In this document: piece by piece, positions 1 to 63,171 of the stretch | Position numbering within the stretch: position 1 is the stretch's first letter | Layout: every line of letters begins with the position of its first letter | Assembly (NCBI GenBank): GCA_012522755.1 | Contig: JAAYJV010000196.1 | Location: forward strand, 1 to 63,171 | Source: Candidatus Hydrogenedens sp. | Lineage (GTDB): Bacteria > Hydrogenedentota > Hydrogenedentia > Hydrogenedentales > CAITNO01 | Length of the DNA stretch: 63,171 nt | Reading direction: 5' to 3' | Notes under the pieces: generated by a model | Databases searched by the model: none | The model's input: the letters and a program-made list of their open reading frames with translations, nothing else | Told to the model about the DNA's origin: nothing | Made by a program: the position numbers and the translations under genes

Positions 1-248
1 CCTTTAGTGTGACTTCGTGTAACTTCGTGGAAGAAAAGAAAAGGCAGACTATAAAAATTCTTCATTCTTGTCCAAATCAACTTTTCTTGGACAGGAAAAT
101 GCAACGATCAGTCAACCTGATCCTGGAAATCGGGAAAATGAAGACAAAATCTGCCCAAAATACCAATGAATTCAACTGTGTGGATTCGATGGTGTCCTTA
201 ATTTGGACACCAGTGAAACGAGGTCAATCAGGTCACACACGGAAAAAC

Positions 249-352
249 ACATCTTTTACCAAAGAGATGACACTGACACGACCTTCCTTAGAACCACAGA
301 TGAACACTGATTGACACTGATAAATTAAAGACCTTGGGTCGCGCAGCCTGGG
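249..352 (+). repeat. Dispersed repeat R1, uninterrupted copy
   Basis: About 104 bp that aligns to 37805-37908 at close to 90% identity by eye. The segment 301-352 differs from 37856-37908 at only a few positions and shares TGATAAATTAAAGACCTTGG. After the match ends near CCTGGGA, TCAACGTCTTTC at 363-374 reappears in the second copy only after a 224-bp inverted-repeat insert. This copy may therefore represent the empty site. Confidence 0.75.
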
Positions 353-515
353 AGTGAATATCAACGTCTTTCAGGGTTTCCAAAGGCACTATTGATTCGT
401 TATCACCAGAAAACATCTTACCGAATCGATGATCTCACAATATCCTGAAAGTATATGGCTTGCAGAGTCAGCACCACTGACTTCTTCGTAAAAATAATGG
501 AAGTTGGCGGGTAGT

Positions 516-576
516 AACACAGAGAACCACCGAAAAATGGGATGATTTTTGAACCAGGTCATTCACTGAACACACG
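516..576 (+). repeat. Dispersed repeat R2, copy 1
   Basis: A degenerate copy of the repeat seen at 14416-14494 and 37716-37800. Shared landmarks are ACAGAG near the start, ATGA followed by a T-rich run, AACCA, and GAACACAC near the end. It belongs to the widespread class of intergenic repeats beginning ACCACAGAG. No coding function is evident. Confidence 0.55.
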
Positions 577-665
577 GTAATACAACTGTCAGGCATAAGA
601 AATACCTTTGATCTTGAAACGTCCATTGATCCCGTATCAAAACCAAGCGCCACGCCCCGCCCCCC

Positions 666-712
666 GCAGATCCGTCCGAATCTCCGGAAGTAACGCGCCT
701 ACCCCTATATTT
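666..712 (+). repeat. Dispersed repeat R3, copy 1
   Basis: Begins GCAGATCCGTCCGA, as do the copies at 14567 and 18717. Similarity beyond the first 15 bases is weaker here than between the other two copies. It lies in non-coding DNA. Confidence 0.5.
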
Positions 713-789
713 GCAATAACTTTCGGCATTTAATTCCCTGTAAAGATGCGCTTGCAACGCACTTTCTGTTAAACTGTATGTAAATAGTC

Positions 790-817
790 GGAACTTTATG
801 GTTTAAAAAGGGATAGT
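790..817 (+). promoter_or_regulatory. Putative ECF-type promoter of the sigma factor gene
   Basis: GGAACTT at 790-796 matches the -35 element recognised by RpoE-like ECF sigma factors. GATAGT at 812-817 sits 15 bases further on, in the place of a -10 element. A hairpin (AGTACA at 815-820 with TGTACT at 833-838) follows in the leader. ECF genes often autoregulate, so this is a plausible self-promoter. The -10 match is not canonical. Confidence 0.45.
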
Positions 818-862
818 ACAGGTAGAGACTCTTGTACTTATCCCGATAAGTTTTATTGATAC

Positions 863-1552
863 ATGAAAAATCACTCATCATCACAAAAAGAAACGCCCGG
901 GCATCCTGTACCTCTACGGGTGATCAGCCATCAGGGCAGGCCAGTGGACTGGTCCGCTCTGGATGATGATGCTCTCATGGCTGAACATGTACAAGGTGCT
1001 GAACAGGCTTTTGAAGAACTGGTTCATCGTTACGAGCGACGTATTTTTTCTTATGTTTACAGAATGTTGCAAAACAGGCTTATTGCCGAAGAAATCACAC
1101 AGGAAGTTTTTCTTGCCCTGGTGCGCAACAGCAAACGTTACAAAGCTCAGGGCCGGCTGTCCTCTTATCTCTTCGCCATTGCTTCCAACAAGGTTTACAA
1201 GGAGTGGGAGCAGCGGCGCCGTCGGCCCCGGTTTTTCTCTCTGTCTTTCTGGAACAGCGATGACAGTGCTTCGGTCTCCGGACTGAGCCCTCTCGATGTT
1301 CTTGATGATAAAAAAGCATGCGTAGAAAAGGCATGTGAACGTTCAGAAATTTCAGATGCCATCAATGACGCTCTCAGACATTTGCCTAAGCATTATCGTG
1401 AGGCATTTGTTTTGCGGCGTTTTGAGGATCTCTCTTATGATGAGATCGCCGATATACTTGACTGCCCTGTAGGCACCATCAAATCACGTGTTGCCCGGGC
1501 TGAAAAAGGGTTACGGCCCTATTTGGAAAAATTCAGAGAATATTTGGACTGA
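863..1552 (+). CDS. RNA polymerase sigma factor, ECF (sigma-70 family)
   Basis: A 229-residue ECF sigma factor that would direct RNA polymerase to a small stress or envelope regulon. Region 2 spans about residues 45-118, with the helix RYERRIFSYVYRML and the EEITQEVFLAL stretch that binds core polymerase and the -10 element. Region 4 spans about 165-222, with LPKHYREAFVLRRFE and the helix-turn-helix IADILDCPVGTIKSRVARA. Region 3 is absent, as in ECF factors. The N-terminal 35 residues are an unusual extension. The start is ATG at 863, although the ribosome-binding site is weak. The anti-sigma gene follows after 17 bp, so the pair is probably co-transcribed and may be autoregulated from the GGAACTT element upstream. 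Confidence 0.93.
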   Translation: MKNHSSSQKETPGHPVPLRVISHQGRPVDWSALDDDALMAEHVQGAEQAFEELVHRYERRIFSYVYRMLQNRLIAEEITQEVFLALVRNSKRYKAQGRLSSYLFAIASNKVYKEWEQRRRRPRFFSLSFWNSDDSASVSGLSPLDVLDDKKACVEKACERSEISDAINDALRHLPKHYREAFVLRRFEDLSYDEIADILDCPVGTIKSRVARAEKGLRPYLEKFREYLD

Positions 1553-1569
1553 CTGTCGGAGCCTGTACC

Positions 1570-2244
1570 ATGTCGTTAGAATCCTCTATCCTGCGTCATC
1601 CCTCCTCTGTTCAGCTGATGGAGTATGCAGAATCATTGGTGGATGACGACTCGCCGGTGTGCGTGCTCATGGCCGCACATTTGAGCCGTTGCCCGGATTG
1701 TGCGAATGAAGTCCGGGCTATCCAGCAGTCGTTGAAGCTGACCGCTCTGGCCACCCTCCCCGAATCGTCGCAGACACTGTCTCACTCCATACTGTTGCAA
1801 GCCAGAAAGGAAATAGCCCGTCCCCCGGCGAAAAGGCCTTCCTTCCTGTATCCCTTCCTTCGCAGTGTGGCTTGTCTGGTTGGAATTCTGCTTCTGGCGG
1901 CCATCTCTTTTTCAGCAGCTCTGCAGGAAGGCTCAGAATTTTCTTCCATTGCCGTTCAGGCTGAGGCCCGTCCCATTCCGACGCCGGAAAACAGTTGGAC
2001 CCCCTCCCGTCCCTTCTCCGGCACAGTAGTACAAGCCTTGGCGGCCTCCATCGCCATTCAGGGAAATACCTTGTCCAATACGGGGCAGCGTCGCATCGTG
2101 GATTTTCTGGACCAGGATCTGGATGCGGCACTGGCTGCTCTGGAACGCAATCCCGGGTGTGTCCGTGCAACACAGATTGTGGACTCGGAGGCACAGAAGC
2201 GACTGGAGGGTCTGCGCACCCTCTTTGTCGATCGAACCCTTTGA
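1570..2244 (+). CDS. Putative membrane-anchored anti-sigma factor with zinc finger
   Basis: 224 residues. The N-terminal domain has the zf-HC2 anti-sigma signature: H37, C41 and C44 in HLSRCPDC, which in ZAS-type anti-sigma factors binds zinc and the cognate ECF factor. A single membrane span lies at about 97-118 (VACLVGILLLAAISFSAAL). The remaining ~105 residues would be periplasmic and resemble nothing I recognise. GGAG precedes the ATG by nine bases. Its position directly after the ECF gene is the standard arrangement, so it probably holds the sigma factor inactive at the inner membrane until an envelope signal arrives. The function is inferred from the finger, topology and neighbour. Confidence 0.8.
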   Translation: MSLESSILRHPSSVQLMEYAESLVDDDSPVCVLMAAHLSRCPDCANEVRAIQQSLKLTALATLPESSQTLSHSILLQARKEIARPPAKRPSFLYPFLRSVACLVGILLLAAISFSAALQEGSEFSSIAVQAEARPIPTPENSWTPSRPFSGTVVQALAASIAIQGNTLSNTGQRRIVDFLDQDLDAALAALERNPGCVRATQIVDSEAQKRLEGLRTLFVDRTL

Positions 2245-2284
2245 TGGATTGCAATGGTTTCAGTGGTAAAAGGGTAGCCTAATC

Positions 2285-4177
2285 ATGGGGAAATCAGCAC
2301 TTACTTTTTTTCTCCTGATCATGCTCTTTGTCATGCCTCCCGGATCGGCACAGCTGATCCAGCAGCTTCAGTCCGGCATTGAAGAGGTGGCGCGGGGAAT
2401 GGATTATGTGGGACGCCGCGCGGGCGTTTTTTTCGGGGCTCCGGAAGAAGGACGTGGCGGCGACGACAGTTTGCCCACAGCCAGAAGAGAGGTGGAAGAA
2501 CATTATCCGGCCAGTCCGGCTCCCAGCCTTTTTCTTTCCAATGAATTCGGAGATATCCGTGTGGCCTGCTGGGACGAACGACTTATCCAGATTCGAGCAT
2601 CCATTCAGGTAAGTGCGCCCTCGGAAGATCTTGCCGAACAGGTCTCGCAGCTCATTGAACTGCGTATTGCGGAGGAAGGGGATTATTGGGAGTGCCGCAC
2701 TTCTCTGCCCGAGTTGCGCAGCGGTGATGCCGTTGCCATGAGTGTCCATTTGCAACTCACCGTACCCCGGGATGCGACCCTGACCATCAACAATTATTTC
2801 GGTGATGTGTATGTGAACGATCTGGGCGGTCCTCTGTCAGCGGAGATTCAGTATGGCGCCTTGCAGCTGTCCCATATTCAAGGACCTGTACGAGCCAGGG
2901 TACAGGGAGAATTTCCGGTACGGGCTCACTATCTCAATCAGGGCGGCACCTTTATCCTGACCGGTGCCGAAGCGAACTTTTCCAATTATCAGGGCAATCT
3001 GGATATCACGCATTTTCGCGGATCTGTAACAGTACATCATCCCGGCGCGACTTCCACTTTGAATCTCGTGAGTGAGAACGGCCGTGCGGAAATTTTGCTG
3101 CCACCCGATGCGAATCCAGACCTGACAGCAACAGTAACCCATGGCCGTTTTGAATCAGAGCTGGATGTGAAGCGCATGAACAGAGGAAAGCAGCTGCTGG
3201 CCCGTCATATGAATGCGGACAGTGAACAGCGCATCATGGTCAATGCTTCTTTCAGCGATGTTCTCGTGGGTATAGAAGGGGGCATGTCACAAACCGTGTC
3301 GCGTATGAATGCGGATCAAAAGGCCTTTACTGATACCATAACCAGTTATATCCCCATAGAATCGGGGAACACCATGGTCATTGATGCCATGCCCGGCAAT
3401 ATCCATATTGAAGGCGTGGATGAGGAACAGCTTTCCATAGAAATGACCCGTGTCGCCTGGACGCCCTCCGCTGCAGCGGCCATGGATGCGCTGGACGCTC
3501 TGGAGATGACGAAAGAAAGCAAACCCGGTTTCATCCATATCACCACCCGGGCCACACAAGACATGGAAACTTTTTCCTGTCAGTCTTATCGGGCTGATCT
3601 GCGGATCAAATGCCCCCGTACCCTGCCTGTTACTCTAAACACGGAAAAAGGGGTCACAGTCGTGGAGGGGCTCGGCAATGGCTGCGTTCTGAATCAGGAG
3701 CAGGGCGAAATCCAGTTGGAGCATATCCGGGGCACAATCTTCATATCAGGCAACAGCACCTCGGTCAATGCCCGGGCCTGTACGGGACCGTTCACGGTTT
3801 CTGTCGCTTCAGGCGAAATTACGGCAAAAGAAATTTTTGACGCCATTTCCATCACCAATGGCGAAGGTCGTGTGTTCGTTGACACGCCGGGTAATACTGT
3901 TGAGGTTCGACAGCGTAAAGGAGATGTGCATTTACTGAGTCTCACACCACTTTCAGGAAGAGTGGATATTTTTGCGGAAGATGGCGATATCAACGTATTT
4001 GTCTCTCCGGAATCCAGTGCTTCCATTACGGTAAAAACCCAGGGCGGACAGATACGCAGCGCTCTTTCTTTGTCCGGAAGTATCAACAGAGAAAACCAGG
4101 AGTTTTTCGGCCGTATCAATGCTGGTGACCATCCCCTGTTGCTTGAAACCATTCAGGGAAATATCTATTTGAATTAA
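2285..4177 (+). CDS. Secreted DUF4097-like repeat protein of the sigma/anti-sigma unit
   Basis: 630 residues with a clear signal peptide (first ~22 residues, ending PGSA). The mature part is rich in short beta-strand repeats of the form G-x-I/V-x-V-x-x, for example SNEFGDIRVACWDERLIQIR, NNYFGDVYVNDLGG and ENGRAEILLPPD. This is the pattern of the DUF4097/DUF2807 putative-adhesin beta-solenoids often found beside ECF sigma/anti-sigma pairs. Two such modules seem to be present, about residues 70-330 and 360-630. It follows the anti-sigma gene by 40 bp in the same direction. It could be the envelope effector or sensor of the regulon. The family assignment rests on pattern only. Confidence 0.65.
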   Translation: MGKSALTFFLLIMLFVMPPGSAQLIQQLQSGIEEVARGMDYVGRRAGVFFGAPEEGRGGDDSLPTARREVEEHYPASPAPSLFLSNEFGDIRVACWDERLIQIRASIQVSAPSEDLAEQVSQLIELRIAEEGDYWECRTSLPELRSGDAVAMSVHLQLTVPRDATLTINNYFGDVYVNDLGGPLSAEIQYGALQLSHIQGPVRARVQGEFPVRAHYLNQGGTFILTGAEANFSNYQGNLDITHFRGSVTVHHPGATSTLNLVSENGRAEILLPPDANPDLTATVTHGRFESELDVKRMNRGKQLLARHMNADSEQRIMVNASFSDVLVGIEGGMSQTVSRMNADQKAFTDTITSYIPIESGNTMVIDAMPGNIHIEGVDEEQLSIEMTRVAWTPSAAAAMDALDALEMTKESKPGFIHITTRATQDMETFSCQSYRADLRIKCPRTLPVTLNTEKGVTVVEGLGNGCVLNQEQGEIQLEHIRGTIFISGNSTSVNARACTGPFTVSVASGEITAKEIFDAISITNGEGRVFVDTPGNTVEVRQRKGDVHLLSLTPLSGRVDIFAEDGDINVFVSPESSASITVKTQGGQIRSALSLSGSINRENQEFFGRINAGDHPLLLETIQGNIYLN

Positions 4178-4394
4178 TCTGTTTTCATAAGTAACCGGTC
4201 AACGGGATCCCCCGGGAGGGTACTTTCATATCTGGTCATCGATCAACTGAAGGTAAAATTGCATTATTTTGACCGCAGCTTTGACCGGAGTTTTTTATTT
4301 GCTCTTTACAAAATATATAATTATGCAAAATGTAGTGAAATAAGGTATGATATTGCAACAATTGCAGTACTATCAAGCGCTGTGGGAGCCTGAC

Positions 4395-5042
4395 ATGGAA
4401 GATATGCACAATTTGCTGGATACTTTGGGAGACAAAGAAGTCGCCTGGGTGGATCGGCGTGATGCAGCTGAAAAGATTGGCAAAGAGGTTCATCAGATAA
4501 TCGGTCGTCTGAGCAACCATCTTCAGGATGAGGATATGGATGTGAAGATGACAGTTGAACGGAGTCTGGAACCTGTTCACCTTTTGCTGCGCACCCGGGA
4601 TCAGGAACGCAAGCAGTTCAGCCTGCGGGATTTGGCGTTGTTCTGCGAAAAGACCGGAGTCCGTACTGTCAAACCGCATAAAACGGGCTTCGTCATCAAA
4701 GTGCGCCTTCCCAATGGCCGACGACAGCGCGTCTATCTCATGCCCCATCAATTGCGTGATGGCCGCAAGATCCTGCGCGTTCTGGCTGTGTGTTGCGAAG
4801 CGAATATCAAAAATGTTCAAAAGGGCTTGCGCACGAATTCACGGCTGGCCCACAGTGCCTTTTCACTCATCAAATCCAAAGGTATCGTCTATATTTCCAT
4901 CCTCAGCAACATTTATCGTCAAGAAGCGACACCGGACAGGATTAAAAGAACGGTCAAAGAGGTTGCCTATTATGCAGACTGGATGACCTATCTGGATGAA
5001 CCAGTCGCAGGAGACGAAGAAAGCGAATTCGAACAAGAATAA
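4395..5042 (+). CDS. Uncharacterised soluble protein
   Basis: I do not recognise this family. The chosen start (ATG at 4395, protein beginning MEDMHNLLDTLGD) has GGGAG six bases upstream; an in-frame ATG at 4347 lies further up without a good site. The 215-residue product has an N-terminal helical part (about 1-85) resembling one or two HEAT-like helices. A mixed alpha/beta domain follows, with LPNGRRQRVYLMPHQLRDGRKIL and a C-terminal helix-rich segment reminiscent of YbjN-like or secretion-chaperone folds. It has no signal peptide and a very acidic tail (EESEFEQE). Two genes follow in the same direction, after 26 bp and then a 4-bp overlap, so a three-gene operon is likely. Confidence 0.7.
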   Translation: MEDMHNLLDTLGDKEVAWVDRRDAAEKIGKEVHQIIGRLSNHLQDEDMDVKMTVERSLEPVHLLLRTRDQERKQFSLRDLALFCEKTGVRTVKPHKTGFVIKVRLPNGRRQRVYLMPHQLRDGRKILRVLAVCCEANIKNVQKGLRTNSRLAHSAFSLIKSKGIVYISILSNIYRQEATPDRIKRTVKEVAYYADWMTYLDEPVAGDEESEFEQE

Positions 5043-5068
5043 GAATTCAGGCTGAAGGAAGGACCTCC

Positions 5069-5584
5069 ATGAAGCCTCACGACACAGCCGATATTGTGGT
5101 GGGTGTTGACAGACATGCGGCGGTACAGGAAAAAGAACTGCGTTCGGCTCCCTCCCGGAATTTTCAAGGCATGAATTTATCGGGGCTCTGCTTTTCCGGA
5201 GCACAACTGGCCGGGGCCGATTTTCGAGGGGCCAGGCTGCGTGGAACGCGCTTTGATTGTGCCGATCTCAGCGGTGCGGATTTTACCGGGGCCGATCTGG
5301 AGCTGGCTGTTCTGGGCGGTGCGATTTTGAAAGGAGCCTGCTTCCGGGATGCCAATCTTGAGCGGGCCAATCTTGTGGGGGTGGATGCCGGGGATGCGGA
5401 CTTCTCCGGTGCACGCATGTATTTTTCCCGGCCGGGCAACGGGAATTTCAGTCGCTCTTCTTTCCGGGGCGCACAACTGGATCGAGCTATTTTCAGGCGG
5501 GCCAATCTCACAGACTGTGATCTCAGCGATGCCACAGGGGTTCCCAATTTTGAAAATGCCCAACTTGAGGGGATTAAAAAATGA
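5069..5584 (+). CDS. Pentapeptide-repeat protein
   Basis: 171 residues built almost entirely of pentapeptide repeats of the form A(D/N)LXX: FSGAQLAGADFRGARLRGTRFD, CADLSGADFTGADLE and so on, from about residue 28 to the C-terminus. Such repeats fold into a right-handed quadrilateral beta-helix. Some members mimic DNA and protect gyrase; many have no known function. One interruption at about 115-130 (MYFSRPGNGNFSRSS) breaks the regular register. It has no signal peptide. AAGGAAGG precedes the ATG. Its stop overlaps the next start (ATGA), so it is translationally coupled to the hydrolase gene. The partner and role are unknown. Confidence 0.88.
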   Translation: MKPHDTADIVVGVDRHAAVQEKELRSAPSRNFQGMNLSGLCFSGAQLAGADFRGARLRGTRFDCADLSGADFTGADLELAVLGGAILKGACFRDANLERANLVGVDAGDADFSGARMYFSRPGNGNFSRSSFRGAQLDRAIFRRANLTDCDLSDATGVPNFENAQLEGIKK

Positions 5585-6147
5585 TCTTTGCCCACTTCCG
5601 CACTGAAATCAACGAATCCAATCAATTTGTCATTGCCTGTGCAAAAGAGAAAAAGGCGCTGCTCATCGATGCGCCCATTCTCGACAGACGTATCCCCGCT
5701 TTTTTTAAAGAGCATGCCCTGACACTGAGCGGTATATTCATCACCCATGCCCATTTCGACCACACGGAAGGATTGGCGGATATTCTGGCCTGGCGAAAAG
5801 CGCCTGTTTATGCGGCCCGGGACACAATCACAGGTGTCCCTGCTGTGAAAAAAGAAGAGGACGACACCCTGCAGCTGGGCCGACTGACGGGGCGCTTCAT
5901 CGCTCTGCCGGGTCATACGCCCTGTTCACTGGGACTGATCATTGAGGACCGCATATTCACAGGGGATGCGCTCTTTTCCGGAAGTATCGGCGGCACCCCT
6001 GATGAGATTACGCGGCAACAGGAAATTCAGACCGTGGCGCAACAGGTATTCAGCCAACCCGATCACTATCAGATCCACACGGGGCATGGCCCTTCCTCCA
6101 CCGTATGGGTGGAAAAGAATTACAATCCCTTTTTTGTCCAGCCTTAG
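5581..6147 (+). CDS. MBL-fold metallo-hydrolase (glyoxalase II-like)
   Basis: 188 residues with the metallo-beta-lactamase metal-binding motif THAHFDHTEG (HxHxDH, about residues 56-61). A second histidine lies in LPGHTPCSLG, an aspartate in FTGDALF, and a final histidine in HTGHGP. This is the complete two-metal set of glyoxalase II-like hydrolases. The substrate cannot be told from sequence; small thioesters or S-glutathionyl compounds are typical for this size. It overlaps the pentapeptide gene by 4 bp. Its end also overlaps the convergent metF end by 4 bp, so there is no room for an intergenic terminator. Confidence 0.88.
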   Translation: MIFAHFRTEINESNQFVIACAKEKKALLIDAPILDRRIPAFFKEHALTLSGIFITHAHFDHTEGLADILAWRKAPVYAARDTITGVPAVKKEEDDTLQLGRLTGRFIALPGHTPCSLGLIIEDRIFTGDALFSGSIGGTPDEITRQQEIQTVAQQVFSQPDHYQIHTGHGPSSTVWVEKNYNPFFVQP

Positions 6148-7031
6148 TCTACAGGAGTGAAAAGAGCCAGAGAACGGCATATATCCACCGTTGCCCGCGA
6201 TTTGTTCAAGACATAAAAGTGTATTCCAGGCACTCCCTGAGCAATCAGTTCTTCCGCCTGTCGCGCTGCGTAATATACCCCCACGGCATGCTGGCCTTCT
6301 TTATCATCTTTGTATACTTCCAGGCGTTTCACGAGCCGAGAGCTCAGATGAGCGTTGCACATGCTGACGATATGCCCAGCCTGAGCCAGATTGGTCAGGG
6401 GAAGAATTCCGGGGATGATGGGCACTGAAATTCCCGCATCGTCACAACGGTCTCTGAAGCGGAAATAATCGGCATTGTCAAAAAAGAGCTGGGTGACGAT
6501 AAAATCCGCTCCCGCATCCACCTTCCGTTTGAGATTTTCTATATCAGCCGCCGTGGATGGTGCTTCGGGATGGGTTTCAGGGTAACCACCCACACTGATG
6601 CCCATATCAGGGAATTTCGTTTTGATCAGTGATACCAGCTCATTGGCATAGTGCAGACCATCAGGGGGAGGGCTGTAATTTTCTTCGCCTTTGGGAAGGT
6701 CTCCGCGCAAGGCTACAATATGGGTGATCCCGATTTCCCGGGCCTGGACAATAAAGGAACGGAGCTGTTCCACACTGCTGCCTATACAGGTCAGATGGGA
6801 GGCCAGGGGAATCTCGGGATGATTTTTGTGAACCGCAGCCAGAACGTCCAGTGTCCGCTCCCGTGAACTGCCCCCGGCTCCATAGGTACAGGTGATATAA
6901 GCAGGCCGACAGGCGACCAGTTCTTTCAGGTGAACAAAGAGAGCTTTCATACCCTCGGCTGTTTTCGGCGGAAACAATTCAAAGGAAATAACGGGCTGAC
7001 CTGTATCATAAAAAGAAGCGAATCGTACCAT
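6144..7031 (-). CDS. metF: Methylenetetrahydrofolate reductase
   Basis: 295 residues, the usual length of bacterial MetF. The enzyme reduces 5,10-methylene-THF to 5-methyl-THF with FAD and a reduced nicotinamide, supplying methyl groups for methionine synthesis. Visible features are SFELFPPKT at the N-terminus, TCTYGAGGSSRERTL, ALRGDLPKG, VGGYPETHPEAPS and the FAD/folate region VTQLFFDNADYF. ATG at 7031 is preceded by GAGGAG at six bases; a TTG two codons earlier is less likely. It lies upstream-to-downstream of menD on the same strand (gap of 84 bp) and may be transcribed with the men genes. Confidence 0.96.
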   Translation of the reverse strand: MVRFASFYDTGQPVISFELFPPKTAEGMKALFVHLKELVACRPAYITCTYGAGGSSRERTLDVLAAVHKNHPEIPLASHLTCIGSSVEQLRSFIVQAREIGITHIVALRGDLPKGEENYSPPPDGLHYANELVSLIKTKFPDMGISVGGYPETHPEAPSTAADIENLKRKVDAGADFIVTQLFFDNADYFRFRDRCDDAGISVPIIPGILPLTNLAQAGHIVSMCNAHLSSRLVKRLEVYKDDKEGQHAVGVYYAARQAEELIAQGVPGIHFYVLNKSRATVDICRSLALFTPVD

Positions 7032-7115
7032 GAACAACTCCTCTTGATCGCTTGCGCTCTATCAGTTATCAACGGATACTTCAAGCCGGTGCCGGTCCAA
7101 GCGTAGCAACCGGAC

Positions 7116-8873
7116 TCATTGATCTCTTTCACTTTGGAAACAAATCAACTTTTTACAGGCCTGAAGCGAACTTTCTCTGTCTATCCTGCATTCGATTATA
7201 CACGACTTTGGCGCACTCTGCACAGCAGCCCAGCACCGTTCAAAGTCACCCACAGTACGGACGTCGTACCATGGAAGACCGAACATATGAGCGAGTCCTT
7301 TGAATTCCCATTCATGGGGATGGATAAAACAGGGTATCAGTATTTCCGGAAATTCTGCGATGGGCAGGTGGGAGAATATGCCGCCGCCGCCATTGTTCAC
7401 AATGATGAGAATGACCGGGACTTCCGAGTTGGCCAGCAGAGGCAGCGAACTGAGGTCATGCAATGCGCTCATGTCACCCAGAAGCGCTGCGGTGCGCCGT
7501 CGGGAACCACAGGCAATGCCCGCGGCCGTGGCGATATTACCGTCAATGCCGCTCACGCCTCTGTTGGCATGAACAAGAAAAGCGGCACAGTGAGTACCCT
7601 GCATGTCCATATATCGAACGGGCATGCTGTTTCCGAGAAAAAGCGCCACATCGGCCTCCACTTTTTTCGTCAACAGGGAGGCGAGAGAAAACTCTGAGAG
7701 AGCCGCATCTTCACACAGCCCGGCTTCTGTACTCCCGGTGACGGCTGGAGACGGATCCGGAGGAGGCGCAAAGGGTGATTCTGCAGTTTTTCTTTCTTCA
7801 AGCATGCGAAGCCAGCCGTGACAGAACTCTGATATTTTCTGCTGCACATGACGGGTCTCCAGGTGGAAGGGATCCCTTTTTTCCGGGCGGGGATGAACAT
7901 GCACATAGAGGCCGGGAGAATCTTTTGCGAGAAACTCATTGAATACCTTTGAGAGAAAACTGTCACCCAGGTGGAGGACCGCCTCAAAGCCGGCTGAAAA
8001 ACTTGCAGTCTCCCCTCTTTTCAAAGAGAGATCATAGGAGAGGTGGAAGTTTGCAGGAAGATCTTTTCGGCGGCATCCGGAAAGGAGATCGGGAAAGACG
8101 GGCCAACCCAGTTTTCGGCCGAGTATCAAGGCCATTTCCTGATCTTCAGGATCATGCATGGATCCCAGCAGAATCGCCTTGTTCTTCACAGCCTCAAATT
8201 TATCGAGAAGGGAACGCAACTCTTCATCAGAAAGGGCAGGCGCTGCAACTTCATCGACCTGCCAGGGAAGGGAACTGTTTTTCCAGGGAGCCAGCTCATC
8301 CAGATAATCCGGAGGCCAGGGCTGATCAATCCGAACAGGCGCAAGCGGTTCACGGAAGGGACAATTGATGTGAACAGGACCCGGGGCATGAGAGAAACAT
8401 GGTGCCAGTGCCTGATCAATGCGGCTGAGAAGGGTTCCGGGACTTATCGACACATCAGGACAGGGCAGAGACAGGGCGTGGCGCACATGAGATCCGAAAA
8501 ACTGCTCCTGATCCATGGTCTGGTTGGCGCCGCAATTCTGCAGTTCGGGCGGCCTGTCGGCACTGAAAATGACCAGAGGAAGGCCGGAAAGATTGGCCTC
8601 CGCCACAGCGGGAAAACAATTGGCAACGGCTGTACCGGAAGTGCAGACGACAGCGGCGGGCATGCCTGCTCTGGAGGCACCCAGGGCGAAATAGGCGGCT
8701 CCGCGTTCATCATGATGGACAACAGTTTTCAAGGAGGGATTACGCCAGGCCGCAACAGCGAGGGGAGCGCTTCTGGAGCCGGGAGCAATCACCACGCACC
8801 TGATACCCCGGCGGGCGGCTTCTTCCATGAGCAGAGAGGCCCAAAGCATATTCAGATTGCTGTCATATTCCAT
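7116..8873 (-). CDS. menD: 2-succinyl-5-enolpyruvyl-6-hydroxy-3-cyclohexene-1-carboxylate synthase
   Basis: 585 residues. MenD is a thiamine-diphosphate enzyme that condenses isochorismate with 2-oxoglutarate in menaquinone synthesis. Conserved pieces are APGSRSAPLAVAAWRNP near the N-terminus, DERGAAYFALG with the catalytic glutamate region, GNSMPVRYMDM, ANRGVSGIDG, and the ThDP/Mg motif with NNGGGGIFSHLPI. The ATG at 8873 gives the family's normal N-terminus (MEYDSNLNMLWASLLMEE); an upstream in-frame extension runs inside menF and is rejected. The start overlaps the end of menF by 11 bp, so the two are translationally coupled. Other men genes are not in this window. Confidence 0.96.
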   Translation of the reverse strand: MEYDSNLNMLWASLLMEEAARRGIRCVVIAPGSRSAPLAVAAWRNPSLKTVVHHDERGAAYFALGASRAGMPAAVVCTSGTAVANCFPAVAEANLSGLPLVIFSADRPPELQNCGANQTMDQEQFFGSHVRHALSLPCPDVSISPGTLLSRIDQALAPCFSHAPGPVHINCPFREPLAPVRIDQPWPPDYLDELAPWKNSSLPWQVDEVAAPALSDEELRSLLDKFEAVKNKAILLGSMHDPEDQEMALILGRKLGWPVFPDLLSGCRRKDLPANFHLSYDLSLKRGETASFSAGFEAVLHLGDSFLSKVFNEFLAKDSPGLYVHVHPRPEKRDPFHLETRHVQQKISEFCHGWLRMLEERKTAESPFAPPPDPSPAVTGSTEAGLCEDAALSEFSLASLLTKKVEADVALFLGNSMPVRYMDMQGTHCAAFLVHANRGVSGIDGNIATAAGIACGSRRRTAALLGDMSALHDLSSLPLLANSEVPVILIIVNNGGGGIFSHLPIAEFPEILIPCFIHPHEWEFKGLAHMFGLPWYDVRTVGDFERCWAAVQSAPKSCIIECRIDRESSLQACKKLICFQSERDQ

Positions 8874-10248
8874 GGGAAGGGCTCTCCATGATTTTGAGAA
8901 ACTGGCGCATTTTGGCATCCAGTTCGGCCCATTCTTCTTCAGCATTGGAATGAGGGACAATGCCAGCGCCGGCATAGAGCGAAAGTCGATCTTCCAGCAC
9001 AGCCGCACTGCGGATGCCTACACAAAAATCGGCACTGTCACGGGCGAGCCAGCCCACAGGCGCAGCAAAAATACCCCGCTCAAAAGTCTCTGTTTCGAGA
9101 ATGTAACGGACAGCTTCTTTCTGTGGATGGCCACCTACAGCAGGGGTCGGGTGCAGCTTTCGCAGGAGCGCATAGTCAGATACTCCTTCCCTGAGCAGGG
9201 CCGTGATCGGTGTGTGCAAGTGCTGACAATAGCCAAGTTTGCGAATGACGGCTGCACCGGGATATTGCACTTCGCTGGTGAAACGATCCAGACTGCTCAG
9301 CAGGGAATCCACGACGATGGCATGCTCCCGCTGCTCTTTGTCACTGTTCAGAAGCTCTTCCGCCAGTTTCGTGTCCTCTTCTTCGTCCGGGCCACGGGGA
9401 CGGGTTCCCGCCAGAGCCTCTGTTTGAAAACGGAGACCGGCACGGCAATAAAGACGTTCGGGAGAAGCGCCGAGAAAAGCCCGCGTCGGAACAGGCTGAA
9501 AACAAAAGAGGGTTGTATCGGGTGCCTGGCCGCTCAGTTTTTGAAGCAGTGCAAGCGGATCGATGGGGGCTGAAGCCTGAAAGGAACTCTCCCGGGCGAG
9601 AACAACTTTGGTGAGAGGACCTTTTTCAAAAGCCTGCAAGGCATCCTCTATCTGTTGTTTCCAGACGCAAAGGTCGGGTATGTCACGACAATGGGTAAAA
9701 GAAGGCAGGGGCTCAACAGTGCGGGGAGGTGTATTCAAGATACGGGTGATGAGCGCCATGGCTCCTTCTCTTTCGGCCTCGGACTTCAAGGTCACAGCGA
9801 GAAAACTTCCCCGGGCACTGCGGAAATATTCCAGAAGGGGCACGATAAAACGGTGGGCCTGAAATTCCATCCACGGACCCGGCCGGGTCGTATCTGCATG
9901 AAAACGGAAGCCACCGTAATAGCGGACACCTTCACCGCTCGCATGAAGATGGGCCGTCAGCTGGCGGAGCACTTCTTCCATGTCGGCACCTTCGTGGGAA
10001 TCGAGAATATCGGCCTCCCCCACTCCGGCCATTTCTATGACAGCCCGTCGATCACGCCAGTAATAACGGGAAGATTCGGAAAGAGATGCCAGCCACTCGA
10101 GCCCGGAAAGAGAAGGTGCTTCCGTCTCGATTCGAAGGAGAAGCGCTTCTTTGAGCGATGCTTCCTTGATCAGTGCCAAAAGACGCCACAAGGCTTCCCG
10201 GAGCTCCACGGAAGCTTCGGGGCTATTCAATTCAGAGTCGGAAGTCAT
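8863..10248 (-). CDS. menF: Isochorismate synthase
   Basis: 461 residues. It belongs to the chorismate-utilising family that converts chorismate to isochorismate, the first menaquinone-specific step. The C-terminal catalytic domain (about 190-455) contains KVVLARESSF, FLGASPERLYCR, the ALAGTRPRG stretch, HLHTPITALL and LHPTPAVGGHPQ. The last is typical of isochorismate synthases rather than anthranilate or PABA synthases. The enzyme is probably cytosolic and Mg-dependent. It is the first gene of the menF-menD pair. The 237 bp upstream, shared divergently with the glycosyltransferase gene, should hold its promoter, but I see no convincing -35/-10 pair. Confidence 0.95.
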   Translation of the reverse strand: MTSDSELNSPEASVELREALWRLLALIKEASLKEALLLRIETEAPSLSGLEWLASLSESSRYYWRDRRAVIEMAGVGEADILDSHEGADMEEVLRQLTAHLHASGEGVRYYGGFRFHADTTRPGPWMEFQAHRFIVPLLEYFRSARGSFLAVTLKSEAEREGAMALITRILNTPPRTVEPLPSFTHCRDIPDLCVWKQQIEDALQAFEKGPLTKVVLARESSFQASAPIDPLALLQKLSGQAPDTTLFCFQPVPTRAFLGASPERLYCRAGLRFQTEALAGTRPRGPDEEEDTKLAEELLNSDKEQREHAIVVDSLLSSLDRFTSEVQYPGAAVIRKLGYCQHLHTPITALLREGVSDYALLRKLHPTPAVGGHPQKEAVRYILETETFERGIFAAPVGWLARDSADFCVGIRSAAVLEDRLSLYAGAGIVPHSNAEEEWAELDAKMRQFLKIMESPSHGI

Positions 10249-10485
10249 AAAACTTTCTATTCGTGTGATGGTAAAAAGAATGAGAGAACCGCCTTCTGTT
10301 GCAGTTTACACTATAGGATAATCAAAAGGCGTCCTTTCTCCCAAATAGTTCACACCGTTCGTCCTGATGCTGACCCGATACCTCGCGTCAAGGTTGCAGT
10401 TATCATCGCTCATGAGTAAAATGGAACATTAAACAGTGCCACTTTCTCTAACCGGCCCGACTTAACCCACAGAATTCTTTTCACC

Positions 10486-12711
10486 ATGCCCATCCAGCCT
10501 CCTAACATAGGATCTTTTCTGCGAACACGCCGGGATCTGATTGTGTTGGCTATCCTGTTTTTATCCGGACTGACCCTGCGCATTTGCTGGCTTGCTGAAA
10601 TTCAAGAGCATCCCGACTTTCAGATACCTCTGCTCTATCAGACAGATATGGGTTTTATCGATAACAGTGCCCTGGGACATGCCCAGTCGCTCCGTTCTTT
10701 CTTCGGGCTTCCGGAGCTGACTCCTCAGTTTGAACGACATATTGTGTGGCGACATAATGCGGGCAATCCACAGTTGAGACCTCCGGGCTACACTTTCCTG
10801 CTCGCCTTCCTCTATTTTCTTTTCGGTGACAACCAATTGCTTGTCCGTGTCGTTCAGATGACTCTGGGACTCGCCAGCGGCTGGCTGGGATACAGAGCAG
10901 GCCGCAAAATGTTTGGATCCCGGGCGGGTGTCATCACGGCCGGCGCACTGTGGCTGTATTGGCCCCTTATACTTTATGAGTCTGTTCTCCATGAACCGGT
11001 ACTCATGGTCTTTGCCTCCCTGCTTCTGATAAACAGCGCACTGAACTGGTTGCACGGAGGAAAGAAAATCCAAGCTGTACTGACGGGGATAAGCTGCGGA
11101 ATCTTTACGCTGGCTTCTTCACAGGTCATTCTCTTTCTTCCTGTGTTGATCCTGTGGATGCTGTGGGTCGCCCGGGCCCGCTTGCAGTATTTTCGAAAAG
11201 CTCTTGTTCATGGTGCTCTGGCGGGAGCGGCCTTTTTCCTTCCCCTTCTGCCCGTTACAGCATTGAATTATTATGAGTCCGGCCTCTGGGTGTTGAACAG
11301 TCATGGCCATGGGATCACGCTTTATATAGCCAATCAGCCCGGGGCCACAGGATTTCTCATGCCCGGCGATCCGCTGTTGGATCAATACCTGGCTCTGGAA
11401 AAGAGCACCTTGTCAGTGGATGAAAAAACAGCCCTCATTGAAGATTGGGTGGATTGGTCCCGGTTTTCACAAAAAGCCGCTTTCAAAATGATTATGGAAG
11501 AACCCGGTGACTTCATCAAACGTTCACTCGTCCGGGCTGTCTTCTTTTGGTCACCCTATGAGATTTCGCAAAATGTTCTGGAATACTGTGACCGTCTTTT
11601 TTCAAACACTCTAAGCTCTATGCCCGGCGGTTTCGCTTTGGTATTGCCGGGTATGGCACTGGGCCTCTTCTATTTTCTGGTAGCATCGCGGGAAATGATG
11701 CGGAGTCAACAGCCATTACAAGCACTGAACAAGGATTCCGGCTTTACGGGGATGCTTCTGATTCTCCTTTTCATACTTGTGTGGTATCTGCCCTATCTCG
11801 TCTTGTGGGCATCGGCTCATTTTCGGATTCCTCTGTTGCCCTCTCTCTTTCTGCTCAGCTCCTTCGGACTGCTGCGCTTCGTTGAGGATGTCAACAAAAA
11901 ACAGTGGCGGCGTTGTCTCACAGCAGGTTTTTGTGCTCTCTGCTTCCTTCTCCCTGCAGGCTTTGCCCACTGGGATTATAGCGACGACATTCAGACCTGG
12001 CTCTATTATCGGACAAAACTTTATCAGGAAACAGAGCGTCAGGATAAGGCGCTTTCTCTCGCACTGCGGGCTGCTCAAGGGGTCCCGAACCATGCTTTCG
12101 TCCACAAAAGCTGTGCTGATCTCCTCTATGCAGCCGGATGCGAGGAAGAGGCTCGTGTGTATTACGAAAAGACGCTGCTGTGCAGTCAAGGTGAGGTGGA
12201 CAGAAATCCCGTACTGGAAAATCTGGGGATTATTGAGCGGAACTTGAAAAACAATGAGACGGCGAAAGAAATTTTTTCTGAATTGCTTGAAGAGAATCCT
12301 CATCACCTTACAGCATTGCACTATCTGGGAAATATAGCCTATGAAGAAGGGCACTATGAAGAAGCAGTGAAATACCTCACAGAAGCCTGCAACGAAGGCA
12401 TAAATAAAGGAAACACCTTCTTTTTACTCGGCCTCACCCTTCGCGCTCTCGGGCAAACAGAACAAGCCATTGAGGTGCTGCGTCAAGGCCATAAACTGGA
12501 TCCCGAAGATCCGTGGATTATACTGGAGCTGGCCGATGCATTGATCGTACTGGAAGAGAGAGATGAGGCCTGTCATTTCTACCACCAACTGCTCAATGAC
12601 ACGGGTCAATATCCCCGTGCAAAAGACGCTTGGAAGCGATATTGCACAGGAAGTTCCAACGATGACAAAAAAACTCTCTTCACGGAAGAAGAATCTCCTG
12701 ACCCTGAATAA
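10486..12711 (+). CDS. Membrane glycosyltransferase (ArnT/PMT-type) fused to a TPR domain
   Basis: 741 residues. The N-terminal ~500 residues are polytopic: a first span at about 18-36, a long extracytoplasmic loop with LRPPGYTFLLAFLYFLFGD, then around ten further spans. This matches GT-C glycosyltransferases that use polyprenyl-phosphate sugars (dolichyl-phosphate-mannose mannosyltransferase/ArnT class). The acidic residues of the first loop (QTDMGFIDNSA) sit where the catalytic Asp is expected. From about residue 510 the protein becomes helical TPR repeats (for example LENLGIIERNLKNNETAKEI and ALHYLGNIAYEEGHYEEAVK), ending in a charged tail. It may glycosylate lipid or protein in the periplasm, with the TPRs recruiting partners. 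The specific acceptor is unknown. Confidence 0.8.
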   Translation: MPIQPPNIGSFLRTRRDLIVLAILFLSGLTLRICWLAEIQEHPDFQIPLLYQTDMGFIDNSALGHAQSLRSFFGLPELTPQFERHIVWRHNAGNPQLRPPGYTFLLAFLYFLFGDNQLLVRVVQMTLGLASGWLGYRAGRKMFGSRAGVITAGALWLYWPLILYESVLHEPVLMVFASLLLINSALNWLHGGKKIQAVLTGISCGIFTLASSQVILFLPVLILWMLWVARARLQYFRKALVHGALAGAAFFLPLLPVTALNYYESGLWVLNSHGHGITLYIANQPGATGFLMPGDPLLDQYLALEKSTLSVDEKTALIEDWVDWSRFSQKAAFKMIMEEPGDFIKRSLVRAVFFWSPYEISQNVLEYCDRLFSNTLSSMPGGFALVLPGMALGLFYFLVASREMMRSQQPLQALNKDSGFTGMLLILLFILVWYLPYLVLWASAHFRIPLLPSLFLLSSFGLLRFVEDVNKKQWRRCLTAGFCALCFLLPAGFAHWDYSDDIQTWLYYRTKLYQETERQDKALSLALRAAQGVPNHAFVHKSCADLLYAAGCEEEARVYYEKTLLCSQGEVDRNPVLENLGIIERNLKNNETAKEIFSELLEENPHHLTALHYLGNIAYEEGHYEEAVKYLTEACNEGINKGNTFFLLGLTLRALGQTEQAIEVLRQGHKLDPEDPWIILELADALIVLEERDEACHFYHQLLNDTGQYPRAKDAWKRYCTGSSNDDKKTLFTEEESPDPE

Positions 12712-12844
12712 CAAAAAGCCACGGCTTTCTTTGTCCTGTGACAAACACTATGTTAAAATTAAGAGAATTCCGTAAACAACATCTCGATAACAACCCCTTC
12801 GGGATTTCACGCAATGCTCTGCAGTTCCCGATGGAAAGAACATC

Positions 12845-14296
12845 ATGCGCATTCTTTTTGTTTTAAATATTCCTTATGCTATTGAACCTCACGGGGTTAT
12901 GCTTCTCTCCTCCATATGCAAAGAAGCCGGCCATGAGGTGCAACTGGTGCTGCTTAAAAAAGACAGTCTTGTCCAGCGCGTACAAAAATTTAATCCTCAT
13001 GTGGTTGCTTACAGCGTCATTGGAAGCGAATTAGATGTCTTTGCAAAAGCCGATGAAAGTCTCCGGAAATATTGCGAAGAAAGTGGGAACAAAATCTTTC
13101 GAATTATGGGAGGGCCCCATCCCACTTTTTCGCCCGCCATTCTGGAGACCCTCGCACTGGATGCCATCTGTCAGGGAGATGGGGAACGGGCTTTGCCGAC
13201 ACTTCTGGACCGTCTTGAAAAAGGTGAAGCACTGGATGATATCCCCAATATCGCACTGACCACAGCGGGAGCGACAGTACGGGAAAAACTGAACAGTGAG
13301 GAGTTGGATGCGAGCCCCTTTGCGGACAGAGACATCTATTACGATGCCGTACCTTATATTCCCCGGACAGGACTGCGCTCTTTTGTCGCATCGCGGGGCT
13401 GCCCCTTTCGCTGCACCTTCTGCTATAACCACGTTTATAACAAGATGTTTGAGAATTGCGGTCCCATTTTGCGACGGCGATCCGTAGACAGTCTGCTCAC
13501 GGAAATTGAGCAGGTCATCGCCCACTATCCGCCTGTGCGCTTCATCAGGTTTTTTGATGATACCTTCTCCCTTACCGTGGATGACTGGCTCCGTGAATTC
13601 GCCGAAGAATATCCGCGCCGCATCGGCATCCCTTTTTACTGTCTCATGCGCCCCAACACCTTTTCGGAAGAAGCCGCTGAGCTGCTGAAAAAGGCCGGCT
13701 GTTATTCACTCTCCATGGCTGTGGAGTCCGGTTCAGAGGAAATCCGCAATACCATTCTCAAACGCGGCCTGTCAGATGACGACATGCACCAGGCCTTTGA
13801 GCGGGCACGCCGCCACGGGATCAACACCTATGGCAACACCATGGTCGGCATCCCCGGCACGACACTGGAAGATGACTTCCACTCACTGGAGTTCACACGG
13901 AACCTGAAATTAACTGTACCCACCTTCTCCGTGTGCAGTCCGTCACGAGGTACGGAGCTGGCTGATTACGCACTGGAACATGGCTACATGCCTCCGGATG
14001 CGGATATGATCACCCGTTTTTCCGCCGAAAGTCCTTTGATCACTTACACTGCCAGGGAAAAGAAAATTCAGGCACGTATCGCCTGTCTCGGAACCCTTTA
14101 CTGCACTGTTCCCGGCTTTTTGAAACCCCTCGTCAAAATGATGATCACAGGCCCCTTCCCCATTGGACTGGCACAGAAAATGGGATTCTCCTTCGCCATC
14201 TTCCGTATCGCCACGCGCCTCTTCCCCCACGCCATCCCCAAGAACCCAATCACAATCCTGAGAGTCGCCATCGACGGGATCCGCTATTTCTGGTAA
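12845..14296 (+). CDS. Cobalamin-binding-type radical SAM protein
   Basis: 483 residues. The N-terminus (1-150) has the Rossmann-like layout of a B12-binding domain. It lacks the DxHxxG cobalamin-ligand motif, as many class B members do. The radical SAM core follows, with C186, C190 and C193 in RGCPFRCTFC, the motif for the 4Fe-4S/SAM cluster. FDDTFS and MAVESGSEEIRN are typical of the B12-binding radical SAM family that includes hopanoid, lipid and tetrapyrrole methylases. The C-terminal 100 residues are hydrophobic in part (VPGFLKPLVKMMI), suggesting membrane association. The substrate is unknown. It follows the glycosyltransferase by 133 bp and may act on the same lipid or polysaccharide. 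Confidence 0.87.
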   Translation: MRILFVLNIPYAIEPHGVMLLSSICKEAGHEVQLVLLKKDSLVQRVQKFNPHVVAYSVIGSELDVFAKADESLRKYCEESGNKIFRIMGGPHPTFSPAILETLALDAICQGDGERALPTLLDRLEKGEALDDIPNIALTTAGATVREKLNSEELDASPFADRDIYYDAVPYIPRTGLRSFVASRGCPFRCTFCYNHVYNKMFENCGPILRRRSVDSLLTEIEQVIAHYPPVRFIRFFDDTFSLTVDDWLREFAEEYPRRIGIPFYCLMRPNTFSEEAAELLKKAGCYSLSMAVESGSEEIRNTILKRGLSDDDMHQAFERARRHGINTYGNTMVGIPGTTLEDDFHSLEFTRNLKLTVPTFSVCSPSRGTELADYALEHGYMPPDADMITRFSAESPLITYTAREKKIQARIACLGTLYCTVPGFLKPLVKMMITGPFPIGLAQKMGFSFAIFRIATRLFPHAIPKNPITILRVAIDGIRYFW

Positions 14297-14415
14297 GTCC
14301 CGACGGAGTGCCAAGTAGTGGCAAAGCAGTTACAACTCTATTTTGCTCTGCAACTTTCAACAAGCCATATGTACACAGCGCAGCGCAGCCGCAACCCAAT
14401 CAGCCTCTCTCTTTT

Positions 14416-14494
14416 CACCACAGAGAACACAATGGGACACCGAGAAATGAGATGACTTTTCTTTTTAAACCACGGAAATCACGGAACACACTGA
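14416..14494 (+). repeat. Dispersed repeat R2, copy 2
   Basis: Lies in the 359-bp gene-free stretch 14297-14655. It starts TTTTCACCACAGAG, as at 37716, and ends with ACCACGGAAATCACGG and GAACACACTG. The rest of this gap holds the R3 copy at 14567. I see no gene or clear terminator in it. Confidence 0.65.
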
Positions 14495-14566
14495 AAAAAA
14501 TACAGGCGATATAAAAAGGTCCATGGCCTTAACACGTCCACCTCTGTCGCTCACCTCTCTTCGCTT

Positions 14567-14620
14567 GCAGATCCGTCCGATTCCTTAGAAACAACCGATC
14601 CCTTTGAGTCTCCTATATGC
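14567..14620 (+). repeat. Dispersed repeat R3, copy 2
   Basis: GCAGATCCGTCCGATTCC followed by AACCGATCCC and a CTCCTATATG end. It aligns over about 54 bp to 18717-18790 at roughly 70% by eye. It is non-coding. Confidence 0.55.
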
Positions 14621-14655
14621 CTCGCATTTTTCCCTATCACCTATCACCTAATTCC

Positions 14656-16317
14656 TCACTCCCCCGCTTCCAGCAGGCTCCCCCAGAGGACAGCGCCTTG
14701 CACGAGCATCTCAAAGGCTTTTCTGGCGAGGCGGTCTTCCTTGAGCCAGGCCTCGATTTCGGGGGCGAAGGCATAATAATCTTCTATACATGCACGGCCG
14801 AAAGCGCTTTTTTCAAGGACCCTTTCCCGGAAGATATACAGATTATCCAGTGATGCCTCTTTCAATGTGAAAAGGCGGCGCAGAAAGCAGCGTTGATCTT
14901 CGGATTTATAGGCTTTTCCACAGGAAGCGCCGGGTACCAGATGGCATTTTATCTGAGGGAAGAAATAGCGGAAGGCTGCGAAGTTGTCAAAGTTGTTGGC
15001 CGAGGAGCGACAGCTGTGGTCGTTGCCGTTGCTGAGCATGCCGACAACACGATAATTGAAGTCGGGCAGCATGAGCGGTGAGCCAGAGGATCCGGGTTCG
15101 GCCACGCCTTCATACCAGTTGATCTGGATTTGTTTCTCATAGACCTCCGTGCACAGCACGGTCTTGCATACAGAGGTCTCAGGGAGGGTGATCAGTCCCC
15201 GTGATACTTTCATACTGGAGGCTATGGGATAATGAAAACATCGCACGGAGCTTTGTCGCGGGAGTTGAAGGGTATCCCATCCGGCCCAGGCTCGGCCTCT
15301 GTCGCCAACAGGCGCTTCCCGGTGCAGCTTGATCAGAACGGCATCAAGAATGGCGCTATGACTGAGGAGAGCGGCTCCCTGGCTTCTCGGCAGGGCATTG
15401 GGATCGTCCGCTTCGCTGCGGTAATCCCAGAAGACCTCGACCCCTTCCAGGTCCACTCTCGATTCAAAGCAGTGGTATGCGCTGATCATATGCGATTCGG
15501 GGAGGGATGTCTGATCATCCAGTGTATTGATGAGCGTTCCCGTACAGTATCCTTGCGAGCTTCCCGTGGGAATAATGAGGATACCGACAGCCGTTGCGCT
15601 TTCCTGTGCGCGGAGGCTGCTTTCATCAGAGGCGTCGATATGACAGGGTTTGGGATCGCGCAGACCGGGATTGAATATGGATTTGAAGAAATGTGAACAG
15701 GCCCTGATTTCCACTTGCGGACATTCCTCATGAGGCGTACGCAGGGCGATCACCACGGACTCTCCTGCTGTTGTGGGCAGCCAGGTTCCGGCTGGCCTCG
15801 CCTCCTCGCGGGTATAAGGTCCGAAGGCTGCGAACCCTTCCCCATCCAGGAGCCACAATTCTTCGCCGGGCAAAAGATCTTTCAGATCGACACGGAGTCG
15901 CAATGCCCGTGCTTCATCGGAGCGGAGCCGACCCAGAAAAACCTGTGTATCCCCTTCAGCTGCTGCTCTCTCGAAGCGATCGGCTGCTTTTTCCCGGAGG
16001 CTCATTCCCCAGGCGATCTGGTTGGGTGCCAGAGCCTCTTCTGATTTCTCTGAGATCCGTTCCTTACGAAATTCTGAAAAGTGCCATCCTTCTTTCGCCT
16101 CCTTCACATAGCGGCGCACCCTGTCCTCGGGCATGGGATAACGTCGGTTGATGCGCATTTCTTCGACTGCTTTAGCGTTGAGCTGAGGGGGAGGCTGATA
16201 GAAATAATCGGTGAAAAAGCGTTCCTCTTCGGCCTGAAGCGTTGAGGTGAAAGAGAAGATCACCAGCCACAAAAGAGGAAGGGACAGGATTTTTTTGAGA
16301 ATATTCATGATGGACAT
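14656..16317 (-). CDS. Secreted trypsin-like serine protease (lysyl endopeptidase-like)
   Basis: 553 residues from ATG at 16317 (ATG at 16308 is also possible). A signal peptide occupies the first ~30 residues and ends SFTSTLQA. The protease core in the second half carries the chymotrypsin-fold triad: His in MISAYHCFE, Asp in ILDAVLIKLH and Ser in EPGSSGSPLML. The layout resembles bacterial lysyl endopeptidases and S1 proteases. The ~250-residue N-terminal part could be a propeptide or carbohydrate/protein-binding region. Many cysteines suggest disulphides outside the cytoplasm. After the protease domain comes a ~100-residue helical tail. Its start is divergent from miaA, about 105 bp away. 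The target is unknown. Confidence 0.85.
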   Translation of the reverse strand: MSIMNILKKILSLPLLWLVIFSFTSTLQAEEERFFTDYFYQPPPQLNAKAVEEMRINRRYPMPEDRVRRYVKEAKEGWHFSEFRKERISEKSEEALAPNQIAWGMSLREKAADRFERAAAEGDTQVFLGRLRSDEARALRLRVDLKDLLPGEELWLLDGEGFAAFGPYTREEARPAGTWLPTTAGESVVIALRTPHEECPQVEIRACSHFFKSIFNPGLRDPKPCHIDASDESSLRAQESATAVGILIIPTGSSQGYCTGTLINTLDDQTSLPESHMISAYHCFESRVDLEGVEVFWDYRSEADDPNALPRSQGAALLSHSAILDAVLIKLHREAPVGDRGRAWAGWDTLQLPRQSSVRCFHYPIASSMKVSRGLITLPETSVCKTVLCTEVYEKQIQINWYEGVAEPGSSGSPLMLPDFNYRVVGMLSNGNDHSCRSSANNFDNFAAFRYFFPQIKCHLVPGASCGKAYKSEDQRCFLRRLFTLKEASLDNLYIFRERVLEKSAFGRACIEDYYAFAPEIEAWLKEDRLARKAFEMLVQGAVLWGSLLEAGE

Positions 16318-16422
16318 AACTCCGGCTTCCGGGCAGCCGCTACGGTGTATCGGAGGCTGCTTTTCTTTTTTATTTTTTCCGGGGGGTATGAAATTGTAAG
16401 AGCTAACAGGAAACAGTATTAT

Positions 16423-17349
16423 ATGTCTATGCAGGAGAATACGCAAAGCGTTGTTGTTATCGCCGGCCCGACCGCATCCGGGAAGACGGGGCTCGGGGTG
16501 CGCCTTGCCGCCTTGTTGGATGGTGAGATTTTATCGGCTGATTCACGACAGGTATACCGGGGGCTGGACATCGGGTCGGGCAAAGATCTGGACGAATATA
16601 TTTTCAATGGAAGACCCATCCCCTACCATCTCATTGACATTGCCGATCTCTCGGAAGAGTTCAGTCTGTTCCATTACCAAAAGGCCTTTTATCCCGCCCT
16701 GGAATCGGTACAGGAGCGGGGTAAACTTCCTGTGATTGTGGGCGGAACGGGTCTGTATCTCGATGCGGTGCTCTCGGGCTATGCACTGGTTGAAGTGCCG
16801 CCTGATGAGACCTTGCGTGAGGAACTGGCCGAGGTGGAAATGAGCCTCCTCGTGGAACGACTGGAAGGGCTGGGCAAAAAGCTGCACAACCTGACAGATA
16901 CCCAGGACCGCAACCGCCTGGTCCGCGCGATTGAAATTGCCGAGTATACGCAACTTCATCCATCACCGCCCGTACCGAAGCTCAAGGCATTCATTCTCAT
17001 CATCGACTATGAAAAAGAGGTGCTCTGCAAACGGATCAGTCACCGCCTTCAGGAACGCCTGGATCAGGGCATGATCGATGAGGTGGCGCAGCTCCATGAA
17101 TCGGGGGTCAGCTGGGAACGTCTCGAACAGCTGGGTCTTGAATACCGGCATGTGGCCCAGTTTCTGCAAGGGAAGATCAAGAACGAAAACGATCTTTTTC
17201 AGAAGCTCAACAGTTCCATTGCACGTTTTGCGAAAAGACAACGGACCTGGTTTCGCGGCATGGAACGAAAAGGACACAGGCTTCACTGGCTGCCCGATGG
17301 CGAACTCAGTACAGCCCTGAATGCCATCAATCACGCACACAGGCAATAA
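16423..17349 (+). CDS. miaA: tRNA dimethylallyltransferase
   Basis: 308 residues, the normal MiaA length. The enzyme transfers a dimethylallyl group to A37 of tRNAs reading UNN codons. Evidence includes the P-loop AGPTASGKTGLG, the substrate loop EILSADSRQVYRGLDIGSGK, the isopentenyl-binding VGGTGLYLDAV and the C-terminal KRQRTWFRG. The ATG at 16423 has AGGAAA nine bases upstream; a longer reading frame to 16345 is rejected because it extends past the family's N-terminus. A glycosyltransferase-like gene follows after 5 bp, so they share a transcript. Confidence 0.96.
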   Translation: MSMQENTQSVVVIAGPTASGKTGLGVRLAALLDGEILSADSRQVYRGLDIGSGKDLDEYIFNGRPIPYHLIDIADLSEEFSLFHYQKAFYPALESVQERGKLPVIVGGTGLYLDAVLSGYALVEVPPDETLREELAEVEMSLLVERLEGLGKKLHNLTDTQDRNRLVRAIEIAEYTQLHPSPPVPKLKAFILIIDYEKEVLCKRISHRLQERLDQGMIDEVAQLHESGVSWERLEQLGLEYRHVAQFLQGKIKNENDLFQKLNSSIARFAKRQRTWFRGMERKGHRLHWLPDGELSTALNAINHAHRQ

Positions 17350-17354
17350 ATGCC

Positions 17355-18632
17355 GTGACTCCTACCGTGAAGAAATATCTGCGCACACGTTCCGTCCATC
17401 ATCAATGGGCTCTGCAAGGCGATGAGATTCCAGTGAAACTTTCGGCGGTTGTGGTGATTCCCGCTCTGGCCGAATCGCAGCACTTGGAAACAACGATATC
17501 CGCCCTGACGCAATCCTCCGAGGCTGTCTTGAGACAAAGTCTGCTCATCTGTGTTGTCAACAACCGCAGAGATCCGTACAGCACTCCGGCCGCCCGGGAA
17601 GACAACGAGCGGACACTTCAGATGCTCGACAGCTGGCAAAAAGAAGGGCGTTTCGCTCCCCTCTCTCTCGCCCGGGTGGATGCGGCTTCGTCCGGTCAGG
17701 AACTTCCCGACGGGGAGGGTGTGGGGCTTGCCCGTAAAATCGGACTGGATCACGGCCTCGTACTGTTGAATGCCCGACCCGCCAGCGATACACCATCTTT
17801 TCTTGTGAGCCTTGATGCCGATTCACCTCCCGCTCCGGAATATCTCGATCATCTCTTTTCATTTTACAGCATGCCCGGCCGTCACGGCGGCTATGCCGCT
17901 TATGCCCACAGCCTTGATGCTGACCCCGCTGCAGCTGAAGCCATGATCGCCTATGAGCTGTATATGCGCTACCACGAACTGCATCTGCGTTGGGCGGGAT
18001 CGCCCTATGCCTGGCCGGCTCTGGGTTCCATTATCAGCTGCACTGCTCCAGCCTATGCGGCTGCGGGCGGGATGAACCGTCACTGTGCCGGCGAAGATTT
18101 TTATTTCATGCAACAGCTGTGTAAAACCGGTGCGCTGCAGCCCATAGCCGGAGCCAGGGTACACCCTTCGGGGCGTCTGTCGGAGCGTGCTCCTTTCGGA
18201 ACGGGGCCTCATCTGGCGTCAGGCAAGACCCGCCGCTTTTTGTATCATCCCGGGACTTACCGTCTGTTGAAAAAGTGGCTTGCCCTGGCTGATGAGAGAG
18301 ATCTGCTTCATCCGGAAAGGCTCCCGGATATTGCCGAGACTTTGTCACCCGCTCTGCATGCCTTTCTCTGTAGCAAAAACTTTTTCGTGAATTGGCGGAA
18401 GATTCATGCGCACCATGGCCGGGGAACACAATTAGACCGGCATTTTCACAGTTGTTTTGATGGTCTGAGAACGATCCAATGGATTCATTATTCCCGTGAT
18501 CAGGGTCTGGAGGATCTTCCGGCTGAGGAAGCCTTTGCTGTCTTGCAGGTACGTGTGGGATTTCCGGAGAGTCTGTTGGGAAAAGGTGAGGAGTTGTTGT
18601 TGGAGGGGCTTCGGGAGTGGATGGATAGGTGA
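17355..18632 (+). CDS. Glycosyltransferase family 2-like protein
   Basis: 425 residues. A GT-A-like fold is suggested by VVVIPALAESQHLETTISAL (nucleotide-binding start), the DxD-type SLDADSPPAPEYL, and AGEDFYFMQQL near residue 250, which looks like the catalytic-base/acceptor region. No membrane span is visible, so it is probably cytosolic or peripheral. The start is GTG at 17355; the ATG at 17350 is out of frame and soon stops. It is five bases after miaA. The donor and acceptor are unknown. Genes of this type beside miaA suggest a conserved pair rather than a metabolic link. Confidence 0.75.
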   Translation: MTPTVKKYLRTRSVHHQWALQGDEIPVKLSAVVVIPALAESQHLETTISALTQSSEAVLRQSLLICVVNNRRDPYSTPAAREDNERTLQMLDSWQKEGRFAPLSLARVDAASSGQELPDGEGVGLARKIGLDHGLVLLNARPASDTPSFLVSLDADSPPAPEYLDHLFSFYSMPGRHGGYAAYAHSLDADPAAAEAMIAYELYMRYHELHLRWAGSPYAWPALGSIISCTAPAYAAAGGMNRHCAGEDFYFMQQLCKTGALQPIAGARVHPSGRLSERAPFGTGPHLASGKTRRFLYHPGTYRLLKKWLALADERDLLHPERLPDIAETLSPALHAFLCSKNFFVNWRKIHAHHGRGTQLDRHFHSCFDGLRTIQWIHYSRDQGLEDLPAEEAFAVLQVRVGFPESLLGKGEELLLEGLREWMDR

Positions 18633-18716
18633 TAGGCACGAGGGGCTGGGAAAGTCCAGTCTTTTCACTTGGTCCACTGACCCAGCATCAATGTCCTGAC
18701 CTCACCCGAGCCTCTC

Positions 18717-18790
18717 GCAGATCCGACCGATCCGACTGATCCGACCGACTCACGGAGACAACTGATCCCCTCAAGTATCTTATGTATTCC
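18717..18790 (+). repeat. Dispersed repeat R3, copy 3, with 9-bp tandem units
   Basis: Contains three perfect tandem 9-mers: GATCCGACC (18720-18728), GATCCGACT (18729-18737) and GATCCGACC (18738-18746). The R3 tail follows, with AACTGATCCCCTC and TATCTTATGT. The tandem expansion is absent from the 14567 copy, so the unit number appears variable. Confidence 0.65.
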
Positions 18791-18923
18791 ACGATGTGCT
18801 GACTCTCGGCCGGAAAGTTTTCCGGCAATGAATTTCTTTGAAGTGACTTGGTTATAAAAAAGGTGATATAGTGCTGATACAAGCATTACACCAAATCTGT
18901 TTCAACATAAAGGAAACCCGCTC

Positions 18924-20768
18924 ATGACCCGCTTTCTTTCTCTTCTGCTTATGCTTCCGCTGCTGTCTTTTCCTCTGTCGCTGTCCGCTCAGAACAACGA
19001 TGATCTTGTTGCTGAAAGCATCAACCGGGTATTTTATCGCTTTGACGAAGTGAAGGAGCCGGCCTTCAGCGATGATTTCATTCTTGCTGACGTGATGCTG
19101 AATCCGGATCAGCCCCGGCGTTTCTCTGATTTCAGCGGCGATATTTCCGGTCGTTTTCTGGGTGCCGTTGCCATGACCTCCCGGGGCGAAAAGGATGATC
19201 TTCAGCTGCAAAGGCTCATGGGAAAACTCCTGCCCTGTCAGCGGGCGGACGGACGCTTCGGCAATGAAAGCCTGTCCTTTACAGCGGCGGATATCGGACC
19301 GGATCAGATGGCGCTGCTCTGGGGTAATGGCCGTCTGCTTGTGGGTCTTCTGGAATATCATGAGCGATTCCCGGAAGAAACCGCCGTTCTGGAAGCCGCC
19401 ACGCGGCTTGGCGATTTTCTTCTCAAAGTCTTTGATGAGTGTGCCACGGAAGAAGTGATGACCCGTGTGCGCGGCATGGCGGCCAATGGCTTCATCTGCT
19501 TCACCCAGTTCAATGAAGGTCTGGAACTTCTTGCGCGAGCCACGAAGGAGGAACATTACCGCGACACGGCAAAACGCATGGAGGCTCTTCTGGAGCCCCG
19601 GGGTATACAGCATACCCATGGCTATCTGACGACTTTGCGCGGTCATATGCTCATCTATGAAACGACAGGCGAAGAGGAACTTCTGGCTGCTGTGGAAGCA
19701 CGCTTTGCAGATATGGAAGAAAGCGGCTCCATCATGATCAACGGCGGACTTCTGGAGTTTTTCAAGGAAGATTATGACCGCGATGAAGGCTGCACGGAAG
19801 CGGATTTCCTGCGTCTGTGTCTCCAGCTGTGGAGGGCAACAGGGAAGGAACAGTATCTCGTCCGGGCCGAGCATTGTCTGAACAATATTTTTTATGCGAA
19901 CCAGTTTGAAACGGGCGACTTCGGTCACCGTTGTTTCAACAAACAAGGCTATATCCCCCATGCCGGTGGTGCGCGCGCCTGGTGGTGCTGCACCATGCAC
20001 GGGCTGCGGGCTCTTCATGATGTGATTGATTTCGGGCTTACAGCCATCGACGATGGTGTGCAGGTCAATCTCTGGCATGAAGGAAGTTTTAAAGACGGTG
20101 CTTTTCAGGTGAAATTGCAACAGATCACCTTGCCGGAAAAGCCTCATCTCCTCGCATTCATGGCGGAGGTGGTTGCCGCCCCTGAGGGCGAACAGACCCT
20201 GGCTTTGCGTGTTCCCGGCTGGGCGAAGAGCTTATCAGCTACAGTGAGCCGTGACGGGCAGAGTCTGGAAGAGATGAAAACAGAAAGCCCCTCTGCAGCA
20301 GCTGTTTCCCGGCTCATTGCTCAGGAAGGCACTTTGTTGAATCTGCGCCGTCAATGGCGGAACGGTGAAGCCGTGGTGATCCAGATCGACTGTGCCCTGC
20401 GGCTTGCGGATCGGGCGGGACAGATTCATACCCTGGCGGAACTGCCCGACAGTGGTGCGGAAGAACGGGCTCTCTTTTTCGGTCCCTGGCTGATGGGCGT
20501 AGATGCTCATACAACCCCCATGTTTCATGGCGAGCCTTATTTGCAGAATATCCTGCTGCTCCCTGAGGACGATGCCGGTGTTTCAGCTGTTCTGTCCATG
20601 ACCAGTAAAGAGCCCGGAAATCTTCAGGCACCGGAGCTGACACTGTCTTATGTCCATCAGGGCTTTTTTGACCTCTGCACGGTGGTCATGCAACCCATCG
20701 CCGCACAGAGTTACCGACCACAAACGACAGTCTCTTACTGGCATTGGATGCGTCGAAGCGCTTCATGA
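18924..20768 (+). CDS. Secreted glycoside hydrolase-like protein, GH127/DUF1680 type
   Basis: 614 residues with a signal peptide (first ~22 residues, ending LSLSA). The main domain is an alpha/alpha toroid of the beta-L-arabinofuranosidase (GH127/DUF1680) kind, shown by IGPDQMALLWGNGRLLVGLLEY and LVRAEHCLNNIFYANQ. Residues HRCFNKQGY and the paired cysteines of AWWCCTMHGLRAL correspond to the Zn/thiolate cluster whose cysteine is the nucleophile in characterised members. A beta-rich C-terminal domain follows (about 400-614). It probably removes arabinose or related sugars outside the cytoplasm. The exact specificity is unknown. AAGGAAA precedes the ATG. Confidence 0.78.
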   Translation: MTRFLSLLLMLPLLSFPLSLSAQNNDDLVAESINRVFYRFDEVKEPAFSDDFILADVMLNPDQPRRFSDFSGDISGRFLGAVAMTSRGEKDDLQLQRLMGKLLPCQRADGRFGNESLSFTAADIGPDQMALLWGNGRLLVGLLEYHERFPEETAVLEAATRLGDFLLKVFDECATEEVMTRVRGMAANGFICFTQFNEGLELLARATKEEHYRDTAKRMEALLEPRGIQHTHGYLTTLRGHMLIYETTGEEELLAAVEARFADMEESGSIMINGGLLEFFKEDYDRDEGCTEADFLRLCLQLWRATGKEQYLVRAEHCLNNIFYANQFETGDFGHRCFNKQGYIPHAGGARAWWCCTMHGLRALHDVIDFGLTAIDDGVQVNLWHEGSFKDGAFQVKLQQITLPEKPHLLAFMAEVVAAPEGEQTLALRVPGWAKSLSATVSRDGQSLEEMKTESPSAAAVSRLIAQEGTLLNLRRQWRNGEAVVIQIDCALRLADRAGQIHTLAELPDSGAEERALFFGPWLMGVDAHTTPMFHGEPYLQNILLLPEDDAGVSAVLSMTSKEPGNLQAPELTLSYVHQGFFDLCTVVMQPIAAQSYRPQTTVSYWHWMRRSAS

Positions 20769-20796
20769 AGAGAAGATGCTGAGGCGAGTCGGATAT

Positions 20797-20824
20797 AAAA
20801 AAATGGGCACGGATTTCCGTGCCC
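20797..20824 (-). terminator. Rho-independent terminator of the FadL-type gene
   Basis: The arms GGGCACGG (20805-20812) and CCGTGCCC (20817-20824) enclose an ATTT loop. On the minus strand the stem is followed by seven T (A-tract 20797-20803). It lies 32 bp past the minus-strand stop. The arms are the same 8-mer found in the 35.6-kb terminator and in three dispersed palindromes. Confidence 0.85.
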
Positions 20825-20855
20825 ATTCTACTATCTTCCAGTCAACCTTCCGGAC

Positions 20856-22079
20856 TCACCACTTGTAGCTGTAGCCGGCCACAGCGGATACGGCCTTGGA
20901 TTCGATGGTGGTGTTATATCCTGCAATGGACATGAGGTCACCGCAACCCGCTTCCCGTTCCCTGTTCCTGAAGGCGTAAACTCCGGAGAGATGAACCTCA
21001 TGTTTCTCATTGATGGCGTGAGAGATGCCCATGGTGACATGATGTTCCACCACAACGGGGACCAGAGCGGAAAGGAAAACCGCATCTTTCCGGACAGGTG
21101 TGTTGCTGTAGGCATAACCGGCGGCCAGCGTCCATTGGGGATGCACTTTCCATTCGGCGCCCAGTTTGAAACCATTCTGGTTGGTCCAGCCGAAGCCGCC
21201 TGAACGGAACATGGGCGAACCATAAGTGCGGATACGCCGCCAGTGCAGCCATTTGTAGTCGGCCGTCACTTCGAATTTCGGCGTGAAGCGATAGGCCAGA
21301 CCCACCTGAAGGGTACGGGGCGTATCCAAGGGGGACCTGAGCAGATCACTGTATTTATCCATGCTCTGCGTCCAGTGGCGCGAACTGTAGCTTAAACCCA
21401 CAGAGAGTTTTTCCCAAGCCCGGTACACGCCGAAACCCACTCCGGCACCGAGAGCATTGTCCCATTTGTTATCGTACTTCGCTCCACGCATGCCCAGCGT
21501 AATATGATCTGTACGGAAACGATTGAGGGACAGATGCAGCCCCACCCCCAGAGACCAGTCGTTATCGAAACGATAGGCATAACTCAGTACGCCGCGTATA
21601 TGTTGATAAGACAAACGCCGGTCCGTATTTCCCTGTAAACGGCCCAGCCAGGTCCGGGAATGGGCATAGTCCACACCGGCTCCGCTGGGAATGAAAAGTC
21701 CGCCGCCCAGTGTACCTGTCTTCAGAGGGATGATAAAGCCTGTGGAAACAATATTGAAAAGATTTTTTGATTCCAGAGTGCCATCAAAAGGGTTGGCCAT
21801 CATGCCGCGGGGAGTCATTTTTGAAGTGGCCAGAACGCTGTACCAGTTCACATCCAGACGCCGTTCCAGATCCACCATGGATGCCGGATTCATGTAGCTC
21901 CAATAGGCGCTGCGGGGACTGGCAACACCACTGGAAGCGCGACCCAGCTGCAGGGCATCATTACCGAGCAGGAAAACACCTTCTCCGGCTCGGGCACTCA
22001 AAAGCGGCAGGAAAAGGGAAAGAACCAGAACCAGCAGAAAGAACTTGCGCCGGAAAACAAAAGAACCGAGCAGACCCAT
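20856..22079 (-). CDS. Outer-membrane protein, OmpP1/FadL/TodX family
   Basis: 407 residues from ATG at 22079, which has AAGGAG eight bases upstream. A signal peptide (ending LLSARA) is followed by SGVASPRSAYWSYMNPASM. This corresponds to the FadL-family N-terminal plug motif, where asparagine-proline-alanine is typical. The rest is alternating hydrophobic beta-strands with aromatic girdles, ending GYSYKW with an aromatic C-terminal residue as in outer-membrane barrels. FadL proteins import long-chain fatty acids or other hydrophobic molecules. The gene is monocistronic, with its own terminator. It is convergent with the GH127-like gene. Confidence 0.85.
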   Translation of the reverse strand: MGLLGSFVFRRKFFLLVLVLSLFLPLLSARAGEGVFLLGNDALQLGRASSGVASPRSAYWSYMNPASMVDLERRLDVNWYSVLATSKMTPRGMMANPFDGTLESKNLFNIVSTGFIIPLKTGTLGGGLFIPSGAGVDYAHSRTWLGRLQGNTDRRLSYQHIRGVLSYAYRFDNDWSLGVGLHLSLNRFRTDHITLGMRGAKYDNKWDNALGAGVGFGVYRAWEKLSVGLSYSSRHWTQSMDKYSDLLRSPLDTPRTLQVGLAYRFTPKFEVTADYKWLHWRRIRTYGSPMFRSGGFGWTNQNGFKLGAEWKVHPQWTLAAGYAYSNTPVRKDAVFLSALVPVVVEHHVTMGISHAINEKHEVHLSGVYAFRNREREAGCGDLMSIAGYNTTIESKAVSAVAGYSYKW

Positions 22080-22465
22080 ATAATCGCTCCTTGCAAAGAA
22101 AATATAATAATTCAGTATGTAAAGCAGTAAAAAAGACAGCCTCACTGTCTTTATCTATCGGGGATACTTCAGAAAGGCACGGCTGTTCCCTTCCCGGTAC
22201 TCTGAAGAACTATTTATACCACAGTGCTTTTATTGGAATCAAAAGAAAAGAGGATGTGTCACGAGATAATTTATATTTCTCAGTATTTGGCTATCAGATA
22301 AGGGGCCTTAACAGAGTGTACAGCACCGGTCGGGATCCGGCTGTTCTATGCTTCTTCGTACCTCTAAACAGTTCCCCATCTCCCTGAAAACCTGATTTAA
22401 GGAATTCCATTTCATAAGATCCGTTCCAATCTGTGTAATTTCAACATCTTACGATCTTCCCGTTA
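22080..22465. other. Divergent intergenic region between FadL-type gene and Bat operon
   Basis: About 386 bp with no gene. It should contain the promoter of the minus-strand FadL-type gene near 22090-22160. A dyad-like element, CCGG-N7-CCGG within 22321-22343, lies about 150 bp upstream of the sigma-54 promoter, where enhancer-binding proteins usually sit. That assignment is speculative. Confidence 0.4.
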
Positions 22466-22480
22466 TGGCATGGGAGTTGC
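22466..22480 (+). promoter_or_regulatory. Sigma-54 (-24/-12) promoter of the MoxR/Bat operon
   Basis: TGGCAT at 22466-22471 and TTGC at 22477-22480 give GG-N10-GC spacing exactly, matching the RpoN consensus TGGCAY-N5-TTGC. The sequence continues CATATAA, identical in type to the dnaK promoter at 60815. The predicted transcription start is near 22492, only about 2 bases before the ATG at 22494. Confidence 0.82.
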
Positions 22481-22493
22481 TCATATAATAACT

Positions 22494-23327
22494 ATGAAAA
22501 GAAATATGTCTGTCATACTGATAAGCTTTGTCATCTTCAGCTCCCTGGGTGCTTCAGGGCTGGAGCTGACGGTAACGACCACGCCCTTGGAGCGCAGCTA
22601 TCCTGTCGGGGAAGAACTGGAGCTGGGCTACAGCCTGAGCTGGACAGAAGCAGAGACGGACCATGTGCTTTTGCCTCCGACTCTTCCGGAACTTGACTGG
22701 GGCACGGCACAGCTGCTCTCCATGACGGTGCGTCGGGAAGGAAGCCATGTGACAGCCGATATTCTGCTGGGTATCATCCCTTCACAGACAGGCCGGCACA
22801 ATTTCCCGTCACTGGAATTGAAAGTGGTGCCTCTGGATGTTGAGACGGGTGCTGAGGAAAATTTGGTACCGCTTCCCTTGTCTCCTTCAGAGCTGATCAC
22901 AACGGAAGAACTGACCGTAGCTGCTACGAAGGGAAGTCCTTTTCTGCTTCCCGTGAGTCTGGCTGTTGTGGTTCTGATTCTGGCTCTTGTGCTGTGGCTG
23001 CTTCGTCGTCGACAAAGAGCGGCGACCTTTGTCGAGCCGGAACGGAGTCTGGAGGAGGAATTGAACACGCTGTTGCATCAGGCCCGGCGTCATCGTCTGG
23101 ACGGAAATTATTACGAAACTTACCGGTCTCTGCATGCCCTGGCCGTGAAATGCGGGGAGCATCAGGCCGCTGTACCGCCCACTCTTCTTTCCCGGTTGGA
23201 AGAGAGGATGAAAGATTTCGGATACCGGGGCAAAGGACCTTCGGAAACAGATCTTGAAGGTGATTTCAAGGATGTGGAGCAGCTTTGCGCCCGGCTTCGG
23301 TCGCATGGAACCCAAGGAGCGATATAA
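22494..23327 (+). CDS. Membrane-anchored Bat-operon protein (first gene)
   Basis: 277 residues from ATG at 22494 (ATG at 22506 is an alternative). A signal peptide (MKRNMSVILISFVIFSS) leads into a beta-rich extracytoplasmic domain with SYPVGEELELGYSLSW, then one membrane span at about 147-168 (LPVSLAVVVLILALVLWLL). A cytosolic helical tail follows with SLEEELNTLLHQARRHRLDG. The layout parallels the C-terminal halves of BatD and the DUF4381-type protein at 25706, so it is probably a BatD-like partner of the complex. The start lies at or just after the predicted sigma-54 transcript start, so translation may be nearly leaderless. The MoxR gene begins 3 bp after its stop. Confidence 0.72.
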   Translation: MKRNMSVILISFVIFSSLGASGLELTVTTTPLERSYPVGEELELGYSLSWTEAETDHVLLPPTLPELDWGTAQLLSMTVRREGSHVTADILLGIIPSQTGRHNFPSLELKVVPLDVETGAEENLVPLPLSPSELITTEELTVAATKGSPFLLPVSLAVVVLILALVLWLLRRRQRAATFVEPERSLEEELNTLLHQARRHRLDGNYYETYRSLHALAVKCGEHQAAVPPTLLSRLEERMKDFGYRGKGPSETDLEGDFKDVEQLCARLRSHGTQGAI

Positions 23328-23330
23328 CAG

Positions 23331-24317
23331 ATGTCTGTGAATGTGGATGCGGTGCGCCGCAATGTGGAAGAACATGCCTCTTTTGTGAGTCATCTGCGCG
23401 AAGAGATCGGCCGGGTCATTGTGGGCCAGCAGTACATGGTGGATCGTCTCATGACGGCCATGCTCGCCAATGGTCATGTATTGATTGAGGGCGTTCCCGG
23501 TCTGGCGAAGACGACGGCCGTGACAACGCTCGCCCAGGCCATGGACTGCAGTTTCCGACGGATTCAGTTCACGCCCGACCTGCTCCCGGCCGACCTGATC
23601 GGCACCCTGATCTATACGCCCAAGACAGGCGAGTTTGTCACACGGAAAGGCCCGGTCTTCGGCAACATCATTCTCGCCGACGAGATCAACCGTGCTCCAG
23701 CCAAAGTGCAGAGTGCCCTTCTGGAATCCATGCAGGAACGGCAGGTGACCATCGGTGAGGAAACCTATCCTCTGGAAGAGCCTTTTATGGTGCTTGCCAC
23801 ACAAAACCCCATTGAGCAGGAAGGTACCTATCCGCTGCCGGAAGCGCAGGTGGACCGTTTCATGCTCAAGCTTCGCATCACCTATCCCAGCCGCCAGGAA
23901 GAACGGGAGATCATGGATCGGGTGGACCTGCTTCACCCCACTCCTGTTTCCACGGTTGTGACGAAGGAGCAATTGCTTCAGGCCCGGGAAGTGGTGAATC
24001 AGATTTATGTGGATGACAAGGCGAAAAATTATATTGTCGATCTGGTCTATGCCACCCGCGAACCGGAAGCCTTTGACATTCCCATCCGCAACCTCATCGA
24101 ATATGGCGCGTCGCCCCGTGCCTCCATCTATCTGCAGCAGGCATCACGGGCCATGGCTTTTCTTCAGGGAGAAGGCAATGTGTTCCCCAATGATGTGAAG
24201 CAGGTTGCCATGGATGTGCTGCGCCACCGTATCAAGGTGAGCTATGAAGCGGAAGCGGAAAATATTACGAGTGAAGATATCATCAGGCGGATTCTGGAAA
24301 GTGTTCCCGTTCCCTGA
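23331..24317 (+). CDS. moxR: MoxR-family AAA+ ATPase
   Basis: 328 residues. Walker A is GVPGLAKTT (about residues 51-59) and Walker B is IILADEINRAP. The family-specific stretch ATQNPIEQEGTYPLPEAQVDRFMLK and a sensor-2/lid region are also present. MoxR ATPases act as chaperones that load metal or partner proteins onto von Willebrand A (VWA) proteins, here most likely BatA/BatB, at the cytosolic face of the membrane. AAGGAG straddles the stop of the previous gene, eight bases or so from the ATG. Confidence 0.95.
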   Translation: MSVNVDAVRRNVEEHASFVSHLREEIGRVIVGQQYMVDRLMTAMLANGHVLIEGVPGLAKTTAVTTLAQAMDCSFRRIQFTPDLLPADLIGTLIYTPKTGEFVTRKGPVFGNIILADEINRAPAKVQSALLESMQERQVTIGEETYPLEEPFMVLATQNPIEQEGTYPLPEAQVDRFMLKLRITYPSRQEEREIMDRVDLLHPTPVSTVVTKEQLLQAREVVNQIYVDDKAKNYIVDLVYATREPEAFDIPIRNLIEYGASPRASIYLQQASRAMAFLQGEGNVFPNDVKQVAMDVLRHRIKVSYEAEAENITSEDIIRRILESVPVP

Positions 24318-24355
24318 GTCTCCGGCCTGTTTGACAGTGTGAAAGAAACAGACAA

Positions 24356-24796
24356 ATGACAACACAAAAGAAAAAAATAACCCGTGGCGCTCTCCTCAAG
24401 CTGGCGGAGAAATGCGGTTCCAGGATTGCCCATGATGCGACTGAAGTGCTGGATCGCGACAAGATCTGCACCTTGCTGGAGCATGCGTGGAAAAAAGCCG
24501 GTATCTGTTTTGAAATGGGCGTCTGGTTCCCCGAGTTTCTGGACGGCATGAAACTGAACTGCGGCCTCTATGTTGATTTTCTTCTGGAAAAACGACTGGC
24601 CGTCATGATTGCGGGAAGCGACAAACCCCGGGCCACAGTGGAAGAAGAACTGGCCTTTTGTGCCGACAGCAGCCTCTTTGATGATGCGGTAATCCTCCAT
24701 TTCGGAAAACGCTTTCACTGTATTCCCGTGGCCTTCAATGATATTACCTGCAGCTGGATCAAAGTGACCCCTCCTGCAGCAGGCCGCCCCTCCTGA
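24356..24796 (+). CDS. GxxExxY-like small protein
   Basis: 146 residues. The middle (AGICFEMGVWFPEFLDGMKLNCGLYVDFLLEKRLAV) follows the layout of the GxxExxY family, a PD-(D/E)XK-like fold: hydrophobic strand, G-x-x-Y-x-x-D-hydrophobic strand, then DDAVILHFGKR at the end. The canonical GxxExxY and ExK residues are not all kept, so nuclease activity is doubtful. It is wedged between moxR and the DUF58 gene, with gaps of 38 and 16 bp, in an operon where this position is normally empty. The function is unknown. Confidence 0.6.
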   Translation: MTTQKKKITRGALLKLAEKCGSRIAHDATEVLDRDKICTLLEHAWKKAGICFEMGVWFPEFLDGMKLNCGLYVDFLLEKRLAVMIAGSDKPRATVEEELAFCADSSLFDDAVILHFGKRFHCIPVAFNDITCSWIKVTPPAAGRPS

Positions 24797-24812
24797 GCCG
24801 GGAAAGAATCTC

Positions 24813-25706
24813 ATGATTTCTCAGAAAGCCATAAAAAAAATCAGACGGATTCAGATCCGTACCCGTCGGACCGTCAATGAGATATTGGCGGGTCAGTACG
24901 AAAGTGCCTTCAAGGGACAGGGCATGGAATTCCGTGAAGTGCGTTCCTATGTGCCCGGTGATGACATCCGCTCCATTGACTGGAATGTGACGGCCCGCAC
25001 GGGAGAGCCTCATGTCAAGGTCATGGCCGAAGAACGGGAGCTGACCGTTGCTCTTCTTGTGGATATGAGCGGCTCGGGACGTTTCGGCAGTGCATCACGG
25101 CTGAAAAATGAACTGGCTGCGGAACTCTGCGCTGTTCTGGCTTTATCCGCCATCAACAACAACGACAAAGTGAGCCTGTTGATCTTTACGGACGATATGG
25201 AATTGTATGTACCTCCTCAGAAGGGAAGCCGCCATGTTCTGCGTATCATCCGTGATGTGCTCTATTTCCAGCCGAAGGGGACAGCCACCAATATCACGAC
25301 GGCTCTCAACTATCTGAACCGGGTCATGCGCCGCCGTGCCGTTGTGTTTCTGGTCTCCGATTTCATGGATGAGGGCTACGAAGACGCCTTGCGTGTAACA
25401 GCCAAACGCCATGATGTCATCGCTGTTTCCGTGACGGATCCCCGGGAAATGACCCTGCCTGATGTGGGCCGTGTCGCTCTGGCTGATGCGGAAACAGGCC
25501 GCGAGATTCTGATCAATACGAGTGACAGAAGACTCAGAGAGAACTATGCACGCAAAGCCCGGGAAGAGGCCGCCGCCAGAGATGAAATCTTCCGGAGAAA
25601 CCGCATCGACAGCCTGAGCCTCTCCACAGACCGTTCCTATGTGGATGAGCTCTATCGTTTTTTCAAGATGCGCGAACGACGCCGTGCAGGGAGGGCCGCT
25701 CTGTGA
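24813..25706 (+). CDS. DUF58 domain protein of the MoxR/Bat operon
   Basis: 297 residues. The DUF58 signature VPGDDIRSIDWNVTARTGEP lies at about 49-68. A VWA-like fold with LLVDMSGSGRF provides a degenerate metal-ion-dependent adhesion site. DUF58 proteins accompany MoxR in nearly all genomes and are thought to be its client or adaptor. It has no signal peptide or membrane span, so it is cytosolic. Its stop overlaps the next ATG (TGATG), giving translational coupling. Confidence 0.93.
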   Translation: MISQKAIKKIRRIQIRTRRTVNEILAGQYESAFKGQGMEFREVRSYVPGDDIRSIDWNVTARTGEPHVKVMAEERELTVALLVDMSGSGRFGSASRLKNELAAELCAVLALSAINNNDKVSLLIFTDDMELYVPPQKGSRHVLRIIRDVLYFQPKGTATNITTALNYLNRVMRRRAVVFLVSDFMDEGYEDALRVTAKRHDVIAVSVTDPREMTLPDVGRVALADAETGREILINTSDRRLRENYARKAREEAAARDEIFRRNRIDSLSLSTDRSYVDELYRFFKMRERRRAGRAAL

Positions 25707-26647
25707 TGTGGAAAGCGCTCCTTCTTCCTCTCTGTCTTCTGGCCGCTTCCGCAAAGGCGGACGAACTCTCTGTACAGGTACGTGTTGAGCCTCCTCTTAT
25801 CCCCTGGCATCGTTCCGTAAGTGTGGAGCTTTCAGCCGAAATACCAGCCTCTCTGGAACTGACTTTTCCGGAAGTTACAGAAAAAGAAGGACGTGCACGG
25901 ATCCGCAAGGCTGAGGGACACAGAAGCCCGGTAGAAGGGGGCAAAAGCCTGCAAAGCCAACGCTATGTCATCGACCCTCTTTCGGCCACAGACTGGCTCT
26001 TCCCCGCTCTCAGCATACCCTGGGAAGATGGTGAGAATACAGGTGTTTTAAAGACAGCTCCCATCGCCTGGACTTCCCGGGAACTGACAGAAGAGGAAAA
26101 GGAATTCGCCGCCCATTTTGAAGGGCTCACCTCGCCTGCGCTGTTCATCAAAAAAGGAAAATCGCCCTCCCGGACTTACGGGGCATTACTTGCTGCGACA
26201 ATCCTGGCCTCGGCTCTTTTTCTTCTTTGGCTGAGACAAGGTCGCGAGAAAACGCCGCCGCCATCGCCGCCCCTCCCCGCCTGGACGGTCGCTTTCAAAC
26301 GCCTTCAGGAACTGAAGAACAGAGATCTGCCCGGACAGGGGCGCATTGATCTGTATTATGTGGATCTGAGCGCCATCCTGCGCTATTACTTTGAAGACCG
26401 TTTCCGTATCCCCGCTCCCGAACAGACAAGCCCGGAACTTCTGGAAGCGGTTGAGGAAGGCAAACGCCTTGACGAGGAGCAATACGGCTTCCTCCGGGCT
26501 TTTCTGCGTCAGTGTGACCGTGTGAAATTCGCCCTGTATCAGGCCGATGCCGATGAGATGAAGGAACATTTCAGCGGTGTGAAAAAACTGGTTCAGCAGA
26601 CTATCCCGGCTGATCCCGGCGAGAATGAAGAAGGAGGCCGCCCATGA
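25706..26647 (+). CDS. Membrane protein of the Bat operon (DUF4381-like)
   Basis: 313 residues from the ATG overlapping the DUF58 stop; a GTG one codon earlier is possible. A signal peptide (WKALLLPLCLLAASAKA) and an extracytoplasmic beta domain come first. A single span follows at about 155-175 (YGALLAATILASALFLLWL), then a proline-rich linker and a cytosolic helical domain. The helical domain includes YYVDLSAILRYYFEDRF, typical of DUF4381 proteins in MoxR/Bat loci. It probably connects cytosolic MoxR/DUF58 to periplasmic parts of the complex. The stop overlaps the batA start by 4 bp. Confidence 0.75.
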   Translation: MWKALLLPLCLLAASAKADELSVQVRVEPPLIPWHRSVSVELSAEIPASLELTFPEVTEKEGRARIRKAEGHRSPVEGGKSLQSQRYVIDPLSATDWLFPALSIPWEDGENTGVLKTAPIAWTSRELTEEEKEFAAHFEGLTSPALFIKKGKSPSRTYGALLAATILASALFLLWLRQGREKTPPPSPPLPAWTVAFKRLQELKNRDLPGQGRIDLYYVDLSAILRYYFEDRFRIPAPEQTSPELLEAVEEGKRLDEEQYGFLRAFLRQCDRVKFALYQADADEMKEHFSGVKKLVQQTIPADPGENEEGGRP

Positions 26648-27678
26648 ACTGGCTTGCCCGTCTTCTGGCTTCTCCCGGTTTTGCCAAGCCCGAGGCTTTC
26701 TGGCTTCTCCTGCCTGTGCTGGCCTTGCTGGTCTGGGAATGTCTGCCCGCCGCTCCCGGGGTGATACGCATCTCCACAGGGGAGCGGATCCGCAGTCTCT
26801 ACCGTTATCGCTCCGGTATCGCATCGCGCCTCCCTGCTTTTGGCCGGGCTGTGGGACTGGCATTGCTGACCATCGCTCTGGCCGGACCTCTGGAAGGCTG
26901 GAAGCTGAACAAAGAGCGGGCCGGTATCATCGATATCATGCTCTGCCTCGACGTATCGGGCAGCATGCGTGAAACAGATTTTATTGTGGCTGGCAGACCC
27001 AGGGATCGGCTGTATGTGGCCCGGGAAGCAGCCCGCAGTTTCATCGACAACCGAAGGGAAGGACAGGACACCCGCTATGGACTCGACAGAGTGGGTCTGA
27101 TTCTTTTTTCCGGGCTGGCCTGGACTCAATGTCCTCTCACTCTGGATTATGAAGTGCTGGAGCATGAACTGGATCGTGCGGAAATTGCCGATGAACGCAA
27201 ACAAGGCACGGCCATCGGTTCCGCACTGGGTTTGGCCGTGCGCCGTCTGAGCAAATCGGAAGCCAAATCAAAGGTCGTTATTCTCCTTACGGATGGTCAG
27301 AACAACAGGGGCGAACTGGACCCCATCACGGCCGCCAGACTGGCGAAAGATTACGGCATCCGTGTATATACCATCGGTGCGGGCTCGGAAGAAGAGCAGG
27401 TGATTGGCCAGGGATTCTTCACGCGCCGGACGGAAGCCATAGACGGCAAAATGCTGGGCAGTATCGCTTCCATGACAGGCGGCAAATATTATATCGCCTC
27501 CGATACACGGGCCCTCATGCGCGCTTATGATGAGATCAGTGAGATGGAAACGACAGAGGTGGAGATTGGAGATTATAAAGAAGCCCGTGAAATTTATCAG
27601 CCTTTTCTGCTGGCCGGCGCCCTCGTGCTGATCCTTTCCGGATTCATAAGGCGTCAGTGGTTTGAGCAGATCCCTTGA
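26644..27678 (+). CDS. batA: BatA-like VWA membrane protein
   Basis: 344 residues. Two N-terminal spans flank a short loop, and a third hydrophobic segment lies at the C-terminus (FLLAGALVLILSGFI). The VWA domain between has an intact metal-ion site: LCLDVSGSMR (DxSxS, about residue 104), a threonine in KQGTAIGSAL, and LLTDGQNNRG. In other bacteria BatA/BatB are membrane VWA proteins linked to oxygen tolerance or envelope stress and are clients of MoxR. It overlaps the preceding gene by 4 bp. A 74-bp gap, the largest in this operon, separates it from batB. Confidence 0.92.
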   Translation: MNWLARLLASPGFAKPEAFWLLLPVLALLVWECLPAAPGVIRISTGERIRSLYRYRSGIASRLPAFGRAVGLALLTIALAGPLEGWKLNKERAGIIDIMLCLDVSGSMRETDFIVAGRPRDRLYVAREAARSFIDNRREGQDTRYGLDRVGLILFSGLAWTQCPLTLDYEVLEHELDRAEIADERKQGTAIGSALGLAVRRLSKSEAKSKVVILLTDGQNNRGELDPITAARLAKDYGIRVYTIGAGSEEEQVIGQGFFTRRTEAIDGKMLGSIASMTGGKYYIASDTRALMRAYDEISEMETTEVEIGDYKEAREIYQPFLLAGALVLILSGFIRRQWFEQIP

Positions 27679-27752
27679 GAGATACAGTGATGATGACCCC
27701 TTTTGACATATGGAATACACGAAAGCCTGAAGAAAAGGAAAGGACATAAATC

Positions 27753-28826
27753 ATGCAATTTTCCTTTCCCACACACCAATGGCCTTTCTGGACAGGGCTG
27801 GCTCTGGTCATATTCGGCTGCTGCGGACTCCTGCTGCATTTGCTGGAAAAACAGCGGGCGAAAAGGCTCCATCGTTTTGTTGAATCCGGGCTGGTCGACC
27901 AACTCATGCCCGGCTGGTCTCCCGAGCGGCGCAAAGCCCTTTTCTGGCTCTTTCTCTCGGGAGTGCTCTTTGTGATGATGGCCGCAGCAGGACCGCGCTG
28001 GGGCAAAAAATGGCTGCCCGTCACCCGGGTGAGTCGTGATGTGCTGGTCGTTCTGGATGTTTCGCTGAGCATGGAAGCGGAAAACCCGCCGCCGAGCCGT
28101 TTGGTGCGTGCCCGTCAGAAAATTGAATCGCTTCTGGAGCGGTCGCCTGCTGATCGTTTCGGACTTGTGGCCTTTTCCGGAGAAGCGGCCACCCTGTGCC
28201 CTCTCACGCTGGACCATGGGTATTTCCGTTCCGTCCTCGATGCTGTGAGCACCAACACGCTCAGCACTGAAGGCTCCGATATCAGTGCGGCTCTGAAAGA
28301 AGCGCTGGATGTTTTTGAAGAGGATGCGCGCCGTTTCGGTGAAGATGACGGAAGCGAGCGGGTCGTACTCATCCTCAGCGATGGAGAAGAAACAGCTGGT
28401 GATGCACTGGCTCTGGCTGAAAAAATAAGTGCCTATGCCCGCATCTATGCCATCGGTATCGGTGATCCCGAAGGAGCGGTGGTGATCTTCCCTGCCTGGC
28501 TCCGTCAGTATGTGCGTGTGCCTGATGATCAGCTGACACGGCTCTCCAAACTCGATGAACAGAATCTTTCCAGACTCGCCACAGGGAGCGGCGGCGCCTA
28601 TGTGCGGATTACGCCCGACAACAGTGATGTGGACTTTATCCAACAGGAACTGAAACAACTGCGCGCTCAGACCACTTCCGGAGAACTGCGCTTTCAGATG
28701 ACCGATCATTACCGCTGGCCTCTCATGATCGCCTGGCTCTGTTTCTTTGTGGAAGGGCTTTGGTTGTTGCTTCTGGCGCCCATGCGGAAACGACGGATGC
28801 GTCTGGAGGTGGAAAGCCATGGTTAA
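27753..28826 (+). CDS. batB: BatB-like VWA membrane protein
   Basis: 357 residues with the same architecture as the previous gene: N-terminal span (WTGLALVIFGCCGLLLHL), second span near 60-80, VWA domain, C-terminal span. The metal-ion site is VVLDVSLSMEAENPP, with ISDGEE-type residues as LILSDGEETAG. It is a paralogue of BatA; the two probably form a heteromeric complex. It ends inside the start of the TPR gene (8-bp overlap), showing coupling. AAAGGA stands before the ATG. Confidence 0.92.
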   Translation: MQFSFPTHQWPFWTGLALVIFGCCGLLLHLLEKQRAKRLHRFVESGLVDQLMPGWSPERRKALFWLFLSGVLFVMMAAAGPRWGKKWLPVTRVSRDVLVVLDVSLSMEAENPPPSRLVRARQKIESLLERSPADRFGLVAFSGEAATLCPLTLDHGYFRSVLDAVSTNTLSTEGSDISAALKEALDVFEEDARRFGEDDGSERVVLILSDGEETAGDALALAEKISAYARIYAIGIGDPEGAVVIFPAWLRQYVRVPDDQLTRLSKLDEQNLSRLATGSGGAYVRITPDNSDVDFIQQELKQLRAQTTSGELRFQMTDHYRWPLMIAWLCFFVEGLWLLLLAPMRKRRMRLEVESHG

Positions 28827-29508
28827 AAGACTGCATCCATATATATACGTCATGCTGCTTGTGCTTCTTCTTTCGGGTCCTTCCATTTTTGCGGCGGGAT
28901 TGCACGAGAGAATGAACGAAGCCTTGCAGCAGCTTGATTCCGGAGATGTGGAGAGCGCTCTCACCCGGCTCCGGGAATTGCAGGTGGATTATCCGGAATC
29001 GGCGGAACTGCGCTTTGCTCTGGGTTATGTCCGTGCTATTGAGGCTCAAAGCGCTGAGCCGGAAGCACAGAAAAGTGCCGTCAACGAGGCATTGTCTCTC
29101 TTCGACGGCCTGCTCTATCATGCCGATGAGCAGATCGCCCGGGAGGCCACCTACAACCGCGCAACCTTGCTTGCTCAGGAAGCCTGGCGCCTCGATCCTC
29201 AGGCTGATTATACGAATGCCCTGAAGGCCATGACCCGTGCCCTGCAGGCTTTTGAAGAAGGGGCGGAACGTTTCCCCGATTCAATGCGGATCTTTCAGAA
29301 TCTCGAGCACCTCCGTCTGAAATATAAAGAGCTGTTGCAACAGGAACCGGAAGAACAGGAAGAAGAACAGCAGGAACAGCCACAGGAAGACCAGCCGCCC
29401 ATTCTCTCGCGATTCGGTCAGGCCTCCACGGAGATCCCCGGTGCCCGGGCGGAAATGTCTGAGAACACGGTGCAGCTTATCACGCCCGATGAAGAGGAGG
29501 CGCCATGA
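28819..29508 (+). CDS. Secreted TPR protein of the Bat operon (BatC-like TPR half)
   Basis: 229 residues from ATG at 28819, which overlaps batB by 8 bp. A signal peptide or anchor (YIYVMLLVLLLSGPSIFA) leads into TPR-like helices (NEALQQLDSGDVESALTRLRE and following). Next comes a glutamine/glutamate-rich segment EEQEEEQQEQPQED at about 176-189 and a short tail. TPR proteins (BatC/BatE) regularly sit in this operon and are thought to scaffold the periplasmic side. It overlaps the next gene by 4 bp. BatC's usual C-terminal motif is missing here and appears instead in the next protein. Confidence 0.8.
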   Translation: MVKRLHPYIYVMLLVLLLSGPSIFAAGLHERMNEALQQLDSGDVESALTRLRELQVDYPESAELRFALGYVRAIEAQSAEPEAQKSAVNEALSLFDGLLYHADEQIAREATYNRATLLAQEAWRLDPQADYTNALKAMTRALQAFEEGAERFPDSMRIFQNLEHLRLKYKELLQQEPEEQEEEQQEQPQEDQPPILSRFGQASTEIPGARAEMSENTVQLITPDEEEAP

Positions 29509-30440
29509 AAATTGTCAGACTGATGCTGCTCCTCCTCTGTCTCATTCCGGCTGCTTCGGCTCTGGCCCAGGATGATCCCAATGCACCTTCGCCGGATATG
29601 TCCGTACTGTTGCCGCCTTCCCATCCCGTTGCACCACAGTCCTCGCCCGCACCTCAGCCCGGCTCCGGAGCATTGCCTCCCGGTGCAGCGTTGCCCCCCG
29701 GTGCCATGCCGCAGCAGCAGATGCCTCCAATTCCTCTGGGGCGGCTCTTTGCCATTCATGCCTCCGGTGGCGTGCCGCAAAAGCTGAGTATAGACAAAAA
29801 ACTGAAATCGCTGGCACCTCTTTTTTCATCCATGCCTTTTACCTCCTATAAACCTCTGGCCATTCATGACAGAGAACTGCCCTGGGGCGAAGAGACCCTC
29901 TTCCCCATCAACGCTGTCTATGCCATGAAAGTCGTGCCTCTGGGAGCTACGGAAGACCAGGCCATTGCCCTTCAGGCGCGCGTGGAAATGCTGAAAGACG
30001 GCGCCTATGTCAATGCACTGGACACGCTGGCGGAAGCCCATATGAATCAGGCGCTTCTTTTCCGGGGCCTGCCTCTCGGTACCGATGAACTGCTGCTTGT
30101 GCTTGTGGTGACCATGCCTTCCGATGACCAGCAAGACGAGAATCAGGATCAGGACGAGGAGGAGAATGAAGATGAGGCTGATGAAGAGGAAGGGCAGGAT
30201 CAGGATCAGCAGGAAAATGAGGATGAGGAGGATGAGGCGGAGCTGATGCCTCAGGAAGGGGAAGACGAAGAGGACGCATCGGAAGCAAGTGAGTTGCAAG
30301 AAGAGGACGAAGAGGACAGGGAAGAGAGTAATGAAAATCTCGAAGCCCTCCTCCAGTCTCTCGAAGAAACGGATAAACGCGAGCAGGTGGAAGAACGGAA
30401 CAAAAGACGCAGCGTTGATATTAAAGGAAACTGGTGGTGA
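29505..30440 (+). CDS. Secreted acidic low-complexity protein with BatC-like C-terminus
   Basis: 311 residues in four parts. There is a signal peptide (ending SALA), a proline-rich stretch (about 25-75), and a folded domain (80-200) with no match I recognise. A ~65-residue run of D, E and Q follows (205-275). The C-terminus, LLQSLEETDKREQVEERNKR ending GNWW, resembles the closing motif of BatC proteins, in which a helix with D-K-x2-Q and a final tryptophan are kept. The acidic run could bind cations or basic partners. GTGA overlap couples it to batD. Confidence 0.65.
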   Translation: MKIVRLMLLLLCLIPAASALAQDDPNAPSPDMSVLLPPSHPVAPQSSPAPQPGSGALPPGAALPPGAMPQQQMPPIPLGRLFAIHASGGVPQKLSIDKKLKSLAPLFSSMPFTSYKPLAIHDRELPWGEETLFPINAVYAMKVVPLGATEDQAIALQARVEMLKDGAYVNALDTLAEAHMNQALLFRGLPLGTDELLLVLVVTMPSDDQQDENQDQDEEENEDEADEEEGQDQDQQENEDEEDEAELMPQEGEDEEDASEASELQEEDEEDREESNENLEALLQSLEETDKREQVEERNKRRSVDIKGNWW

Positions 30441-32218
30441 TACGCATATCTCTGTACAGCTTGATCTTTTGTCTGGCAGCCGCAATGGCGGGAGCACAAG
30501 CTCCGGTGTCCATCACCGCTTCCACAAGCAAAGCGGCCGCCAACGAAACCTTTTACATCACTGTTTCAGCCAGTGGAGGCGATGTGCAACAGCCCGATAC
30601 AGGCGTGTGGCAACGGGCCGGATTCAAGACAGGCAGCCCCTCCAGCCAGTCCTCAACAAGCATACAAAGCGTCAACGGTCAGACAACAGTGGTGCAATCA
30701 CGCAGTTGGCGTTATCCCATGGCCGTTGAAACACCGGGCCGCCATACCCTTCCCCCGCTGTCTGTGCAGGTGGACGGGGTTCACCATATGACCCAGCCCA
30801 TCACTCTGGAGATCAGCGAAAAAATCGCCACGCCCCATCGGCGCAGCGCAGATGGAAGCTCTCAGGACAACCTGGCTGTCGATGATCTAGCCTTCGTCCG
30901 TGCCGTTACTGACAAGACCACCGTCTATCAGGGCGAAGCGATTTTGCTGCGGCTCCTTATATATGTTCTTGACGATCGTTTTGTGAACCTCGACGGGCCC
31001 CGCCAACTGCCGCTGCCCGCAACAGAAGGTTTCTTTTCCGGAGCGCAGTGGCAGAACAACTATGCCGACGAATATCGGGGACGCAATTACCGGGTGACGG
31101 AATTCAACCAGACACTTTTCCCGGCCATGCCCGGAGAGCTGACCATTGATTCCTGGACCTGGCAGGGGTCCGTGCGTTGGCAGGAAGGCGGATTGCGTCG
31201 TCAGGGCGCCACCCGTCTTTTCAGCACACATCCTGTTCCCATCGTTGTGCTCCCCCTGCCCGAGGGTGCGCCTCCGGGATTCAGCGGTGCCGTGGGCAAG
31301 TTCCGTATGCAGACGCGCCTTTCCAGTCCTTCCGTAGCGCAGGGGACCCCCGTGCGTCTCACCGTCACCCTCACCGGCGAGGGCAACCCCCAGACCATCG
31401 GTATGCCGACGGTGGAAAAGCTCGCCTGGGCCCATGTATCCGAGCCGGAATCGGAAGTGAAACAAAGCGAAAACAGCCAAGAGGTCAGCAAGAGCTATGT
31501 CTATCTCATCACACCTCTGGAGGCTGGAGAACATACCATCCCGCCTGTCACCTTCAGCTATTTCGCGCCGGTATTGAAAAATTACAAAACGGAGAGTTCT
31601 CAACAATTGCCGCTGCTGGTCAGTGCCACAGGCGAGGCGGGGCGTATCGTTGCCGTGGGCGGTTCAGCCGATGCGGCACGGCAGCAGATTGAAATCAATA
31701 ATCAGGAGGGCTTGCCCATTATTACGGACAGCCGCCTGAATGCGCCTTCTCAAAGCCTGCCAGTCAAAAGCCTGTCGGTGATGGAACTGGCCGGCCCCCT
31801 CGTCAGTGCGGTGCTGGTCATCATCTGCGCACTCTTTCTGGCCTGGCGAAGACGGCTCACCGGCGATACCGGTTATGCCCGGCGCTTTCATGCCCGATCG
31901 CACTGTCTGCGAAGCCTGCTGCAGGCTGAAGGAACAGCCGACGCACACTCGCTTATTTATCAGGCTTTGTGCCGCTTCGTGGCCGACTGGCTCAATATAA
32001 AGGAATCGGGTCTGACCTCCGGGGATATTCAACAGCATCTCCGGGAGGCGCAACTCAATACGGAAAGTGTGGAGATGACCCTGCGCATCCTTCGCGCCTG
32101 TGAACGGGCCGCCTATGGAGGTCGCGACCGCGATGCTGAAGATACCGCCTTGCTGCTTCAGACAGCCCGGGAGGCCGTTGACATCCTGCAGCAGGCTTTT
32201 CAGGAGGTGGGAAAATGA
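30437..32218 (+). CDS. batD: BatD-like oxygen-tolerance protein
   Basis: 593 residues from GTG at 30437 (GTG at 30434 is also possible). A signal peptide (ending MAGAQA) is followed by several Ig-like beta domains. The first starts SITASTSKAAANETFYITVS, as BatD proteins do (the domain of DUF6 'oxygen tolerance' type). ALPPL-type strand patterns repeat at about 85, 260 and 355. A membrane span lies at about 446-468 (PLVSAVLVIICALFLAW), followed by a cytosolic helical tail. BatD is the large periplasmic component of the Bat complex. It overlaps batE by 4 bp. Confidence 0.88.
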   Translation: MIRISLYSLIFCLAAAMAGAQAPVSITASTSKAAANETFYITVSASGGDVQQPDTGVWQRAGFKTGSPSSQSSTSIQSVNGQTTVVQSRSWRYPMAVETPGRHTLPPLSVQVDGVHHMTQPITLEISEKIATPHRRSADGSSQDNLAVDDLAFVRAVTDKTTVYQGEAILLRLLIYVLDDRFVNLDGPRQLPLPATEGFFSGAQWQNNYADEYRGRNYRVTEFNQTLFPAMPGELTIDSWTWQGSVRWQEGGLRRQGATRLFSTHPVPIVVLPLPEGAPPGFSGAVGKFRMQTRLSSPSVAQGTPVRLTVTLTGEGNPQTIGMPTVEKLAWAHVSEPESEVKQSENSQEVSKSYVYLITPLEAGEHTIPPVTFSYFAPVLKNYKTESSQQLPLLVSATGEAGRIVAVGGSADAARQQIEINNQEGLPIITDSRLNAPSQSLPVKSLSVMELAGPLVSAVLVIICALFLAWRRRLTGDTGYARRFHARSHCLRSLLQAEGTADAHSLIYQALCRFVADWLNIKESGLTSGDIQQHLREAQLNTESVEMTLRILRACERAAYGGRDRDAEDTALLLQTAREAVDILQQAFQEVGK

Positions 32219-32970
32219 CAACAACTCTGATACTGATCCTCATGGGAATTTTTCCGGCTGCGCCCGACGAGGCCGCCGCATTGATGGCTGAGGCCGCCCA
32301 CAGCTATCAGCAGGGAAATTATAAAGAAGCCATTGATCTTTATGAACGGGTACGCAAAGAACATGATCGGAACAATCCGGCTGTCCTTTATAATATCGCC
32401 TCAGCCTGGCATCAGGAAGGGGCGCCCGGTATGGCGATCCTGTATTATGAAGGGGCACTCATGCTTGATCCCGGCTTCGGCCCGGCCCGGGAAAATCTCG
32501 CTCTGGCTCTGGAGCAATCACGGCGCAATCTGCCTCTGCCCGATAGCCGCAACCTGCAAAGCCCTGTCCTGCGTTATGTGCCTCTCACAGCCAGGCAAGG
32601 CCTCTGGCTCACTCATACGCTCATCTTCCTTTCTCTGCTCTTCATGCTCCTGTTCCATTGGAAAAAACTCAGACGTTATTTCTGGTTGACCCTCAGCGCA
32701 GCTCTTCTGGCTGTAATGTTTTTTGTCTGGACGGTGGCTGCTTCGCAGGCGAGCAAGACCCTCCCCCGTCTTGCCGTGGCATGCAGCGAGGAAGTGCCCG
32801 TCTATTTCAGTACACGGGAATCCGACCAGCCCCGATTCATGTTATATGAAGGGGACAGAGTGCTCGTGGATCGAAATGAAGGGGAATGGCTCCGTGTCTG
32901 CGTTCAGGGCGGTGAAAAAGGCTGGGCGAAACGGGAGCTGGTCTATAGTGTCGAATCCGTATTTCAGTAA
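32215..32970 (+). CDS. batE: BatE-like TPR and SH3-type protein
   Basis: 251 residues. An N-terminal signal/anchor and two TPR units come first (AHSYQQGNYKEAIDLYERV and PAVLYNIASAWHQEGAPGMA). Two membrane spans follow at about 122-140 and 150-170, then a C-terminal bacterial SH3-like domain (LAVACSEEVPVYFSTRES ... GGEKGWAKRELV). This TPR-TM-TM-SH3 order is characteristic of BatE. It is the last gene of the operon. No strong terminator is visible in the 106 bp before htrA, so read-through into htrA is possible. Confidence 0.88.
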   Translation: MTTTLILILMGIFPAAPDEAAALMAEAAHSYQQGNYKEAIDLYERVRKEHDRNNPAVLYNIASAWHQEGAPGMAILYYEGALMLDPGFGPARENLALALEQSRRNLPLPDSRNLQSPVLRYVPLTARQGLWLTHTLIFLSLLFMLLFHWKKLRRYFWLTLSAALLAVMFFVWTVAASQASKTLPRLAVACSEEVPVYFSTRESDQPRFMLYEGDRVLVDRNEGEWLRVCVQGGEKGWAKRELVYSVESVFQ

Positions 32971-33076
32971 AAGTTTCAGTCCCACCAGGCTGTATGTATA
33001 TAAATGAAGAGGCTGCGACCCTGTTCACGAAACCGTGATCATGGGAAGCTCCCATAAAATCAAGGAGATCTTTGTT

Positions 33077-34513
33077 ATGAGAATGAGAAGTTTCTTACTC
33101 GCTCTGGCGCTGATAGCGGCGACCATGAGCACCGTCGCACAGGCGGGCACAGGGGTGGAATTTCTGCGCCAGATACAGGACAACTTCGTCCAGCTCCACG
33201 AAAGGCTCCGGCCCGCCGTGGTGAATATCGATGTGCAGGGGAAATCCGCCGAAGTCGAGGAAACCCCTTTCGGGCCCATGGAAGATTTCTTCCGCTTTTT
33301 CAATGTGCCCCTTCCCCAGGAACGGCAACGTCCCCAGCCGCAGCAGCCGCCACGATCCAGAGGCACCGGCTCCGGATTCATCTATGATGCCCAGGGCTAT
33401 ATCATCACGAATAACCACGTTGTGGAAGATGCCGCTGAGATCACCGTGCGCCTGTACAATGGCCATGAATATGAGGCTGAAGTCGTGGGTACCGATCCGG
33501 AAAGTGATCTGGCTGTCATCAAAATTGAAGCCAATGAAGTGCTCACTCCGCTGCCTCTGGGTGATTCGGACAAAGTCAAGGTTGGTGAATTCGCCATCGC
33601 CATCGGAAGTCCCCGGGGCTTTGAAGGTTCCGTATCCTTCGGACATATCAGCGCTCTCGGGCGGGAAAATCTCATCGGGCTCGCCATGCAGGGACTCACC
33701 TTTCAGAACCTGATCCAGACCGATGCGGCCATCAATCTGGGTAACAGCGGCGGACCGCTCTGCAATATTGACGGAGAGGTGATCGGTATCAATACGGCCA
33801 TCGTCTATGGAGCCAACTCCATCGGCTTCGCCATTCCCATCAATACAGCCAAACAGGCGGTGCCCATGCTCATTTCGCAGGGTAAGGTCACCCGCGGCTA
33901 TCTGGGTGTTTCCATCGATGATGCTTCCGGATATAAAGATGTGGACAGCCTCGGATTGCCCGATGAACGAGGTGCCGTGGTCCGCCAGGTGCAGCCCGAT
34001 ACGCCCGCAGACAGAGCCGGTCTGAAAACCTATGACGTCATCAGAAAAGTCAATGGCCGGGATATTGAAAATGCCGGTGAACTGGTCCGAACCATCGCCG
34101 CTTATTCGCCCGGGACAACGGTAACACTCGAAATCTGGAGAGACAGAAAGAGCCTTAGCGTTGATGTGAATCTCACGGAAAGAACTGTCCTGGCCGATCG
34201 TAAAGCAGCGGAGAAAACGGTTCTCGGCATGAAGGTGACGGAAATCACCCCGGAAATTCAGCAGAGGCTGGAGCTCAAAGCCGGTGTCAAAGGAGTCATC
34301 GTCACCCAGGTGGATCCGGGAAGCCCCGCCCACGAAGCCCGACTCATGGAAGGCGATATCATCATTGAAGTGGCTCAGCAATCCATAAGTTCCACCAAAG
34401 AATTCTTCAATGTTGTTGAGAAGAACGCCGAACCAGGTAAAGGCCTGCTGGTCCAGTTTGTCCGTGGCGATCGTGACCCGGATATCACCATTATCAGAGT
34501 GCCCAAACGCTGA
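33077..34513 (+). CDS. htrA: Periplasmic serine protease/chaperone HtrA (DegP-type)
   Basis: 478 residues from ATG at 33077, with AAGGAG nine bases upstream. A signal peptide (ending VAQA) is followed by a protease domain whose triad is complete: H114 in TNNHVVED, D144 in ESDLAVIK and S224 in NLGNSGGP. Two PDZ domains follow (about 285-375 and 395-478). The protein degrades misfolded envelope proteins. Its place directly downstream of the Bat operon and before a strong terminator suggests shared envelope-stress expression. Confidence 0.96.
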   Translation: MRMRSFLLALALIAATMSTVAQAGTGVEFLRQIQDNFVQLHERLRPAVVNIDVQGKSAEVEETPFGPMEDFFRFFNVPLPQERQRPQPQQPPRSRGTGSGFIYDAQGYIITNNHVVEDAAEITVRLYNGHEYEAEVVGTDPESDLAVIKIEANEVLTPLPLGDSDKVKVGEFAIAIGSPRGFEGSVSFGHISALGRENLIGLAMQGLTFQNLIQTDAAINLGNSGGPLCNIDGEVIGINTAIVYGANSIGFAIPINTAKQAVPMLISQGKVTRGYLGVSIDDASGYKDVDSLGLPDERGAVVRQVQPDTPADRAGLKTYDVIRKVNGRDIENAGELVRTIAAYSPGTTVTLEIWRDRKSLSVDVNLTERTVLADRKAAEKTVLGMKVTEITPEIQQRLELKAGVKGVIVTQVDPGSPAHEARLMEGDIIIEVAQQSISSTKEFFNVVEKNAEPGKGLLVQFVRGDRDPDITIIRVPKR

Positions 34514-34552
34514 GCATCGGAGATAACTCCCTGAATAATCCTGACAAGAAAA

Positions 34553-34590
34553 GGGGCGCGGTTCTCATAGGGATCGCGCCCCGATTTTTT
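34553..34590. terminator. Bidirectional rho-independent terminator
   Basis: GGGGCGCG (34553-34560) pairs with CGCGCCCC (34575-34582). A T-run at 34585-34590 ends htrA transcripts, and an A-run at 34549-34552 is on the other side. The T-run overlaps the queG stop codon on the minus strand. Confidence 0.88.
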
Positions 34591-35527
34591 ATCCCTGTTT
34601 CGATTCCGGAAAAAGGGGATTTTCCAGAGCCTGCAGCGCATTGGCCCGCAGACAGTCATAACCGGCGCGCATGATGGGAGTGCCCGCAAAGTGATCCTGA
34701 AATGACGCTTCTGACAGGGAAGCAACTGAGGCATGGGTCAATTCTGAAAAAGAGGAGCGGGCTTCTTCCAGACAGGAGCCCTCATGCTGGAGTTTGTGAT
34801 TGATGGGACAGATCTCCTGACAGAGATCACAACCGAAGACCCAGCCATGAAGAGGGATAGAGAGGGGCGCTGTTTTTCTTTCTATGGTCTGACAGGCGAT
34901 GCACTTGTTCGTGTCAATGCTTCGCTGAGCCGTGATGGCGCCTGTGGGACAATGGTCGATACAACGGGTACAGCTTCCGCAGCCATCAGGGAGAGGACGA
35001 TCTGCAACCAGTTTCGCCGTTGTGAGGATCACACCCAGATGAACCCAGGAACCATGGACAGGATGAAGAAGAAGGCTGTTTTTTCCGATCCAGCCCAGGC
35101 CCGCACGGTAAGCCCAAGGGCGCTCCCGGACAGGGCCCGTATCCACACAGTAATAGCATTCCGTACCCGGCTGGGACTCACGAATCCAGTCGGCGAGACT
35201 TTGAAGACGCGGCTTCATCACACGATGATAATCACGGCGCCAGGCATAGCGGGCGATTTTCGCGGACTGGAGAGAATCGGTTCCGCCGGGATGGTAGTAG
35301 TTGGCCGCCACGACAATGACCGATTGGACACCGGGCAGCACTGTCGCAATCTGCTGGCGCTTGTCCCGGCTTCTTTCCAGCCAGGCCAGGCCGTTATGAA
35401 AGCCCTGACTGAGCCAGAAGTCAAAACCGTCGTCGGCTTCCAGAGCCGGATCGGCAATGCCGCAATCGTCAAAGCCCAATACTTTGGCCAGCTCTTTGAT
35501 TTGATCTGAAAATACCCGGTTCAACAT
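34589..35527 (-). CDS. queG: Epoxyqueuosine reductase
   Basis: 312 residues. QueG is a cobalamin and 4Fe-4S enzyme that removes the epoxide oxygen in the last step of queuosine tRNA modification. Two ferredoxin-like cluster motifs are visible: CGSCTRCIDHCPTG and CIACQ with CDLCQEICP. The N-terminal domain has VIVVAANYYHPGG and RDYHRVMKPRLQSLADW, which are typical. It is slightly shorter than E. coli QueG (no C-terminal HEAT extension), as in many bacteria. It is convergent with htrA. The gene appears to stand alone. Confidence 0.94.
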   Translation of the reverse strand: MLNRVFSDQIKELAKVLGFDDCGIADPALEADDGFDFWLSQGFHNGLAWLERSRDKRQQIATVLPGVQSVIVVAANYYHPGGTDSLQSAKIARYAWRRDYHRVMKPRLQSLADWIRESQPGTECYYCVDTGPVRERPWAYRAGLGWIGKNSLLLHPVHGSWVHLGVILTTAKLVADRPLPDGCGSCTRCIDHCPTGAITAQRSIDTNKCIACQTIERKTAPLSIPLHGWVFGCDLCQEICPINHKLQHEGSCLEEARSSFSELTHASVASLSEASFQDHFAGTPIMRAGYDCLRANALQALENPLFPESKQG

Positions 35528-35581
35528 GGGACTATCATACGGAGAAAGAGGCGCTTATTGCGACCCGGGCTCTTCAGAAAT

Positions 35582-35609
35582 AAAAAAGGGGCACGGAAAA
35601 CCGTGCCCC
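35582..35609 (-). terminator. Rho-independent terminator of the secreted repeat protein gene
   Basis: GGGGCACGG (35588-35596) pairs with CCGTGCCCC (35601-35609) around an AAAA loop. Six A at 35582-35587 become the U-tract on the minus strand. It ends the gene that stops at 35633. It uses the same GGGCACGG arms as the terminator at 20.8 kb. Confidence 0.87.
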
Positions 35610-35632
35610 GAAAATAATCTACAGGCTCAGGA

Positions 35633-36382
35633 TCACTGGGGAACCCACACATCCTGATATTCCACACGTTCGGGAACCAGCCGGGAACGGGTCTCGAAAT
35701 AACCGCCGCCCCTGGTCTCGCCTGTGCGGGCATCGGTGATGGGCGGGATCCATTCCTCATACTTCTCATAATGCTGAGGATGAACCACCACCGGACGACG
35801 TTCCCAATAACCGCCGGACGGTGCCGGGGAAACCACAGGAACAGACGATACGGAGGTCAGGGGAACCGCAGTCGGTGCGGCCAGAGGAACGGCCACGGGA
35901 ACAGCCGTCGGAGCAGGCGCATACACGGGGTATACAGGCTCTTGCGACATGCTGGCCATCACGCCCACCAGCCCCACCATGGCATGGGCAAGCCCTACAT
36001 CTCTGTAGGCTCGGGCCATGGAATCCTCACGCCGGTAGGAGCTACTGTGCGGATAGAAGGACGAAGGCCAATCACGATGGGAACGGCTGAGATTGCCCAA
36101 GCCTTTCAAGGAATTGCTGCTCCGGCTCGACCGACCGGAATTACCCAGTCGCCGCGACAGAGACGACCCTGAAAAAGGGCTATTTGAACGCCGCGCATTA
36201 CCCAAGTGACGTGACAGAGAGGACCCTGATAAAGGGGAGCGTGAACGCCGTGCACTGTTGCGGACAACATTGCGCACTCCTTTCAGTGCCTTGCCCGGAT
36301 TTCTGGCTGCAAAGGCCCCGGGAGAAGCGACAAGCGTCAGGCTTGCCATAAGAATCAGCGAAAGAACCATTTTGTTTTTCAT
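35633..36382 (-). CDS. Secreted protein with arginine/serine repeats
   Basis: 249 residues, function unknown. A signal peptide (ending GAFA) is followed by three near-repeats at about 43-100 built on SPxSGSSLSRxLGNxxRS, visible in the DNA as well as the protein. Next comes a hydrophobic alanine/valine/proline stretch (about 140-190), which might span or associate with a membrane. A C-terminal tyrosine/tryptophan-rich part (HPQHYEKYEEWIPP, YQDVWVPQ) follows, of a kind seen in secreted proteins of Planctomycetes-like bacteria. GGAG precedes the ATG. It has its own terminator and diverges from the SUMF1-fold gene. Confidence 0.72.
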   Translation of the reverse strand: MKNKMVLSLILMASLTLVASPGAFAARNPGKALKGVRNVVRNSARRSRSPLSGSSLSRHLGNARRSNSPFSGSSLSRRLGNSGRSSRSSNSLKGLGNLSRSHRDWPSSFYPHSSSYRREDSMARAYRDVGLAHAMVGLVGVMASMSQEPVYPVYAPAPTAVPVAVPLAAPTAVPLTSVSSVPVVSPAPSGGYWERRPVVVHPQHYEKYEEWIPPITDARTGETRGGGYFETRSRLVPERVEYQDVWVPQ

Positions 36383-36545
36383 GGCTGCACTCCATATCGG
36401 TTGTGAACCACCCTTTGCGGCTGGTCAATACCTGCGAACCAGCCATTCATACCAATACAGACGACCGTTCCGGAGTTCTATTCATTCTCACCATTCCACC
36501 CCGTGCAATATGCTACACTTTTATCGAAGCTTGGAAAGGAAGGCC

Positions 36546-37646
36546 ATGAAAATAAACTGGGATATCGTGCTTCTCATTGCAGCGCTGTTTTCCGTTATCG
36601 GGACAGCCACCATCTATGTGAGAACTCAAAGAGCCAATGACCAGGCATTTCCTTCCATCGAAGCCCCTGAATTGCTGACAGAACCGCAGTCTGGAGAAAT
36701 GATTCCTGTTCCCGCCGGTGAATTCCAGATGGGGCGCCCCTCCGAGGAGAAAGGATGGATCGATGCACTTCCTGTGCATCCTGTATATCTGGATCACTAT
36801 CTGATTGGAAAATATCCGGTGACCAACAATGAGTATGCGGCAATACTGAATTGGGCATTTTCCCGGGGATACCTGCAAGACAAAAGAGGAAATGCTTATA
36901 CCGGTGGGGTTGTTTACGCCTATGGCCGCGCTGTGGCTGAAATCCAGGACTCCAATAAACGCTCACAGATCAACTTCGATGACTGTGACTTCGTTGTTTG
37001 CAGTCGGTCGGGACATGGCGGCCAACTTTTTTCCATGGCCGATCATCCTGTGGTATGTGTCAGTTGGTATGGGGCTGTATGTTACTGCAACTGGCTGAGC
37101 GAAGAACAGAAGCTCGACCCCTGCTACGATACAGAGACTTGGGAACGCTATGAGACTGTGCGAAATGGATACCGTTTGCCCACCGAGGCGGAATGGGAAC
37201 GGGCTGCGGCCTGGGACGGGGAAAAACACTGGATCTACGGCATGACGAGTGATTCTGTGGATCATGCCAAAGCCAATTATGGATATGCCAATCCCTGGGG
37301 CTTCGCAGATGAACCCTGCACCACTCCTGTGGGCTGGTATGACGGTGTGAATCCAGCGCAACTCCGTAAACCGCAAAAGACTACTGTTGATGCCCGAAGC
37401 CCCATAGGTGCCTATGACATGAGTGGCAATGTCGGGGAATGGTGTCACGATTGGTATAACGAAAACTACTATGTCGTGAGTCCCGGAAAAAATCCTTCCG
37501 GGCCGATGCTGGGCGATTTCAAAATTCTCCGGGGTGGCTTCTGGAACGGCTACGCCGGGCAATGCCGCACAGCCTTACGCCGGAGCTACACTCCGGTCAA
37601 CCGGAAACAGCACTACGTCGGGTTCCGGCTTGCACGGACGCCGTAG
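36546..37646 (+). CDS. Membrane-anchored SUMF1/formylglycine-generating-enzyme-fold protein
   Basis: 366 residues from ATG at 36546, with AAGGAAGG upstream. An N-terminal span (WDIVLLIAALFSVIGTATIYV) anchors an extracytoplasmic FGE-sulfatase domain. The domain contains MIPVPAGEFQMGR, YPVTNNEYAAIL, VSWYGAVCYCNWLS, YRLPTEAEWERAA and VGFRLART. The active-site cysteine pair of true formylglycine generators is not evident near the GGFWNGYAGQCRTALRR segment. It is therefore more likely a non-sulfatase SUMF1-fold protein. No sulfatase lies nearby. Confidence 0.85.
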   Translation: MKINWDIVLLIAALFSVIGTATIYVRTQRANDQAFPSIEAPELLTEPQSGEMIPVPAGEFQMGRPSEEKGWIDALPVHPVYLDHYLIGKYPVTNNEYAAILNWAFSRGYLQDKRGNAYTGGVVYAYGRAVAEIQDSNKRSQINFDDCDFVVCSRSGHGGQLFSMADHPVVCVSWYGAVCYCNWLSEEQKLDPCYDTETWERYETVRNGYRLPTEAEWERAAAWDGEKHWIYGMTSDSVDHAKANYGYANPWGFADEPCTTPVGWYDGVNPAQLRKPQKTTVDARSPIGAYDMSGNVGEWCHDWYNENYYVVSPGKNPSGPMLGDFKILRGGFWNGYAGQCRTALRRSYTPVNRKQHYVGFRLARTP

Positions 37647-37715
37647 TCTGGATGTTTTTATCCTTTGACATCAGCCCAAAACGGATCAAATTTTGGGAAA
37701 CAGGATGCAGGGCTC

Positions 37716-37800
37716 TTTTCACCACAGAGGCCACAGCGCAGCACAGCAGCAACCAAATGATCTTTTCTAATTGAACCACCGAAATCAGTGAACACACTGA
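37716..37800 (+). repeat. Dispersed repeat R2, copy 3
   Basis: Starts TTTTCACCACAGAG, as at 14416, and ends GAACACACTG. It directly abuts the R1 copy. It is part of the 750-bp gene-free island 37647-38396. Confidence 0.65.
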
Positions 37801-37804
37801 AAAT

Positions 37805-37903
37805 ACATCTTTACCGAAGAGGTGACACTGACACGACATTCCTTGGAATCACAGGTGAACACTGATTAACACTGATAAATTAAAGACCTTGGGTCTCGCA
37901 ACC
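37805..37903 (+). repeat. Dispersed repeat R1, interrupted copy
   Basis: About 90% identical by eye to 249-350, including GTGACACTGACACGAC and TGATAAATTAAAGACCTTGG. The match breaks at the left end of the inverted-repeat element. TCAACGTCTTTC resumes at 38138-38149, just beyond its right end. Confidence 0.72.
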
Positions 37904-38127
37904 TGGGAACGCCAATTTCCACATTGGCTGATGGCGGACAAGTTCTATAACACTATCTGGTATAGATTCGCTACGATGACCTTGACCTTCGCAAAAAAAA
38001 AGAGAATTCAGTCGTTGTGAATCTATTTGTTTTTTTGATTGACAGCAGTCCTTATGCCGCATCAGAAGCCACAGATTTTTCAAGGACAGTATCCCGCTGT
38101 GTGCCAATGTGGAAATTGGCGTTCCCA
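37904..38127. mobile_element. MITE-like element with perfect 25-bp terminal inverted repeats
   Basis: 224 bp with no coding capacity. The left terminus 37904-37928 (beginning TGGGAACGCC) and the right terminus 38103-38127 (ending GGCGTTCCCA) are perfect reverse complements over 25 bases. Inside, ATAGATTC (37962-37969) pairs with GAATCTAT (38019-38026), and ACGA/TCGT extends the stem. The internal sequence is AT-rich. It sits within a copy of R1. No transposase is in the window, so any mobility would be non-autonomous. I could not define a target-site duplication. Confidence 0.6.
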
Positions 38128-38396
38128 AGAGCAGATCTCAACGTCTTTCCGGATTCTCTTGAGCTTACTGATCGCCTCACGTTTCTTCCAAGATCCAACC
38201 TCTAACAGAAAAAAGCACGGCTCTTCAGATAGATGCTCTCGGTCACTCGTGGTACAATAGAACAGCCTTAAAATTTACCAGAAAACACGCTCCAACCTGG
38301 CCCCCTTCCAGGAAGTCAGCCACTATCGTTGCATAGGCTGTATGCTATTCAGAAGACACACCGAGGAAATAAAGGGCAATAGAGGGAACTTAAAAT
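38128..38396. other. Non-coding end of repeat island before hsdS
   Basis: After the TCAACGTCTTTC remnant of R1 (38138-38149), the sequence is unrelated to other parts of the window. I see no gene. GAGGGAA at about 38383 serves as the ribosome-binding site of the specificity gene. No clear promoter was found. Confidence 0.4.
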
Positions 38397-39569
38397 ATGA
38401 GCACAGTACAACAGCTGATCGAGAAACTCTGTCCTCAGGGGGTGGAGTACAGACCTCTCGGCGATGTGGCCACCTTACAGCGCGGCACTTCCATAACACG
38501 AAAAAATATTTCGGAAGGGGAGATTCCTGTTATTGCAGGAGGCCAACAACCGGCTTATTATCATTCCCTCAGTAATCGCGAAGGAGAAACCATTGTTGTA
38601 GCCGGATCCGGTGCCTACGCCGGCTTCCTCACTTATTGGCAAATACCCATTTTTGTTTCAGATGCCTTTTCCATAAAACCAAATCCAGATCTCTTTCTGA
38701 CAAAATTTGTATTTTATTTTTTGGCCAATATGCAGGCTGAACTGCATTCTTTGAAAAGGGGTGGAGGAGTTCCCCACGTTTATGTCAGAAATGTTGCACC
38801 CCTGCGTATCCCTCTCCCCCCTCTTCCGGTCCAAGAGGAAATTGTCCGTATTCTGGACGAGTTTTCTACACTTATAACAGAGCTTCAATCAGCGCTTGCA
38901 AAAGAACTCGCTGCTCGCAAAAAACAATATGAATATTATAGAGATGAATTGTTGAGTTTCGGGAATGAGGTGGAATGGAAGGCTTTGGGACAAATTGCCT
39001 TATTTAAATATGGATACACTGATAGAGCTAAAGAAAAGGGGACCGTAAGATTTATTAGGATTACAGATATAGGCGACAATGGCAAACTACGACAAAAGTC
39101 TCCAATGTTCATTGATTTATCAAAAGACAATGAGGTTTTTTTAGTCAAATTTGGAGATTTGCTAATGGCAAGAACAGGAGCGACATATGGTAAGACAATG
39201 TTATTTGATGACGACACCCCATCTGTTTATGCTTCTTTTTTAATACGAATTCGCTTTAAAGATAAAAAAGTATTACCCAAATATTATTGGCATTTTGCAC
39301 AGTCCAGTTTTTATTGGACTCAAGCAAATGCGTATGTGAGCAAAGCTGGACAACCACAGTTTAATGCCAATGCACTTAAAAAAGTTAAAATCCCCCTTCC
39401 CTCTTTATCAGAGCAAGAGCGCATTGTGTCCATTCTGGATAAATTTGATGCTCTGGTGAACGACCTTAGTGCGGGTATTCCAGCCGAGATAGAAGCCAGA
39501 CAGAAACAATATGAATATTACCGGGATAAACTTCTGACTTTTAAAGAGCTTGAAAGGATTGAGGCATAA
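38397..39569 (+). CDS. hsdS: Type I restriction-modification specificity subunit (orphan HsdS)
   Basis: 390 residues with two target-recognition domains (about 15-150 and 195-335). Each is followed by a conserved helix: residues ~150-190 with LPPLPVQEEIVRILDEFST and KKQYEYYRDELLSF, and ~340-385 with LPSLSEQERIVSILDKFDA and RQKQYEYYRDKLLTF. HsdS sets the DNA sequence recognised by the HsdM/HsdR complex. No hsdM or hsdR lies in the window, so this is an isolated subunit. The second recognition domain is markedly AT-rich compared with neighbours, a sign of transfer. The gene is complete, with an intact start and stop. Confidence 0.93.
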   Translation: MSTVQQLIEKLCPQGVEYRPLGDVATLQRGTSITRKNISEGEIPVIAGGQQPAYYHSLSNREGETIVVAGSGAYAGFLTYWQIPIFVSDAFSIKPNPDLFLTKFVFYFLANMQAELHSLKRGGGVPHVYVRNVAPLRIPLPPLPVQEEIVRILDEFSTLITELQSALAKELAARKKQYEYYRDELLSFGNEVEWKALGQIALFKYGYTDRAKEKGTVRFIRITDIGDNGKLRQKSPMFIDLSKDNEVFLVKFGDLLMARTGATYGKTMLFDDDTPSVYASFLIRIRFKDKKVLPKYYWHFAQSSFYWTQANAYVSKAGQPQFNANALKKVKIPLPSLSEQERIVSILDKFDALVNDLSAGIPAEIEARQKQYEYYRDKLLTFKELERIEA

Positions 39570-39579
39570 TTGAAGTGGT

Positions 39580-39599
39580 GGGCACGGCATGCCGTGCCC
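39580..39599. repeat. GGGCACGG palindrome, copy downstream of hsdS
   Basis: The perfect 20-bp palindrome GGGCACGGCATGCCGTGCCC, followed by CTACC as in the copy at 63026. It lies ten bases past the hsdS stop, so it could also act as a transcript-stabilising or terminating hairpin, though no T-run follows. The next 220 bp to the phosphatase gene hold only short low-complexity sequence. Confidence 0.85.
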
Positions 39600-39779
39600 C
39601 TACCTGCCCGTGCTACAGTGCGCTTCCTGACTCCTCAGGCGGAGGTTTGGGATCGGGGCATTCATGCAGGGTCAGAGAAGCAAGTGGATCAAGTGGACAT
39701 CAGGGACACAACAGTCCCTCGACCCTCGATCCTGGTCTCTCGTCCCTCCTCAGGGGTGCACCTGTGATCCCTCAATGTG

Positions 39780-39785
39780 TATAAT
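39780..39785 (+). promoter_or_regulatory. Sigma-70 -10 box for the PhoD-type gene
   Basis: A perfect TATAAT, 40 bases before the ATG. Seventeen bases upstream, the -35 position reads TGCACC, a poor match, so an activator may be needed. Confidence 0.5.
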
Positions 39786-39824
39786 GCCTTATATATTTCA
39801 AATCCATGCACAAGGAGTATAACG

Positions 39825-41186
39825 ATGCGTTTTTTGAGAATGAGTACGGTTCTGTTGAGTCTGAGTCTTTTCCTGCTGCTTCCTCTGGCTGTGTCCCATG
39901 GGGGCGGAAGTACCACCGGTACCCCGCGGCTCATGGAAGGTCCCATGGTCGGAGCGGTCACTCCCTCCTCCATCTCCATCTGGGTACGGGCCAGCGGCGA
40001 GTTCCCTCTGTCCCTGGAATATGACCTGAAGAATGACTTCAAATCCTCGCAGCGGACAAAAGAAATCACACCCTCCATTGAAAAGGATGACCGAACGGCC
40101 GTGCTCGTCATGAGCGGGTTGGAAGCGGATACGGTATATCATTACCGGGTACTTGTCAACGGCAAGCCGGCCCATAATCTGGGTAAATTCAGTACGAAAA
40201 CCGCTCCCGACGGACCTGCGCGCTTCTCCATCTCCTACGGATCCTGCCCCCGCTATCAGCAGGATCCCATTCAGAATATCTGGCAAGGTATTGAAAAGAA
40301 CGCCCCGGATCTTTTTTTCTGGATAGGAGACAATGTCTATGGCGACACCTTCGATCCTGAGATTCTCGCGGAGTGTTACCGCTACCAGCGCATGATCCCC
40401 AATTCGAGAAACTTCCTGGCCTCCACGCCGCAACTGGCCATTTGGGATGACCACGATTATGCACTGAACAACCACAACCGCACGAATCCCATCAAGGAGG
40501 AATCGCTTGTTGTTTTCAAACGCTATTTTGCGAATCCTTCCTATGGTCTCCCTGATACACCGGGTGTGTTCTTCAAATACCATTATGGCGGTGTGGACTT
40601 TTTCTTCCTGGATGTGCGCTATCATCGTGATCCCAATACACAGCCGGACTCTCCGGAAAAGACACATCTGGGCAAAGGACAGTTGGCCTGGCTGAAAAAA
40701 GAGCTTCTCGCCAGTGAAACACCTTTCAAAGTGCTGATCTCCGGCGGCGGTTTCTCCTGTGAAAAAGGCCCGGAAGGAGACTCCTGGGCGGCTTTCCTGC
40801 ATGAGCGGAATCACCTCTTTGACTTTCTCCGTGACAATGAGATCACCGGTGTTTTCGGCCTTTCCGGTGATACCCATGTGGGCGAGTTCAACGCCATCCC
40901 CTGGAGTGAAGAGGGCGGATACGACTTCTACGATCTCGACAGCTCGCCTCTGGCTCAACGGGCCAGTGACAACTGGAAGAAGCACACCCCTGAAATACGG
41001 TTGAGAATGCCCTATCAGGCGAACAATGCCGGTTGGGTTCAGTTTGATATGACAGCGACTCCGCCTACGGTGAGCCTGAATCTGATGACCGAAGATGGCG
41101 AACCCGTTTGGGAACCCATCGTTCTGACTCCGGAGGACCTCAAAAATGGCGTGGCCACAGCGAAAGCCAATATCAAGCTGGACTGA
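39825..41186 (+). CDS. Secreted alkaline phosphatase D-type phosphoesterase
   Basis: 453 residues from ATG at 39825, with AAGGAG seven bases upstream. A signal peptide (ending LAVSHGG) is followed by a fibronectin-like N-terminal domain (PMVGAVTPSSISIWVRAS ... HYRVLVNG). The PhoD metallophosphoesterase core has SYGSCPRYQ, WIGDNVYGD, AIWDDHDYALNN, LDVRYHRDP and GLSGDTHVGEF, which give the Fe/Ca ligands. It probably hydrolyses phosphodiesters or monoesters in the periplasm. A membrane acyltransferase gene follows 62 bp later. Confidence 0.92.
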   Translation: MRFLRMSTVLLSLSLFLLLPLAVSHGGGSTTGTPRLMEGPMVGAVTPSSISIWVRASGEFPLSLEYDLKNDFKSSQRTKEITPSIEKDDRTAVLVMSGLEADTVYHYRVLVNGKPAHNLGKFSTKTAPDGPARFSISYGSCPRYQQDPIQNIWQGIEKNAPDLFFWIGDNVYGDTFDPEILAECYRYQRMIPNSRNFLASTPQLAIWDDHDYALNNHNRTNPIKEESLVVFKRYFANPSYGLPDTPGVFFKYHYGGVDFFFLDVRYHRDPNTQPDSPEKTHLGKGQLAWLKKELLASETPFKVLISGGGFSCEKGPEGDSWAAFLHERNHLFDFLRDNEITGVFGLSGDTHVGEFNAIPWSEEGGYDFYDLDSSPLAQRASDNWKKHTPEIRLRMPYQANNAGWVQFDMTATPPTVSLNLMTEDGEPVWEPIVLTPEDLKNGVATAKANIKLD

Positions 41187-41248
41187 ACTTCTTCCAACAA
41201 CACCATTTCGGAAAATTCAAGAGAATAATCCTGTAGAAAGGGACTTGC

Positions 41249-42430
41249 ATGTCTGAATCTGTGGTACCTGCAGCGGAGACTGCGGAGCTGAAAGAAGAAG
41301 CCATTACAACTCAGACGCCTGAGACAGAGGCAACGCCCCCCGCAAAACCACCGCGGATGATGTCCATTGATGCCCTCCGCGGTTTTGACATGTTCTGGAT
41401 TGTGGGCGGCAAGCCCTTGTTCGTCGCTTTCCTCCTGCTCTTTTCAGCCTCAGGGGAACTACCCGAATGGTTGCAGTATCAATTCGACCATGTGAAATGG
41501 GAGGGCTTTTCCGCCTGGGATCTGATCATGCCTCTCTTTCTCTTTATCTCCGGAGCCTCCATCCCTTTTGCCATGCGTTTGAAAGAAGGGGAAACCCGTG
41601 ATTACCGAGCCTTCTATCTGCGCCTGGCCAGACGCATTGTGCTCCTCTGGATCTTCGGTATGATCGCTCAGGGGCGGTTGCTGACCTTTGACTGGACGCA
41701 GTTCCGTTTCTTCTCCAACACCCTGCAAGCCATTGCCGTGGGTTACCTCGTGGCTGTGCTGGCCCACCTTTATCTGTCCACGCGCGGGCAGATCGCCCTT
41801 TGCGCCGGCGTACTCATTGTTTATTGGGCACTGATGATGTTTATGCCCGTGCCCGGAGACTGGGTCCGGGCTATAGAACCCCGGATGAATCTTGCACTAT
41901 GGCTGGATGACTTCATTCTGCGACGCTTCAGAGATGGAACGACTTATGCCTGGATCCTGCCGGGACTGGGCTTTGCGGGCTCAGTCATGCTGGGTGTTTT
42001 CGGCGGCATGATTCTGCGCCTGAAAGAAGCACCCCTGAAACGCTTCGCCTATCTCTTTGCTCTGGGCCTGGCCTGTCTCCTGGGCGGCTGGCTGTGGAGC
42101 TTCCATTTCCCCATTATCAAGCATATCTGGACCAGTTCCATGGTGCTTTGGGCGGGTGGTCTGAGCTATCTGCTTCTGGCTGTCTTCTATCTCGTTATGG
42201 ACATCTGGGGATACCGGCGCTGGGCCTATCCTTTCATGATCATCGGAGCGAACGCCATTGCCGCTTATATGGCTGGCCAGGTCATTCCCTTTCACAAGGT
42301 CGCAAGCTTCTTTCCCGGTTTGTCCTGCGGCTGTGCCGGAGCAGAATTCATATCGGCCTTTATCGGCTTCATGGTCCTCTGGATTCCGCTGTGGATCATG
42401 CACAAATACAAAATCTTTCTCAGAGTATAA
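41249..42430 (+). CDS. HGSNAT/DUF5009-type membrane acyltransferase
   Basis: 393 residues. After a ~35-residue soluble acidic N-terminus comes SIDALRGFDMFWIVGGKPLF, the hallmark of heparan-alpha-glucosaminide N-acetyltransferase homologues and DUF5009 proteins. About ten membrane spans follow. Conserved polar residues lie in MPLFLFISGASIPFAMRL and IGANAIAAYMAGQVIPFHKV. Relatives transfer acetyl groups from cytosolic acetyl-CoA to extracytoplasmic amino sugars. In bacteria the substrate may be glucosamine in cell-envelope or scavenged glycans. AAAGGGAC precedes the ATG. Confidence 0.88.
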   Translation: MSESVVPAAETAELKEEAITTQTPETEATPPAKPPRMMSIDALRGFDMFWIVGGKPLFVAFLLLFSASGELPEWLQYQFDHVKWEGFSAWDLIMPLFLFISGASIPFAMRLKEGETRDYRAFYLRLARRIVLLWIFGMIAQGRLLTFDWTQFRFFSNTLQAIAVGYLVAVLAHLYLSTRGQIALCAGVLIVYWALMMFMPVPGDWVRAIEPRMNLALWLDDFILRRFRDGTTYAWILPGLGFAGSVMLGVFGGMILRLKEAPLKRFAYLFALGLACLLGGWLWSFHFPIIKHIWTSSMVLWAGGLSYLLLAVFYLVMDIWGYRRWAYPFMIIGANAIAAYMAGQVIPFHKVASFFPGLSCGCAGAEFISAFIGFMVLWIPLWIMHKYKIFLRV

Positions 42431-42486
42431 CTTGATCAGAACATCAGACACAGCAGAGGAATGCAAGGCATAAGGAAGCAGGAGTA

Positions 42487-43473
42487 ATGGCTGGTTTCAA
42501 TGAAGGCATGAGATCCTGGCATGGTCTGACGAAAAGAAAGGAGCAACCGGAAGACCCCGAGACAATAGCGGGAAAGCTTGCGGAAAGCTTTCTGAAAAGA
42601 CTTGTTGACTCCAATCTGAGATATAAAAACGGCTATGCTTTTCTGGGGAAACGAATCCCGTCATATCTCTATGGTCGCCGTTATGAGGTGGATCTCATCG
42701 TCCTGACCCCAAAACAGGTGCATGTGCTGGAGGTGAAGAACTGGTCGGGAACTCTTCAGGCCCGTGAAGACCAGTGGATTCAGACGCGCAGAAATGGCGA
42801 TGAAATAAAACATCCCCACCTTATAGCCCACAATCAGGAGAAAAAAGAAGCTCTCATTTCCTATTTGCACAGCCAAGGCGTCCCTGTCAATCCCTCCTGC
42901 ATTACGCAGAAAATAATTTTCATGAATAACAGGATGAGAATTCTCTCTCCAGAGATCAGGAAAGATCCGCATATCATTGAAGCACGGGAGCTCGGACGCT
43001 ATCTTGATTCCCAATGGGGAAACTCATCGGCTGAGAAAATTGTTCATTCAATCATGGAAGTGCTTCTGGAAAGGGAAAGGAGCAATCAGGCTGAGGAGGC
43101 CTTTTTAAAAAGTGTACAGGGCAAGTATTTCCAACAGACTCTATTCCTGTTGCATTCTCTGGAAACCTGGGACATACTGCGCCTCCACGGCGGCAAAACA
43201 CTGGTAGGCGACGGCTTGCAACTGATTACGAAGAAAACATCTGTTGATCTGAAAAAGCTTCCGAGCAGGACGCAATATCCTGTGATCTGGTCCCAGCCAA
43301 CTGCGCTGCTCTATCTTCTGTGCCTTCTGGGAAAAACATCTGTGGGCTCTGTAAACTTTACGAACCGGAAAATAGCGATCACTCCCCATGATAAGATTAA
43401 ATTTCACCTGGTCAGAGAACCCAAGCCAACTTTCATCCCCGCAGGCGAGGTGGATCTTTTCGTGCGGGGTTGA
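42487..43473 (+). CDS. NERD domain protein
   Basis: 328 residues. The N-terminal 200 residues hold a NERD (nuclease-related) domain: RYEVDLIVLTPKQVHVLEVKNWSGTL contains the D-x8-10-E-x-K arrangement expected of a PD-(D/E)XK-like nuclease fold. The C-terminal ~130 residues have no match I recognise (WDILRLHGGKTLVGDGLQL ...). There is no signal peptide. It starts 56 bp after the acyltransferase and has AGGAG before the ATG. NERD proteins are associated with DNA or RNA processing and sometimes with defence. The role here is unknown. Confidence 0.82.
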   Translation: MAGFNEGMRSWHGLTKRKEQPEDPETIAGKLAESFLKRLVDSNLRYKNGYAFLGKRIPSYLYGRRYEVDLIVLTPKQVHVLEVKNWSGTLQAREDQWIQTRRNGDEIKHPHLIAHNQEKKEALISYLHSQGVPVNPSCITQKIIFMNNRMRILSPEIRKDPHIIEARELGRYLDSQWGNSSAEKIVHSIMEVLLERERSNQAEEAFLKSVQGKYFQQTLFLLHSLETWDILRLHGGKTLVGDGLQLITKKTSVDLKKLPSRTQYPVIWSQPTALLYLLCLLGKTSVGSVNFTNRKIAITPHDKIKFHLVREPKPTFIPAGEVDLFVRG

Positions 43474-43490
43474 GCCTGTTCCGGGTCTCC

Positions 43491-44438
43491 TTACTGTCTT
43501 TTCAACCACTGAACAAAGCGGGCCAGGCCTTCATCCATGGAAAAGCGGGGGTTGTAATCGAGCAGTTCCCGGGCATGCTGAATATCGGCATAAGTAATTT
43601 CCACATCACCGGGTTGCAGGGCCTTCTCTTCAATCTTCGCTTTTTTCCCCAGATGCTTTTCCAGCAGAGCAATGAGTTCGCTCAGGCTGGTCGTGTGCTG
43701 TTCACCCAGATTGAATATTTCATAGGCAAAGGGCCTGTCCACGGATTGGAGCATCCCGTGAATGATATCGTCAATGTAGGTGTAGTCCCGGCGGCTGTCC
43801 CCTTTGCCGAATACGGGGATGGGTTTATCCTGCAGCATGAGCCGGGCAAATTTGTGGATGGCCATGTCGGGGCGCTGGCGGGGGCCATAGACGGTGAAAA
43901 AGCGCAGCATGGTCACTTTCAGGCCATATAAATGGCTGTAGACATGGGCCTGCAACTCGTTCATCCTTTTCGTGGCCGCATAAGGGCTTACGGGTCGCAT
44001 GACCGGGTTGCTTTCTTTGAAGGGCACTTCTTTGGAGCCGCCGTAGACCGACGAACTGGAAGCGAAGACGAGGTGAGAGGGTTCATAACGTCGGCACATG
44101 TCCAGCATATGCTGACCGCCGATTACGTTTACACGATGATAGAGGTTGGGGTCTTCCAGGGAAGGACGCACCCCTGCCCGGGCCGCCAGATGCACCACCA
44201 CCTGAGGTCTTTCTTTTTCAAAGACCCGGCGCAGCGCTTCTTCATCGCAGATATCTGTTTCACAGAGGGTGAAACGGGGCTCCTGGAGCAAAGAACGGAT
44301 ATTATTCCTCTTTACGGCCGGGCTGTAATAGTCGTTGAAGTTATCCAGTCCCACAACCTTATCACCCCGGGAACACAATGCCTCGCACAAGTGTGAGCCA
44401 ATGAATCCGGCTGCACCGGTTACCAGAACAGTTTTCAT
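43491..44438 (-). CDS. NAD-dependent sugar-nucleotide epimerase (UDP-glucuronate 4-epimerase-like)
   Basis: 315 residues of the extended SDR family. The NAD-binding motif GAAGFIGSHLCEAL opens the protein. The catalytic YAATKRMNE (YxxxK) lies at about 153, and VTMLRFFTVYGPRQRPDMA is typical of UDP-glucuronate/galacturonate epimerases. The enzyme would supply a nucleotide sugar for a glycan or glycosylated product. It is the last gene of the minus-strand operon running from 50085, starting 12 bp after the maturase-like gene with AGGAAGG as its ribosome-binding site. It may be co-transcribed with that cassette or be a fortuitous neighbour. Confidence 0.92.
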   Translation of the reverse strand: MKTVLVTGAAGFIGSHLCEALCSRGDKVVGLDNFNDYYSPAVKRNNIRSLLQEPRFTLCETDICDEEALRRVFEKERPQVVVHLAARAGVRPSLEDPNLYHRVNVIGGQHMLDMCRRYEPSHLVFASSSSVYGGSKEVPFKESNPVMRPVSPYAATKRMNELQAHVYSHLYGLKVTMLRFFTVYGPRQRPDMAIHKFARLMLQDKPIPVFGKGDSRRDYTYIDDIIHGMLQSVDRPFAYEIFNLGEQHTTSLSELIALLEKHLGKKAKIEEKALQPGDVEITYADIQHARELLDYNPRFSMDEGLARFVQWLKRQ

Positions 44439-44450
44439 AGTATGCCTTCC

Positions 44451-46304
44451 TCAATCCGGGATACGATAGCTGAAGACCTGAACAGATTCATAGCGGCCCC
44501 GACGATACAAGGCCTCTCGCTGGATACCGGCCTTTTGGAAGCCGAGAATTTCCAGTGTCGCCATAAGTTCCGTCTCTTTTTCCGTAGCAAAGACAAGAAG
44601 ATGCCGAAGACGGGGGAGCCCGGCGAGCTGATCCATCAACTTTTTCAGGGTCGTCACCAATGCGGGACGGCCATAGGAAGCGGGCTCATGCATATAGAGC
44701 CACAGATGTCCCAGCTGACGTATGGGATCATGCTGCATTTTGATGAGGCCACAGGGAGTGCCATTCTTCTCAGTCAGCACATATTCCTGAATACCGCTGC
44801 GGGGATGGGTGGCGTCCATCTCCCGGTCATAGATTGTAGTCGTGAGAATGGAAGTCTCCGTGCAGAGGAAACAGGCGGCATCATTCCAATTTTCCCAGCG
44901 TACTCGCCAGGGCGCATCAGCCTCCTGCAGCGGACGGGCGAGGATATGATCGGTAAAGAGCGCCTTGAGAGCTGTCCCCCACTTGATCTTCTGACCCGCC
45001 CCGCTGCTCCCTGTCGCAGGGGGATCAAAGGAAGCGGTGCTTGCGGACAGGGGCGTGAAAAGAGCGATGGCCAGTTGAATCCACTGGCGTTGAACTTCAC
45101 ACCAGTGGGGATCCACTCTATGAGCGGCACCACTGCGTGAAAAATGAATGGCCGTATGGCCGCCGCCGCAGAGTCCCTGAGCCCAGCAACGCAGACATTC
45201 ACTGCGCTGCAGCACGCCTGTCCGGTGAAACTCATCCCACCTGGTGTCATCCATTGTTCCAGTGGTCAGATTTCCCAGAGAGCACTTTCCGGCCAGCAGA
45301 AACTCAACGGAGGGATAAACAGCTCTGTCCTCGGCAATGGCCAGGGAAGACAACACGGCGGGATCTCTCTGCAGACAGGGCTCGCCATCCCGTATGGCTT
45401 TAAAGAGGCTGCCCACAGGTTCAAAATAGCATTGCTCATTGCGCAGAAGAAGATTGGCAAAGTCCTGGGTACATTGTGTGAGTGCGGCGGCCACCTCGCC
45501 AGGTTGCAGATCGGGCCGGTTCATCCACAGATGAGGAAGATCGAGCAGGATATTTCTGAAACCGAGGCCACTCACTGTCTTGAACAGCTCACTGAACTTC
45601 GCTGTACCGGGCTGGACAACGAGTTGCAGGGGGCCGACCCCTTCCACGGCGTTCAGCGCTTCCAGAAACTTTCTGCTCTTGAGGGTATTTTGTATCCAGA
45701 GGACTTCGCGCACCACTTTAATCACGGGAAGATCCGCAAGAGGGAGGAGTCCCCGGAAGGCACAGTCGGGATAGTGCAGGTCTTTGGTGACAATGGGAAT
45801 ATCGAGTTCCAGAGAAAGCCTTTTCCCGGCTGCACGGGCTGCATCAACCCCGCGTTGCAGGGTGGCCAGTGCCTCTTCATCGAGTCCTTTGCCGCCTCCC
45901 GTGCAACGGAGAATAAGAGTCAACTCTGTTTCAGTTCCCGAACGACCCAGAAGGAAAGGAAGACTTTCTTCAACGAGAGCAGCCGTTCCTTCCGTTGTGG
46001 AACAGAGGGTGAGCCTTTTCAGAGCCGCTGTCTTTTGCGCCTCCTCCATCCATTTCCGGTCATTCTCGGGAGTCAGAATCGCTTTCGTCACGCGGAGATA
46101 TTCCAGTTCGCCTATGACTTCCAGCAACTCTTTTTCAGGATGTTTGTCTTTGAGCAGATAGAGGACTCTGTTTACAGGCTCGTGGGGATAATATTCCAGC
46201 ACATCCCGGGTAATGGCATCACATTCAAAGCAGAAGCAATTGGCCGTGTCCATGACGAAAGATCGCTGATCTATTTGAAATTTATGCAGTCTTGCCGGAG
46301 TCAT
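44451..46304 (-). CDS. Radical SAM/SPASM-like pseudo-maturase fused to a GNAT domain
   Basis: 617 residues from ATG at 46304, which shares a TGATG junction with the permease stop. Residues 1-95 (LHKFQIDQRSFVMDT ... DAITRDVLEYY ... LKDKHPEKELLEVIGELEYL) resemble the N-terminal peptide-binding region of SCIFF/QhpD-type radical SAM peptide maturases. Residues 96-325 look like their TIM barrel, but the CX3CX2C cluster motif is absent and the GGEP motif reads TGGGKG. A SPASM-like segment follows: YPS at 330 (usually YPC), then C370, C373, C379 and H383 (CX2CX5CX3C with the last Cys changed to His) and C402. Residues ~445-617 form a GNAT acetyltransferase domain. It is probably a pseudoenzyme that binds a peptide and acts with a partner or exporter. 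Confidence 0.7.
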   Translation of the reverse strand: MTPARLHKFQIDQRSFVMDTANCFCFECDAITRDVLEYYPHEPVNRVLYLLKDKHPEKELLEVIGELEYLRVTKAILTPENDRKWMEEAQKTAALKRLTLCSTTEGTAALVEESLPFLLGRSGTETELTLILRCTGGGKGLDEEALATLQRGVDAARAAGKRLSLELDIPIVTKDLHYPDCAFRGLLPLADLPVIKVVREVLWIQNTLKSRKFLEALNAVEGVGPLQLVVQPGTAKFSELFKTVSGLGFRNILLDLPHLWMNRPDLQPGEVAAALTQCTQDFANLLLRNEQCYFEPVGSLFKAIRDGEPCLQRDPAVLSSLAIAEDRAVYPSVEFLLAGKCSLGNLTTGTMDDTRWDEFHRTGVLQRSECLRCWAQGLCGGGHTAIHFSRSGAAHRVDPHWCEVQRQWIQLAIALFTPLSASTASFDPPATGSSGAGQKIKWGTALKALFTDHILARPLQEADAPWRVRWENWNDAACFLCTETSILTTTIYDREMDATHPRSGIQEYVLTEKNGTPCGLIKMQHDPIRQLGHLWLYMHEPASYGRPALVTTLKKLMDQLAGLPRLRHLLVFATEKETELMATLEILGFQKAGIQREALYRRGRYESVQVFSYRIPD

Positions 46305-47164
46305 CAGTAACTTCCCAGGGTGCCTTTGGAACGACTGTGATTTTCCATGAAACGGAAGATGGTCAGACCGACAAAGGTCCAGAAAAGGCAATTGCCGATG
46401 AGCCAGTAAAAACTGCTGTGAGCAAAGACAGAACTGAACACCATCTCCGGATCAGCACCGGCCACGGCGACAGAACGCATCTGCCCTTTGATCAACACAT
46501 ATTTGATGCAGATGGTCGCATCGGTAATGGGCAGTATGTGCAGCAGAAAAGTAAAGGGCCAGGGATTGGCAAGCAGTTCTTCTTTGGCGAAGATGGCCAG
46601 AGCAAAGAGACCCATACGCACGAGGATGGCCACCTGCCCCACCTGCTTGAAAACGAGAACCAGCCCGCCGACCATGAAGCCGAAGCCCACCAGATTGAAA
46701 AAAGTGAGCGTCAGCAGTATCAGGACAGGGATGGTATCCCAATGCAACATCCCTCCCACGCTCCAGGTGACGGCATAGACCATAATACCCGAAGACAAAA
46801 TGGTGGCCACGGAGCTGACGACCGTCTGGGCCATGAAGTTCACAGCCAGACCGTGGGGACTCATACAGAGCTGTTCCAGTACTCCCGTGGTGGCCATCCC
46901 CTGAAGGCCCTGGGTGAACATGCCCACCACTCCGAAGGCGAACATGCCGACAATAAAGCCCAGGATGAAGTTGGTCGCCGCTGAGGGATCGTCAAACTGC
47001 TGAACCCGTTCTTCCAGCCCTTCGCGGCTGTAAATAAAACCGGCAACGAGAACCATGAGCATGCCATAGCCCAGAACCAGTCCTGTCAGGGTCCGGAACC
47101 AATAGCGTCGCATGATGATAAAAGAGCGTACCAGCTCCGCTTTCATTACCAAGAGGAAAGACAT
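46304..47164 (-). CDS. ABC-2 type transporter permease
   Basis: 286 residues with six predicted membrane spans, arranged as one N-terminal span (WFRTLTGLVLGYGMLMVLVAG) and a group of five. The ABC-2 membrane domain motif region lies around NFILGFIVGMFAFGVVGMF. AAAGGA precedes the ATG at 47164; an ATG at 47146, overlapping the ATPase stop, is the alternative. It partners the adjacent ATPase as an exporter. It stops at the start of the maturase-like gene (TGATG), so transporter and maturase-like protein are made together. Confidence 0.85.
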   Translation of the reverse strand: MSFLLVMKAELVRSFIIMRRYWFRTLTGLVLGYGMLMVLVAGFIYSREGLEERVQQFDDPSAATNFILGFIVGMFAFGVVGMFTQGLQGMATTGVLEQLCMSPHGLAVNFMAQTVVSSVATILSSGIMVYAVTWSVGGMLHWDTIPVLILLTLTFFNLVGFGFMVGGLVLVFKQVGQVAILVRMGLFALAIFAKEELLANPWPFTFLLHILPITDATICIKYVLIKGQMRSVAVAGADPEMVFSSVFAHSSFYWLIGNCLFWTFVGLTIFRFMENHSRSKGTLGSY

Positions 47165-48210
47165 GTGTTTCCTTTCTCTGTCATATCAATATCTGTATTG
47201 TCCGTCGTGAGTCGAAGGAAGATGCTCTCCAGATTCTGTTTACGCTGTGAAATGGAGCGCAACAGGCATCGCTGTTCTTCAAAAATACGGACGATTTTAT
47301 ATAAAGCTTCCGATCGCAGCTCCTCGCTTTCACCGGCCAGCTGAATCAGCAGGGAAGGCTCATCGGTTTTTTCATATTCGACCTTGCCGATGCCGGGGAT
47401 CGCTGAAAAGAGCTCCGTGTCAACAGGTTTATCAAGACGGAAAACAAAGATCTGTTCGGAAAAATATTCCAGCAGTGACTCAGTGCGCCGACAGGCAACC
47501 AGTTTCCCGTGGTTGATGATGGCGATGCGGTCACACAATTCCTGGGCAACATGCATATCGTGGGTTGTCACCAATACGCCCCGCCCCTGTTCACGGGTCA
47601 TCTCCATGACTTTGTCTTTGATGGCGCGGCTGCTCTGCACATCCAGACCCGTGGTGGGTTCATCGAGAAGCAGCACATGGGGATCGGCAATGAGAGCGAT
47701 GCAGATGGCCAGTTTCTGTTTCTGGCCTCTGGAAAGGCGGCGCACCTGCACATTCTTCTTGTCCTGAAGGCCGATGAAATCCAGCAGATCATGGGCCCGC
47801 TCCTTCAGAATCGGGCCACGCACGTCTTTGAGCATCCCGTAATACACAAGATTTTCGAAAGGGGTCAGAGGCCAGAGGCTCGTGCGGGTCCCTTCCAGAA
47901 CCACGCCGACATGGCGCAGGATCTGGCGGCGTTTGCGTTCCACACTCATCCCTTTCACAAAAGCTTCGCCTGTGTCAGGGCGAACCAGTCCGGAGATCAT
48001 TTTGACGGTTGTTGTTTTTCCTGCACCGTTGGGCCCCAGCAGTCCGAAAATTTCGCCGGGTGCGATTGCAAAAGAAATATCATCAGCGGCGCATACTTCT
48101 CTTTTTTTGAAGAAGTGGCGCTTTCTGGTTTCTTCATCCACCGGAAGAATATGAGAGGTCGAAAAGCGTTTGCTTACCCCTTTTAACTCTACGAGAGCTG
48201 AATCGGTCAT
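47146..48210 (-). CDS. ABC transporter ATP-binding protein (NatA/ABC-2 type)
   Basis: 354 residues. Walker A is GLLGPNGAGKTT (about 57-68), the signature is LSRGQKQKLAI, Walker B is VLLLDEPTTGLD and the switch histidine is in VTTHD. The ~110-residue C-terminal extension (SEQIFVFRLDKPVDTELF ...) is typical of NatA/DrrA-like exporters for antibiotics, sodium or peptides. Its start overlaps the CPBP protease stop by 4 bp and its end overlaps the permease start. Confidence 0.93.
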   Translation of the reverse strand: MTDSALVELKGVSKRFSTSHILPVDEETRKRHFFKKREVCAADDISFAIAPGEIFGLLGPNGAGKTTTVKMISGLVRPDTGEAFVKGMSVERKRRQILRHVGVVLEGTRTSLWPLTPFENLVYYGMLKDVRGPILKERAHDLLDFIGLQDKKNVQVRRLSRGQKQKLAICIALIADPHVLLLDEPTTGLDVQSSRAIKDKVMEMTREQGRGVLVTTHDMHVAQELCDRIAIINHGKLVACRRTESLLEYFSEQIFVFRLDKPVDTELFSAIPGIGKVEYEKTDEPSLLIQLAGESEELRSEALYKIVRIFEEQRCLLRSISQRKQNLESIFLRLTTDNTDIDMTEKGNTCLSSW

Positions 48211-48902
48211 GGTACCTCCAGGGCTGCACTCATTTGAGGGCCTTCCAGGCTTGCAGAGGCTTCTTCGGGATCCTTTCCCTCCTGAAGCATGGCGTAATAA
48301 TCGAGATAGGAACTTTCAAGATTGCGGATGAAATGAACAAAGACCACGAGAGCCACGCTCAGGGTATAAGCATACAGGGCCCCGATGATCAGTGAAAAGA
48401 AGAAAAACTCCAAGGCTGATCCCCAGCCACTGCGGAAAAAATGGCCGTGCATGAGGCTGAAGCCCAGGGCGGTCAGCACAATGGCCATCCATTCATAAGG
48501 AAGCAGTTGAATCAGTATGGATTGTCCCGTCACTCTGTAGACCAGTTCTTCCACAAAACAAAGGCCCAGCATGCGGATACAGAAAGTGGGCACCCGCCCT
48601 GCAAAGTCTGCTATTTCCCGCAAGGATATGAAAATACGGAAGGCGTCACCGAGATGACAATGGGTCAGCAGCAATGACACAAAGAAGAGGCCATGTCCCA
48701 GCAGTATTCCGAGGCTCATATCGAAAGGCGACCAGAGATGCCGGGTCAGTAACTGCTGGTTCCAGGCCCACCACAACGCACAAAGCAAAACAACGCCTTG
48801 CAGCAGCGTATCCGGAATCAAACGCAGCGGATAGCCCCGCATATGCTTGTATCCGGAAATAAGCGTATGGACCAGCCACAGCAGGAGAAAGAAAGTACTC
48901 AC
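48207..48902 (-). CDS. CPBP-family intramembrane glutamic protease
   Basis: 231 residues, about seven membrane spans. The three CPBP motifs are present: EELVYR (EExxxR, about residue 118), FSLMHGHFF (FxxxH) and FVHFIRN (HxxxN). CPBP (Abi/CAAX-like) proteases include self-immunity and processing proteins of bacteriocin clusters as well as housekeeping enzymes. Next to an exporter and a maturase-like protein, a role in peptide processing or immunity is reasonable but inferred. The start is GTG at 48902, overlapping the GNAT stop by 4 bp. Confidence 0.86.
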   Translation of the reverse strand: MSTFFLLLWLVHTLISGYKHMRGYPLRLIPDTLLQGVVLLCALWWAWNQQLLTRHLWSPFDMSLGILLGHGLFFVSLLLTHCHLGDAFRIFISLREIADFAGRVPTFCIRMLGLCFVEELVYRVTGQSILIQLLPYEWMAIVLTALGFSLMHGHFFRSGWGSALEFFFFSLIIGALYAYTLSVALVVFVHFIRNLESSYLDYYAMLQEGKDPEEASASLEGPQMSAALEVP

Positions 48903-49525
48903 GCTTCCGCCCCGCTTTCTTCCGCAAGAGCCGCAATCATGCTTTGCAATGAAAACCGGTCCCCCTTGGAACCCAGTGCGTCGCGCATGGCGTAAAATTC
49001 AGAACGGAGCAGCCCATAGGCATAGGCGTCGTAGAGCTGATTGTCCCGGTAAACATGGTCTTTTAAAACAAGTTCCCGTTGCGCTCCCGATCTTTCGAGA
49101 ATGCGCCAGGAGTTTTTGTTGAAAGAATATATGAGGGCGCTCACGCGATGGAGATTCAGTTCATCGAAGACATATTCCAGAGCACGAAACACCGAAATGG
49201 CTGTGAGCATGCCTGCACCCCGATGAGAGGGCTTCACATAAATATCGAGACTGCAGGAACGGTTCTTCCAGGAAATATTCTGCAGACCGATCATCCCCAG
49301 AAGGCCCTCCTCTTTGCTGTCCATGAGCAGATGCAGGACTGAGGGCGGCGCATTGGCAGGGGTTCTTCCAAGCATGAGAATAATCTTTTCTCGAATCTGC
49401 CGCTGCGACTGGGCCTCATCGCCATAAAGAAAATATTGAAACTCAGGGTCTTCCATCCAGGCGAGAATCGTATCCAGATCTTCCCGTTCGGCCCGGCGCA
49501 GGAAGGTGTAGAGCTCTTTTTTCAT
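48899..49525 (-). CDS. GNAT-family N-acetyltransferase
   Basis: 208 residues. The GNAT fold is shown by DIYVKPSHRGAGMLTAISVF, where the R-G-x-G-x-x pyrophosphate-binding motif for acetyl-CoA reads HRGAGM. LHRVSALIYSFNKNSWRILERSGA, the strand-helix near the acceptor site of RimJ/RimL-like enzymes, is also present. A C-terminal helical extension of about 35 residues is specific to this protein. It overlaps neighbours by 4 bp on both sides. It could acetylate a peptide, a sugar or a protein. The substrate cannot be read from sequence. Confidence 0.86.
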   Translation of the reverse strand: MKKELYTFLRRAEREDLDTILAWMEDPEFQYFLYGDEAQSQRQIREKIILMLGRTPANAPPSVLHLLMDSKEEGLLGMIGLQNISWKNRSCSLDIYVKPSHRGAGMLTAISVFRALEYVFDELNLHRVSALIYSFNKNSWRILERSGAQRELVLKDHVYRDNQLYDAYAYGLLRSEFYAMRDALGSKGDRFSLQSMIAALAEESGAEA

Positions 49526-50085
49526 GAATCTTCCCTTTCCATCATTTCAGGATCTACCGAAGAAAAGGCGGAAGCTTCCAGTTCCAAAGTCTCCAGATCT
49601 CTCCAGCAGCCCCCGGCAAAAAGAACATCCCGTTGTATGCCACAGGAGACAAAGCCTTTTCGCACGAGACAGGCACGCCAGGCTGTTTCCGTATGGAGAC
49701 AGCTGGCCAGAAGTCGGGTGAGCCGGGTCTGATAAAAAGCGCGTTTCAAAAGATACTCCAGGGCTTCCGCCGCATAGGGGCTTGCATAGTGGTCTTCATG
49801 AGCGAATATGAGAAACAACTCGGCGAAACGGGCATCAGGATTCAAGCCGCGCAATCCGCCCCAGCCGCACAGAGAACCCGTCTCATCTTCAATACTGAAG
49901 AGCATGGCACGGGCCGCTTCGCTTTTCTGGAGAATTTCGAGAATTTCGGCGCGCCTGGGAAGCATACGTTCCCGGCGTCCGTCCAGAAGGGAGGCCCGGG
50001 GAATACCGTCATAGTACAAGGCCCGGACAAAAGCCGTATCGTCGGGCTCGCAATAGCGTATGGTTGTGTGAGAACTCAGTTTCAT
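49522..50085 (-). CDS. GNAT-like acetyltransferase, first gene of the operon
   Basis: 187 residues, GNAT-like over its whole length (IRYCEPDDTAFVRALYY ... LFLIFAHEDHYASPYAAEAL ... LTRLLASCLHTETAWRACLV). The segment GFVSCGIQRDVLF matches GFQKAGIQREALY at the C-terminus of the maturase-like protein (GFxxxGIQRxxLx). The two GNAT modules are therefore paralogous. The acetyl-CoA loop is weaker than in the next gene. The operon's promoter should lie in the 120 bp to mnmE; I see no clear boxes and no small precursor gene there. Confidence 0.75.
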   Translation of the reverse strand: MKLSSHTTIRYCEPDDTAFVRALYYDGIPRASLLDGRRERMLPRRAEILEILQKSEAARAMLFSIEDETGSLCGWGGLRGLNPDARFAELFLIFAHEDHYASPYAAEALEYLLKRAFYQTRLTRLLASCLHTETAWRACLVRKGFVSCGIQRDVLFAGGCWRDLETLELEASAFSSVDPEMMEREDS

Positions 50086-50205
50086 GGTTGATATTTCCGC
50101 TGCAGAAAAACCAAGGATAGTATAACAGTAACGGACCCGGAAAGAAGAGAAGATACAACTTTCAGAATCGGTAATAAGGTCGGATGATCAATTCCTTTTC
50201 CCGTA

Positions 50206-51588
50206 TTATTTTCCAATGCAGAAGGAGCCGAAAATAATATCCAGCACTTCTTCGGAGGTAGTCTCGCCGGTTATGCTTCCCAGAGCAGAGAGGGCATCGC
50301 GCAACTCCAGGGCGAGTATTTCCGGAGAAGCATCACGATTCTCCAGAAGAGCCTGCACACATTTCAGAGCGCGCTGCATACTGTCTTTCTGGTGACTCCG
50401 AAAAAGAGCGGGACTGTCCAACGCCCCTTCCAGATCACCGGCAAGAAGAGAGACCAGCGTTTTTTCCAGTTCCTCCATCCCCTCTCCGGTCATGGCGGAA
50501 ACATGACACAAGGCCGCAAAAGGAATATCCGGTATCTTTCTCTCCGCCACAGCAGGCAGATCTATTTTGTTCAAGACGAATACGACAGGAACTTCCAATT
50601 GTCGCATTTCCTCAGCAAGAAGAGACTCCTCCTCCTCGGCCTCTGAGGATGCATCAGCAACGAAAAGCAGCAACGCAGCCCGTCTGGCCGCCTGACGGGA
50701 TCGCTCAATTCCCTGAGATTCAACAGCATGCTCTGTTTTGCGGAGCCCGGCCGTATCGCACAACCGGACGGGGATACCGCCCAAAGTCAGTGTTTCCTCA
50801 ATCTGGTCACGGGTCGTGCCCGGTTCCGGGGAAACAATGGCCCGGGCATCACGGAGCAGCAGGTTGAAAATACTGGATTTACCCACATTGGGACGACCCA
50901 CAATGGCAATGGACGCCCCTTCCTGAAGGAGCAGGCCTGTATCAGTGCTTTTCACGAGAGCGGCCATTTCTTCTTTCGCTTTTTCCAGGCGCGCGAAAAA
51001 TGCCGGCGTGATCAGTTCGGGCAAGTCTTCTTCCGGGAAATCCACAGCCGCTTCCGCCAGGGCCAGACATTCCTTCAACAGGTTGGCCAGGGCCTGAAGC
51101 TGTCCGGCGAGCCGTCCGCTGGAGGCACTTTCCGCCATCCTCAGGGCCGCCCTTGTTTTCGCGTGGATCAGATCCATGACCGCTTCGGCCCGAGTCAGGT
51201 CGATGCGCCCGTTGACAAAGGCCCGTCGTGTGAACTCACCGGGCTGAGCCAGTCGTGCGCCCTGTGCGAGCACGCATTCCAGAATGGCCTGGAGAGAAGC
51301 ACGGCCGCCATGTCCGTTGATTTCCACCACATCTTCGGCCGTATAGGAATGGGGAGCCCGCATGATATGCAGGAGCACCTCGTCCAGGGGATTGCCCTCC
51401 TCATCGAGGACATGTCCGTGATAGACCCGCTGGCTTCCCTTTGAGATATTTTTTGCCCGGGAAGACACAAATACTTTTGCAGCAATACTCAGAGATGCGG
51501 GACCGCTTAAACGAACAATCCCCACACCGCCTTCGCCCGGTGGTGTGGAGATTGCCGCAATAGTATCATCTGAGTAAAGATAGGACAT
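50206..51588 (-). CDS. mnmE: tRNA modification GTPase MnmE
   Basis: 460 residues, full length. MnmE with MnmG installs carboxymethylaminomethyl groups on U34 of tRNAs. The N-terminal folate-binding domain has DTIAAISTPPGEGGVGIVRLSG. The G domain has GRPNVGKSS (G1), DTAGLRKTE (G3) and NKIDLP (G4). The C-terminus ends CIGK, with the conserved cysteine. Its ATG overlaps the khpB stop (TGATG). mnmG is not adjacent. Confidence 0.97.
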   Translation of the reverse strand: MSYLYSDDTIAAISTPPGEGGVGIVRLSGPASLSIAAKVFVSSRAKNISKGSQRVYHGHVLDEEGNPLDEVLLHIMRAPHSYTAEDVVEINGHGGRASLQAILECVLAQGARLAQPGEFTRRAFVNGRIDLTRAEAVMDLIHAKTRAALRMAESASSGRLAGQLQALANLLKECLALAEAAVDFPEEDLPELITPAFFARLEKAKEEMAALVKSTDTGLLLQEGASIAIVGRPNVGKSSIFNLLLRDARAIVSPEPGTTRDQIEETLTLGGIPVRLCDTAGLRKTEHAVESQGIERSRQAARRAALLLFVADASSEAEEEESLLAEEMRQLEVPVVFVLNKIDLPAVAERKIPDIPFAALCHVSAMTGEGMEELEKTLVSLLAGDLEGALDSPALFRSHQKDSMQRALKCVQALLENRDASPEILALELRDALSALGSITGETTSEEVLDIIFGSFCIGK

Positions 51589-52850
51589 CAGTCCCCCTGA
51601 GGGGCCGCATTCTGCTGAGCCTGATTCCTGCGCCGCGATTGAGGCCTCTGGGGACGGGATCCGCCGCCTCGGCGAACATTGACCGGGTTGATGATGATGC
51701 TCCGGTAGAGGGAATCGCCCTGGCTGAATGTGCGGATATCCGGATCGTTCTGCAGGGAGAGATGAACAATACGCCGTTCCTGAGGGCTCAGCGGTTTCAG
51801 TTTCACATTGCGCCCTGTATCTTTGGCACGTCTTGCCATCTTTTTGGCCATATCCACGAGACTGGCCCGGCGACGGCTCACATATTCGCCCACATCCACC
51901 ATGAGACGTTCTGTATTTTCATTATCGCCACTGGTGAGCATGCGATTGACCAGATATTGAAGGGCATTCAATGTAATGCCGTGCTTGCCGATGAGGATGG
52001 CACTGTCATTTTCGCTTTTCATGGCGAGACAGGGGCCGCCCTCTTTATCCCGGACAAAGTTCACAGACGCTTCCAAGCCCATGCGATCCACCATTTCTTT
52101 CAAGGTGGCGGCCATCTCATTGCCCTGCTCATCGCTGATGGGTTCAATGGCTTCTTCTTCGCGGGCTCCTTCCGGAATGGGCTCCACAACAATTTCTTCC
52201 TGCCAGCCTTCCCCGTTTTCAAACTGTTCGGCCAGACGAGTTGCCTCGGTACCTTCTTCCGTCAGAGAGCTCGCATGTTTTTCAGTTTCAGCCCCTTCTT
52301 TCCGGCCACGCTCTTTCTGTTCCCGTTCCTGACGTCCCGATTGAGAACGGTTCTTTTGTCTTCCACCCTGCTGGTCGGATTGCCTGCGTCCGGAGCGTCC
52401 CCGCCGGTTCTGTTTGTCGGAGGAACGGCCTTCGGCATTTTTTTCCTGCTGGTTCCGGTTAGCCTGGCTCTGTCTTTTAGAGCGCCGGGATTGTCTCTCT
52501 TCGGGAGCATCGCCCTGCTCATCATCACGCTTCGGTCTGTCGCCGCCGGCGCGCTGGGATCCGGAGTCCGGCCCTTTCCGCTGGGAACGGTTCTGTTGCC
52601 GGGGTTGCCGGTCTTTGTTCCGGTCGTTGTTCCGGTTGTCACGGCGTGACTGGTTGCGTCGGGGCTTGATATCAGCCATATCAACAGTGATACGCACGCG
52701 CACGAGGCGTTTGCCGATCCCTAAAAAACCTTTACTGCCTTCATCAATAACATCTATGCGTTCCACTTCATCCATGGCAACGCCAAGTTCATCAAGTCCT
52801 TGTTGAATTGCTTCTTCTCTGGTTTGTCCAGAACTTTCAATTACTTTCAT
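51588..52850 (-). CDS. khpB: KhpB/Jag RNA-binding protein with long disordered linker
   Basis: 420 residues, about twice the length of Bacillus Jag. A Jag_N domain (1-55, ending KGFLGIGKRLVRVRI) is followed by roughly 140 residues of arginine, glutamine, asparagine and serine-rich low-complexity sequence. An acidic link and then a KH domain (LIGKHGITLNALQYL) and an R3H domain (ERRIVHLSL, with RxxxH) come next. A glycine/arginine-rich tail (RRGGGSRPQRPQSRRR) closes the protein. KhpB binds many RNAs with KhpA and helps control cell division and elongation. The position after yidC is conserved. Confidence 0.94.
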   Translation of the reverse strand: MKVIESSGQTREEAIQQGLDELGVAMDEVERIDVIDEGSKGFLGIGKRLVRVRITVDMADIKPRRNQSRRDNRNNDRNKDRQPRQQNRSQRKGPDSGSQRAGGDRPKRDDEQGDAPEERQSRRSKRQSQANRNQQEKNAEGRSSDKQNRRGRSGRRQSDQQGGRQKNRSQSGRQEREQKERGRKEGAETEKHASSLTEEGTEATRLAEQFENGEGWQEEIVVEPIPEGAREEEAIEPISDEQGNEMAATLKEMVDRMGLEASVNFVRDKEGGPCLAMKSENDSAILIGKHGITLNALQYLVNRMLTSGDNENTERLMVDVGEYVSRRRASLVDMAKKMARRAKDTGRNVKLKPLSPQERRIVHLSLQNDPDIRTFSQGDSLYRSIIINPVNVRRGGGSRPQRPQSRRRNQAQQNAAPQGD

Positions 52851-52936
52851 TCAATTGGTCTCCTGCATCGCCCGAAGGCGTTATCAAGTTGAGTGCGGAA
52901 CAGGGTTCCGCTGTTTTGCCCGCCCATCCATCCGCC

Positions 52937-54865
52937 TTATTTTTTGCGGCGTCGGGAACGCTGTTTCTGTTTGCGCACCTCTTTGCTGATTTCGCGTTGT
53001 TTCAGACGGGCCTCATCATAAAAATGACGGCGTCTGGCGGGCTTTTTGGCTTTGACCGGTGCGGCATCCACTTTGATGCCCCGGACGAAATAGTTCTGGG
53101 CAATACCCAGAAGGGTGCTGACGAAGATATACAGATTCAGACCTGAGGCCATGTTATAGGTTATGAACCCGAAGAACACAGGCATGAAGGTCATCATCAT
53201 TTTTTGCTGCTGATTCTGTGCCGGTTCGGACATGGGCATCATTTTCTGGCTGATCACCATGGATGCCGCCATGAGGATGGGCAGAAGATTGAGGCTGTCC
53301 AGGGGCACGCTGGACAAAGGCAGGGGAATGCTGAAGGGCAGCGTCAGCAGCCTGTCAGCCTCGCTCAAATCCTGGATCCAGAAAATAAAGGGAGCACGCC
53401 GCAGTTCAAAAGCACTCCAGAGCATGCGGTAGAGCGCAATGAAAACGGGCATCTGCAGCAGCATGGGCAGACATCCGCCCAGGGGGCTCACCCCCCGTTC
53501 CTTGTACAGAGCCATCATCCGTTTCTGCAGTTCCTGCTGATCCTCGCCACACTCCGCCTTCAGCTTTTCCATTTCAGGCGCCAGCATGGACATGCGCTTC
53601 ATGCTGATCATGCTTTTCCAGGTCAGGGGGAACATGATCATACGGACAAGCACCGTCAGAAAGATGATGGCCAGACCGTAGTTGGCGATGATGTGATCAT
53701 GGAACCAGACCAGGATTGCCAGCAGCAATTTGGCAAAACGGTCCATAATCGTGAAGGAGGTGAAAAAGGAAAAAACAGAGTCCAAGCCCGGCCAGGCCTG
53801 CACAAGATACTGGCTGGAACGGGGACCGACATAAACGGAATAGTTGAAGTCTGCGAATTCACCTGGCAATATTTCCCTTCGGGGAGCACCCTGCCCCAAA
53901 CGGAAATAGTCCTTGTCTCCATAGTACCAACTGTCGGAAAACTCAAATTCAGGCTTGACGGCCACCGTGAAATAAGCACTGCTGATGGAAGCCCATTCCG
54001 TATCGAGAACACGCTCGTTATACCAACTGGCACCAGGAACGGGTTTCAGTTTGGATGTGGCATAAAAGCTGTTCTTGCCTTCCTGATGCAGCACAATATT
54101 CTGCTGGGAGCCTTTGGTCAGGTCGCCACTGCTGACATTGGGTCCCCAATAAAGCGACAGGGCCGGTTCCTTGCGATCCAGGCCCAGCAGGCGTGTGGAC
54201 TGGCCGAGATTCTGATAGCGGATGCCCGTCTCCAGAACATAGCTGTCCGGTGCCAGTGAAAAAGTTTTTTCCAGAAAAACATAGCCGGGGATGTCCAGCT
54301 GAAAAACAAGCGTTTGCGCTTCAGAACTCTCCGCAAGTTCCCAGCGGCAATAATTCAATTTGTCACCCAGCTGAGGATCACTGAAGAGCATGGAAAGGGG
54401 ATAAACATTCTCCCCGTCACCCGGCAACACAGCCTCAGGGACCAGTTGAATGGAGTCTTTGCCCTCAGCACCCAGCAGCACAGTGGCTTTTTTGAGGCGG
54501 GCACCCACCCGGGTAAAGACGAGATCCAGACGGCTGTTGCTCAGAGCAATCTCATCATCGGCGGGATCTTCCGGAGCCGTGGCCACAGGCGGAATCACAG
54601 GGGCGCCTTCGGCCTCAACTTCTTTTTCATCGGTCACCGGACTTGTTTCAACAGGGACAGCGCTTCTGGAATCAGTACTTTGCTCAAAGAGTCCCGGCTG
54701 CGCTCTTTCTCCTTCAGACTGTGCCGTCTCATACTCTCCCGGCCCGGATGGAGGCGGCGCTGAAGGAAGAAAGAAATAGGTCCAGACGAAGACCAGAATG
54801 GTCATCAACACAATGGCGAGCAGCTGATTACGCTGCAACTGCCTGTCTCTATCATCTCCTAACAA
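52937..54865 (-). CDS. yidC: Membrane protein insertase YidC
   Basis: 642 residues of the Gram-negative type. An N-terminal span (LLAIVLMTILVFVWTYFFL) is followed by a large periplasmic beta-supersandwich domain (about 60-380). The conserved five-span insertase core follows, with NYGLAIIFLTVLVRMIMFPL, the hydrophilic-groove arginine in that segment, and the C1 loop KERGVSPLGGCLPMLLQMPV. The C-terminal tail is strongly basic, suiting ribosome contact. The start appears to be TTG at 54865, because no in-frame ATG lies before the first span. YidC inserts and folds inner-membrane proteins. Confidence 0.96.
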   Translation of the reverse strand: MLGDDRDRQLQRNQLLAIVLMTILVFVWTYFFLPSAPPPSGPGEYETAQSEGERAQPGLFEQSTDSRSAVPVETSPVTDEKEVEAEGAPVIPPVATAPEDPADDEIALSNSRLDLVFTRVGARLKKATVLLGAEGKDSIQLVPEAVLPGDGENVYPLSMLFSDPQLGDKLNYCRWELAESSEAQTLVFQLDIPGYVFLEKTFSLAPDSYVLETGIRYQNLGQSTRLLGLDRKEPALSLYWGPNVSSGDLTKGSQQNIVLHQEGKNSFYATSKLKPVPGASWYNERVLDTEWASISSAYFTVAVKPEFEFSDSWYYGDKDYFRLGQGAPRREILPGEFADFNYSVYVGPRSSQYLVQAWPGLDSVFSFFTSFTIMDRFAKLLLAILVWFHDHIIANYGLAIIFLTVLVRMIMFPLTWKSMISMKRMSMLAPEMEKLKAECGEDQQELQKRMMALYKERGVSPLGGCLPMLLQMPVFIALYRMLWSAFELRRAPFIFWIQDLSEADRLLTLPFSIPLPLSSVPLDSLNLLPILMAASMVISQKMMPMSEPAQNQQQKMMMTFMPVFFGFITYNMASGLNLYIFVSTLLGIAQNYFVRGIKVDAAPVKAKKPARRRHFYDEARLKQREISKEVRKQKQRSRRRKK

Positions 54866-54915
54866 TACACTGATACTCCCGCCCCGATATAGGGGCTGTC
54901 TTCGGAGAACGACAC

Positions 54916-55164
54916 TCAGTCATGTCCGTGGGATCGTGAATGCGCCTTCCTGGAAGGGGGCACGGGATCATATCCGCCTTTGCACAGAGGCTGGCAACGC
55001 AAAAGACGCCAAATCGTGAGGATGACGCCTTTGACCGTACCATGTGTACGGAGAGCATCAACAGCGTATTGCGAACAGGACGGAACAAAGCGGCAATGGG
55101 ACCCCAGCAGGGGTGAAATCCATCGCTGATACCCACGGATCACCAGGATTAAAATATCAGACAT
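54916..55164 (-). CDS. yidD: Membrane protein insertion efficiency factor YidD
   Basis: 82 residues with the family core [23 protein letters not shown], an amphipathic N-terminal helix and paired cysteines. YidD assists YidC-dependent insertion at the inner membrane. It overlaps rnpA by 8 bp and precedes yidC by 50 bp, which is the usual order. Confidence 0.95.
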
Positions 55165-55510
55165 GACCTGAAAACCGATTCAGCTGCGTGAGCAATTCGG
55201 CGGCACAGGCGCGGCCCGTATGATCCGCGCTGTCCGGTCGGGCGACAACAACCAGTTGCATTCCCGGTTGCAGCAGAACATGATGCAGCCGGAAAAACTC
55301 CCGTATGTGCCGTTTGACTCTGTTGCGAACCACGGCATTTCCCACCTTGCGGGAAACAACCAGACCAAGCCGACTCCCCTTCGTGGAGTCTATCCAGACG
55401 TGACAAACATAAAAGCGCCCCCATATTTTTTCGCCCCGGGCAAACACCTGATCATACTCATGCCGTGCTGTCAGGCGTCGGGTGCGTGGGAATAGTTGGC
55501 GCTCACACAC
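55157..55510 (-). CDS. rnpA: Ribonuclease P protein component
   Basis: 117 residues. RnpA binds RNase P RNA and helps cleave pre-tRNA leaders. Visible are the N-terminal [18 protein letters not shown], the central strand and the RNR motif [13 protein letters not shown]. The start codon is GTG at 55510, ten bases after the rpmH stop. It overlaps yidD by 8 bp. The RNase P RNA gene was not found in the window. Confidence 0.95.
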
Positions 55511-55520
55511 GCGAAAAGAT

Positions 55521-55673
55521 CTACCGCGGAATGGAATCAGATACGGTCAAGCGATGACGGCCTTTGCGGCGACGGCTGGCGAGCACCTGACGGCCGCCCG
55601 GGGTCGCTTTGCGTGCACGGAAACCGTGTGTGCGCACGCGCCGTGTATTTGACGGCTGAAATGTCCTTTTCAT
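55521..55673 (-). CDS. rpmH: 50S ribosomal protein L34
   Basis: Fifty residues starting [20 protein letters not shown], continuing with RRRKGRHRL and ending SDSIPR; the standard L34 sequence. The last six residues exceed the usual length slightly. AGGAG stands seven bases before the ATG. It heads the block rpmH-rnpA-yidD-yidC-khpB-mnmE. dnaA, which often sits upstream, is replaced by a nucleoside transporter gene. Confidence 0.95.
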
Positions 55674-55805
55674 AACAAACTCCTACGCTCATCTGAGCTA
55701 CATGAATAACAATAATCGTATTGAAATACAGGCTTGATTTCTCTGCCTGAATAATGACTCTGAAACTCCGTTTCACACCCCATTCACTCATTGCAGAGAC
55801 AATAG

Positions 55806-55862
55806 ACTATCCTCCCCCCGCACTTTGAGGATAGTTTATCCTTTTCAGAGGGAAAAAGTCAA
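55806..55862 (-). promoter_or_regulatory. Putative rpmH promoter overlapping a 9-bp dyad
   Basis: On the minus strand TTGACT (55857-55862) and TAAACT (55833-55838), 18 bases apart, form a plausible sigma-70 promoter. The dyad ACTATCCTC (55806-55814) / GAGGATAGT (55827-55835) overlaps the -10 end and the predicted start. It could be an operator or a leader hairpin. No DnaA boxes are visible. Confidence 0.45.
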
Positions 55863-55927
55863 GAAACAGGCCGATAATTTCTGCAGAGCGATCCTTATTC
55901 CTTCCTTCTTGACCGCAAAAAAGGCTG

Positions 55928-57202
55928 TCAGCCGAAGATTCCGGCTATGCAGGCCGTCATAAAACAGGCCAGGGTACCCCCTGCAAGAGCACGCAATCCC
56001 AACTGGGCGACCTCGGCACGGCGCTTGGGAGCCACAGCGGAAATACCGCCGATGAGAATACCCAGACTGCCCGGATTCGCAAAACCGCAGAGGGCATAGG
56101 TTGCGATCATCACACTTCGGGAATTCAAAGTTCCATCGGCAATATGAGTCTGCAACTGCTGATAGGCGATAAATTCATTGAAAATGGTTTTCGTGGCCAG
56201 CAGCTGGGAAAAACTGGAGAGATCCTCCAGAGGGATGCCCATGACCAGTGCAAAAGGATAGAAAAAATAGCCCAGCCACTGGGTGGCCGATGCGGAAGTC
56301 AGAGCCAGAGAGGCCCGGTCGAGCAGATAGATCAGGCCCACGAAAACAATGAGCATGGCCGCCACATTGAGTGCCATATTCAAACCCAGAGAGGCACCGC
56401 CCACAGCGGCATCGAAAACATTTTCGCTGTCCACAGGGATGGATACGGATTTTTCACTGAGTGTCTCCGGAGTGTCCTTTTCCGGGATCATGAACTTGGA
56501 AATCAGAATAGCCGCGGGAGCACTCATGAGCGAAGCGGCCAGAAGATGGCCGGGCTCGGCACCGAAATTCGCATAGGCAACCATCACACTGGCTGCAATG
56601 GTGGAGAGAAAGGCGACCATGACCGTGAAAAGTTCGGACCGGGTCATCCTCTCCAGATAAACCCGGACAGCGGAAACAGATTCAATGCCTGTAAAGACCA
56701 GAAGAGCCGTTGCGAAGGTTTCCGCTCCGGAAGTCTTCAGACTGCGGCGCATGACCCGACTGAAGGCACGGACCACAACCTGAATGACACCCAGATGCTG
56801 GAGTATTGCGGCCATACCGGCCACAAAAATAATGACGGGCAGCACATTGAAGGCGAAAATCGCATTGATGGCAAAGGAATCCTGGGCGACCATCTCCCCT
56901 TCAGCACCGGGAAGATAGACCCGCTCCAGCATGAAAAAACGGCTGAGATTGCCGAAGACGAATTGAGCGCCTTCCGTGCTGGCATCGGACAGAAGATCAA
57001 AGATACGGCGCATCCCGCTGAATAGCCAGGCGCCTGCAACGGTCTGAAGGACAAAGAGACCCAGCAGAGCCTGCAAGCCCAGGCCCCAGAGCAAAAGACG
57101 CCAGGGAATCCGCCTGCGATCTTCAGAAAGTGCCCAGGCGCAGGCGATCATGCAAAACAGGCCACCCGCACTTATGAGACGCAAGAACCACTCTCCCATC
57201 AT
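55928..57202 (-). CDS. Concentrative nucleoside transporter (CNT family)
   Basis: 424 residues with about ten membrane spans. The family's nucleoside-gate and core motifs appear as FVFGNLSRFF, VLPVIIFVAGMAAILQHLG, TGIESVSAVRVYLERMTRSELFTVM and a segment with PAAILISKFMIPE. It is longer than NupC by a short soluble loop (ISKFMIPEKDTPETLSEKSV). It should import nucleosides with protons or sodium. The EAPL motif of classical CNTs reads ESVS, so substrate preference may differ. The uspA-like gene lies 12 bp upstream. Confidence 0.88.
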   Translation of the reverse strand: MMGEWFLRLISAGGLFCMIACAWALSEDRRRIPWRLLLWGLGLQALLGLFVLQTVAGAWLFSGMRRIFDLLSDASTEGAQFVFGNLSRFFMLERVYLPGAEGEMVAQDSFAINAIFAFNVLPVIIFVAGMAAILQHLGVIQVVVRAFSRVMRRSLKTSGAETFATALLVFTGIESVSAVRVYLERMTRSELFTVMVAFLSTIAASVMVAYANFGAEPGHLLAASLMSAPAAILISKFMIPEKDTPETLSEKSVSIPVDSENVFDAAVGGASLGLNMALNVAAMLIVFVGLIYLLDRASLALTSASATQWLGYFFYPFALVMGIPLEDLSSFSQLLATKTIFNEFIAYQQLQTHIADGTLNSRSVMIATYALCGFANPGSLGILIGGISAVAPKRRAEVAQLGLRALAGGTLACFMTACIAGIFG

Positions 57203-57214
57203 GAAGCCCCGTGT

Positions 57215-57709
57215 TTATTCATCAGGAGTGATCCCTTTGGTGGAGGCGGACCGGGGAACGACCAGAACAGGGCAGCCGGCTTTTCTCACCACTTTTTCAG
57301 TTACATTGCCGAAAAGAACATTTTCCAGAGCACTGTGACCGTGTCTGCCGAGTACAATCAGATCGGCATCGATTTTCCGGGCATATTCCAGAATCTGCAG
57401 ATAATCTTTGCCTATGCGCATTTCCACAGTCAGAGAAACACCCTCAGGGATGAGCGGCCTGTAATCCTCTGCAATCTTCTGATCAATGGCTTTTCTGGCT
57501 TTTTCATCCACACCTTCCACGTTATAGACATAGGTTTTCCAGAACTGCGCCTCCGGTTCCGGTATCACGTGGAGCAGATGCAGAGTAGAGCCGGGCCGTC
57601 GGATAGCGGCATCCAGTGCAAAAGTAAAAGCCCTGGCCGCATTCTCTGAAAAATCCGTGCAGCATAATATCGTTCCGTAGGGACTTACAGGCAATTCCTC
57701 TCGTGTCAT
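57215..57709 (-). CDS. Universal stress protein (UspA family)
   Basis: 164 residues. The ATP-binding USP motif is complete: ILCCTDFSENAARA at the N-terminus and GRHGHSALENVLFGNVTEKV (G2xG9xG(S/T)) near the C-terminus. It lies between the TRAP large-permease gene (22 bp upstream) and the CNT gene. In Halomonas, the UspA protein TeaD is encoded with the TRAP transporter TeaABC and tunes its activity. A similar regulatory role here is inferred from that precedent. Confidence 0.92.
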   Translation of the reverse strand: MTREELPVSPYGTILCCTDFSENAARAFTFALDAAIRRPGSTLHLLHVIPEPEAQFWKTYVYNVEGVDEKARKAIDQKIAEDYRPLIPEGVSLTVEMRIGKDYLQILEYARKIDADLIVLGRHGHSALENVLFGNVTEKVVRKAGCPVLVVPRSASTKGITPDE

Positions 57710-57731
57710 GGCTCTATCCTCCTTCGCAAAA

Positions 57732-59033
57732 TCAGTTCACAAGTCCGGGAAGAAAAAGTGAAATTTGAGGGAACAGTATCAATAAAATGGCCGCAACCAT
57801 CAGGGTCAACAGGAAAGGCATGGCTCCTTTGAAAATAGTTGATAGCGGGATATCGCGCTCGATGCCGCCAACAACATAGACATTCACTCCCACAGGGGGC
57901 GAAATCACACCCATCTGCGTGACCACCACAATGATGACTCCGAACCAGATGGGATCAAAGCCCAGCTCGGTAATCACCGGATAGAATATGGGGATGGTCA
58001 GCAGCACCAGGGCCAGTGCATCCACAAAACATCCGGCCAGCAAATAAAAAACAATAATAAGAAGGACGATAATCGCACCAGGCAGCGGAAGGGCACACAA
58101 CCAGCTCGCCAATTCATAAGGGATGCGGGTAATGGCCAGAAAACGTCCGAAGATGACCGCTCCGGCCACAATCATCATGACCATGGAAGAGGTCCGCACT
58201 GTTTCCAACAGGGAACGGATCAGAATTTTCACACTGAGTTTTCTTTTGACCAGAGCGATGATCACGCTTCCCGCCGCACCCACAGCCGCCGCCTCGGTGG
58301 GCGTGAAATAGCCGAAGAACATGCCGCCCATGACCACCACAAAAAGAATCAGTGTTTCCGCTACTCCTTTCAGGGAAATGACTTTTTCCAGAAAGGTCGT
58401 TTTCGGTCCTACAGGCCCCATCTCCGGGCGACGGACACAGTTGATGAAAATCACCAGACAGAAAAGTGCGGCAATGAGCAGACCCGGCAGCACACCGGCA
58501 ATAAAGAGTTTGCCTATGGAAGATTCGGTGAGAATGGCATAGACAATAAAAACGACACTGGGCGGTATGAGCATGCCCAGGCTGCCCCCGGCTGCAACAG
58601 CGCCGGCCGCCAGCTCCATACTGTACTTGTAGCGACGCATTTCCGGGATGGCAACGGAAGCCATGGTGGCCGCTGTGGCCGGACCGGATCCGCAGATGGC
58701 GCCGAAAGCCGTGCAGGCGCCCACTGTGGCCATGGCAAGACCGCCCGGCAAGGCGCCCAGCCATTTATAGGCCGCATTGAAAAGACTTTTGCTGATCCCC
58801 GCATGAAAGGAAACCTGTCCCATGAATACAAAAAGAGGGATCACGGTGAGGCTGTAGGAGGAAAAAGTTTCATACAACTCCGCTGTGGCCATGCTCAGCG
58901 CCGCAGTGGAACTGGTCAGCGCGGCAAAGCCCACCACGCCCACCAGTGCCATGGCAAAGGCAACGGGCATGCTGGATATCAGAAAAATAATCAGGGCGAT
59001 TCCGCCGAGAATACCGGTCTGGATGGGGGTCAT
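57732..59033 (-). CDS. dctM: TRAP transporter large permease
   Basis: 433 residues, about twelve membrane spans. DctM-family landmarks are SLTVIPLFVFMGQVSFHAGISK, ICGSGPATAATMASVAIPEM and GGSLGMLIPPSVVFIVYA. It forms the ion-coupled channel with DctQ and takes substrate from DctP. It overlaps dctQ by 4 bp. Confidence 0.95.
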   Translation of the reverse strand: MTPIQTGILGGIALIIFLISSMPVAFAMALVGVVGFAALTSSTAALSMATAELYETFSSYSLTVIPLFVFMGQVSFHAGISKSLFNAAYKWLGALPGGLAMATVGACTAFGAICGSGPATAATMASVAIPEMRRYKYSMELAAGAVAAGGSLGMLIPPSVVFIVYAILTESSIGKLFIAGVLPGLLIAALFCLVIFINCVRRPEMGPVGPKTTFLEKVISLKGVAETLILFVVVMGGMFFGYFTPTEAAAVGAAGSVIIALVKRKLSVKILIRSLLETVRTSSMVMMIVAGAVIFGRFLAITRIPYELASWLCALPLPGAIIVLLIIVFYLLAGCFVDALALVLLTIPIFYPVITELGFDPIWFGVIIVVVTQMGVISPPVGVNVYVVGGIERDIPLSTIFKGAMPFLLTLMVAAILLILFPQISLFLPGLVN

Positions 59034-59560
59034 GGTTTGATCATCTCCCGTCCCGGATGAAGCAGGTTATGCAGGGTGACGAGCATGGTAATACCCAAAG
59101 ACAGCGCCACTGCATAAGACAGCCAGAAAAGAGGTATTCCCAATGTGAGGGAAACCTCTCCGGAACGTTTCAGCGAGTTCCCGTAAAGCATGCTCTGCCA
59201 GGCAAAAGTTCCGAAAAGAATCATGACCACTGTCCGGCTGATACTGTCAATCACGATGCGGCCACGCCGGTGCAGTTTCAGAAAAAAATATTCAATGGCA
59301 ACATGCCCCTTCACAGCCGTGGTATAGGGCAATGCGCAGGCAATGGCAAGTGCGCCGGTAATGCGCACAAGATCATAACAGCCCACAATGGGCTTGCCTA
59401 TGCCGCGAAACACTATGTCAACACAGGTGATGCACATCATGGCCAGAATACAGGCACCGGCAAACAGGGCGAGAACCTGCACGACAAGACGCAGAACTTG
59501 CCAGAAAAAGGCACTGCCGCTTTTGTAATATCGCACAAGAGGATGATCTGAAATACTCAT
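59030..59560 (-). CDS. dctQ: TRAP transporter small permease
   Basis: 176 residues with four spans. Typical DctQ features are the first span (VQVLALFAGACILAMMCITC), the conserved DIVFRGIGKPIVGCYDL and VKGHVAIEYFF. It pairs with DctM. It sits 6 bp after dctP and overlaps dctM by 4 bp, so the three are one transcript. Confidence 0.93.
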   Translation of the reverse strand: MSISDHPLVRYYKSGSAFFWQVLRLVVQVLALFAGACILAMMCITCVDIVFRGIGKPIVGCYDLVRITGALAIACALPYTTAVKGHVAIEYFFLKLHRRGRIVIDSISRTVVMILFGTFAWQSMLYGNSLKRSGEVSLTLGIPLFWLSYAVALSLGITMLVTLHNLLHPGREMIKP

Positions 59561-59566
59561 GAACTG

Positions 59567-60619
59567 TTACCTGGATGCGGCGATGGCGGCCTGCAGATCA
59601 GCCAGAAATTCGGCGCCGGGAAGATTTTTCGATGCGCATGCCTCCGTATACTCATCAAGAATAGGCTGGACAGCCTCGCGCCAACGGGCCTGCTCTTCTT
59701 CGCTCAAAGCTGTTTCGTCCTTGCCCAGTTCACGGATAAAAGCAAAACCTTCTTCATCAGCCCGGTCCCAGGCGGCACCGTGACGGTCCACCCACTCAGC
59801 ACTCACTTCCGTGATCACAGACTGAAGCTCTTCGGACAGGCTGTTCCATTTGGCTTTGTTCATGGTCACGAACATGGCGGTCGTATAGCCGATGGTGGAA
59901 CTGTCCGTAATGGAGGAGATCACTTCTCCCTGTTTCCAGCCTTTGAGCGTCTCCACAGGACAGAGCGTGGCATCAACCACTCCTTTTTGCAGCGCTTCAT
60001 AGGTTTCAGGCTGGCTCATGCCGATGGGGGATGCGCCCAGACGTTCAATAATCTTCGCTGACAGACCCGTGCCACGCACTTTCAATCCGGCCATATCGTC
60101 CAGATTGCCGACAGGTTTTTTGCTGGCCAGGATGCCCGGACCATGGGCATGAACATAAAGCAGATGAGTATCCGCTGTTTCTGCAGGCGCATACTTTTGC
60201 GACAGTTCCGTAGCAACACGGGTCGCTGTCATGCCGTCGGGATAGCCCACGGGAAGGTCAAGCCCTTCCAGAAGCGGAAAACGACCCCGCGTATAGGAAA
60301 AACAGCTCATGCCCAGATCGGAAATACCGGACACAACCCCTTCATAACACTGAGGCGCCTGGCTCAGAGAACCGCCGGCATAAATATCGATCTTGATGCG
60401 ACCCTCACTGCGCGCTTCCACTTCTTTGGCCCAGGCCTCCGCCTCAATACACTGAACATGGGTGGGCGGAAAGAAAATACTGTAGGACAGGACAATGGGC
60501 TTCGCCTGATCCTTTGCAGAGTCGGACGGAGAAGAACCGCCGCAGCCCGCCAGCAACATCACAGTAGCGAGAGAAAGCATACAAACCGAAAGGGCACCAA
60601 TTCTGATTGTTTTTGACAT
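59567..60619 (-). CDS. dctP: TRAP transporter substrate-binding lipoprotein
   Basis: 350 residues from ATG at 60619, with GGGAG about eight bases upstream. A lipoprotein signal peptide ends LLAGC, with C26 as the lipid anchor. The binding-protein fold has [37 protein letters not shown] and the DctP-conserved [20 protein letters not shown], whose Arg normally binds a carboxylate. The substrate is thus probably an organic acid, perhaps a compatible solute given the UspA neighbour. The promoter region is shared divergently with dnaK. Confidence 0.93.
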
Positions 60620-60814
60620 GAGAAACTCTCCCATTTTACCTTCGCACATTCACTGAAAGACATGCATAATCATCCTGAAAGTATAGCCCAGTAGACCGGC
60701 CATCCGCAAAACAACTGTTTCATTTTCAGTTTTCACTGATTCATATTGAAACGATCATTCCCGTCTCAGACCGGAAAACAGCCCTCTTTCATGCTGATCA
60801 GGGCCTTTATCCTT

Positions 60815-60829
60815 TGGCATGGTAATTGC
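60815..60829 (+). promoter_or_regulatory. Sigma-54 (-24/-12) promoter of dnaK
   Basis: TGGCAT at 60815-60820 and TTGC at 60826-60829 give exact GG-N10-GC spacing, followed by CCATATAA as in the Bat promoter. The transcript would start near 60841, leaving a 38-base leader with AAAGGAG before the ATG at 60879. Confidence 0.82.
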
Positions 60830-60878
60830 CCATATAAATACAGATACGAATGATAACCAAACCGAAAGGAGAATCATC

Positions 60879-62798
60879 ATGTCAAAAACAATTGGAATTG
60901 ATCTGGGCACAACCAACTCCTGTGTCGCAGTCATCGAAAACGGCGAGGCCGTCGTGATTCCCAATCTGGAAGGATCGCGAACGACACCCTCTGTGGTGGC
61001 TTTCACCCGCGACGGCGAGCGGCTTGTCGGCGCAGCCGCCTGGAGACAGGCCGTGACCAATCCGGCAAACACTGTTTTTTCCATCAAACGTTTCATGGGC
61101 CGACGCTACGAAGAGCTGAAGAACGAAACGGACAAAATCCCTTATGCCATCAGCGCTTCAGCCAGTGGAGACTGTCAGATAGACATTCAGGGCAAAGGCT
61201 ACAGGCCACCGGAAATTTCCGCCATGATCCTGCAGAAACTCAAAGAAGCGGCGGAGAATTATCTGGGTGAGAAGGTGACCCGTGCCGTCATCACGGTACC
61301 GGCTTATTTCAACGATGCTCAACGGCAGGCCACGAAAGATGCCGGACGTATCGCCGGGCTGGAGGTGGCACGTATCATCAACGAGCCTACCGCCGCAGCC
61401 CTGGCCTATGGTCTCGATAAAAAGAAGAAAGAGAAAGTTGCCGTCTATGATCTGGGCGGCGGTACTTTCGATATCTCCATCCTGGCCATTGAAGAAGACA
61501 GCTTCGAAGTCTTGAGCACAAGCGGTGATACCCATCTGGGTGGCGATGACTTCGATGAACTGATCATTGACTATCTCGCCGAGGAGTTCAAAAAAGAGCA
61601 GGGCATTGATTTGCGCCAGGATCAGATGGCATTGCAGCGCTTGAAAGAAGCCGCTGAAAAAGCCAAATGTGAACTGTCCTCAGCCTTGCAGACTGATGTG
61701 AACCTCCCCTTCATCACCGCTGATTCGGCCGGGCCCAAACATATGAATTACCGGCTGACCCGGGCGAAACTGGAACAGCTCAGTGCCGGGCTCATCGAAC
61801 GGACCCAGGCACCCTGTCAGAAGGCTCTCGCCGATGCGGGCTTGAAAGCTTCCGATATCGACGAAGTGATCCTCGTGGGCGGCATGACCCGTATGCCCGC
61901 TGTGGCTCAGACCATTGAAAAACTCTTCGGCCAGGAACCCCACCGCGGTGTGAATCCCGATGAGGTCGTTGCCGTGGGCGTGGCCATTCAGGGCGGTGTT
62001 CTCTCCGGCGAGGTAAAAAATGTGCTGCTTCTGGATGTGACGCCCCTGTCGCTGGGTATCGAAACTCTCGGTGGTGTATTCACCCGGCTCATTGACCGAA
62101 ACACGACCATTCCCGTTTCGAAGAGCGAAGTCTTCAGCACGGCGGAAGACAATCAGAGTGCTGTGACAGTGCACGTGCTCCAGGGTGAAAGAGACATGGC
62201 TGCGGGCAACCGTACGCTGGGTCGCTTCAATCTCGAAGGCATTGCACCGGCACCCCGGGGATTGCCCCAGATTCAGGTGTCTTTTGATATCGACGCTGAC
62301 GGCATCCTTCAGGTCTCCGCCAAAGACCAGGCCACGGGACAGGAACAGAAAATACGTATTGAAGCCTCGTCCGGTTTGAGCGAAGCGGAAGTCAACCGCA
62401 TGATGCAGGATGCGGAAGCCCACGCAAGCGAAGACAGGAAACTCCGCAAAGAAGCCGAAACACGCAACCAGGCGGAACATGTCGTCTTCTCCACGGAGAC
62501 CCTCCTTCGGGAACATGGTGACAAAGTCCCGCCGGAAAGCCGAAGCAATCTGGAAGGGACTCTGGCCAGTCTGAAAGATGCGCTGAAAAACAACGACCTG
62601 GAAGCCATGGAAGCCGGTATGGAAAAAGTGACCCGGGCCTCCCAGGAACTCTCACAGGCTCTCTATGGACAGCAGAATGCCGCCACAGCCGGAGCACAAT
62701 CGCAAAGCTGTGGAGCGGGCGGCTCCTGTGGGCCACAGCCAGCTTCGCCTCCCGAAGACGGCACTATGGACGCTGACTTCACTGTTCTCGACGATTGA
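60879..62798 (+). CDS. dnaK: Chaperone DnaK (Hsp70)
   Basis: 639 residues from ATG at 60879, eight bases after AAAGGAG. The nucleotide-binding domain has [34 protein letters not shown] and [10 protein letters not shown]. The substrate-binding domain starts after [14 protein letters not shown], and the lid is present. The tail ends DADFTVLDD, close to the usual DnaK EEVD-like end. An insertion in the lid tail, [13 protein letters not shown], contains two cysteines that are uncommon in DnaK. grpE and dnaJ are not adjacent, and the gene seems to be monocistronic, ended by a strong terminator. Confidence 0.97.
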
Positions 62799-62819
62799 CC
62801 AATCCTCCCTCTCTCTTAT

Positions 62820-62867
62820 GCCGCCGGGTTGGAAGCCTCACAGCTCCGCCCGGCGGCTCCTTTTTTT
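62820..62867 (+). terminator. Rho-independent terminator of dnaK
   Basis: GCCGCCGGG (62820-62828) pairs perfectly with CCCGGCGGC (62849-62857) and is followed by seven T at 62861-62867. It lies 22 bp past the dnaK stop. Confidence 0.92.
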
Positions 62868-62936
62868 GCAACCAAAAAGAGTGAGAGAATAGAAACGAGG
62901 GGCTCGGGTTGGCTATGGACCCTCATGCACGAGCTC

Positions 62937-63049
62937 GTAGGGGCACGGCATGCCGTGCCCACAAATCCCACAGGAAATAATAACTTGCTGGAAGACATAT
63001 GGAACTCCAGGCTTATTGACAAAATGGGCACGGCATGCCGTGCCCCTAC
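62937..63049. repeat. Inverted pair of GGGCACGG palindromes
   Basis: Two copies of the 20-bp palindrome GGGCACGGCATGCCGTGCCC, at 62941-62960 and 63026-63045, are flanked outwards by GTAG and CTAC. They face each other across 65 bp of unrelated DNA, like a REP doublet. The remaining 300 bp to the window end hold no gene. Confidence 0.85.
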
Positions 63050-63121
63050 CTGAACCACGTCCCACTGTCTTCCCACGGCCCACGCCCCACATTCCTCAGT
63101 CCTCGCTCCTCGCCTGGCGTC

Positions 63122-63141
63122 ATTCCTGCGAAAGCAGGAAT
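63122..63141. repeat. GAAA-loop hairpin repeat at the window end
   Basis: ATTCCTGC and GCAGGAAT flank GAAA, giving a perfect 8-bp stem with a GNRA-type loop. It is a variant of the ATTCCCGC-GAAA-GCGGGAAT repeat found between genes in many unrelated bacteria. Confidence 0.8.
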
Positions 63142-63171
63142 CTTAATGCGACATGAGGACTTGAATATACG

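Follow-up and report, generated by a model that had tools for sequence, protein, structure and literature searches.

A small-peptide processing and export system guided by a common leader, derived from machinery of the SCIFF/QhpC type and no longer using radical chemistry, is the reading that we favour (probability roughly 0.72) for a gene cassette of Candidatus Hydrogenedens sp. and its homologues throughout the Hydrogenedentota. The cassette lies in a stretch of 63,171 nucleotides, referred to as the window. It encodes a homologue of the SCIFF maturase CteB from which the radical-SAM motif has been lost, two proteins with a GNAT fold, an intramembrane protease and an ABC transporter pair. 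The missing element of such a system, the precursors, has now been found as arrays of short leader-bearing peptides, and those tested were recognised by neither Pfam, NCBIfam nor PHROGs.

The six-gene unit and its distribution

Seven open reading frames, all on the minus strand, were present exactly where an earlier note on this DNA had placed them, with the stop/start overlaps that it described. They are listed below in the order of transcription.

49522..50085, minus strand: GNAT1, GNAT-fold protein of 187 aa (Acetyltransf_3, 9e-9), first gene of the conserved six
48899..49525, minus strand: GNAT2, GNAT-fold protein of 208 aa (Acetyltransf_3, 1.1e-19)
48207..48902, minus strand: CPBP/Rce1-like intramembrane protease of 231 aa (PF02517, 5.5e-11)
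47146..48210, minus strand: ABC transporter ATPase, DrrA-like, 354 aa (ABC_tran PF00005, 3.8e-30)
46304..47164, minus strand: ABC-2 type permease of 286 aa (assigned by predicted fold)
44451..46304, minus strand: pseudomaturase (MAT) of 617 aa (RRE, radical-SAM/SPASM-derived region and GNAT domain)
43491..44438, minus strand: NAD-dependent epimerase/dehydratase (PF16363/PF01370, GDP_Man_Dehyd/Epimerase), outside the conserved unit

The GNAT1/GNAT2, GNAT2/CPBP and CPBP/ATPase junctions each overlap by 4 bp, the ATPase and permease genes overlap by 19 bp, the permease and MAT genes have a TGATG in common, and a gap of 12 bp separates MAT from the epimerase. Right after the epimerase, a gene for a NERD-domain protein (42487-43473) lies on the opposite strand and is conserved in genome G001.

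MAT was detected by tblastn (617-aa query) in 55 of 60 relatives and in 47 of the 48 phylum genomes that were at least 85% complete; in both counts one genome, G019, contributed a GNAT1 paralogue alone. A profile search of 291 genomes found it in 62/68 Hydrogenedentota genomes, and in other phyla its matches were confined to stretches that characterise active radical-SAM proteins or GNATs. The order GNAT1-GNAT2-CPBP-ATPase-permease-MAT was found again in nearly every locus of sufficient length, across the families of the phylum, a recurrence far beyond chance. The comparison of gene order across genomes, which the earlier note had proposed as a check on its seven-gene operon, therefore upheld six of the seven genes: these are almost always neighbours, and the homologous operons carry the MAT-like gene. 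The epimerase adjoins MAT only in a few genera close to that of the window and is a local neighbour, not a member of the conserved unit.

Departures from the common arrangement were few. In genus g20 (loci L144, L145, L146 and L047), the unit is split in genome G031, with GNAT1-GNAT2-CPBP-ATPase and permease-MAT on separate contigs, and GNAT1 alone lies apart from the rest in G036. Some of the f5 genomes have a third free-standing GNAT between GNAT1 and GNAT2 (L049, L055, L058 and L060). MAT, the permease and the peptides described below are jointly missing from four f4 genomes (G032, G037, G041 and G044).

A contig scan with alignment A1, the patterns of which are phylum-specific, matched only loci of the Hydrogenedentota type. 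Homologues of the permease outside the phylum were accompanied by the ATPase in six loci, with a CPBP protease alongside in one (L182) and neither MAT nor a GNAT found at any of the six. In this one locus (genome G104, positions 4815-7266), the CPBP-ATPase-permease trio, unaccompanied by GNAT or MAT, is homologous to that of the window (33%, 46% and 24% identity), and short Gly-rich open reading frames were seen directly upstream of it. PADLOC assigned no defence family to the cassette. Our literature searches retrieved no paper on this system, and nothing on point concerning the combination of GNAT, SPASM and RRE or inactive radical-SAM proteins in RiPPs.

A CteB homologue without the radical-SAM motif

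The MAT product searched alone had no Pfam match. A profile of 37 MAT relatives, however, matched CteB (5wgg) at 2.5e-40 over 432 positions (4-435). CteB was also the top match of the predicted fold (5wgg, 3.5e-16), followed by GNATs of the SpeG/RimL type, and profile-profile comparison (hhalign) related MAT to active SCIFF/QhpD/nif11-type maturases at 99.9% probability. MAT thus joins a full-length homologue of CteB, the maturase of SCIFF, to a GNAT domain in one protein. It is composed of an RRE (residues ~1-80), a radical-SAM-derived region lacking the cluster (~95-310), a SPASM remnant and the C-terminal GNAT domain (~450-617), which was recognised as Acetyltransf_4 in 27/37 relatives. The scores remained below the NCBIfam cut-offs for SCIFF maturases (TIGR03974, 55.1 versus 425 bits) and QHNDH maturases (TIGR03906, 52.2 versus 453 bits). 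The MATs formed one group in the tree, separate from eight active maturases, with the root placed between the two for drawing only.

The loss of the catalytic cluster, which the earlier note had read from the window, proved to be general: the CxxxCxxC motif was found in 0/37 MATs and is kept in 8/8 active relatives. The ligands of AuxI are largely gone (CGGGC and [YFW][PG]C in 3/37 MATs each), and the four-cysteine set of AuxII is present in all 37, with C370, C373, C379 and C402 invariant. The assignment of these cysteines to AuxI and AuxII is based on the known SPASM pattern of anSME and CteB. A near-invariant CFCxECD at residues 23-29, within the RRE-like domain, is absent from the active maturases compared and is a possible metal or redox site. 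Intact SCIFF/nif11-type radical-SAM maturases were found in only a few Hydrogenedentota genomes (L133, L134, L135 and L136), away from the cassette, and a filtered scan of small open reading frames showed no MKHI peptide beside them.

GNAT1 is homologous to the GNAT domain of MAT. GNAT2 is strongly conserved (mean column identity of 64% in alignment A6); its nearest solved structure is of the SpeG type, and it has weak similarity to PseH. The canonical CoA P-loop, [QR]xxGx[GA], was found in none of 25 GNAT1 and none of 26 GNAT2 homologues, and acylation may therefore not occur; in the GNAT domain of MAT, for which the pattern is too broad to be diagnostic, it was matched in 11/37 cases. Together with the absence of the radical-SAM motif, these counts speak for one sub-case of the main reading, according to which MAT and the GNATs modify nothing: four binding domains would form a complex that binds leader and helix and passes small membrane-active peptides, unmodified, on to the protease and exporter. 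The strong conservation of the GNAT folds despite the missing P-loop points in the same direction. However, binding alone would hardly call for as many as three separate GNAT domains, and many invariant polar residues of GNAT2 look like an active or binding pocket; we regard this sub-case as possible, with the odds against it.

The CPBP motifs EExxxR, FxxxH and HxxxN/D are kept, with E118, E119, R123, F148, H152 and H190 invariant, and the protein scored below the NCBIfam cut-offs of the myxosortase type (MrtJ, 25.1 versus 75; MrtS, 24.2 versus 130; Mrt_core, 19.2 versus 100). The Walker and signature motifs of the ATPase are conserved (alignment A8), and its best NCBIfam match was DrrA (TIGR01188, 1.1e-69), under the cut-off of that model. 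The permease, which had no Pfam match when searched alone, has a predicted fold similar to the ABCG/ABCH, Wzm, KpsM and NosY exporters; judged from this model, it forms a predicted ABC-2 exporter with the adjacent ATPase.

Peptide arrays with a common leader

A scan for short open reading frames around the cassette, a search that the earlier note had also suggested, was productive: at 26 loci, GNAT1 proved to be preceded by a tandem array that shares its strand. The array peptides have a common leader, MKHIxxI[ST]RxPxxA (also scored as MKH[IL]xx[IL][ST]xxPxxA). HMMs built from alignments A9-A12, one for each type and each made from hand-picked examples, sorted 146 distinct peptides into types A, B, C and D. 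The arrays follow the order D(-D-D)-C-B-A with few exceptions, and some have shrunk to D-A. M[KR][HR] begins 120/146 peptides, and 107/146 have alanine at position 14.

Three lines of evidence identify the array open reading frames as genes. In a total of 43 kb upstream, 76 open reading frames had the leader motif, compared with 0/224 on the opposite strand and 0/4,040 control frames elsewhere. A Shine-Dalgarno-like sequence precedes 125 of the 146 peptides. Eleven pairs gave pN/pS values of 0.16-0.35, which are upper bounds since synonymous sites were near saturation; the peptides are under purifying selection. The mean number of cysteines is 0.16-0.17 in types A, B and D and 2.2 in type C. 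Types B-D carry a hydrophobic stretch, whereas type A is much less hydrophobic and may act differently from the others. The type A profile found members in 54/68 phylum genomes and nothing significant in ~223 other genomes. In G019 and G027, the cassette is present and type A was undetected, both genomes being fragmented there. Compared with solved chains, this profile matched neither the CteA leader nor anything meaningful, and NCBIfam returned nothing relevant.

The earlier note had reported that no precursor gene was present. This held within the window, in the lineage of which mnmE stands upstream of GNAT1 in place of the array, but not for the genome: a five-peptide array was found on another contig (C117, locus L173, genome G000), unlinked to the cassette. 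Behind this array lie a terminator-like hairpin and a gene that was named, from its sequence, as alpha-glucan phosphorylase-like. The lack of linkage in this clade is a point against our proposal; the fact that the genome has its own array nonetheless supports it, as does the joint absence of cassette and peptides from the four f4 genomes. The proposal of a ribosomal-peptide modification/export cassette in that note was borne out as to its maturation- and export-like gene set; the epimerase does not belong to the set, and precursors do exist.

The peptides also bear on a second sub-case of the main reading, in which the GNATs would place a fatty acyl group on a late lysine, as in selidamides, and the resulting lipopeptides would be cleaved and exported. 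Lysine or ornithine is acylated by GNATs in selidamides (PMC9505594). A lysine occurs beyond residue 20 in 129/130 leader-bearing peptides, and the position of a late lysine after the helix is invariant among the hand-picked examples of each type. However, lysine is a common residue, so that its near-universality is weak evidence, the GNATs are nearest to SpeG/RimL-type acetyltransferases in sequence and fold, and GNAT1 and GNAT2 have no P-loop. We therefore consider fatty acylation unlikely.

The hydrophobic stretch of types B-D would also suit membrane peptides, type I toxin-like or otherwise, that are mere neighbours of the cassette. This explanation is very improbable, as one leader is found on four dissimilar, unrelated cores and also in SCIFF and QhpC-like peptides, and the arrays show linkage across families, co-absence and a fixed order. 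Hardly tenable is the earlier note's alternative of an envelope glycoconjugate acetylation/export operon with a co-opted peptide-binding domain: the epimerase does adjoin the cassette in the genome of the window, and the Wzm- and KpsM-like permease fold and the weak PseH similarity of GNAT2 would fit, but the epimerase, its only sugar gene, does not share the conservation of the unit, proteins with ABC-2 folds handle a range of substrates, and the conserved partner is the peptide array, the peptides of which account for the RRE.

Proposed peptide processing and relation to known systems

In the leader-guided system that we propose, short precursors of types D, C, B and A, whose genes adjoin the cassette in most species, would be made with the common leader, which the RRE of MAT would bind by analogy with CteB and QhpD. 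MAT, devoid of radical chemistry, would serve as a scaffold held by the remaining AuxII iron-sulfur cluster and would offer the peptide to GNAT1, GNAT2 and the GNAT domain of MAT itself. Through a donor site of non-canonical form, these GNATs might transfer an acyl group to an amine, either that of the late lysine or the N-terminal one; alternatively, they might do no more than bind the helix. The CPBP protease would then cut off the leader, probably near Ala14, where the conservation of alanine leads us to place the cleavage, and the ABC-2 exporter would release the hydrophobic or amphipathic peptide. The four peptide types are fixed phylum-wide, and more variation would be expected among antimicrobials, which suggests a housekeeping role, as structural subunits or signals, rather than that of a weapon. 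Tentatively, and at somewhat less than even odds, we regard the radical-SAM pseudoenzyme that has kept only AuxII, together with GNAT-fold proteins lacking the CoA loop, as a modification machinery that has turned, as a whole, into an apparatus that binds, processes and exports four fixed housekeeping peptides. The results suggest that leader recognition of the SCIFF/QhpC type can persist after the loss of radical chemistry and be put to a new use, one that is fixed in nearly all of this uncultured phylum. The ~146 precursors and their single recogniser allow direct tests of leader binding, protease cleavage and possible acylation in E. coli.

In SCIFF/ranthipeptide systems (CteA-CteB, TIGR03973/TIGR03974), the CteA leader is bound by CteB through the RRE (PMC6231123, PMC8326336). 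The wide spread of SCIFF in Clostridia has been taken to speak against antimicrobial activity, and quorum sensing is named for it (PMC8326336). MAT resembles CteB over the RRE, barrel and SPASM regions, and both systems are near-universal in a major bacterial group with precursors that begin MKHIK. At 30 clostridial-type loci, most SCIFF peptides begin with MKHIKT or a close variant (e.g., MKHIKTIN, beside the maturase), and a QhpC-like peptide beside a QhpD-type maturase (L137) begins with MKHFKPVN. Since this leader start recurs in both, the RRE recogniser and the leader look co-inherited from SCIFF/QhpC-type systems, and, as far as the sequences indicate, cores and chemistry look to have changed meanwhile. 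Unlike SCIFF, the Hydrogenedentota system has a MAT without the radical-SAM motif, with AuxI ligands largely lost and a GNAT domain added, and an array of four peptide types, the cores of which lack the six cysteines in 45 residues of SCIFF; GNATs, a CPBP protease and an ABC-2 exporter lie inside the unit.

In the biogenesis of the QHNDH small subunit (qhpC, D, E and F), the QhpC leader is required for interaction with QhpD, QhpE removes the leader and QhpF exports the product (PMC7876137). A QhpD-type RRE protein, a leader-bearing small protein, a protease and an ABC exporter are common to both systems. The Hydrogenedentota protease, however, is of the CPBP and not the subtilisin-like type, and radical cross-linking is impossible. 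The skf (sporulation killing factor) operon encodes a maturase, a CPBP-type protease and an ABC ATPase/permease, and is similar to the cassette in this combination. It differs in that there is a single toxin precursor and the radical-SAM Twitch enzyme is active (PMC6231123). The skf operon is not known to include GNATs or to be universal in a phylum. GNAT enzymes beside a ribosomal precursor are also a feature of selidamides and other GNAT-modified RiPPs (PMC9505594), but the Hydrogenedentota unit has no lanthionine synthetase and a different leader, and its acylation is only putative. Since defining features of SCIFF and QHNDH were tested for and found to be absent, we file the cassette under neither but as a variant of leader-guided peptide systems, with the RiPP-type trait of linked short precursors that combine a common leader with diverse cores.

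Follow-up and report, generated by a model that had tools for sequence, protein, structure and literature searches.

The stretch of DNA analysed here (63,171 nt, hereafter the window) comes from a 4.0 Mb draft genome that is 95% complete. Near its right-hand end it carries dnaK2, an intact DnaK paralogue of 639 aa (60879–62798, + strand), together with a divergent gene for a DctP-type TRAP binding protein (59567–60649, − strand) that shares the same intergenic region without having a sigma-54-like site in it. Full-length DnaK genes number two in this genome. The second, dnaK1, lies on contig C8 in a CIRCE-hrcA-grpE-dnaK-dnaJ cluster, where the CIRCE (AGCACTC-N9-GAGTGCT) directly precedes hrcA. 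In a quick maximum-likelihood tree the order's dnaK1 and dnaK2 genes formed sister clades, jointly supported at 100, which fits a duplication inside the order. A Bat operon lies further upstream in the window, its first gene (22494–23327, +) followed by MoxR, DUF58, BatA-like and BatB-like VWA genes (23331–28826, +). The region 3' of dnaK2 holds two copies of a REP-like dispersed element, the near-perfect palindrome GGGCACGGCATGCCGTGCCC (window positions 62938–63050).

The intergenic region upstream of dnaK2 contains an exact −24/−12 element, TGGCATGGTAATTGC, at 60815–60829 (+), whose core is contained in TTGGCATGGTAATTGCCCATATAAAT; the dnaK2 start follows 49 nt downstream. Its GG (60816–60817) and GC (60828–60829) are 10 bp apart, satisfying the sigma-54 spacing, and transcription is predicted to begin near 60841. 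When TGGCAYRN4TTGC was searched with one mismatch or fewer allowed, only two matches were found in the 63 kb window, both of them exact: this one and one before the Bat operon (22466–22480, +; core in TTATGGCATGGGAGTTGCTCATATAAT). Genome-wide, the strict motif gave 11 matches versus 4 for the reversed control, and an extended motif that includes CATATAA gave 5 versus 0. Our sigma-54 scoring matrix was weighted by hand. One strict match (C8:64461) runs antisense within dnaK1 and was taken as chance. The core and CATATAA had been described as common to the dnaK2 and Bat promoters, and both are indeed present at the two sites in this genome. We rejected CATATAA as a functional element, however, since it is not conserved in relatives whereas the −24/−12 element is; it is probably just an AT-rich melting region.

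The −24/−12 element was kept, amid diverged flanking DNA, in all ten dnaK2 orthologues with enough upstream DNA. In these it takes the form GG-N10-GC about 60–125 nt 5' of the dnaK2 start (for example TGGCATGGTTTGTGC and TGGCATGCAAGATGC), and in several of them the −12 part is ATGC or CTGC instead of TTGC. It was absent from all 18 dnaK1-type genes (Mann-Whitney p about 1e-5 for dnaK2 versus dnaK1-type). No sigma-70-type promoter was found at 60650–60900, and no CIRCE inverted repeat rose above chance in the window or was present upstream of dnaK2. The preliminary description had noted a dnaK without CIRCE, which is right for dnaK2 but overlooks dnaK1 behind CIRCE-hrcA. In the genome rpoN is present as a 535-codon open frame on contig C129, and there are six sigma-54 activators (enhancer-binding proteins, EBPs), with GAFTGA in five of them and GAFTSA in the sixth. 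Close relatives that lack the element yet keep dnaK expression, and a genome lacking rpoN, had been named beforehand as the findings that would count against the promoter. The element is in every testable dnaK2 orthologue and in none of the dnaK1-type genes tested, and the claim therefore came through the sequence part of that refutation test; rpoN was likewise found. Given the exact element, the intact gene and the conservation, we agree with the original claim and conclude from the sequence that 60815–60829 is a true sigma-54 promoter of the second, duplicated DnaK.

The extended-motif search led to an hsp20-hsp20 operon on contig C118 (HSP20 by Pfam). In relatives, all 28 testable hsp20 upstreams have a sigma-54 site 53–130 nt 5' of the gene, 27 of them at a background P ≤0.025. 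Counting dyads in the hsp20 upstream regions, with no prior motif, yielded de novo the palindrome CTGTTTCA-N3-TGAAACAG: TGTT N6 TGAA occurred in 15/26 upstreams versus 0.38 expected, with a z of 23.6 versus 7.6 for the highest shuffle. The dnaK2 upstream regions independently gave the same motif (GTTT N5 TGAA in 5 of 10, versus 0.28 expected). The best mismatch to the palindrome averaged 3.1 in hsp20 upstreams and 3.6 in those of dnaK2, versus 6.7 for shuffles. The palindrome is often doubled, with copies 20–21 bp (two helical turns) apart, and is degenerate in some relatives. At dnaK2 in the window, a putative proximal activator site, CTGATTCATATTGAAACGA (60736–60754, +), has three mismatches to CTGTTTCANNNTGAAACAG, and a putative distal copy, CTGTTTCATTTTCAGTTTT (60715–60733, +), lies 21 bp further upstream with a perfect left half; the block is conserved between genomes G000 and G001.

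Genome-wide, the single best match to the palindrome is upstream of clpB and has one mismatch; a second copy is located 20 bp off, and a sigma-54 site stands between the palindrome and the clpB gene. When clpB was compared in 30 genomes, almost all carried a sigma-54-like element there and most carried palindromes, often paired at about −67/−88. Throughout the order the palindrome recurs together with sigma-54 sites at both hsp20 and clpB. Because the palindrome and a sigma-54 site precede dnaK2, the two-gene hsp20 operon and clpB, these genes look like one sigma-54 disaggregation regulon of small Hsps, DnaK and ClpB. Palindrome matches within the EBP genes of contigs C25 and C78 were set aside, as they look like coding for a conserved LFLDEIG stretch. 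Two relatives (G052 and G055) carry the palindrome, with one mismatch, about 170 nt upstream of rpoN (around 1501–1519).

Sigma-54 requires an ATP-driven activator bound upstream. We consider it very probable that the sigma-54 promoter of dnaK2 belongs to a palindrome regulon shared with hsp20 and clpB and run by an EBP, with HrcA controlling dnaK1 and Bat forming a unit of its own. In such a circuit, the EBP would bind the palindromes upstream of dnaK2, hsp20 and clpB and open their promoters once unfolded protein builds up. The best candidate for this EBP would be an NtrC-like protein encoded on contig C146; its receiver is degenerate, and it may be autoregulated through a palindrome over its own −10 box. 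The general folding machine grpE-dnaK1-dnaJ would stay with HrcA/CIRCE, and the Bat operon would stand apart as a sigma-54 unit with a different activator site. The dnaK duplication would be divided between two control systems.

The case for the C146 protein as activator of the palindrome regulon is circumstantial. It has orthologues at 54–83% identity in most of 30 genomes searched, the next EBPs standing at about 40%, and the recognition helix (GISRSTLWRK) is kept across the whole alignment. Its receiver domain scores weakly (33 bits, where the C78 and C85 EBPs exceed 100). We ran a half-palindrome test on this protein's own promoter, for it alone among the six EBPs: when 19 orthologues were lined up by their TACAAT −10 box, the free left half-site TGTTTCA had its best match at the exact palindromic offset. 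The half-site scored 4.21/7 over the −10 versus a mean of 2.03, and its G was kept in 18 of the 19. The right half of the site at this promoter doubles as an extended −10 and is constrained as such, and the extended −10 (TGATACAAT/TGGTACAAT) is conserved upstream of the gene in relatives. This palindrome copy, overlapping the −10 region of the activator's own gene, looks like autoregulation. In the window's genome the ATG of this gene lies 6 nt past the −10 box, a probable leaderless start.

The regulon could also be as proposed and its activator another of the six EBPs, for example that of the sensor-kinase/regulator pair on contig C78, a possible if doubtful alternative. NtrC-type EBPs at three Planctomycetota dnaK loci are closest overall to the C78 EBP (41–45% identity over the whole protein), but the Planctomycetota palindrome is a different one (CTGCCA-N3-TGGCAG) and the C78 recognition helix is unlike theirs. 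The C146 EBP, the sole one tested in this way, by comparison combines a half-palindrome over its own promoter with order-wide conservation.

The preliminary description had gone further and placed Bat and dnaK in one RpoN-run proteostasis regulon under a single EBP. Sigma-54 promoters before both hold, and a proteostasis regulon run by sigma-54 has good support: the two promoters are true sigma-54 elements whose cores are nearly identical here, and both are conserved across large evolutionary distances, the Bat element being kept in most relatives. The single EBP is where the proposal fails, as the upstream sites differ. The suggested comparison of the Bat and dnaK upstream regions revealed no common activator site, and the dnaK2 palindrome was at background in 18 Bat upstreams (mean best mismatch 6.72 versus 6.78 for shuffles). 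Many Bat upstreams instead share a conserved site, AACCTGATTTGAGGAA, at around −77 to −81. In the window this Bat-specific site is AACCTGATTTAAGGAA (22389–22404, +), about −77 from the −24/−12 element and unlike the palindrome of dnaK2, hsp20 and clpB; it was at shuffle level in the dnaK2 and hsp20 upstreams. The CATATAA common to the two promoters adds nothing to the proposal, given its lack of conservation in relatives. With different upstream sites, and the palindrome no better than background at Bat, the idea of one activator serving both Bat and dnaK lacks support. We regard a joint regulon under one EBP as unlikely, and suggest that Bat and dnaK2 probably share RpoN but not their activator. 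The Bat ATG lies 13 nt past the −12 element in the window and 12–14 nt past it in many relatives. With so short a distance the Bat sigma-54 transcript is probably leaderless or nearly so, a feature conserved in many relatives.

Dct transport genes are classical sigma-54 targets, and with dctP divergent from dnaK2 the palindromes in the intergenic region might serve the DctP/TRAP operon through a DctD-like EBP. We find this very improbable, because the minus strand of the intergenic region has no sigma-54-like site and because the palindrome also occurs at hsp20 and clpB, where the sigma-54 sites point into those genes. That the dnaK2 element is a chance match and the gene is read from an ordinary housekeeping promoter is scarcely credible: the reversed control does produce about four matches in 4 Mb, but the element divides dnaK2 from dnaK1-type genes cleanly (10/10 versus 0/18), and the intergenic region lacks a sigma-70-type promoter and has activator palindromes.

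How disaggregases are induced in bacteria without sigma-32 is poorly known. In the sigma-32 regulon of Escherichia coli, dnaK, clpB and ibpAB are induced together; the proposed regulon comprises the same gene products and differs in its sigma class. HrcA/CIRCE control is found in the same genome at hrcA-grpE-dnaK1-dnaJ and is absent at dnaK2.

Sigma-54 control of chaperones has precedents elsewhere. The accessible text of PMC9723704 describes −24/−12 promoters, mapped by transcription start sites, for groES-groEL, lon, dnaK, grpE-dnaJ, htpG, clpB and skp in the sigma-54 regulon of Flavobacterium psychrophilum SM4. Both there and here sigma-54 promoters precede several chaperone units (here dnaK2, hsp20 and clpB); according to the same text, however, dnaK and grpE-dnaJ both have sigma-54 promoters in F. 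psychrophilum, whereas here grpE-dnaK1-dnaJ follows CIRCE-hrcA. The regulon described here is for that reason not Flavobacterium's own, only one of the same kind. A PSSM-based prediction of sigma-54 targets in Bacteroidota and Planctomycetota (PMC12316311) shows enrichment of GroEL, GroES, IbpA, GrpE, DnaJ and DnaK. As far as the accessible text goes, that enrichment is at gene level, with neither an enhancer motif for chaperones nor an EBP or a split between paralogues, whereas here a palindrome is defined. Neither paper, in the same portions, reports a chaperone enhancer or activator. The account of D. vulgaris by Kazakov et al. (2015) includes no heat-shock chaperone unit, and we found no report in the literature that traces sigma-54 heat-shock wiring to a control site or an activator. 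With chaperone promoters of the sigma-54 type already mapped in Flavobacterium, and others predicted for Bacteroidota and Planctomycetota, the kind of control has precedent. What appears to be new is the split between paralogues, together with the enhancer and the candidate activator. For sigma-54-driven control of chaperones these would supply a concrete cis-code and a candidate activator.

Across 84,980 species scanned, a sigma-54 core was found 26–86 nt 5' of the DnaK start at no fewer than 117 loci, where by our own estimate roughly five are expected by chance. The loci listed come from Bacteroidota, Planctomycetota, Lentisphaerota, Poribacteria, Fibrobacter, Ignavibacteriota, Calditrichota and others. 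CTGCCA-N3-TGGCAG was present within two mismatches in 26 of 35 Planctomycetota upstreams. Bacteroidota upstreams carry TGNCA-N3-TGNCA with peaks near −25, −37, −48, −57 and −67, that is, with helical phasing. The dnaK2 palindrome was not found at the sigma-54 dnaK promoters of these two phyla. This order's palindrome recurs, with one mismatch, upstream of the sigma-54 dnaK in a Poribacteria genome, and Fibrobacter and FCPU426 show weaker forms of CTGTTTCA-N3-TGAAACAG. At three loci of Planctomycetota the gene for an NtrC-type EBP terminates immediately 5' of the sigma-54 dnaK promoter. The upstream sites suggest lineage-specific enhancers for sigma-54 control of dnaK, a pattern that the scan met in more than 100 genomes from several phyla. 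It is possible, and we put it forward tentatively, that a sigma-54 heat-shock circuit driven by a dedicated family of EBPs acting on N3-centred palindromes is an ancient and widespread alternative to sigma-32 and HrcA, and that a dnaK duplication in this order left one copy to the sigma-54 circuit and the other to HrcA.

Other sigma-54 loci were observed in the genome. On contig C196 (580–4846), a gene for an RtcR/CARF-domain EBP is followed by a sigma-54 site (2187) and by nuclease-like and type I restriction genes, which may form a defence operon induced via RNA-end or cyclic-nucleotide sensing. On contig C25 (7194–14904), a PAS-domain EBP is encoded near a sigma-54 site, TTGGCATGGATTGTGCTCATATAT, that precedes genes for dinitrogenase-cofactor-like and MRP/NBP35-like ATPase proteins; we take this locus to resemble the sigma-54 ORP operon of Desulfovibrio. 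Finally, contig C85 (6981–10765) has a ZraSR/ZraP-like arrangement, with a sensor kinase and an EBP encoded beside a sigma-54-promoted gene for a secreted, glycine-rich EF-hand protein, and it is in this EBP that GAFTSA replaces GAFTGA.
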